From IMG/VR virus record IMGVR_UViG_3300031885_000107, positions 1 to 25,275 of that record: a DNA stretch of 25,275 nt; one strand, 5' to 3'. The notes beneath the pieces were generated by a model. That model was not told the origin of the DNA. It ran no database searches and was given only the letters and a program-made list of their open reading frames with translations. The stretch comes from a virus. The translations under genes and the position numbers were made by a program. This document shows positions 1 through 25,275 of this stretch, piece by piece (position 1 is the stretch's first letter; every line of letters begins with the position of its first letter).

Positions 1-8
1 CAGGGGAT

Positions 9-1601
9 ATGTCAGAGAGTAGTTTATTTTACAAATCAAAGATAATGCCAAATCCTGGTGGTGGCTGGACAATGGCATTGGTGAATGGAATACAGGGGCG
101 GGTAGGTTTCGCAACGGATTATGCGCCTGTCCCTTATTGGGACACGCTGATGTTAGAAGTTGCGTATTCAACGGCGGCAGTATCGTATGTACTTCAAACA
201 ACAACTGGATCATTTGCCTTATCAGGCAGTAACGCAATTCTATTATTCAAAAGGTTAACTAAGGTGACAGCGGGGGCGTTTGCGCTGACTGGCAATAACG
301 CTAAACTTTATAGATCTATAAAAATCCAGACGACAGTTGGCGCGTTTGTTCTAAGCGGAAGTAACGCTAATTTACGAGCTGCCCGAAAAACTTTTACAAC
401 GGCTGGCGCATTTACGGAGAGCGGTCAAAATGCACTGTTAAGAGCGACACGGCAGACACGCACAGTTGCAGGATCTTATAGCTGGGCGGGCAATAATGGA
501 ATATTGGCGAGGGGGTACAAAGTATGGACAACAGCGGGGTCTTACGCGTGGACTGGCAATAATGCCATTCTGACATACGTTCACGGTTTGACAGCATATT
601 TACTACAAACGACAGTTGGATCGTTTATATTATCGGGTAAAAACGTAATATTACTTAGGACATGGCAGACGCGCACAGTCGCGGGATCTTATGCGTGGGC
701 GGGCAATAATGGAGTTTTAGCGAGGGGATATCCGCTAAAAACGACTATCGGGGCCTTTTCATTATCGGGAAGTGTTGCGTACTTATTATTCAAGCGGCAA
801 GTCAGGACGGCGGCGGGCGGGTTCACGTTTACTGGTAGTAACACCTTTATGCTGCGCGCGCGAAAGATATTTGCTACGGCAGGCAGTTACGCGCTAAGTG
901 GCAGTAATGCAGTATTGAAATCAACTCGTTTAGTAAAAACAACAAATGGTAATTTTGCTCTTGCGGGGAGCAATGTTTACTTGTTGAGATCCAGGAAAAT
1001 ATATTCCACAAGCGGCACATTCGCCTTGAGTGGCAATAATGGGATATTGAGATTTACCCATTTAGTAAAGACGACGGCAGCTGGGTTTGTATGGACACGG
1101 AACGATGCAATCCTGACGTATAGTGCGGGTTTCTTAGCTTATAAACTTTTGACAACCAAGGGTGATTTCGTATTATCGGGGAGCGTTGCTTATCTAAGAT
1201 ATTATCGAAAGACGTTTACCAATGTCGGAGCGTTCACCTGGAGCGGCAATAATGCCAGGATCCTGGCAGCTCGAAAGACGTTTACCACGGCCGGATCTTA
1301 TACTTTGTCCGGAAGTGAGATCCTGGCAGCTGGGCGATCGGTGAGATCAGCTGCTGGATCATTTACCTGGACCCGAAATAATGAGATCCTACTCTATGGA
1401 CGGAAAATCCTGGAAGCCTGCGGATCTTATTCTCTAGTCGGGAGCTGGGTGATCTTACTCATGGCCTATAAATTAGCGACTAGCAAGGGAATGTATATCC
1501 TGACCGGTCGTGATGCAGTCATGATCCAGACCTCTGGAATGAGCTCCGATGGAATGGAGATCGGTCTCTTCGTGGGAATGGAAAGGAGAATGAACTCATG
1601 A
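9..1601 (+). CDS. 22-residue tandem-repeat protein, probable virion surface (head fibre/decoration) protein
   Basis: A 530-residue protein. After about 63 unique residues it consists almost entirely of about 20 copies of a 22-residue repeat with consensus T-T-x-G-x-F-x-L-S-G-x-N-A-x-L (residues 64-507), then a 23-residue tail. Alternating small/polar and aromatic residues with conserved Gly suggest a beta-rich rod or solenoid. There is no signal peptide or catalytic motif. Its place directly before the head-tail connector genes, where capsid genes normally end, suggests a head fibre or decoration protein; a tail-fibre role is also possible. Start ATG follows GGGGAT, and the stop overlaps the next ATG (ATGA). 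The last five or so repeats (from about position 1255) are in GATC-rich DNA unlike the earlier ones. The repeats are directly visible; the function is inferred from position only. Confidence 0.75.
   Translation: MSESSLFYKSKIMPNPGGGWTMALVNGIQGRVGFATDYAPVPYWDTLMLEVAYSTAAVSYVLQTTTGSFALSGSNAILLFKRLTKVTAGAFALTGNNAKLYRSIKIQTTVGAFVLSGSNANLRAARKTFTTAGAFTESGQNALLRATRQTRTVAGSYSWAGNNGILARGYKVWTTAGSYAWTGNNAILTYVHGLTAYLLQTTVGSFILSGKNVILLRTWQTRTVAGSYAWAGNNGVLARGYPLKTTIGAFSLSGSVAYLLFKRQVRTAAGGFTFTGSNTFMLRARKIFATAGSYALSGSNAVLKSTRLVKTTNGNFALAGSNVYLLRSRKIYSTSGTFALSGNNGILRFTHLVKTTAAGFVWTRNDAILTYSAGFLAYKLLTTKGDFVLSGSVAYLRYYRKTFTNVGAFTWSGNNARILAARKTFTTAGSYTLSGSEILAAGRSVRSAAGSFTWTRNNEILLYGRKILEACGSYSLVGSWVILLMAYKLATSKGMYILTGRDAVMIQTSGMSSDGMEIGLFVGMERRMNS
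198..1529 (+). repeat. about 20 in-frame copies of a 66-bp (22-aa) coding repeat
   Basis: Most units are exactly 22 codons. Two units (residues 174-200 and 355-381) are 27 codons and carry a five-residue insert ending A-Y-x-L. Each A-Y-x-L stretch is followed by a unit of the form T-T-x-G-x-F-x-L-S-G, so four such unit starts (residues 64, 201, 382, 490) mark a higher-order superrepeat. Copies are conserved as protein but strongly diverged in DNA, which indicates old duplication kept by selection. Confidence 0.85.
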
Positions 1602-2407
1602 CAATGCTTAAAATGCTCGAGCTGCAGCTGATCGATTTTGTTCTGATCAATTCATCCGGAGTCGAAGTCGCTGGACTAGGATCTGGATTCACGGTCCAGA
1701 TCTCAAAAAACGGAGCCGATTTTATTGCCTCGACCGGTGTTAAAGACGAGATCGGATCCGGATGGTATAGCTATCAGCTCACTGCAGCTGAGACTGACAC
1801 GGCCGGCCCATTGGCCTTGAAGATCATTGGGACTGGTACGATTCAGCAGAATCTGATCTATGAGGTCTCTGGATCTTATTGGAATCCTTTGGCTGGACCG
1901 AATATTCTAACCACGGCCGAGGGAGCTGCCGTCTGCAAATGCACGGAGGATGAGCCTCTCATGGTCATGCTGTTACCTCAAGTCGATGCTTATATAAAAA
2001 GAGCGACCGGCAGGGACTGGGCTGCAGAGACGATCATTCCTCAAGAGGCTAAGAGCGCGGCCAGGGGGATCCTGGTCCAGTGGCATGAGGACCCAGGATC
2101 TCTGACCGGATCCCAGGCGACGGTCCTGACTGCGAATATACAGGCCTGCCTATCCCAGCTCCGAGCTATGGCTCATTATTACTTTACTTTTGAGGGCCTG
2201 CCAGGCTCTGGCCAGATCCCGATCCCTGGGATCTATGAGGGTGATACGGTGATCAGCCTGGTTGGGAAAGTGGGGATCTCCGGTGATCAGAGCTCGAAAT
2301 TTGAGACCGTGATCACCTGGGACGGTTTCCTGCAGCAGCTCGCCGGCGTGGACCTGGAGGAAATGTGGTTTACAGCTTACGTTATGCCTCCTGGAGAGAT
2401 GCCATGA
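1598..2407 (+). CDS. Head-tail connector (gp6-like) fused to an N-terminal Ig-like domain
   Basis: A 269-residue protein with two parts. Residues 1-95 form a beta-rich module (motifs GLGSGFTVQISK and GSGWYSYQLTAAETD) of a type found attached to phage structural proteins. Residues 105-190 look like the HK97 gp6-like connector family: acidic start, then VDAYIKRATGRDWA and a helical AKSAARGILVQWHED stretch. Gp6-like proteins form a ring under the portal where the tail docks. The usual gp6-like protein is about 100 residues, so this one is enlarged at both ends; the C-terminal 80 residues are not assigned. It begins in an ATGA overlap with the repeat gene and ends in an ATGA overlap with the next adaptor gene, so translation is coupled. 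The connector assignment is fairly secure; the role of the N-terminal domain is unknown. Confidence 0.7.
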   Translation: MTMLKMLELQLIDFVLINSSGVEVAGLGSGFTVQISKNGADFIASTGVKDEIGSGWYSYQLTAAETDTAGPLALKIIGTGTIQQNLIYEVSGSYWNPLAGPNILTTAEGAAVCKCTEDEPLMVMLLPQVDAYIKRATGRDWAAETIIPQEAKSAARGILVQWHEDPGSLTGSQATVLTANIQACLSQLRAMAHYYFTFEGLPGSGQIPIPGIYEGDTVISLVGKVGISGDQSSKFETVITWDGFLQQLAGVDLEEMWFTAYVMPPGEMP

Positions 2408-2748
2408 GAATAGGGACGAAAGTCACTAATCCAGGGGATTTCAGGACCAGGGTCACGCTCAAGAAACGGATGGTGGTAGAAGGCACTGGTGGGTTTCAAA
2501 CTCCATCCCTGATCCCTCTGGCGATGGTGTGGGCGAAGTGGGTGAACGTGCATGGGAGCGAAGCTTGGGCAGCGAGTTCAATGAATGCCATGCGGGCAGC
2601 CACGGTGACGATCCGGTACCGGGACGATATCGATGAGACCTGCGTGGTTGTTTTGGATGGAAACAATTACGAAATTACCTCGATGGATGATATTCAGCAG
2701 AGGCATGAATACATCGAGCTCAAGCTGCAGCTGATCAGGAGTGGCTAA
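2404..2748 (+). CDS. Head-tail adaptor (SPP1 gp16 / HK97 gp7-like joining protein)
   Basis: A 114-residue protein of the phage head-tail joining family: small beta barrel with the order RTRVTLKKR, then WAKWVNVHGSEAW, then RYRDDIDETCVVVLDGNNYEITSMDD, and a final beta strand. Length matches the family (about 100-120). It would stack below the gp6-like connector and close the neck. I choose ATG 2404, which overlaps the previous stop as ATGA, over the in-frame GTG at 2365 because it gives the normal family length. About 165 bases with two hairpins separate it from the major tail protein gene. Confidence 0.8.
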   Translation: MRIGTKVTNPGDFRTRVTLKKRMVVEGTGGFQTPSLIPLAMVWAKWVNVHGSEAWAASSMNAMRAATVTIRYRDDIDETCVVVLDGNNYEITSMDDIQQRHEYIELKLQLIRSG

Positions 2749-2836
2749 CAGTGAACCCATGAAGACACTATACGTCGTGATCACAGGGAGACACTCCTAA
2801 TGCCGGTCCGTTATAAGCTGGAGACGAGTCGAATCA

Positions 2837-2857
2837 ACCCCCGGTAATGGCGGGGGT
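2837..2857 (+). other. GC-rich hairpin
   Basis: Perfect 7-bp stem ACCCCCG / CGGGGGT with a 7-nt loop (GTAATGG). It is four bases upstream of a second hairpin. Confidence 0.6.
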
Positions 2858-2860
2858 CAA

Positions 2861-2897
2861 CCAGACACTATAGTCTGGCCTTATATTTTCTATTTTT
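2861..2897 (+). terminator. Candidate weak terminator or processing hairpin upstream of the major tail gene
   Basis: Perfect 6-bp stem CCAGAC / GTCTGG with loop ACTATA, followed by the T-rich stretch CCTTATATTTTCTATTTTT. This has the shape of an intrinsic terminator but the T run is interrupted, so partial termination or RNA processing that sets major tail protein level is as likely. Confidence 0.45.
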
Positions 2898-2914
2898 AGA
2901 AGAGGAGTAATGAA

Positions 2915-3841
2915 ATGCCAATCAGTGCAAACGCAGACGAGTATAAAAGTATAATCGGGCTCGATTCGATCTATGTGGCTGAGGTCACAGTCGACTCAGC
3001 TGCGGATTATACATCAGGGACCCCTGAGATCCTGGCCCCTGCAGCTGAGATCTCCATGAAACCGGTCGCATCCCAAGAGACCCAGTATGCTGATAATCAG
3101 CCTTATGACGTTTTTCAGTCAGAGGCTGAGACCGATATGGAGATCACTTTAACCGGTGTGCCTAGCGAAATGCTGGCCAAGATCCTGGGATCCGTCTTTA
3201 ATGCGGCCTCCGGCCGTATTTATGACAATGCTGGGACCCCTCCCTGGATGGCGCTGGGTTTCCGATCGATGAAGTCAAACGGAAAATACCGGTATTACTG
3301 GTTTCAAAAGGTCCAGTTTAGCCCTCCGGAGGATGGAGCGGTCACGAAAGCTGACAAGGCTACACCCAAGACGGTTAGGCTGATCTGCAAGGCGATTAAG
3401 ACGGTCTATAAGTGGAATCTGGGAACCAAGACCGACGCGGTTAAGCGTGTGATCGGTGATGAGGATACGACTAATTTCTCAGCGACCTCGTGGTTTGCCC
3501 AGGTACAGGTCCCGGGTGTGAGCGCTCCATCGGCTCTCTCCCTGAGCTCCAGTGATCCGACCGATGGCGCGACCGGTGTCGCTGTGACTAAGAGCCCAGT
3601 TCTGACCTTTAATAATGCCCTGGTCAATGAGGCGGTTAATATGGTCAGCCTCTCTAAGACCGCTGATGGAACTATAGTTGCAATGGCAAGTGGTTATCCT
3701 CAGCTCGATGCGACCAAAAAGGTCATGACCCTGGATCCGAATACGAATCTCACGGCCTCGACTCCGTACACTCTGGCTTATAACGTCAAGGATATCTATG
3801 GCCAGTGGTTGCAAGGGATCGTTAACTTTACGACCGCTTAA
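2915..3841 (+). CDS. Major tail protein with C-terminal Ig-like domain
   Basis: A 308-residue protein. Residues 1-190 look like the phi13/lambda gpV-type major tail tube protein: opening region with IGLDSIYVAEV, then a central section EMLAKILGSVF...GKYRYYWFQKVQFSPPEDGA and TVRLICKAI. Residues 205-308 form a Big_5/SbsA-type Ig-like domain (SSDPTDGATGVAVTKSPVLTF ... LTASTPYTLAYNVKDIYGQ), a common surface decoration on tail tubes that may bind host polysaccharide weakly. The tube would be a stack of hexamers. It has a strong AGAGGAG ribosome site, is preceded by two hairpins and followed by a long stem-loop, which fits a highly expressed gene. The identification rests on fold-like motifs and position between neck and tape-measure genes. 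Confidence 0.8.
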   Translation: MPISANADEYKSIIGLDSIYVAEVTVDSAADYTSGTPEILAPAAEISMKPVASQETQYADNQPYDVFQSEAETDMEITLTGVPSEMLAKILGSVFNAASGRIYDNAGTPPWMALGFRSMKSNGKYRYYWFQKVQFSPPEDGAVTKADKATPKTVRLICKAIKTVYKWNLGTKTDAVKRVIGDEDTTNFSATSWFAQVQVPGVSAPSALSLSSSDPTDGATGVAVTKSPVLTFNNALVNEAVNMVSLSKTADGTIVAMASGYPQLDATKKVMTLDPNTNLTASTPYTLAYNVKDIYGQWLQGIVNFTTA

Positions 3842-3874
3842 TCTGGGTCTGATCAGTTCGATCAATTAAATAAT

Positions 3875-3914
3875 CTCGATCTCCCAGGTCAACAGCCTTG
3901 CCTGGGGGGTCGAG
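3875..3914 (+). other. Long stem-loop after the major tail gene, probable mRNA stabiliser
   Basis: A 14-bp stem (3875-3888 with 3901-3914; 12 Watson-Crick and 2 G-U pairs) around a 12-nt loop. There is no T run after it, so it is not a typical intrinsic terminator. Its location just behind the major tail gene fits protection of the transcript 3' end from exonucleases. Confidence 0.6.
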
Positions 3915-3930
3915 GAAAAGCGGAGGTATT

Positions 3931-4017
3931 ATGCCTATTTCTATACCTTCCTGGAGGATCTTTATAAAGGCGATCCAGATAAAGAAAGGAAAAAATGAAA
4001 TTATCCCTGAAGCTTGA
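3931..4017 (+). CDS. Possible 28-residue small protein or leader peptide
   Basis: An ORF beginning MPISIPSWRIF, basic and partly hydrophobic, with a good ribosome site (CGGAGG, 4 bases from ATG). It overlaps the start of the gp10-like gene by 23 bases in another frame, so its translation could couple to that gene. No family is recognised. It may be only a translational leader; the evidence is the ribosome site and the lack of any other gene in this gap. Confidence 0.35.
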   Translation: MPISIPSWRIFIKAIQIKKGKNEIIPEA

Positions 4018-4420
4018 AGGATTTGAAAATTATCTCGAGGAGCTAGTTAAAGCCGGGAAGGATATCGACCGTATAGCTGAAGAGGGCCTGGAGAAGGGGG
4101 CGGATATATTTATATCCGGAATGCAACGGAGGGCTCCTTTTGGACGGATCCGGACGAGGATCAGAAAATCAGCTATCGGAAGAGATGGTAATAAGCGGTA
4201 TTTATATGTGGGCGTTTTGCGAGATTCATCTGCTGAAGATGCAAGGATCGCCAATGTATGGGAATTTGGAGGGAGAACAGCCCCGAGCTCCAAGTATCCC
4301 AGACGAAAGCCAAGGCCTGGTATCAGGGCAAGACCTTTTATCCGTCCATCTCTATGCCAGGACGCAGGTCGCGCAAGGAAGGAAATGGAAGACGTATTTC
4401 AGGAGTGGCTGAAAAAGTGA
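3995..4420 (+). CDS. HK97 gp10-like tail protein
   Basis: A 141-residue protein with the HK97-gp10 family pattern: N-terminal helix 'LEGFENYLEELVKAGKDID', then a helix GADIFISGMQRRAP, a middle strand block YLYVGV and IANVWEFGG (the family's signature 'Y...EFG' region), then ARPFIRPS and a C-terminal helix. The family acts at the head-tail junction or tail tip during tail completion. Length is typical. The ribosome site is AAAGAAAGG. In most related phages this gene precedes the major tail gene; here it follows it. Confidence in the family is good; its exact position in the virion is not known from sequence. Confidence 0.8.
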   Translation: MKLSLKLEGFENYLEELVKAGKDIDRIAEEGLEKGADIFISGMQRRAPFGRIRTRIRKSAIGRDGNKRYLYVGVLRDSSAEDARIANVWEFGGRTAPSSKYPRRKPRPGIRARPFIRPSLCQDAGRARKEMEDVFQEWLKK

Positions 4421-4461
4421 AGCAATTAGCTATTAGCTATTAGAAAAAGAAAGAGAAAAAA

Positions 4462-4812
4462 GTGACAACGACGATATGGGAACGAGTTGAAACTGCGCTT
4501 ACGCCATTGGGGTTGCCAATGTCTGCCAGTGCATATATTGTCGCCAGCGGAGCGACAATCCCTGATACCTATATTGTTTATTTTGTGTTCAGCATCAATC
4601 CAGAGCTGCATGCAGATGACAAGGAAGTATTGAGATCGGAGGCGGTACAGGTATCGATCTATAACAGAACAGGCAATGCAAGCCTTCCGGATGTGATCGG
4701 AGCGATGATCACTGCGGGATTTATGTTTATTGGAGGACGCGAATTAGATTATGACACGGATACCCGACATTTTGGGATCGCATTCGATTTTGAGTATTTA
4801 GAAGAACTATAA
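4462..4812 (+). CDS. Tail terminator/completion protein (DUF3168-like)
   Basis: A 116-residue protein matching the DUF3168/tail-completion pattern: N-terminal helix TIWERVETALTPLGLPMSAS, strands around YIVYFVFS, an acidic SEAVQVSIYNR segment and a final strand with RHFGIAFDFEYLEE. These proteins cap the head-proximal end of the tail tube and stop its growth. The start is GTG 4462 after the purine-rich AAGAAAGAG. It lies between the gp10-like gene and the tail chaperone, as expected for a tail module. A short AT-rich gap with the tandem AGCTATT repeat lies just upstream. Confidence 0.75.
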   Translation: MTTTIWERVETALTPLGLPMSASAYIVASGATIPDTYIVYFVFSINPELHADDKEVLRSEAVQVSIYNRTGNASLPDVIGAMITAGFMFIGGRELDYDTDTRHFGIAFDFEYLEEL

Positions 4813-4819
4813 AAACAGG

Positions 4820-5344
4820 ATGGAGTATATGCCGGCACATGCACCGTTGAAACTCACGTTCTACGATCCGGATACTTATGATGTAGTCGCGGAGTATATA
4901 TGCAATTTCATCCCTGTGCGGTTCCTGAAACTGGCTATCCGACTTGCCAAATCCCCGGTCAATATCAATAAGGATACGCTGGAGGGGCTGATCGTGGACC
5001 TGTTCGGGAATCAATTCTCAATAGATGAGCTGCGGAGGGGTTCGGATGAAAGCGACCGGAAGCAGGTGCTGCAGGATATCATGACCAGGGCGGGTAGTTT
5101 TATGTCGGAGAGATCAGGTAATCAACCTGGCAGCGAGGCTGAGAATATAGTTACGGAAGCGGAAGATGAAAACTGGCTGGAGGACCTGGAGATCACATTG
5201 GTTAAATCATTCGGATGGTCGCTAGCAGAAATAGACCGTACGGATATTGAATCTCTGTTCTCTTTCCTCTCCCGTTTTGCAGGAACTGCAGGCAAGGTGC
5301 CGGCGCAACAGCGGTCGTATGTAGATCAAGTGAATTGGCTATGA
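4820..5344 (+). CDS. Tail assembly chaperone (gpG/gpGT-like, single frame)
   Basis: A 174-residue protein located directly before the tape measure, the place of the tail chaperone in nearly all siphophages. Residues 1-95 resemble gpG-type proteins (RFLKLAIRLAKS ... LEGLIVDLFGNQFSIDELRRG). Residues 115-165 (SFGWSLAEIDRTDIESLFSFL) resemble the T part, which is usually reached only by a programmed ribosomal frameshift. Here both parts sit in one open frame, and I saw no obvious slippery heptamer at the junction. Chaperones bind the tape measure and recruit tail subunits, and are not in the mature virion. The start may be ATG 4820 or ATG 4829; upstream ribosome sites are weak for both. Confidence 0.7.
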   Translation: MEYMPAHAPLKLTFYDPDTYDVVAEYICNFIPVRFLKLAIRLAKSPVNINKDTLEGLIVDLFGNQFSIDELRRGSDESDRKQVLQDIMTRAGSFMSERSGNQPGSEAENIVTEAEDENWLEDLEITLVKSFGWSLAEIDRTDIESLFSFLSRFAGTAGKVPAQQRSYVDQVNWL

Positions 5345-5360
5345 GTAAGGAGAGATAATC

Positions 5361-7658
5361 GTGGGCGATAGCAGACTTTCAGCTCGTTTTGGTGCCGATA
5401 CATCGGACTTCAAACAGGGAATAGTAGCCATAAACCGAGAGTTAAAATTGGTCGAGGGTGAATTTCGGGCGACAGCAAGCACTATGGGAGATTGGGCGAA
5501 CAATGCTGACGGATTAAAAGCTAGAATGGGGGCATTGACCAAGGAGATCGGGCTGCAAGGAGAAAAAGTGGATGCCTTGCGGATACGTGCTGAGCAATTA
5601 GCTAAGGCGCATGGGGAGAACAGCGTCGAGGCGCAAAATGCAGGGATCGAATTCAATAGGGAAGCTGAAAAACTAGGCAAATTGCAGACCGAGCTGGGGC
5701 AGACAGAGCGCGGTCTGAAGGGGATGAAAGACGCATCGGGAGGGGTGAGGGGTGTATTCAAGGACCTGGGCAAGCAATTTGACAATCTGAAACAACAAGT
5801 GCCTGTGCTGGGTACTGCGTTCGCTATGCTGACCAATCCCATTACCCTGGCTGTTGCTGGGCTGACGGCATTCGTAGCAATTTCTAAGAAATCTATCACA
5901 GAGTTAGTGAACTATAACAAGAAGATCCGAGAGACGATGCAACTCACTGGATTAAGTGCCGAGGAAACCAGCAGGCTTGTCCAGGTATCAGATGACTGGG
6001 GATTAAATATAGACACAGCCACAGCCGCTATGGAGATGATGAATAAGAAGGGTGTGACTCCATCCATCGATAATCTGGCGAAAATTGCTGATGAATATGT
6101 TAATGCCGCAGATAAAACGCTCTTCATAGAAAATGCAACTAAATTATATGGAAAATCCTTTGGTAATCTAGTTCCCATCCTGGTGAAAGGCGGAGATGCT
6201 CTTAGAGAACAAGCTGCCTCGATTAATGATAATCTGATCGCCACCGAAGATAGCATCAAAGCATCGCGTGATTATGAAGTGGCAATGGATGATTTGGGAG
6301 ACAGTGTTGCCGGGTTGAAATATAACCTTGGAAAAGAATTATTGCCCGCAATTATCGGTGTTACAAAGGGATTAAATGATTTAATAGTATCTCAAATGGA
6401 TACTACTTATGTATTCCGTTTAACGAGAAAGGCATTCGATGAGGGAAGAATATCCGCGGAAGACTACCTTGAAATAAACAGAGAAATCCAAAAACAGACT
6501 TACCAGAATAATGCGGTATTACAAGAACTTATCAAAACTGATAAAGGATATATTGCGTATAGCCAGGCGGTAAACGTTCAAGATGCAATCCGGCGTAAGC
6601 AATTACCAGATGTGACAGCTGCAACAGAAGACCTTACATTGTCCACAGAGGAATTAGCAAAAAAGACATCGGAGGCCAACCTGGCTCAAGCGGAATCTGA
6701 GAGGCAGGCCGGCAGACTTATGCAAGCTTATGATGATATGAATGCGGCTATCAGTGGTCGATTAGGGCCAGTCACGGAAGATTTCGTAAAGACACAGGGC
6801 GATCTTGGAAAGAAGATGCAGGATGTTAAAACAGAGATCGATAATGCAATTAGGGATGGATATAATCCTTTGGGTGAAAAGATATTGGGATTGCAGGGAG
6901 ATTACGACACATTAAAGGGACAATATACTATCAACGAAACGGAGCATGATCGGGCTACTAAAGAAATAATGTTTGATATTCTGGAGCAACGTGCCGCGAT
7001 CGGTGGACTGACAGCGGATGAAATTGAATATCTTGACCAGATATCACAAGCATGGGGATTAGTCGACCAAGCGACATTGGATTACATGAAGCAGGCAGAT
7101 GAATCCCTATCCTACCTGGCAGATCATCCAGAAGACGCCGCAGGTGCAGAGAAAATATTAGATGGACAGGCTAGTGCATGGGGAAGAACGCGTCAGCAGG
7201 CAATATTAGCCCGTGACGCGGCCATAGAATATAGAGAAAGATTGGCCGAATTAAAGGACAGAATAATATATATTACGACCCATTATACAGAAGTCCGTGA
7301 TCCGGATGTGGGTGGTCCGCATGCAAGAGGCTTGAATATCATCATACCACCAGGGTATGAAAACGATAATTATCCTCTTGGTACTGCAAAAACAGGTGAG
7401 CGGGTACTCGTGATACCTCCAGGAGAACAATTCGGTAATTCACTGGCGAATATGCAACAGCTATTTAATCGGTCAACTTCTGGATTGAACAGTCAGGCGA
7501 GCATGAGCGTCTCTGGGAGGATTGGATCTGGTTTAGGCCAGGCCCAGCTGCAGCCGGCTCCGATCTATGTGACGATCCAGGGAGCTCCGGATAATGAGCT
7601 GGGAATGAGACGCCTGGCCAGGTATGTGGCCAATGAGATCCAGAGGAGTCAATTATGA
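5361..7658 (+). CDS. Tail tape measure protein
   Basis: A 765-residue protein; its length sets the tail length, so a fairly short tail is expected. The N-terminus (LSARFGADTSDFKQGIVAIN, then long coiled-coil helices to about residue 125) is typical of tape measures. Residues 147-176 are a hydrophobic segment that could cross the host membrane during DNA entry. Helical regions resume at about 190-290 and 440-620. Start GTG 5361 follows AAGGAGAG. The last 50 residues or so (from about position 7505) are encoded in GATC-rich DNA, unlike the rest of the gene, suggesting a recombination point. The stop overlaps the next ATG as ATGA. Confidence 0.9.
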   Translation: MGDSRLSARFGADTSDFKQGIVAINRELKLVEGEFRATASTMGDWANNADGLKARMGALTKEIGLQGEKVDALRIRAEQLAKAHGENSVEAQNAGIEFNREAEKLGKLQTELGQTERGLKGMKDASGGVRGVFKDLGKQFDNLKQQVPVLGTAFAMLTNPITLAVAGLTAFVAISKKSITELVNYNKKIRETMQLTGLSAEETSRLVQVSDDWGLNIDTATAAMEMMNKKGVTPSIDNLAKIADEYVNAADKTLFIENATKLYGKSFGNLVPILVKGGDALREQAASINDNLIATEDSIKASRDYEVAMDDLGDSVAGLKYNLGKELLPAIIGVTKGLNDLIVSQMDTTYVFRLTRKAFDEGRISAEDYLEINREIQKQTYQNNAVLQELIKTDKGYIAYSQAVNVQDAIRRKQLPDVTAATEDLTLSTEELAKKTSEANLAQAESERQAGRLMQAYDDMNAAISGRLGPVTEDFVKTQGDLGKKMQDVKTEIDNAIRDGYNPLGEKILGLQGDYDTLKGQYTINETEHDRATKEIMFDILEQRAAIGGLTADEIEYLDQISQAWGLVDQATLDYMKQADESLSYLADHPEDAAGAEKILDGQASAWGRTRQQAILARDAAIEYRERLAELKDRIIYITTHYTEVRDPDVGGPHARGLNIIIPPGYENDNYPLGTAKTGERVLVIPPGEQFGNSLANMQQLFNRSTSGLNSQASMSVSGRIGSGLGQAQLQPAPIYVTIQGAPDNELGMRRLARYVANEIQRSQL

Positions 7659-9016
7659 CAATGCAGCTCTTTATTAAATATGAGTCCACGACCCTGGACC
7701 TCCAGGAGGATGGATATAAGCTGATCGATGGATTTTTCCCTGAGACTCCAGATGAGGGAGCGGAGAGCGTCTCGGATCAATTTACGATCCTGATTAAGGG
7801 ATCCTCAGCTGATGATCTGAGAGCTAAGATCGGAGCGATCACTCTCATGCTGGAGCATTCCCGACGGCATGTCGATGATTCCCTGGCAGCCTGGATTTAT
7901 TTTTCGGTGGATGATCCTTATGATCCAGGTGGGACCATTCCGGAATGGCAATCAAAAATCGTCGATGGTTTGGTGATGTATGATAAAAATCTGGATCGAA
8001 ACTGGAGACAGAATAAGGTCCTTTTAACGGTCGTGATCGAGCATAAACCATATTGGGACTCTTCGATCGAGTATGCAGTCCCTCTCACGAATGGGAACGG
8101 ATCCAGGGTGACAAGTGGGCTCACGATCTATAATCATGACGACGGAGGGACCAGTCCGGCTCATGATAATTGGGTCCAGATCGATGCTGCAGATATCCTG
8201 GGAGATATGCCTGGCCGGACCAGGCTGGAGGTGTTGAATTCTTATGCCACTAATCGTCTTTATACTCTCTGGATCGGCCAGAATTGGACGGATCCTGATA
8301 ATTTCTCTCCGATCCTGGAGGGTGAGAGCTCGAGCCTGGGGACCCAGTATGCAGATTCCGCTTGCTCGAATGGCTATTATATGCAAAAATCCCTTATCTC
8401 TGGATCTGAGCAGGACATCTATAAATGGACCCTCTCAGCTGCTTATTTAAACGCCTGCAAGGGAGGATATTTTAAGATCCTGGCCAGGTGGTGGGGGGCT
8501 CCCAGGACTGAGGTTAAATATCGGCTCAAGCTGGAGTTTGCGGTCACTCACATCTGGCAGACTGGCCAGATCACCCTGGACACCTCGAGAGGTCTCCAGA
8601 TCCGTGATATGTTCACTCTAAGGATTCCTCCCTGGCTATTAGGCGAGACCAGTCTGGCCTCTCTCGATCTGATCCTCTCCGGTGAGCAAAATACCGGATC
8701 GAGTTTTAACATTAATCTCGATTTTCTGCAGGTCACTCCCCTGGATGGATGGAGACTGCTCGAGTGTTCCGGCTATGGGGTCCTCTATAATTCCAGGATG
8801 GTCGATGATGGTTTCAATGATGTTTGTTATATCGACACTGGAGCTGGATCTGACAAGGCAGGATATTTGGTCCCTTATGGCAGCCCGATCGAATTGTATC
8901 CAGCGAAAAAACAAAAGCTCCATTTTTTGATGCACAGTCAACTCGGGGATATAGCTGAGATCGTGCGAACGGCCTCGGTTAAATTATTCTATCGGCCCAG
9001 GCGTCGGACTATATGA
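7655..9016 (+). CDS. Distal tail protein-like (Dit-like) baseplate protein
   Basis: A 453-residue protein immediately after the tape measure, the usual place of the distal tail (Dit) protein. Residues 1-150 have the pattern of Dit-like N-terminal rings (LDLQEDGYKLIDGFFPETP ... SVSDQFTILIKG ... LTVVIEHKPYWD). Residues 180-430 appear to be jelly-roll/carbohydrate-binding-like beta modules (RTRLEVLNS, YRLKLEFAVTHIW, FTLRIPPWLLGETSLASLDLIL), as seen in evolved Dits that bind host glycans. It starts in an ATGA overlap with the tape measure and ends in an ATGA overlap with the next tail gene. The DNA is extremely GATC- and CCWGG-rich. The assignment depends on position plus the N-terminal pattern. 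Confidence 0.6.
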   Translation: MTMQLFIKYESTTLDLQEDGYKLIDGFFPETPDEGAESVSDQFTILIKGSSADDLRAKIGAITLMLEHSRRHVDDSLAAWIYFSVDDPYDPGGTIPEWQSKIVDGLVMYDKNLDRNWRQNKVLLTVVIEHKPYWDSSIEYAVPLTNGNGSRVTSGLTIYNHDDGGTSPAHDNWVQIDAADILGDMPGRTRLEVLNSYATNRLYTLWIGQNWTDPDNFSPILEGESSSLGTQYADSACSNGYYMQKSLISGSEQDIYKWTLSAAYLNACKGGYFKILARWWGAPRTEVKYRLKLEFAVTHIWQTGQITLDTSRGLQIRDMFTLRIPPWLLGETSLASLDLILSGEQNTGSSFNINLDFLQVTPLDGWRLLECSGYGVLYNSRMVDDGFNDVCYIDTGAGSDKAGYLVPYGSPIELYPAKKQKLHFLMHSQLGDIAEIVRTASVKLFYRPRRRTI

Positions 9017-10551
9017 ATGTTATATTTTGGGAGCGAAATTTTAATAATTTACTGACGCCTCTGCCGGTCCAGTATAAGGTCCAGAGATACTCTCATTCGG
9101 TGATCGGTGGTCCGAAATTGGCTGAGATCTACGTTCGGGGACCTGAGCTGGATCTCTGGGAGCTGGCCGAATATGCCAGGCGACCGGTCAATATCATATC
9201 TAAAAAAGGCGACGCGGTATGGTGGGGGTTTGTCGCTGAGATAAAAATTGACGTTGGCCTTTGGTCGGTTGGTATAAATATCGATTCAATGGCCAATTAT
9301 GTCGGGGTAGTTTATGAGGATGATCAGGCCCAGGGTGTTCCAAAAATAACCAATTGGTCTCAGGATGCTGGATCTGTCGCTGAGTATGGCCGGCGTGAGA
9401 TCCTGATCAGCTGCAGTGGATCGAATGAGACCCATGCCCTGGCTGCGCGCGATAAGTATCTGGCTGAGAAAAAATATCCGATCCCAGTGATCACTCCCAG
9501 GGGAAAGGGGGAGAATGAGGCCCAGCTGATCTGCCGTGGATGGTTCGACACATTAGCCTGGAGATATGCTCCGATCCCTGCAAAATTATTTTATAGTTAT
9601 GAGAGAGTCGATATGAAGGGATTCCTTAATCAAGCGGTTGGAGATGATACTGCTCACGAATTGGCTCAGGGGATCTGGCTCTCCGGAAATTGCGATCTCT
9701 ATTCGGTCTCACTGTATGTTAAAAAGGTCGGATCTCCAGGCGATAATCTTAAGGTCGCTTTGTGGTCCTCCGTGGACGGATTGCCAGGGGCTGAGCTCAC
9801 AGCTGGGACCGTGGTCGGCTCGACTCTGGGGACCAGTTATGCCTGGAAAGATATCGCGGTCACGGCCTATGATCTGACTGGCTATAATTCCTATTTTATT
9901 AAAGTTTCCAGATCTGGCAGCCAGGACGCGGCCAATTATTACCAGCTCCAGCTCGATGGTACTGCTCAATACACCCTGGGAGATCTTCTGAAAAGTGATG
10001 GATCGACCTGGACTGCAGTGAGCGCTGATATGCCATTCCGGATCTATTCGAATGATTCGATCGAAACCTCCCAGCAGATCTCCACGTTTGGATCGAATTT
10101 CGGTCAATTCTTTAAGGGGATGAGGGTGGATAATCGGAGCGGTCTTTATACTGCATCTGTGAGGGATGGGAATGCGAATGCCTATTATGAGATCACGGAG
10201 CTGATGAAAATGGGATCGAATAATTATCGGAGGATGCTTGCCAGGATCGATGAATTTCGAAAAATGATCCTTTACGAGGAGCCTCAGCTCACTGGGACCA
10301 CTAATCTGATCCTGAGGGATGGATCTCTCAGGGATCCTTATAATACTGAGATCCGGAAAGATTCCTGTCCAGTGGGGATCTGGGCTCGATTTAAGGATAT
10401 TATTCCAGGATCCGTGGATACTTCACGCCTGGCCGATCCAACAAAAATGTTTATCGATGAGGCCGAATATACTCCGGCTGACGACCAGCTGAGCCTGACG
10501 CCTCGAGGTTGGATTGATCCATTCCAGATTGGGAGGCCCAGAGATGGCTGA
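9013..10551 (+). CDS. Tail tip/baseplate hub-like protein with inserted beta domain
   Basis: A 512-residue protein following the Dit-like gene, where the hub or Tal-like tail-tip protein is usual. Residues 1-210 and 350-512 are mixed alpha/beta and look like a baseplate hub (PVNIISKKGDAVWWGFVAEI; MRVDNRSGLYTASVRDGN; DEFRKMILYEEPQL). Between them, residues about 205-320 form an inserted beta domain (ELAQGIWLSGNCDLYSVSLY, GDNLKVALWSSVDGLPGAEL) like those that bind carbohydrate in surface proteins. No peptidase or glycosidase motif is visible. Both ends overlap the neighbouring genes. The hub call rests on context and should be read as probable, not proven. Confidence 0.55.
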   Translation: MNVIFWERNFNNLLTPLPVQYKVQRYSHSVIGGPKLAEIYVRGPELDLWELAEYARRPVNIISKKGDAVWWGFVAEIKIDVGLWSVGINIDSMANYVGVVYEDDQAQGVPKITNWSQDAGSVAEYGRREILISCSGSNETHALAARDKYLAEKKYPIPVITPRGKGENEAQLICRGWFDTLAWRYAPIPAKLFYSYERVDMKGFLNQAVGDDTAHELAQGIWLSGNCDLYSVSLYVKKVGSPGDNLKVALWSSVDGLPGAELTAGTVVGSTLGTSYAWKDIAVTAYDLTGYNSYFIKVSRSGSQDAANYYQLQLDGTAQYTLGDLLKSDGSTWTAVSADMPFRIYSNDSIETSQQISTFGSNFGQFFKGMRVDNRSGLYTASVRDGNANAYYEITELMKMGSNNYRRMLARIDEFRKMILYEEPQLTGTTNLILRDGSLRDPYNTEIRKDSCPVGIWARFKDIIPGSVDTSRLADPTKMFIDEAEYTPADDQLSLTPRGWIDPFQIGRPRDG

Positions 10552-13500
10552 CGAAAATAATATCACTACCCTGGCCAAAAGACTGAGACCATTTATAAAA
10601 ATGGCAGCTCAGGAAATGGTCCCTGTCACTCCGTATGAGCATCATAATCTCAGTGGCCTGGCGAGTGATGATCATACACAATATGTCCATAATACGACTG
10701 CCAGGACGATCACTGCTGTTCATACTTTCGATCCTACCTCTGCGACCGCTCCATTTATTATCGCGGCTGATGGCCAGGGTCAGACGGTGGTTGGACTCAA
10801 GGCTGATCAGCTGAATAAGGGGATCACGGCCGGAGCCGGCCTGACCGGTGGAGGAAATCTGACCGGTGATGTGAGCCTGGCCGTGGGAGCTGGAACATTA
10901 ATAACAATTGATCCCGATACAGTTGGAATAACACCAGGAGCGGCAGACTATGGTTATATAGGGTCAACTACTACGCCGTGGACAGCCGGTTGGAGAAGTT
11001 TGTCAACATTGGCCGGTTCCGGTCTTGCACATGCAGCAGGTGTTTTGAATATTACAGCCGGAACAATGATTTCGGTGACTGCGCAGACAGCAGATGCAGT
11101 AAACCTGGCAAACGGAGTTTCTCAATGGCAAATTCCATTGACCGGAGATACTCCTTATACGCCAGCCTGGGCATCTACAGCAAGTGATCCTGGTGCGACT
11201 ATTGCAGTGTTGCGCACTGATGCAAGTGGTTATTTGACCCTGGTTCGATTAAAGACTGATACTATTTCGGATAAAAGCGGAGCGAATTTAACTCTTGCAC
11301 CAACCGGTGATATTACTTTTGATCCGGCTGGCAACGATGTACTCCCGTTGACGAATTATGATATCAATCTCGGCATGATGAATAAAAAGTATTTGACACT
11401 CCATGCAGCCGAGTTGTGGGTCGAGACACTGGTCGCTCAAGATACGATCGCAACGATTGGTGGGCGGATTTTAGTGTCTCCGACAACAATGTTGATAAAA
11501 AACATGGTTTCAAGTATCAACACGATATCGAATAACTCTTTCGAAACGGCGGGTGGAGGTGGAGTAGACGTTTTTGCAAATTGGGATGAATACGCAGGGA
11601 CAGGAACAATTGTACGGCAGACAGGAGGTTATTCAGAAACATATTGCGCTCAACTAACAGCCGGTACTGGTGGGGGCTATACAACCGTCGAAAGTGATGC
11701 GATCTCTGTTGTAGATTCGGCTGGTTATCAGTTGCGTTTTTATCAAAAGGTTTCGAATGTGACTTACCCAGGCAGATATAGAATTTGGGATGCTACAAAT
11801 GGTGTCGCTATTGTTGATTGGACGGTTACACCGACTCCGTCACTTACATGGGCTGAACAACTTATAGCTTTTGCAATACCATTAAATTGTACTTCGATCA
11901 AGATCGGGTTTGCATGTCCAGCTACAAACACATACGTGGCGTCTTTTGATCTGGTAACGCTCGAATGGGGTGTTATCTACGTCAAGCACAATCAAATGGT
12001 GAGCGGCGATATTGCTTATATGGAGGCAAACGGCAAAGTTGAGTTTATTGGAATTACATCAGCGGCGATAGCAACAACAGGAGGCTATTACTATTCATGT
12101 ACTCGCAACCTGGATGGAACAGGAGCAAACGATTGGTTTGCAGGGGACGCTCTTCTAAATACCGGTCAAATAGGTGATGGTTATCTCGATCTTTACTCAC
12201 TTCGTTCTTTACGTTCTGCGACGCATATTGGGCCTACTATCCAGGGTGTTTACCGATGGGGAACAAACTTCAATGATCTTGCAGAAACGTGGGCAATTGG
12301 CAACTTGAATGGTCTTTATGGCTATGGGGCTTCTGATACTTACGGAGCAGCTTTTGGATTATATCATCCAACAGCCGCATCAAGCTTTCTAACAGTTGAT
12401 TCGGTTGAAGGAATACGAATGTGGTCGAGAACGGGCGGAGCTAATACAAATTTGGCTCAATGGTTTGCTAACGGAACGTTGAGAGTTGGCGAGTATGCAG
12501 ATAGCAAATCTCGTATCGAAATATCATCTGGGCAGATCAACTTTGTAACTCGATCAGCCAGCGTTGATTATACTAAAATGTCTCTGTCAACGGCAGGGAC
12601 AATCACATTGGGAGAAGTAGCCTCCGGCGAATACATGACAATAACCGCCGACCAGATATCGTTTTATGCTGCCGGTGTCGAGCAAATGTTTTTCTCAAGT
12701 TATCCATCGATTAGGATTGGGGAGGTGGCAAACAGTCATAGCAGGATTGAGTTGTATGATGGACACATGGATTTTGTTTATAGGAATAGTTCAGCCACAG
12801 ATTTAATAAATATTCAAATAACGGCTGCTGGTGCAATAACAGTTGGGGCGGCAACCACACCGCAAGTCGTAATTAATAGTACCGGAATGGATTTTAAGAA
12901 CGCTGCCGGTACGCCAGTCTTTACAGTTGATACATCTAATTCTAAGATTTTACTTGGTACGCCAAGAGTTGCTGCTATTAATAGTACTGGATTTAGGGTT
13001 GGTGGACTATCAACTTTTGCTGGTAAATTTATAGTAACAGCCAGCCTTGACTCAACAGATGCGGGAAATTTGCAAGTGTATGCGGCTTATGGTGCCGGTA
13101 GTGGTGAACGGTATGGCTATGTAGGAATGCCATCGGTTGCGGGTGACGGATCCGTGTTCAACGCTCTTACACTCTCGGCTGGAGCGATTACAGGATCAAC
13201 TGGGGTCAAGGCGGAACTGGTTTTGTATTCTGGCTATGCTTTGGCAAATGCCTATTTGGGTTTTGTCTTAGGCACAACTACAATGTTTAAGGTTAACCCT
13301 GCCGCCTTAACTGTTTGGGGAGGTACTTATAATTATGGTTTTGCGATGGGACTAGGTAGTCCGGTGTCCGGTCGTATCTTTTATGGAGCCGATAATAGTG
13401 GATGTCAACTTCAGATAGGCAAACAAGTTAGCACTACCTTTACTGAACAAATGACATTTGTGGATAACGTAGGTGTTACTATTCACCAAAGATTAGATTG

Positions 13501-13948
13501 TAGCGATATATTAGTGGTACAGGGCGCTGTTCACATGGGGTCCACTATGATTAGATACCCTGCCGGAAGTGGTATTTCTTGTTATGCTTTCGTTCCACTC
13601 ACGACACCTCTAACATCGACAAGCTGGGATGGAGATTTAAGAAGTACAACCAGCAAAACGCTGATCGATCTTTCAGCAGTGTTCGGAACGCCAGCAAACA
13701 TAAAAGCGGTATTATTCAGGGTTGAAATATCTGACTCAGCTGCAGGTGATTACTGGTTTATTATGGCTCCTGACAATACCAACTATCGGGGACTGGTGGT
13801 GGGAGTACAAGGGTTATCAGCCGGCGCTCATGCTCGTGGATGTTTAACAGTCCCTTGTGATGGGAATGGTGACGTTTATTTTCAAAATCTTGCCTCCGGT
13901 GCATCGACGATGGAGGTTTTTCTTGAAATTTGGGGATACTATATATAG
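10544..13948 (+). CDS. Tail fibre / receptor-binding protein
   Basis: A 1134-residue protein. ATG 10544 is chosen because it overlaps the previous stop by eight bases; an upstream in-frame TTG at 10514 is less likely. Residues 1-115 are a tail-attachment module with the phage-fibre signature HHNLSGLASDDHTQY and the glycine-rich AGAGLTGGGNLTGDVSLAV. The rest is a long beta-rich shaft and tip, including a carbohydrate-binding-like block (about residues 325-485). Duplicated GEYADSKSRIE / GEVANSHSRIE units lie near residues 645-740. The C-terminus is a globular beta domain (VLFRVEISDSAAGDYWFIM). DNA composition changes abruptly near 10895, at the end of the attachment module, as expected if the host-recognition part was swapped in. 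No reverse transcriptase or template repeat is present, so it is not a diversity-generating retroelement target. Confidence 0.8.
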   Translation: MADENNITTLAKRLRPFIKMAAQEMVPVTPYEHHNLSGLASDDHTQYVHNTTARTITAVHTFDPTSATAPFIIAADGQGQTVVGLKADQLNKGITAGAGLTGGGNLTGDVSLAVGAGTLITIDPDTVGITPGAADYGYIGSTTTPWTAGWRSLSTLAGSGLAHAAGVLNITAGTMISVTAQTADAVNLANGVSQWQIPLTGDTPYTPAWASTASDPGATIAVLRTDASGYLTLVRLKTDTISDKSGANLTLAPTGDITFDPAGNDVLPLTNYDINLGMMNKKYLTLHAAELWVETLVAQDTIATIGGRILVSPTTMLIKNMVSSINTISNNSFETAGGGGVDVFANWDEYAGTGTIVRQTGGYSETYCAQLTAGTGGGYTTVESDAISVVDSAGYQLRFYQKVSNVTYPGRYRIWDATNGVAIVDWTVTPTPSLTWAEQLIAFAIPLNCTSIKIGFACPATNTYVASFDLVTLEWGVIYVKHNQMVSGDIAYMEANGKVEFIGITSAAIATTGGYYYSCTRNLDGTGANDWFAGDALLNTGQIGDGYLDLYSLRSLRSATHIGPTIQGVYRWGTNFNDLAETWAIGNLNGLYGYGASDTYGAAFGLYHPTAASSFLTVDSVEGIRMWSRTGGANTNLAQWFANGTLRVGEYADSKSRIEISSGQINFVTRSASVDYTKMSLSTAGTITLGEVASGEYMTITADQISFYAAGVEQMFFSSYPSIRIGEVANSHSRIELYDGHMDFVYRNSSATDLINIQITAAGAITVGAATTPQVVINSTGMDFKNAAGTPVFTVDTSNSKILLGTPRVAAINSTGFRVGGLSTFAGKFIVTASLDSTDAGNLQVYAAYGAGSGERYGYVGMPSVAGDGSVFNALTLSAGAITGSTGVKAELVLYSGYALANAYLGFVLGTTTMFKVNPAALTVWGGTYNYGFAMGLGSPVSGRIFYGADNSGCQLQIGKQVSTTFTEQMTFVDNVGVTIHQRLDCSDILVVQGAVHMGSTMIRYPAGSGISCYAFVPLTTPLTSTSWDGDLRSTTSKTLIDLSAVFGTPANIKAVLFRVEISDSAAGDYWFIMAPDNTNYRGLVVGVQGLSAGAHARGCLTVPCDGNGDVYFQNLASGASTMEVFLEIWGYYI

Positions 13949-13980
13949 GTTTATATCTTTGACAGATGAGGAGATTTGAG

Positions 13981-14337
13981 ATGAAACTAGTTGAATTGCT
14001 AAATGCACAGCCAGCTTTACAGCGGCTTATGGCCCAGAAGATGCCGGCTAAGGTGGCCTACGCTATCGCTAAGAACGTTAAAATGATAACACCCGAGCTT
14101 GTGACTTATGATGAGACACGAGTTAAGCTGCTCAAGGAGAACTGGGAACTAAACCCGAAAACAAACCAGTACGACATTCCTGACGAGGACCGAGAGAAGT
14201 GGCAAAAGATGCATCTGGAGCTCCTCGACGAGGAGGTGAAGATCGATCCATACATGATTGACCTCACCGCGTTGGATGGAGTCGAACTGGCGCCAAATGA
14301 GGTTATAGCTATCGAATGGATGCTTAAGGAGAAGTAA
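13981..14337 (+). CDS. DUF1617-like phage protein
   Basis: A 118-residue, mostly helical acidic protein with the pattern of DUF1617 phage proteins: LVELLNAQPALQRLMAQKMP, then KVAYAIAKNVKMI, a charged central helix, LDEEVKIDP and a C-terminal LDGVELAPNEVIAIEWML. The family is usually encoded after the tail fibre in Gram-positive-type siphophages; its function is not established. ATG 13981 is preferred to ATG 13966 because GAGGAG at 13968-13973 then lies at a proper distance. It is the last gene of the virion block before the integrase. Confidence 0.65.
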   Translation: MKLVELLNAQPALQRLMAQKMPAKVAYAIAKNVKMITPELVTYDETRVKLLKENWELNPKTNQYDIPDEDREKWQKMHLELLDEEVKIDPYMIDLTALDGVELAPNEVIAIEWMLKEK

Positions 14338-14338
14338 A

Positions 14339-14410
14339 ATGTCCTTATGTTTTATATTCGATAATGCCGACCTGGGATCCGCTCCATCTGCAGCTTCAGT
14401 TCTAGCTGAG
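14339..14410 (+). CDS. Possible 23-residue micro-ORF
   Basis: ATG lies two bases after the stop of the DUF1617-like gene and is preceded by AAGGAG at 14326-14331, so re-initiation is plausible. The product starts MSLCFIFDNADLG and ends in Ser-rich residues. No family is recognised; it may be untranslated spacer. Confidence 0.25.
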
Positions 14411-14466
14411 AAAAAGGATCGAGTTCAAGATACGGCTGCATGATGATTATGATCTGATAAAACAAT

Positions 14467-14477
14467 TATGCTATAAT
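14467..14477 (+). promoter_or_regulatory. Extended -10 promoter of the integrase
   Basis: TATGCTATAAT contains a consensus -10 (TATAAT, 14472-14477) and a TG one base upstream (extended -10); no good -35 is present. Transcription would start near 14484, only 7-13 bases before the integrase start codons. Confidence 0.6.
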
Positions 14478-14496
14478 TTCTACAATCTGGGTGATT

Positions 14497-15648
14497 ATGA
14501 AGAAACATACAGAGCGTGGAACTGGATCGATCCGGCAGCTGGCCAATGGAAGATGGAGAGCTGAAATCCGAATTAACGGAGGTAGATTATCTCATTATTC
14601 GGAGAGGCAGCAGGATTGTAGGGACTGGATCCGAAAGATCCAGGGTCAGGTGGATCAGGGTTTATCTTATGACGATGAGAGGATCACCCTGGGGACATTT
14701 ATGGAAGGGTGGCTAGGGAATAAAAAGCTTCAGGTCAGGATGGCGACATTCGAGCAATATTCATCGATCGTTAAAACATACCTCCAGCCCAACCTGGGGA
14801 GGATCCGGCTGCGAGATCTATCCTCCGGCCAGGTCCAGGATTATTATGATCAATTATCGACTTCCGGAAAAGGGACCAGGACGATCAGGCTCGCTCACAT
14901 TGTTCTGCATGGGTGTCTGGAGCAAGCCAAGCGCCTGGGCCTGATCCATCGAAATCCGACCGAATTCTGTGCGCTTCCCAGGCAAGGAGAAAAGGATATC
15001 CAGATCTGGAATGAGGACCAGGTCGCTCAGTTTTTGAATTTCATCCGGGGTCATAAAAATGAGCATTTTTATTATTTGGCCCTGGGGACCGGCATGCGGA
15101 GAGGGGAGCTATTGGGCCTACAGTGGAAAGATATTAACTGGAGTAAAAGCCAGATCCTGGTCCGTCGAGAGTGTTTTCACCCAGCCGGTGGAGGGTTTGT
15201 TTTCCAGTCTCCGAAAACGAAGCTGGGAAAGCGCTCGATCCAGCTGGGCCAGGGAGTGGTTGAGCATTTGAGAGCTCAGCTGCAGCTGATCGATCTTGAG
15301 CGGAAAATGGCCAGGGATGCCTGGCAGGATAACGATCTTGTTTTTCCATCAATGGTCGGCACTCCGATCGGAGCTGATCGGATCTCTCATGAATTCCCAG
15401 CTCTGACCAAGCTAGCCGGACTGCCGGTGATCCGTTTCCATGACTGCCGGCATACGGCAGCCTCGATCATGCTCAGTCATGGGATCCCTCCGGTGATCGT
15501 GGCTGGGATGCTGGGTCACTCACTATCGATCTTAATGACCACTTATGCTCATTACATACCAGGCTCCCAGGATGAGGCAGCTCGGGTGATGGACGATATT
15601 CTCTCACCCATTCCCATTAACATTAAACAGTTTAAACCGAATAGCTGA
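14497..15648 (+). CDS. int: Tyrosine-family site-specific integrase
   Basis: A 383-residue phage integrase. Residues 1-55 look like the arm-binding AP2-like beta domain (GTGSIRQLANGRWRAEIRI). Residues 65-160 form the SAM-like core-binding domain. The rest is the catalytic domain with the expected residues: Arg in GTGMRRGEL (about 201), Lys in SPKTKLGKRSI, His-x-x-Arg in HDCRHTAAS (315/318), His in MLGHS (341) and the nucleophile Tyr in LMTTYAHY (about 350). It would recombine the attP at 15845-15900 with a host tRNA-Arg gene. The start is ATG 14497 or the in-frame GTG 14491; neither has a strong ribosome site and the leader is very short. The gene has the GATC-rich signature (about 26 sites in 1.15 kb by hand count). 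Confidence 0.95.
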   Translation: MKKHTERGTGSIRQLANGRWRAEIRINGGRLSHYSERQQDCRDWIRKIQGQVDQGLSYDDERITLGTFMEGWLGNKKLQVRMATFEQYSSIVKTYLQPNLGRIRLRDLSSGQVQDYYDQLSTSGKGTRTIRLAHIVLHGCLEQAKRLGLIHRNPTEFCALPRQGEKDIQIWNEDQVAQFLNFIRGHKNEHFYYLALGTGMRRGELLGLQWKDINWSKSQILVRRECFHPAGGGFVFQSPKTKLGKRSIQLGQGVVEHLRAQLQLIDLERKMARDAWQDNDLVFPSMVGTPIGADRISHEFPALTKLAGLPVIRFHDCRHTAASIMLSHGIPPVIVAGMLGHSLSILMTTYAHYIPGSQDEAARVMDDILSPIPINIKQFKPNS

Positions 15649-15694
15649 TCAGGTGCAAGCAGTTCTCCAGGGAACGGCCTTCTTTATGATACCC

Positions 15695-15732
15695 TGTGAC
15701 GTCACAATGTGACGTTGTGACGTCACAAAGTC
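15695..15732. repeat. TGACGTCA palindrome cluster, probable protein-binding site
   Basis: The perfect 12-bp palindrome TGTGACGTCACA occurs at 15695-15706 and 15716-15727, with a third half copy TGTGACGT at 15708 and GTCAC ending at 15732. It lies between int and the attP core. An integrase/excisionase arm site or a regulator operator are both possible. Confidence 0.6.
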
Positions 15733-15770
15733 ACTATTATTCCCCAGGGATCCATCCTGGCTCATTCCAG

Positions 15771-15792
15771 AGGCGCTTTAAAGGCGCTTTAA
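15771..15792 (+). repeat. attP left arm: two tandem copies of AGGCGCTTTAA
   Basis: Two exact head-to-tail 11-bp copies, ending 52 bases before the att core. An identical pair lies on the other side of the core, and the shared block including flanks is 24 bp. Paired direct repeats around a core are the expected layout of integrase arm-type sites. Confidence 0.6.
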
Positions 15793-15844
15793 TTTGGCCT
15801 TATTATGAAAATCTGGGAAAATTGGCAGAATCTACTCGATAAAT

Positions 15845-15900
15845 TGGCGCCCCCGGCGGGATTCGAACCCACAACCGTCTGATCCGAAGTCAGATGCTAC
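15845..15900 (-). other. attP: attP core: 3' part of a tRNA-Arg (anticodon TCG) gene
   Basis: On the minus strand this is the 3' portion of a tRNA: anticodon arm TCTGA-CTTCGGA-TCAGA (anticodon TCG, Arg), T-arm GTGGG-TTCGAAT-CCCGC, 3' acceptor strand CGGGGGC, discriminator G and encoded CCA. The 5' acceptor strand and D-arm are missing: sequence upstream of GCATCTGAC is unrelated. This is the normal form of an attP that rebuilds the tRNA-Arg 3' end after integration. Phage genes lie on both sides, so it is attP rather than attL/attR. Confidence 0.85.
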
Positions 15901-15948
15901 GCTTTGGTATATCAGGGAATAGATGATTCTAGATGAGTCTAGTCGATG

Positions 15949-15984
15949 AAAAAGCCTCAGAATTGAGATCCTGAGGCTTTTTTT
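15949..15984 (+). terminator. Strong intrinsic terminator (works on both strands)
   Basis: A 12-bp stem AAAAAGCCTCAG / CTGAGGCTTTTT with a 10-nt loop, followed on the plus strand by a run of seven T. The mirror-image A run gives a T run on the minus strand too. It insulates the integrase/att region from the tRNA and leftward operon. Confidence 0.85.
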
Positions 15985-15986
15985 AT

Positions 15987-16004
15987 GGTATATGTGGTAT
16001 ATGT
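15987..16004 (+). repeat. Tandem GGTATATGT repeat in the attP right arm
   Basis: Two exact copies of GGTATATGT follow the terminator, and GGTATAT also occurs at 15906-15912 just beside the core. Possible additional recombinase or excisionase sites. Confidence 0.4.
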
Positions 16005-16013
16005 GGTTTCTGG

Positions 16014-16035
16014 AGGCGCTTTAAAGGCGCTTTAA
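16014..16035 (+). repeat. attP right arm: two tandem copies of AGGCGCTTTAA
   Basis: Exact repeat of the left-arm pair, 114 bases beyond the core, followed by a degenerate third copy (TGGCGCTCGAG). Confidence 0.6.
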
Positions 16036-16057
16036 TGGCGCTCGAGTTTGTTTTAAG

Positions 16058-16076
16058 ATTTCATCCACTATGAAAT
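16058..16076. repeat. Inverted repeat ATTTCAT/ATGAAAT
   Basis: A perfect 7-bp inverted repeat with a 5-base spacer between the attP right arm and the tRNA-like gene. It may be a protein site; no other evidence. Confidence 0.35.
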
Positions 16077-16105
16077 TCATCGTTTCCATGTTACGATGAT
16101 TATGT

Positions 16106-16178
16106 GCCCCGGTAGCTCAATGGTTGGAGCAATTGCATGCTAAGCTTTAGGTTATGAGTTCGAATCTCATCCGGGGCG
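16106..16178 (+). tRNA. Atypical phage tRNA-like gene, anticodon GCU (Ser), class I body
   Basis: The cloverleaf is excellent except for one arm. Acceptor GCCCCGG/CCGGGGC is 7/7; D-arm GCTC/GAGC is 4/4 with GG in the loop; T-arm ATGAG-TTCGAAT-CTCAT is 5/5; the variable loop is AGGTT. The anticodon arm ATTGC-ATGCTAA-GCTTT pairs at only 3 of 5 positions (two T-T mismatches). U33 and A37 frame the anticodon GCU, which reads Ser AGC/AGU, but real tRNA-Ser has a long variable arm and this does not. Discriminator is G and CCA is not encoded. It may be a degenerate tRNA, a decoy, or a tRNA charged with another amino acid. Confidence 0.7.
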
Positions 16179-16213
16179 CAGATTATTTGTTCTATTAACA
16201 AATGTTACAATTG

Positions 16214-16222
16214 TGTTATAAT
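16214..16222 (+). promoter_or_regulatory. Extended -10 promoter for a possible small RNA
   Basis: TGTTATAAT: consensus -10 TATAAT (16217-16222) with TG one base upstream, the same extended -10 design as the integrase promoter. The -35 is poor. The expected start is near 16228. Confidence 0.55.
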
Positions 16223-16227
16223 ATTAT

Positions 16228-16313
16228 TAGCATGCAGCTCTTTATTGAGCTAAACCTAAAGTAGTAATGGCGATTCAGTTCCACTTGCCGGCCCCGCCCC
16301 AGAGATGGGGCGG
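16228..16313 (+). ncRNA. Candidate small RNA complementary to the tRNA-like anticodon arm
   Basis: The region lies between an extended -10 promoter and a GC hairpin. It has a 5-bp hairpin AGCTC-TTTATT-GAGCT near its 5' end. TTAGCATGCA (16227-16236) is the exact reverse complement of tRNA anticodon-loop bases 16134-16143, and AACCTAAAG (16253-16261) of tRNA bases 16145-16153. The order of the two complements is permuted, so it is not a simple inverted duplication. Existence of the RNA is inferred. Confidence 0.35.
16294..16313. terminator. GC-rich hairpin between converging transcripts
   Basis: Perfect 7-bp stem CCGCCCC / GGGGCGG with loop AGAGAT, followed by TGTGCTTT. The T run is weak, but its place at the 3' end of the leftward methyltransferase gene and the possible rightward small RNA fits a shared terminator. 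Confidence 0.5.
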
Positions 16314-16319
16314 TGTGCT

Positions 16320-17930
16320 TTAAAGGTCAAGCTTTCGCTGCTTACCCTCATTTTCTTTCACTCTTTGGGCAGTCATGAATGTGCCTGTTTCGGGAGGCAT
16401 TTGGACCATAGCTCCGGCTAAAATCTGTTCGACGGTTAGGATCTGCAAGCGTGGGAAGGATCTATTCCAGAACTCTGATTTGTAATATCCGGCTGTGGAT
16501 GCAGCCGTAGTCATATCCCGAGTTGGATTGTCGAGGGTGATCAATACACCGATCTCGGCATGTTCATTGTTCAATGTGCCGATGAGATCTCGGATCGTAC
16601 CGCTATTAACATGACCTGATTTAACCTGGACCAGGACCCGCTTGAGCTCCTGTTTAGCTGAATCGATATAGTTTATTACTCCATCGATGCCTTTGTCACT
16701 GCCTTTTTTACCTGTACCTCCCAATTCGAATCCGCCGAGTGGTTTGGCACCAACCAATGATAGCGCCCACCACTGGAATTGATACCGGTCGCGCTGGGCC
16801 AGGTCACGAGCTGAGCCAAGATCCTTAGGTTTGCCAACCACTTCGAATTGGATCCCTGGAAACATAGCTTTCATGCGGTTCTCTACAAGATTAATGGAGA
16901 GGTAGGTGATATCAATACCGATCCAGTGGCGGCCAAGCTTTTCCGCAGCTGCAATTGCAGTACCACAGCCACAGAAGGGATCCAGTAGAAGATCGCCGGG
17001 ATTGGTACTAGCTTGAACGATGCGTTCTAATAGGGCTAATGGTTTTTGAGTCGGGTATCCTAAACGCTCAGCAGCTTGTGAGTTTATGGGAGGCAAATCA
17101 TCCCAGATATCTTGTAAGGGTGTGCCTGGCATTTCATCAAGATAACGAATATATTCTGCGCCACCTGATTTCGTATAATGAAGCCTGCCCAAATCATGCA
17201 ATTCTTGCATGCGTGATTTAGGACAGCGCCAAATTTTTGTTATCCCATTCCATTCGTAAGTATATCCACCACCTGACAAACCGGTTGCTGTTAAATCCCC
17301 AGTTCGAAATTTTCTTCCATTTTCGTCTGTATAACGGTAATGGCTTTCTGTATACTTGGCGTCATATGGTTGATAAAATTTATTCCAGATAAATTCCCTA
17401 CTCTTAGTGTAAAATAAAATAATATCATGGGAATTTCCTAAAGTTTTCGAATCACTGTGGGCACTGGTTCGTTTCCAGATTATCTCACTAGAAAAGTATT
17501 GAAACCCGAAAACTGAATCTAATACAATTTTAAGATAATGGCTAGCAGTTGGATCGCAATGCAGGTAAATGCTGCCAGTGGGTTTAAGCACTCGCTGCAG
17601 CTCCACAAGACGAGCTGCCATCATAACCAGGTAAGCCAGCATCTGATTCTCACCGATGATGGTACGCAAGGCAGCCAGAAGGTCATCCACAGTGCCTGGA
17701 TTGGCCTGGAGGATGTCGAGGTAAGCCTGCTCAGCTGAAGGTCCCCAGTGCCAGGTGTCATCGAAAGCGGTGATCTGTGCATCAGAGGATATCCCGCTTT
17801 CATTTTTGAAAAGGACGTTATATGATCTAGATGAATTAAAAGGCGGATCCAGATAGATCAGGTCGACTGAATTGGCCGGCATGGAGCGCAGAATGGGGAG
17901 GTTATCACCAAAATAAAGGGTGTTGGTCAT
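16320..17930 (-). CDS. DNA methyltransferase fused to Mrr-like restriction endonuclease domain
   Basis: A 536-residue two-domain protein. Residues 1-350 are a beta-class N6-adenine/N4-cytosine methyltransferase: catalytic motif DPPF (28-31) comes first, and the AdoMet-binding part with TQKP (294-297) and LDPFCGCGT (316-324) comes later. Residues 390-510 are a PD-(D/E)xK nuclease of Mrr type: GSDKGIDG (410-417) and VQVKSG (434-439) supply the Asp and the Gln/Lys of the active site, and GVLITLDNPTRDM follows. One chain could therefore modify and cut DNA, a compact restriction-modification or modification-dependent system. It is last in the leftward operon with the repressor, so it should be made in the lysogen and could protect it from other phages. 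Target sequence and whether the nuclease is active cannot be seen. Confidence 0.85.
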   Translation of the reverse strand: MTNTLYFGDNLPILRSMPANSVDLIYLDPPFNSSRSYNVLFKNESGISSDAQITAFDDTWHWGPSAEQAYLDILQANPGTVDDLLAALRTIIGENQMLAYLVMMAARLVELQRVLKPTGSIYLHCDPTASHYLKIVLDSVFGFQYFSSEIIWKRTSAHSDSKTLGNSHDIILFYTKSREFIWNKFYQPYDAKYTESHYRYTDENGRKFRTGDLTATGLSGGGYTYEWNGITKIWRCPKSRMQELHDLGRLHYTKSGGAEYIRYLDEMPGTPLQDIWDDLPPINSQAAERLGYPTQKPLALLERIVQASTNPGDLLLDPFCGCGTAIAAAEKLGRHWIGIDITYLSINLVENRMKAMFPGIQFEVVGKPKDLGSARDLAQRDRYQFQWWALSLVGAKPLGGFELGGTGKKGSDKGIDGVINYIDSAKQELKRVLVQVKSGHVNSGTIRDLIGTLNNEHAEIGVLITLDNPTRDMTTAASTAGYYKSEFWNRSFPRLQILTVEQILAGAMVQMPPETGTFMTAQRVKENEGKQRKLDL

Positions 17931-17952
17931 TTATCGTTTCTTGAGAATAGTC

Positions 17953-18189
17953 CTATCTAATTTTCCATGTCTTACCGCAATTTTGACAAACGGCCATTTT
18001 TATGGTTTTACTTCGGGTTTTACTGTTGGTAATGAGAGGGATAATAATGATCAGACCCAGGGTTAATATTGCCAATAAAATCCATAAGATCCAGGCAATA
18101 CATCCTCTCCTCTTCGTCTCAACTTTTTCGACAACCTGCACTTTAATATCATGGCTGTGACATTTTGGGCACGTCAATTCAGCGGACAT
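17953..18189 (-). CDS. Zinc-ribbon protein with a central membrane segment
   Basis: A 78-residue protein. N-terminal Cys pair CPKCHS (about residue 7) and C-terminal Cys pair CQNCGK (about 70) can form one zinc ribbon. Between them lies a long hydrophobic stretch (about residues 30-54: CIAWILWILLAILTLGLIII) that should cross the membrane once or as a hairpin. ATG 18189 is chosen for the AAAGGAGG ribosome site 11 bases upstream; an in-frame GTG at 18216 would overlap that site. It lies between the 49-residue membrane protein and the methyltransferase-nuclease in the lysogeny operon. Function unknown; a superinfection-exclusion or sensing role is only a guess. Confidence 0.75.
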   Translation of the reverse strand: MSAELTCPKCHSHDIKVQVVEKVETKRRGCIAWILWILLAILTLGLIIIIPLITNSKTRSKTIKMAVCQNCGKTWKIR

Positions 18190-18253
18190 ATTATCAGCAT
18201 CCTCCTTTGAGAACACTATTATTCGTAATGCTTGGGGATTTATTAAATAAAAT

Positions 18254-18403
18254 CTAGTAACTCATCACCAAATAGTAAGCCCAAAGTGCACCGATCAGGA
18301 CACCCGCTCCAATCCCGCTGATAAATAAGAATATCGGTTTCTTCTTGGTCACAAAGTACAAAATTAATCCCACTACAAATATCCCAATTCCCCATCCGTC
18401 CAT
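18254..18403 (-). CDS. 49-residue two-helix membrane protein
   Basis: A small ORF with a strong ribosome site (AGGAGG, 6 bases before ATG). It encodes a hydrophobic helix (MDGWGIGIFVVGLILYFVT), a positive turn TKKKP and a second hydrophobic helix (IFLFISGIGAGVLIGALWAY). The positive loop predicts both ends outside and the loop in the cytoplasm. It is the first gene after the repressor in the leftward operon, so it should be expressed in lysogens. The length is below common gene-calling thresholds. No family is recognised; small prophage membrane proteins often block superinfection, but this is inference. Confidence 0.8.
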   Translation of the reverse strand: MDGWGIGIFVVGLILYFVTKKKPIFLFISGIGAGVLIGALWAYYLVMSY

Positions 18404-18439
18404 TTTTTACCTCCTGATTACGTTTCTGAGTAACTGACC

Positions 18440-18802
18440 CTATTTCAAGCGTTTATAACCGTGGGACTTCAACCATTGCTCGAGCCAGCGGTCAAAATCA
18501 AGCTCGAGGGTTGGATAATCATTGGGGGAAATGATGTGATAAATCTCCTCGAGCTCATTTATGGCTTTTGGCGGATGAGCAACATCCATTATATCGTAAA
18601 CCTCCGGGCCTAATTTTACAGCAAGTTTGCGCATAGAACCTAAACCCGGCTTTCCGTTTCCATTCATCCATTGTGTGACGAGTGCATGATTTATATTCAA
18701 CCAGCGGCTGAACTGGCGAATGCTGGCTCTGCCATTGTCCATCTGCCAAAGTAAATATTGCTTCTCGAGATAATCGCTGAAACCAGTTTGTTTTTGGATC
18801 AT
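18440..18802 (-). CDS. Phage repressor (XRE-type HTH, CI-like)
   Basis: A 120-residue protein with an XRE helix-turn-helix at about residues 27-71 (SIRQFSRWLNINHALVTQWM ... SMRKLAVKLGPEVYDIM). The C-terminal 45 residues are charged and helical, probably for dimerisation. There is no LexA/CI-type self-cleaving protease domain, so induction must work in another way. It is divergent from the Cro-like gene across about 100 bases containing promoters and a palindromic operator. No ribosome site precedes ATG 18802, and the nearest minus-strand TATAAT puts the transcript start about two bases before it: the mRNA is probably leaderless, as in lambda cI made from pRM. Confidence 0.8.
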   Translation of the reverse strand: MIQKQTGFSDYLEKQYLLWQMDNGRASIRQFSRWLNINHALVTQWMNGNGKPGLGSMRKLAVKLGPEVYDIMDVAHPPKAINELEEIYHIISPNDYPTLELDFDRWLEQWLKSHGYKRLK

Positions 18803-18810
18803 TTTTATTA

Positions 18811-18838
18811 ATTATAGTATCAAAACTATTGACAAATC
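18811..18838 (-). promoter_or_regulatory. Leftward promoter of the lysogeny operon
   Basis: TATAAT on the minus strand (18816-18811) with only a weak -35 (GATTTG at 18838-18833, 16-base spacing). It overlaps the -35 region of the rightward early promoter, so the two compete. A weak -35 suggests it needs activation by its own repressor. Confidence 0.55.
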
Positions 18839-18856
18839 CTTACAATTATGTATAAT
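18829..18856 (+). promoter_or_regulatory. Rightward early promoter (pR-like)
   Basis: Perfect sigma70 elements TTGACA (18829-18834) and TATAAT (18851-18856) with a 16-base spacer. It drives the early operon starting with the Cro-like gene. Confidence 0.85.
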
Positions 18857-18872
18857 GGTTAATAATTAACCA
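18856..18872. promoter_or_regulatory. Palindromic operator over the early transcription start
   Basis: TGGTTAATAATTAACCA is a perfect 17-bp palindrome around a central A, lying immediately after the -10 of the early promoter. Binding there would block rightward transcription. A different weaker inverted repeat (ATAGT ... ACTAT) lies between the two promoters at about 18813-18828. Confidence 0.7.
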
Positions 18873-18902
18873 ATGTGAGTAATCAATACAATCGATAGTG
18901 AT

Positions 18903-19166
18903 ATGAACATTCCAACAATCATTTCAAAATATCGGGGCGAAAAGAGCCTCCGTACCTTCGCCGCAGAAGTTTCTGAGAGGATGCCTGAACCGATTACTTA
19001 TCAGACGATCAAGAACTGGGAGGATGAGGTTACGAGGCCATCTTATTATTTTATGCTTGCAATTGCACTCCATAATGACGACTGGCGCCGAACGATGGCG
19101 CTGGAGATCCTGGCAGTATTGAAGCCTGGGTATTACACACCTGACCAGTTGAAAATAATTACATAA
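18903..19166 (+). CDS. Cro-like HTH regulator
   Basis: An 87-residue protein, first gene of the rightward early operon and divergent from the repressor. Residues 5-60 form an XRE-like helix-turn-helix (KSLRTFAAEVSERM ... TYQTIKNWEDEVTRPSYYFM). The C-terminus is short and helical. By position it should be the Cro counterpart that shuts off repressor synthesis and favours lytic growth. No strong ribosome site is visible upstream of ATG 18903 (the nearest purines are GATAGTGAT). Family call is good; the Cro role is inferred. Confidence 0.7.
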   Translation: MNIPTIISKYRGEKSLRTFAAEVSERMPEPITYQTIKNWEDEVTRPSYYFMLAIALHNDDWRRTMALEILAVLKPGYYTPDQLKIIT

Positions 19167-19188
19167 AGGATAAAGAGGGAGGCCCTAT

Positions 19189-19383
19189 ATGAGTTATGCA
19201 ATGCACGCTGTGAGCATGTTACTGCAGGATGAATTCGTTAGCCTGCTTTCAAAACTTCCCAATGATTATTTCAAACTGGAGGAAAGTAAAAGAAACTCGG
19301 TCTGGCAATCAATCCTCAGCGAGCTCAATCATGGTGAAAAAGACCTTGATAAATTGGCAAGTCTGGCAATGATATGGCTCTAG
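19189..19383 (+). CDS. Small early protein of unknown function
   Basis: A 64-residue helical, slightly acidic protein (MSYAMHAVSMLLQDEFVSLL ...). The ribosome site AGAGGGAGG is strong and well placed. The end overlaps the next HTH gene by 10 bases, so the two are translationally linked. No motif is recognised. It could be a partner of the DNA-binding protein encoded next, which is a guess based on coupling alone. Confidence 0.65.
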   Translation: MSYAMHAVSMLLQDEFVSLLSKLPNDYFKLEESKRNSVWQSILSELNHGEKDLDKLASLAMIWL

Positions 19384-19583
19384 GACAAAGCCCATCCACT
19401 GACGACCTCGATCTAATGACCATCGAAGAGGTGGCCACCAAACTAAAAGTGGATAAAAGCACGGTATATAAGATGATCAGGCAAGGCGAGATGAGTGCAT
19501 GCCATTTTGGAAGATCAAGGCGTGTCACGAGAAGAGATCTGGCTGAATTCATCGAGCAGCATACCACCTATTGTTTCAGATAA
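19374..19583 (+). CDS. HTH_17/excisionase-family DNA-binding protein
   Basis: A 69-residue protein whose core (LMTIEEVATKLKVDKSTVYKM ... FGRSRRVTRRDLAEFIEQH) is the MerR-like winged helix of the HTH_17/excisionase family. Proteins of this size and type serve as excisionases or small regulators in phages. It is a plausible Xis for the attP region although it is encoded far from int, in the lytic operon, which would fit excision on induction. ATG 19374 overlaps the previous gene; an inner ATG at 19416 would remove the non-conserved first 14 residues. Confidence 0.75.
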   Translation: MALGQSPSTDDLDLMTIEEVATKLKVDKSTVYKMIRQGEMSACHFGRSRRVTRRDLAEFIEQHTTYCFR

Positions 19584-19601
19584 CGGGATCCAATAACTAT
19601 T

Positions 19602-19874
19602 ATGTCTGACAATAAATCAGAAATCGTCTATCGGTACATCATTTCTTATAAGACTAAACACGACGGAAATTCTCCTAGTATTCGTCTGATCGCGAGGGAT
19701 TGCCATATCTCAAGCACCTCACTGGTCGCATATTACCTCGATAAACTGGTCAGTAAGGGGATGATCGAGATTTCTGATGATACAGAGAGCCATAAGATCA
19801 TGGTTAAAGGTGGTTGTTGGAGGATGTCAATGAACCCAAGCGGACATTGTCAGTCATCCAAAGGAGATGACTGA
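19602..19874 (+). CDS. LexA-type winged-helix DNA-binding protein, no protease domain
   Basis: A 90-residue protein. Residues 5-70 match the LexA N-terminal DNA-binding domain: VYRYIISYKTKHDGNSPSIR, LIARDCHISSTSLVAYYLDK and a wing GMIEI. There is no room for the S24 peptidase domain of LexA. It may act on host SOS-type sites or phage operators. It ends directly against the next ATG (TGA-ATG), in a tight early operon. The fold assignment is good; the target is unknown. Confidence 0.7.
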   Translation: MSDNKSEIVYRYIISYKTKHDGNSPSIRLIARDCHISSTSLVAYYLDKLVSKGMIEISDDTESHKIMVKGGCWRMSMNPSGHCQSSKGDD

Positions 19875-20324
19875 ATGAGCAGGAAGATTGACGGAGAGAA
19901 TGCTCGATACAATGCCGGGGTCAATGTTAAAGAAATGATCGACCACCTGCCGGCAGGGATGGAGAGGGCGATCCGCAGGGAGCTCGATTTTCACATAGGA
20001 AGGGAGAATGCGGTCTCGAGGTCCCAATTAATATCAGACCTGGCAAGCATGGGTTTCGATTATATTGATAAAGATGATCGCCCGATAAGAGTATGTATCA
20101 ACAAGATACGCAAATCGGGCACGCCTGGCTCTTGGATCTGTTCGACTGGCGGGTTGGGAGGCGGATATTGGCTGGCTAAAAATTTAGAGGAGATGGAAGA
20201 GTTCATCAAGCATGAGGAGGAAAGCCGGCTGGGGGATTTTGCGAAGCAGATGAGAGCCATGCGATATGCAGCGGAGAAATATTGGGGAAGATATTCCCCC
20301 GAAAAACAAGCATCACTATTTTAG
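19875..20324 (+). CDS. Hypothetical early protein with winged-helix-like centre
   Basis: A 149-residue protein. The centre (AVSRSQLISDLASMGFDYID ... RVCINKIRKSGTPGSWICS ... GGGYWLAKNLEEMEEFI) has the helix-helix-wing order of a winged helix, as in small phage regulators that read one strand with a GGYW wing. Flanking helices are charged. A strong AAGGAGATGACTGA ribosome region precedes it. A regulatory or replication-accessory role is possible; no named family is recognised. Confidence 0.65.
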   Translation: MSRKIDGENARYNAGVNVKEMIDHLPAGMERAIRRELDFHIGRENAVSRSQLISDLASMGFDYIDKDDRPIRVCINKIRKSGTPGSWICSTGGLGGGYWLAKNLEEMEEFIKHEEESRLGDFAKQMRAMRYAAEKYWGRYSPEKQASLF

Positions 20325-20340
20325 ATAAAAGGAGAATGTT

Positions 20341-20616
20341 ATGGCCGAGAATGGAACGAAATCGATTACTTTTCCAGCGACGAATGCAGCCGGAGAGGCA
20401 AAGCTTAAAAGGCTAATTGAGACGATCGCCGATTACATGGGGGCTAAGGTCACGCTCGAAATCGTGATGGTGATGGAAGCGAACTATCCCAGTGATCGGT
20501 CAGATATCGAAGCAATATTTAAACGCCTGGCTGGAAACAAGACGGGTTTTAGAACTGTCGCTCCAAAAGAGAAAAATATGTCAACACAGGTGGAGGAACC
20601 ATCTGCTGAAGAGTGA
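20341..20616 (+). CDS. Hypothetical early protein
   Basis: A 91-residue protein, ribosome site AAAGGAG 7 bases before ATG. N-terminal half has a helix of the form AAGEAKLKRLIETIADYMGA followed by a strand VTLEIVMVM; the C-terminal 30 residues are polar and acidic. No motif is recognised. It is followed by a short hypothetical gene only five bases downstream, so the two are co-translated. Confidence 0.65.
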   Translation: MAENGTKSITFPATNAAGEAKLKRLIETIADYMGAKVTLEIVMVMEANYPSDRSDIEAIFKRLAGNKTGFRTVAPKEKNMSTQVEEPSAEE

Positions 20617-20621
20617 GAATA

Positions 20622-20819
20622 ATGGAAAATATGATTCACATTACCATCATGATCAGCCTGGAAGAGATAGAAGCGCTGATAAAGCTGGCGGAGCGACAGA
20701 GGCGGGATCCGAAGGACCAGGCGGCGATGATGGTGCGGAGGGGGCTTGAGGAGTACGGCTTGATCCCCTGGCGACCTGACAGCCATATGCCGGTCGATGA
20801 TATTCCTGATGAGGAATAA
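20622..20819 (+). CDS. Hypothetical early protein
   Basis: A 65-residue protein. ATG 20622 is preferred over the GTG at 20613, which overlaps the previous stop. It has a strand (MIHITIMISL), then a helix with EEIEALIKLAERQ, then DPKDQAAMMVRRGLEEYGLI, an arrangement that recalls short ribbon-helix-helix or antitoxin-like proteins, although the match is too weak for a firm call. The C-terminus is acidic. No toxin partner is adjacent. Confidence 0.6.
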   Translation: MENMIHITIMISLEEIEALIKLAERQRRDPKDQAAMMVRRGLEEYGLIPWRPDSHMPVDDIPDEE

Positions 20820-20828
20820 AAGGCTCAG

Positions 20829-21113
20829 ATGAAATTACCTTATTACGAAAAACATTATTTACGCCAGGCGGAAGTGACCCAAAACTGCCCGGGATGCGGA
20901 AAGATGGATAAGCTGGCGATGCGGAGCAAGGTGATCAGCTATATGCATGACAAAACGGAGTATTACGTGGGATGCAATTGCGGCTGGATGGGTCCGATGG
21001 CGGATAATCCGATCCTGGCAGCGGTGAAATGGGAGGCCAGGGCGATTCTTAAAGAATTGACGGAGGTGTATGGAAATGACAATGAAGGCAGGACCACTGG
21101 AGAGAGCGATTGA
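20829..21113 (+). CDS. Lar-like zinc-ribbon protein (restriction-alleviation family)
   Basis: A 94-residue protein with a zinc ribbon: CPGCGK at about residues 20-25 and CNCGW at about 49-53, followed by the pattern 'GPMADNPILAAVKWEARA', which is the helix usual in the Lar family ('...A...W...'). Lar proteins lower cutting by type I restriction enzymes of the host. Here it would help DNA survive early in infection. It is in the middle of the early operon and overlaps the next gene by 38 bases. The ribbon is clear; the anti-restriction role comes from the family and is not proven for distant members. Confidence 0.65.
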   Translation: MKLPYYEKHYLRQAEVTQNCPGCGKMDKLAMRSKVISYMHDKTEYYVGCNCGWMGPMADNPILAAVKWEARAILKELTEVYGNDNEGRTTGESD

Positions 21114-21309
21114 TCAGCAGAGTGCTGAGTGGCTGGAGGCTACATGCCCGCTGGTTTACGACGCATTGGGGAAGGAACTGGAGGCCGGACACACGCTCAA
21201 TGATGTCAGGCGGATCTTGCGGCGCATTTTTGGCAATGACCTGCGGGATGCGTTCGTGCTGCGGGTGCTGCAGGCTGCTGAGTTTATGTATGGCGAACAA
21301 GCCCATTGA
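21076..21309 (+). CDS. Hypothetical helical early protein
   Basis: A 77-residue, entirely helical protein (GPLERAIDQQSAEWLEATCP ... LNDVRRILRRIFG). ATG 21076 is chosen because GGAGG lies 9 bases upstream; ATG 21070 would leave only 3. It overlaps the Lar-like gene in a different frame and the next small gene by 20 bases. No family recognised. Confidence 0.6.
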   Translation: MTMKAGPLERAIDQQSAEWLEATCPLVYDALGKELEAGHTLNDVRRILRRIFGNDLRDAFVLRVLQAAEFMYGEQAH

Positions 21310-21415
21310 GGAGGTCATCGAGCATATGCCCGATGTGTATGCGCTGGCAGGATGCACATTTATTCGCCCAGAGCAGATGCCGCTATACATCTGCTCGACC
21401 CGAATTGGATGCTAA
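21290..21415 (+). CDS. 41-residue hypothetical protein
   Basis: A small ORF (starts MANKPIEEVIEHMPDVYALA, ends ICSTRIGC) with mixed hydrophobic and charged residues that look like real protein. It overlaps the previous gene by 20 bases and the next micro-gene by seven (ATGCTAA). No strong ribosome site, so translation would depend on coupling. The region would otherwise be an unusual gap in a packed operon. Confidence 0.45.
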   Translation: MANKPIEEVIEHMPDVYALAGCTFIRPEQMPLYICSTRIGC

Positions 21416-21498
21416 ACGAACTTTACAAGGGCAAATGCCTGCGAATGTCAGGGACTGCCGGTGCAAATTATTTTATAGTTTGCTGGGAGACAATATGA
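21409..21498 (+). CDS. 29-residue micro-ORF coupled to the AT-rich gene
   Basis: It starts inside the previous stop (ATGCTAA) and ends as ATGA with the start of the following gene. The product (MLNELYKGKCLRMSG ... FIVCWETI) has two Cys and a hydrophobic end. It may be a true micro-protein or a translational bridge. No family. Confidence 0.35.
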   Translation: MLNELYKGKCLRMSGTAGANYFIVCWETI

Positions 21499-21920
21499 AA
21501 GAAAAATTTATTCAAATAATATCGGGGAATGATTGTGAAGCTTTGTTTAGGCAAACTGATGCTTTAGATGGTTGGATATGGGTTCCTATCTTATTTTGGG
21601 GATTAACTATAAAAGGCAAAATTAAAGGGATTGTTCTTGCAGACGAAATGAGTGGGGAAATGATAATCGCAGAAGAAGATAAATATTTTATGGGTTATTT
21701 ATATAAAGAAGGAAAATTAACTAATAAAGAAGTAAAAATCAGGATGGAAGTTATTGATGAACTTATTGCAGATGACGAAAAAGCAAATGAAGAGTTTTCG
21801 AAAATATCATTTTATGAATTTATAAAATTATCAATAATAGCGGTACGAAATTATTATAAGATAAGAATACATTGGAAAATAAAAAATATTAAAAAATGGG
21901 TAATGGAACGAACATCATGA
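21495..21920 (+). CDS. AT-rich accessory gene (moron) of unknown function
   Basis: A 141-residue protein starting MKEKFIQIISGND, with GGGAGA before ATG 21495 and ATGA coupling to the upstream micro-ORF. Longer readings from upstream starts are shadows. The middle region (GWIWVPILFWGLTIKGKIKG) is hydrophobic and may form a beta-hairpin or membrane-proximal segment; a long acidic helix and a very basic C-terminus (RNYYKIRIHWKIKNIKKW) follow. The DNA is strikingly AT-rich and, by eye, lacks GATC, unlike the replication gene that starts in its stop (ATGA). This marks recent acquisition. Morons at such places often encode anti-defence proteins, but nothing here proves that. Confidence 0.65.
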   Translation: MKEKFIQIISGNDCEALFRQTDALDGWIWVPILFWGLTIKGKIKGIVLADEMSGEMIIAEEDKYFMGYLYKEGKLTNKEVKIRMEVIDELIADDEKANEEFSKISFYEFIKLSIIAVRNYYKIRIHWKIKNIKKWVMERTS

Positions 21921-22624
21921 CAATTCGATTTGACAATCCGCTCAGAATGGTCCGAGAGCTCAAGGGAGCTCCACTATCGATCCTCTGGGTCCTGTTTTAT
22001 GCTCAGCAAAGGGTCTCTCAGGAATTCCTCGAGAGATCGACTGGATACTCAGATAAACCGGTGAGCCAGGCGCTGGCCTATTTGGAAGAGATCGGACTGG
22101 TCAATCATACCCGATCAGGCTGGGCTCTTATTCAGGATAATCAGAATCAGCTGCCTTTACCATTGGCCCTGGAGGGAGGTCCTGGACGTGCAGCTCCAGA
22201 GCCAAGGGAACTGGCGCTCGAAGAGCCGGCAGTTCAGGCAGATCCTGAAAATAAGGATCCTGAATCCGGAGTGAGTCGGAATAATTCCGACTCTCTTATT
22301 ACTACTACTTTAATTAATAATGATTTAATTGATTCAGTAGTAGTAATAAGTAATAATGCGGAAAATCGGAGAAATTCCGACTTCGAAGCCAACTTGGAAG
22401 AATTTAAACAGCAGGGGATCGGAAGAAATCCGCGAACTGAGGCGCTGGCAAGGATGAGCCACGTCAACCCGGGGTATATCTGTGCCCACTTGAAGTGTCT
22501 GAAGAAAAAGGATTCCAAGGGGCTGGCGATCATGCGAATGGAGCAGGGAGAGGATCCTCCGAAAACATCGATCGAGCTAACTGATGCTGAAAAAAGGGCG
22601 AAATATGGAGAGTGGGAGCAATGA
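21917..22624 (+). CDS. Replication initiation protein with N-terminal winged helix
   Basis: A 235-residue protein; ATG 21917 overlaps the previous stop (ATGA). Residues 15-75 form a winged helix (SILWVLFYAQQRVSQEFLER ... VSQALAYLEEIGLVNHTRSG) as in phage replication initiators and primosome loaders. Residues 85-165 are a Pro/Glu- then Asn/Ser-rich linker. Residues 170-235 are a helical C-terminal domain with EEFKQQGIGRNPRTEALARM and YICAHLKCLKKKD. The linker DNA holds a dense set of inverted repeats and AT-rich sequence, like the origin inside the lambda O gene. It is therefore likely to bind that origin and load the host helicase. No helicase or polymerase gene is in the window. A transcription factor is the main alternative. 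Confidence 0.65.
   Translation: MTIRFDNPLRMVRELKGAPLSILWVLFYAQQRVSQEFLERSTGYSDKPVSQALAYLEEIGLVNHTRSGWALIQDNQNQLPLPLALEGGPGRAAPEPRELALEEPAVQADPENKDPESGVSRNNSDSLITTTLINNDLIDSVVVISNNAENRRNSDFEANLEEFKQQGIGRNPRTEALARMSHVNPGYICAHLKCLKKKDSKGLAIMRMEQGEDPPKTSIELTDAEKRAKYGEWEQ
22273..22382. other. ori: Putative replication origin inside the initiator gene
   Basis: GAGTCGGAAT-A-ATTCCGACTC (22273-22293) is a perfect 21-bp palindrome. TTATTACTACTACT (22296-22309) and AGTAGTAGTAATAA (22336-22349) are perfect 14-bp inverted repeats around a 26-base AT-only-like core with TTAATTAA. ATTCCGACT recurs at 22374-22382 and pairs with TCGGA at 22366-22370. Iteron-like repeats, an AT-rich segment and the place in the linker of the initiator gene are all features of lambdoid-type origins. 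No DnaA box was recognised. Confidence 0.6.
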
Positions 22625-22764
22625 ACGAAGTAAATTGTAGTGAAATGCCTGTCGTTAGATACACATGGCCTTGGCAGGATGAGAAGTATGCTTGCATTGA
22701 CCATGCCATTAGATTAGCGGATATTGCGAATGCGCTCGGATTTCATTTGCAGTTTATTCCATGA
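22621..22764 (+). CDS. 47-residue hypothetical protein
   Basis: A small ORF joined by ATGA to the replication gene and by ATGA to the next micro-ORF. The product (MNEVNCSEMPVVRYTWPWQD ... ADIANALGFHLQFIP) has aromatic residues in the centre and a helix at the end, credible as a folded mini-protein. It falls below normal ORF cut-offs. No family recognised. Confidence 0.55.
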   Translation: MNEVNCSEMPVVRYTWPWQDEKYACIDHAIRLADIANALGFHLQFIP

Positions 22765-22823
22765 GATATCAGATTAGACGATTTCGAACGTCCCTGTTCT
22801 CAAATGGTGAAAGCAAAAAATGA
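22761..22823 (+). CDS. 20-residue basic micro-ORF
   Basis: The ORF begins in the previous stop (ATGA) and ends in the next start (ATGA). The product MRYQIRRFRTSLFSNGESKK is strongly basic. It may be only a bridge that hands ribosomes to the next gene; exact overlap at both ends argues against random occurrence. Confidence 0.35.
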   Translation: MRYQIRRFRTSLFSNGESKK

Positions 22824-23059
22824 TTAAAATAGTTTGCGAGTGCGGACATGGGATAGATGCCCATAATGATAGGTGCTATAGTATTAAGGCAAGGAGAGAT
22901 CTCATGGATTTCTGGTGGGGATTGGTGATCGGGTTATTTTGTGGAGCTAATATCGGTCTATTGGTGATTGGTTTATGTTTGGCAGCTCAAAAAGGGGACC
23001 GGATGAGTCATTATGGAAATGGATTAAACGATGGAGATAATCGAGATCAAAAATATTAA
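22820..23059 (+). CDS. Small membrane protein with Cys-rich N-terminus and possible internal start
   Basis: A 79-residue protein. Residues 1-28 carry CECGHGIDAHNDRC, a small metal-site-like motif. Residues 30-55 are one transmembrane helix (FWWGLVIGLFCGANIGLLVI), and the tail is polar. In-frame ATG 22904 is preceded by AAGGAGAG, a better ribosome site than that of ATG 22820, so a 51-residue membrane form lacking the Cys motif is probably made too. The 22820 start is coupled to the upstream micro-ORF (ATGA). Short phage membrane proteins of the form FWxGLxxGLFxGAN are common, but their role is not known. Confidence 0.6.
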   Translation: MIKIVCECGHGIDAHNDRCYSIKARRDLMDFWWGLVIGLFCGANIGLLVIGLCLAAQKGDRMSHYGNGLNDGDNRDQKY

Positions 23060-23291
23060 TGAGCTGCCTCCGGAGACTTGTTTCAGAATGTATTGTGCGG
23101 AGCCATCTCCAGAGGCTGCAGCTGCAGCTGATCGTCGAAAATATGGATCTGATCCGAAAATAGTTTATCATCGGACCTGGCCCACTGGCCGATCGACTGT
23201 TTATATTCCAGTCATTCCAGCTCGAGTGGTGATCGGATCTCAAGGCCTCATAATGGATCGTAATGAGTCCCATAATGAAGCGGAAGGATAA
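23031..23291 (+). CDS. Hypothetical protein
   Basis: An 86-residue protein overlapping the previous gene by 29 bases. N-terminal part MEIIEIKNINELPPETCFRM and middle strands (PKIVYHRTWPTGRSTVYIPV) look like a small mixed alpha/beta fold. The alanine-rich segment EAAAAADRRKYG is encoded by a GCAGCTGCAGCTG repeat. No family recognised. Confidence 0.55.
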   Translation: MEIIEIKNINELPPETCFRMYCAEPSPEAAAAADRRKYGSDPKIVYHRTWPTGRSTVYIPVIPARVVIGSQGLIMDRNESHNEAEG

Positions 23292-23508
23292 ATATCTCAC
23301 ATTAGAAGATCTAGAAACGGTCGATCCTATTGATGTGACAGTCAGATTGACAAAATTATTAGGACTAATACCTTTATTTAAGTTAATCATGCTACTCGAG
23401 GATGTGATCAACGAGACTGGATACGGAGATGTGAAGATTATCGTCGCAGAAGGGAAGGTCCAGATGTTAAAGGCAGAGCATAGTTATAAATACATGCATG
23501 ACAAATAA
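23263..23508 (+). CDS. Hypothetical protein directly before the late promoter
   Basis: An 81-residue protein, mostly helical (TLEDLETVDPIDVTVRLTKL, LFKLIMLLEDVI) with a C-terminal strand. Possible starts are ATG 23263 and ATG 23275. It is the last early gene and sits immediately upstream of the late promoter, the place where lambdoid phages encode their late antiterminator Q. There is no sequence resemblance to Q, so this is only a positional candidate for the late regulator. Confidence 0.55.
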   Translation: MSPIMKRKDKYLTLEDLETVDPIDVTVRLTKLLGLIPLFKLIMLLEDVINETGYGDVKIIVAEGKVQMLKAEHSYKYMHDK

Positions 23509-23517
23509 TATTGCTGA

Positions 23518-23545
23518 TTGATTTTTTTCTGAATTAATGTATAAT
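23518..23545 (+). promoter_or_regulatory. Late (pR'-like) promoter before the lysis genes
   Basis: TTGATT (23518-23523) and TATAAT (23540-23545) with a 16-base spacer. It lies directly upstream of a very short transcribed segment that ends in a perfect terminator. Confidence 0.75.
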
Positions 23546-23550
23546 TAAAA

Positions 23551-23613
23551 GGTCTCAGAATACCATTGTTTTCTGGCGGGACCGTATCTCAAAGATACGG
23601 CCCCGCTTTTTAT
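23551..23613 (+). ncRNA. About 63-nt leader or small RNA between promoter and terminator
   Basis: From the expected start near GGTCTC (23551) to the terminator there is no ORF. The RNA resembles lambda 6S RNA in position: made from the late promoter and stopped before the lysis genes unless polymerase is modified. It might also be an independent regulatory RNA. Confidence 0.5.
23576..23613 (+). terminator. Strong intrinsic terminator before the holin gene
   Basis: A 14-position stem (GCGGG-A-CCGTATCT with AGATACGG-C-CCCGC, single A-C mismatch) with a 3-nt loop CAA, followed by TTTTTATTT. Confidence 0.9.
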
Positions 23614-23638
23614 TTAACAAAAATCAAAAGGAGCTCAA

Positions 23639-24103
23639 ATGATCAAAAATAATCGTCACTTATGGCTATTTATTGCAGTGTTATTTGTCATTTTCTCTCC
23701 TTTGAGGCATGCCCTGGCTGCCAGCCCTCCCCTGGCAGCTGGGGCAGCTTCTTTTCCAGGACCTGGAGAGATCTGGGCTGTGATTGGGCCTCGCCTGGTC
23801 GTCTTGCTGGTCCTGACCGTATTTGATTTTTTATTCGGTGTGATTCTCTCTCTTATAGGGAAGGATTTTAAGTGGGAATATTTGCTCCATTATCTTAACA
23901 CTGATATTCTGCCGATCCTGGCCTGGATAGCGATGGTTGTGATCACCCAGATCCCAGCTGAATTAATACCATCTGGAGCATTACCAGTCGTCGAATATGG
24001 CGTCTATGCGACGGTATTTCTATCGATCGCTGCCTCTCTATTTGAGCATTTTAAGACCATCGGAGTGATGACAAGTGCTCGAATCTCAGGTCCTCCAGCA
24101 TGA
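23639..24103 (+). CDS. Holin-like membrane protein
   Basis: A 154-residue membrane protein starting after AAAAGGAG. Residues 8-27 are a signal-like hydrophobic segment (WLFIAVLFVIFSPLRHALA). Further transmembrane helices lie at about 52-72, 88-104 and 118-134. The cytoplasmic loop contains SLIGKDFKWEYLLHYLNTD, typical of several phage holin families. It is followed by a coiled-coil membrane protein and the endolysin, with overlapping ends, as in a lysis cassette. Holins open the inner membrane at a set time to release the endolysin. The A-A-S sequence after residue 26 could be a signal peptidase site, which would be unusual for a holin. Confidence 0.7.
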   Translation: MIKNNRHLWLFIAVLFVIFSPLRHALAASPPLAAGAASFPGPGEIWAVIGPRLVVLLVLTVFDFLFGVILSLIGKDFKWEYLLHYLNTDILPILAWIAMVVITQIPAELIPSGALPVVEYGVYATVFLSIAASLFEHFKTIGVMTSARISGPPA

Positions 24104-24497
24104 GATTAATACCATGCCAGATGAATCAGTTGGCCGTGTAAGTAATGAATCATTAAAAGCTCAACTCCAGGGTTTGGGAGCTAAGATCGAAGATGTTAAA
24201 ACCTTATTGGTATGTTATGAGGATCGGATCCGGTCTTTAGAAAGAGCAGGTGATAAAACGACTCCTATCATCGCAAAACGCATAGAGGATCTGGAGAGTA
24301 TATCTAAGGAGCATGATATAGAGCTTAATGAGCTTAAAGACATGATCAACATCCAGGCTAAAACCGTAGATAAATTAGCCGAAAGTTTTGACACAATGCA
24401 GAAAATCTGGAAATGGGCGCTGGGGATCTTCACGGCCGTTGTGATAGCAGTGATCATCATGTTTATAACTGGCCAGGCCCAGGTGATATTTAAATGA
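24075..24497 (+). CDS. Coiled-coil protein with C-terminal membrane anchor (XhlA-like lysis accessory)
   Basis: A 140-residue protein. Residues 25-110 are a charged coiled coil (LKAQLQGLGAKIEDVKTLL, RIEDLESISKEHDIELNELK), and residues 112-132 one transmembrane helix (WKWALGIFTAVVIAVIIMFI). This is the layout of XhlA/haemolysin-type lysis accessory proteins that work with the holin. GTG 24075 has GGAG 9 bases upstream and overlaps the holin gene by 29 bases; ATG 24114 is the alternative and would start 10 bases after the holin stop. It ends in an ATGA overlap with the endolysin. Confidence 0.7.
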   Translation: MLESQVLQHEINTMPDESVGRVSNESLKAQLQGLGAKIEDVKTLLVCYEDRIRSLERAGDKTTPIIAKRIEDLESISKEHDIELNELKDMINIQAKTVDKLAESFDTMQKIWKWALGIFTAVVIAVIIMFITGQAQVIFK

Positions 24498-25275
24498 TTA
24501 ATCCTATTGGAAAAGGAATGTTTATATGGAGACTGGCCAGCTGTGCCGGTGGAGATCCGATTCGACTGGCAGCAATGGCCCAGGAGCTCAAGCTCTCCTG
24601 GATCTGCATTAAGGCAGCTGATGGGACCTATGATATGAATCAAGGGATCGGACCATCCTGGACCGGCCCAGCTCTGTTGGGACCTGCGATATCAGCTCTC
24701 CAGGCAGTGGGGATCCGGATCTGGTTATGGCAGTATATTTATGGAGCCAATCCTCTCAGGCAATCCATAGCAGTTAAAGAGGCTGAGAGAGCGGTCGAGA
24801 ATATCGATCGGTTTAAACCGGATGGATGGATCATCGATCCTGAAAAGGAATATAAACGGATTGGAGCTGCAGCTTGGGCCGATCAATATATGACGGTCCT
24901 GAGATCCAGCTGTCCGACGATCCCGATCGGTCTCTGCTCTTATCGATTCCCGACCCTCCATCCTGAGCTACCCTGGCATAATTTCCTGAGGCGTTGTCAG
25001 TTTCACGCTCCCCAGGTCTATTGGGTCGGAGCTCATAATTCAGGTGATCAGCTGGGGAGATCTGTGCGAGAGCTCAAGGCTCTGGCTGATCTGCCTGTGG
25101 TACCTGTGGGAGCTGCTTATTCTGAGGGTGGATGGACTCCGACTGTGGCTGAGCTCAACGAATTCGATCGAGTTGCTCATGCCCTCCAGATGCCAGGTGA
25201 GACCTGGTGGGAGTGGGGGGAGAATGGCCGTGGAGCTGAGTACCTCCCAGATCTGTGGGATGCAATCAAGGCTCA
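24494..25275 (+). CDS. Endolysin, TIM-barrel glycosidase-like (3' end beyond window)
   Basis: The open frame runs off the window with at least 260 residues. It starts in ATGA overlap with the previous lysis gene. N-terminal KGMFIWRLASCAGGDPIRLA, then WICIKAADGTYD, then GIRIWLWQYIYG, the acidic pair in GWIIDPEKEYK, IGLCSYRFPTLHPELPW, VYWVGAHN, LPVVPVGAAYSEGGWTPTV and WWEWGE follow the strand-by-strand order of GH25-like/TIM-barrel lysozymes. It would cut the glycan strand of the cell wall after holin action. There is no signal peptide, so it depends on the holin. A cell-wall-binding domain may follow outside the window. Confidence 0.75.
   Translation, partial: MINPIGKGMFIWRLASCAGGDPIRLAAMAQELKLSWICIKAADGTYDMNQGIGPSWTGPALLGPAISALQAVGIRIWLWQYIYGANPLRQSIAVKEAERAVENIDRFKPDGWIIDPEKEYKRIGAAAWADQYMTVLRSSCPTIPIGLCSYRFPTLHPELPWHNFLRRCQFHAPQVYWVGAHNSGDQLGRSVRELKALADLPVVPVGAAYSEGGWTPTVAELNEFDRVAHALQMPGETWWEWGENGRGAEYLPDLWDAIKA

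Follow-up and report, generated by a model that had tools for sequence, protein, structure and literature searches.

A candidate two-RNA antisense module beside the attachment site of a temperate phage

Why does a temperate phage carry, beside its attachment site, a tRNA-like gene followed directly by a near-consensus promoter that reads into a short stretch complementary to that gene? A sequence-only reading of the locus had proposed a small RNA antisense to the anticodon arm of the neighbouring tRNA. Here we analysed one whole IMG/VR record (IMGVR_UViG_3300031885_000107; 25,275 bases, hereafter the window) and a relative, IMGVR_UViG_3300049914_000191 (L060/L004), so that the module was compared in two phages (n=2). 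The reading that we favour, at somewhat less than even confidence, is that of a two-gene antisense RNA module beside attP, in which one RNA (RNA2) would pair with the other (RNA1) and keep it inactive.

The window comes from a temperate tailed phage and encodes a major tail protein and a tape measure. At 9-1601 it also encodes a 530-residue protein with many degenerate ~22-residue repeats (TAGSYxxSGNNAxL...) and no family match. A tyrosine integrase (14491-15648, + strand; Pfam PF00589, 8.6e-24) anchored the gene-order comparison with L060, and the attP core is the 3′ part of a host tRNA-Arg (15833-15894, − strand; partial tRNA match, 29.7 bits); both lie outside the RNA module. The attB tRNA-Arg was not found in 299 Bacillota genomes. 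Identical 24-nt tandem repeats (AGGCGCTTTAAAGGCGCTTTAA and neighbours) at 15770-15793 and 16013-16036 flank the attP core in the manner of integrase arm sites. L060 carries a different repeat pair (GGTTGCACACGGATTACTCACGA / GGTTGCACACGGATTGCACACGA) at the equivalent positions, so that arm-site specificity seems to have changed along with the integrase. Between attP and the RNA module lies a strong two-way terminator (15949-15982), with an equivalent hairpin in L060. On the other side, convergent with the module, is a gene for a DNA methyltransferase (16320-17930, − strand) with a fused C-terminal part that is Mrr-like, or NACHT-associated inactive nuclease-like; the protein has more than 50 relatives in viral contigs. 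Further right, a perfect (12/12) early sigma-70 promoter (18829-18856) is located between a small regulator-like gene (18440-18802, − strand) and rightward genes from 18903. This arrangement is probably the lysogeny switch, and the same kind of 12/12 promoter is found at 19726 of L060.

RNA1 (16104-16179, + strand) is a tRNA-like RNA with a tRNA-Arg(UCU)-type body, as judged by Rfam, ARAGORN and alignment to phage tRNA-Arg(TCT/CCT). It matched the entire Rfam tRNA model (RF00005) with 60 bits, and its acceptor, D and T stems are perfect, as in the cloverleaf of an elongator tRNA. The anticodon stem is broken by two U-U mismatches (U28-U42 and U29-U41), and the anticodon GCU led ARAGORN to call Ser on an Arg-type body from which the long Ser variable arm is absent. 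RNA1 lacks, that is, the paired anticodon stem and the body-matched anticodon of an elongator tRNA. No CCA is encoded, which is common among tRNA genes. The nearest relatives of RNA1 in phage records are tRNA-Arg genes, the two examined having TCT and CCT anticodons: those of Stenotrophomonas phage Mendera and Corynebacterium phage P1201 (UCU/CCU) matched over the full length at ~72-76%. Unlike these phage tRNAs, RNA1 has an altered anticodon arm (GCU, two U-U mismatches), no CCA and an adjoining antisense partner. Judged by its sequence, RNA1 looks repurposed, a tRNA body with an altered anticodon arm, and it is this arm that RNA2 matches. The conserved leader of RNA1 (16043-16104, + strand) comprises CGAGTTTGTTTTAAG (16043-16057) and TAnnATGATTATG (16092-16104). 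Both blocks are also present in L060, identical except for two bases of a TAnnAT hexamer. No convincing consensus promoter was seen for RNA1; the leader, which ends at the RNA1 start, would be a plausible weak promoter.

Downstream of RNA1, where the sequence-only reading had noticed a rightward extended −10 element, there is indeed a near-consensus sigma-70 promoter for RNA2 (TTAACA-16-TATAAT with extended TG; 16195-16222, + strand; 11/12), with TTAACA at 16195-16200, a 16-nt spacer and TG-T-TATAAT at 16214-16222. Sites with at least 11/12 matches to the sigma-70 consensus are few: three on the + strand and none on the − strand of the 25-kb window, and two on the + strand and none on the − strand of the 21-kb L060 locus. 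These include, in each phage, both the promoter of RNA2 and the consensus one next to the regulator-like gene. This rarity suggests that RNA2 is likely to be strongly transcribed from its sigma-70 promoter. The predicted small RNA (16229-16319, + strand; ~85-90 nt) was delimited from the promoter, the hairpin and the conserved layout, with its start at 16229, ~7 nt past the −10. Its 5′ ~33 nt would be antisense to RNA1 and be followed by a small hairpin and then by a terminal hairpin. The first antisense segment, previously placed at the RNA 5′ end, lies there for the most part, its first two bases preceding the predicted start.

The GC hairpin said to end the region was located at 16294-16313, with a weak T tail (TGTGCTTTAA), within a conserved element (CCCCGCCCCAGAGATGGGGCGGTGTGCTTTAA; 16292-16322, + strand) that is the probable 3′ end of RNA2. 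In both phages RNA2 has its own strong promoter and the hairpin is conserved (94.7% identical over 38 nt in L060), the T tail being weak. Such conservation is unusually strict for a terminator. A nearly identical hairpin (CCCCGCCCCAGNRATGGGGCGGTGTGCTTTAA) lies behind a small gene at 14114-14145 of an otherwise unrelated phage, L070. Searched with the hairpin pattern, the 84,980 species of the genome collection gave nothing, and viral contigs only L060's contig and L070; an exact pattern search of viral contigs with the RNA2 5′ hairpin returned none. All three copies of the terminal hairpin read APPQ(R/K/Q)WGGVL-stop in one frame. A conserved peptide across them (APPQxWGGVL) was considered and set aside: the L060 frame has no usual start codon, and the hairpin itself is thus the simpler explanation.

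The antisense stretch of RNA2 (16227-16261, + strand) contains three exact segments (10, 9 and 9 nt) and a 4-nt match. Two of the three, of 10 and 9 nt, had been described before and both are exact. The anticodon-loop segment of RNA1 (TGCATGCTAA; 16134-16143, + strand) can pair with TTAGCATGCA (16227-16236) over 10 nt, and the segment spanning its 3′ anticodon strand and variable loop (CTTTAGGTT; 16145-16153, + strand) with AACCTAAAG (16253-16261) over 9 nt. The third, which the sequence-only reading lacked, is an exact 9-nt match of the D-arm segment (TAGCTCAAT; 16113-16121, + strand) to ATTGAGCTA (16244-16252). Together with a short GCTC/GAGC match between the segments, ~32 of the 35 nt of 16227-16261 can pair with RNA1. 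In a reverse-strand DNA alignment (TAGCTCAAT--AAAGAGC---TGCATGCTAA against TAGCTCAATGGTTGGAGCAATTGCATGCTAA) only one of the three blocks falls out of register. The order of the matches, previously called permuted, is so for the variable-loop segment CTTTAGGTT only; the anticodon-loop and D-arm segments are collinear with RNA1. From this alignment, the first ~35 nt of RNA2 are largely a diverged inverted copy of the RNA1 5′ half.

Could such complementarity arise by chance? The exact-match score of the window was reached by 5/20,000 dinucleotide shuffles, and only 1/20,000 covered as many bases. Each 9-mer of the window is found just twice in its 25 kb, once per RNA. Elsewhere in the two phages the matching words are almost absent; tRNAs in general often contain the D-arm word TAGCTCAA. 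When the same two-segment geometry was slid along the phage's own DNA, the alignment score ranked 57th among 7,025 overlapping placements (top ~1%). In the phage's own DNA the match is thus unusual rather than extreme, which makes the window alone suggestive and not conclusive. When the 160 promoter-like sites of all retrieved loci were ranked by flanking complementarity, L060 tied for 1st place and the window came 7th, so that promoters with inverted repeats around them are not uncommon. The control sets and statistics were picked after the window had been seen, and the sole independent test is L060, whose regions were defined by the promoter and hairpin positions following sequence inspection.

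Gene order, flanks, the position of the RNA2 promoter and the terminal hairpin are all kept in L060. Its integrase is 63% identical to that of the window, its methyltransferase 71% and its attP core 93.5% over 62 nt. From the attP core to the hairpin the stretch measures ~390 bp in both phages, but its middle has been replaced and is not alignable. The elements CGAGTTTGTTTTAAG and ATGATTATG, just 5′ of RNA1, are kept, and a near-consensus RNA2 promoter (TTGACA-17-TATGAT; L060 16115-16143; 11/12) stands at the equivalent position. A tRNA is absent from the place of RNA1. The L060 RNA1 has a 14-bp terminal stem (GCTGGTATCTATGC/GCATGGATACCAGC; predicted fold); inspection also shows an inner hairpin, the loop of which has 7 nt. 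The predicted L060 RNA2 starts with AGGGTAACTCAGCAGTAACTCTACCATGC, antisense to TCTATGCTGGTGGAGTTACGAGTTAC of L060 RNA1, and the part of RNA1 paired with the RNA2 5′ end corresponds between the phages (nt 9-39 in the window, nt 7-33 in L060). The L060 complementarity extends over 24-26 aligned nt, with an alignment score that none of 5,907 alternative placements along the L060 genome reached. Its exact-match score was reached by 12/20,000 shuffles. GAGTTAC is tandemly repeated in L060, which inflates the number of exact matches, and for this reason the covered bases, a weaker measure, were equalled by 370/20,000.

The sequence-only reading had named interaction prediction and covariation between related phages as checks, and had held that its proposal would fall if relatives lost the complementarity as the tRNA changed. 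The predicted hybridisation gain of the cognate pair was −6.0 kcal/mol in the window (2/300 shuffles) and −4.6 kcal/mol in L060 (4/300 shuffles), while both mixed combinations of RNA1 and RNA2 gave 0.0. In L060 the tRNA is absent and both sequences have been replaced, yet the complementarity was retained (n=2), as expected of an antisense pair; this points to a functioning RNA switch more than to coincidence. Because the promoter and the complementarity recur after sequence replacement, we read the locus as a two-RNA antisense module. The L060 RNA1 is a different structured RNA, which points to a pairing that is phage-specific, with the module acting as a private lock and key. Since the L060 partner is not a tRNA and the window tRNA looks repurposed, the theme appears to be an antisense RNA pair and not tRNA targeting as such. 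A predicted small RNA from 16229 that is complementary to the tRNA-like RNA1 is thus supported, and what changes from the original proposal is its scope: three segments instead of two, of which two are collinear, coverage of the D arm as well as the anticodon arm, and a partner that need not be a tRNA.

Carriers of the module were found in two phages only, the window and L060. DNA similarity searches of phage records with the module region returned only tRNA genes for the window and nothing for L060. Alignment of the integrase to genomes and viral contigs gave one distant genome match, L060's contig and two fragments ending within the integrase, and a search with the C-terminal integrase piece led to two contigs (L077 and L078) with other attP regions and no module. 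Among the other contigs with the same methyltransferase (L005-L057) there was neither a tRNA nor a second copy of the module. Partial attP-like matches in L042 and L068 were rejected, both being unrelated at that place. In the open literature we found no precedent for a phage RNA antisense to a neighbouring tRNA.

The two regions might also belong to a single ~210-nt transcript that starts at the RNA1 promoter, ends at the terminal hairpin and serves as a cis-acting switch or structured RNA, with the internal promoter secondary. In both phages a joint fold is predicted in which a long-range helix connects the same two parts (z −3.3 and −4.1 against shuffles), and the lengths are similar (216 and 215 nt). 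A near-consensus promoter nevertheless lies inside the supposed RNA in both phages, its position kept and its sequence replaced, and there is no downstream + strand gene to control; we regard a single transcript as unlikely. It is likewise doubtful that the complementarity is the remnant of an inverted partial duplication of the tRNA-like gene, without a present role, or a coincidence. The collinearity of the anticodon-loop and D-arm segments with the tRNA speaks for a remnant, as the modest rank of the window in its own DNA speaks for either. In L060, however, an unrelated sequence is complementary at the same RNA positions and is the best placement in its genome, and it is improbable that each of two near-consensus promoters should, by independent events, be followed by such a remnant.

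Alternatively, the signal may reside in the DNA, with a DNA-binding protein using the inverted repeats around the RNA2 promoter as paired sites of the operator, excision or integrase-arm type. The module lies just to the right of the integrase arm sites, whose repeats, like the module, are replaced between the phages, and inverted repeats surround strong promoters elsewhere too, for example the L060 early promoter. When the repeat words were sought at the lysogeny switch and the arm sites they were not found, which weakens the operator reading, and in the window one arm of the repeat is part of the tRNA-like gene that matches the tRNA model with 60 bits. We consider a DNA-level signal quite improbable.

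The two-RNA antisense module can be compared with known systems. The complementary stretches of P4 lie on one strand, ~100 nt apart, and the IstR-1 inhibitor RNA is constitutive. The P4 CI RNA (seqA/seqB/seqC) is a processed antisense RNA that acts on its own leader (PMC4825925). In the module, too, one RNA is complementary to a stretch of leader encoded on its own strand, but RNA2 has its own strong promoter and is not processed out of a leader. In addition, no replication genes follow, and no operon lies directly downstream on the + strand for premature termination of the P4 type. In IstR-1/tisB, adjacent non-overlapping RNA genes share a partial complementarity of 21 nt (PMC4147584). The module similarly has two predicted RNA genes that are adjacent, non-overlapping and partly complementary, of which one would be a constitutive inhibitor, but its genes are tandem and those of IstR-1/tisB divergent. 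The complementarity between adjacent genes exceeds the ~18 nt expected of type I systems, with 28 nt in three exact blocks in the window and 24-26 aligned nt in L060. A type I toxin-antitoxin of the IstR/tisB kind, with RNA1 as a small-peptide mRNA read from the conserved ATGATTATG and RNA2 as the antitoxin, is very unlikely: although an antitoxin would be expected to have a strong promoter, as RNA2 does, and the frame from ATGATTATG is open for 34 codons in L060 and 15 in the window, the two frames encode unlike peptides with no Shine-Dalgarno sequence, so that no toxic peptide frame with a ribosome-binding site is shared, and the window RNA1 is a strong tRNA homologue.

The c4 RNA of P1/P7 is a phage-borne RNA of ~77 nt that RNase P cuts as it would a tRNA and that is antisense to a nearby same-strand RNA; its short loop sequences vary between related phages, and a few loop bases set heteroimmunity (PMC5320573, PMC12197685). 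The module shares with c4 an antisense RNA directed at a nearby same-strand RNA and sequences that differ between relatives. The replacement of both RNAs together between related phages is, as with c4, the pattern expected of a specificity system (immunity or exclusion). The c4 target is an antirepressor mRNA, whereas no credible + strand gene was found between 16320 and 18903, downstream of the module, and the recognised protein switch of the window phage lies elsewhere (18440-18903). At E values of up to 5, neither the window nor L060 matched the Rfam c4 covariance model. In its logic the module thus resembles P1/P7 c4, P4 CI and IstR/tisB, and the tests made do not place it in any of them; as it departs from each in at least one defining feature, we assign it to the general kind of antisense RNA pair.

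We propose that RNA2 (16229 to ~16319) would be made from a strong constitutive sigma-70 promoter and end at the conserved hairpin, and that RNA1 (16104-16179), the immediate upstream neighbour of RNA2 in the same orientation, would have a promoter that is weaker or subject to regulation. The first ~35 nt of RNA2 would pair with the 5′ half of RNA1 in vivo and hold it inactive, probably in the prophage state. In excess, probably in the lytic phase, RNA1 would escape RNA2 and act. Here RNA1 would be a repurposed tRNA-Arg-type RNA, and in L060 a different structured RNA. RNA1 might act as a tRNA decoy, as an antisense RNA in its own right or, least likely, as a small-peptide mRNA. A more far-reaching possibility, which we hold only tentatively and think unlikely as a whole, is a new phage RNA switch: in a hypervariable cassette beside attP, a former tRNA gene would serve as the partner, regulator or regulated, of an antisense small RNA dedicated to it. 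The two RNAs would be replaced together, so that each phage had its private lock and key, be it for immunity, for exclusion or for the timing of lysis.

Antisense RNA switches of phages are known in detail from few systems, and the usual explanations for phage tRNA genes are codon usage or evasion of defences that cleave tRNAs. If the proposed model is true, a tRNA would have been taken over as one partner in an antisense pair, and the two halves of the module would change together while its position and layout stay constant. A conserved frame around a middle that is replaced but still complementary may then offer a route to such RNA switches by genome comparison alone.
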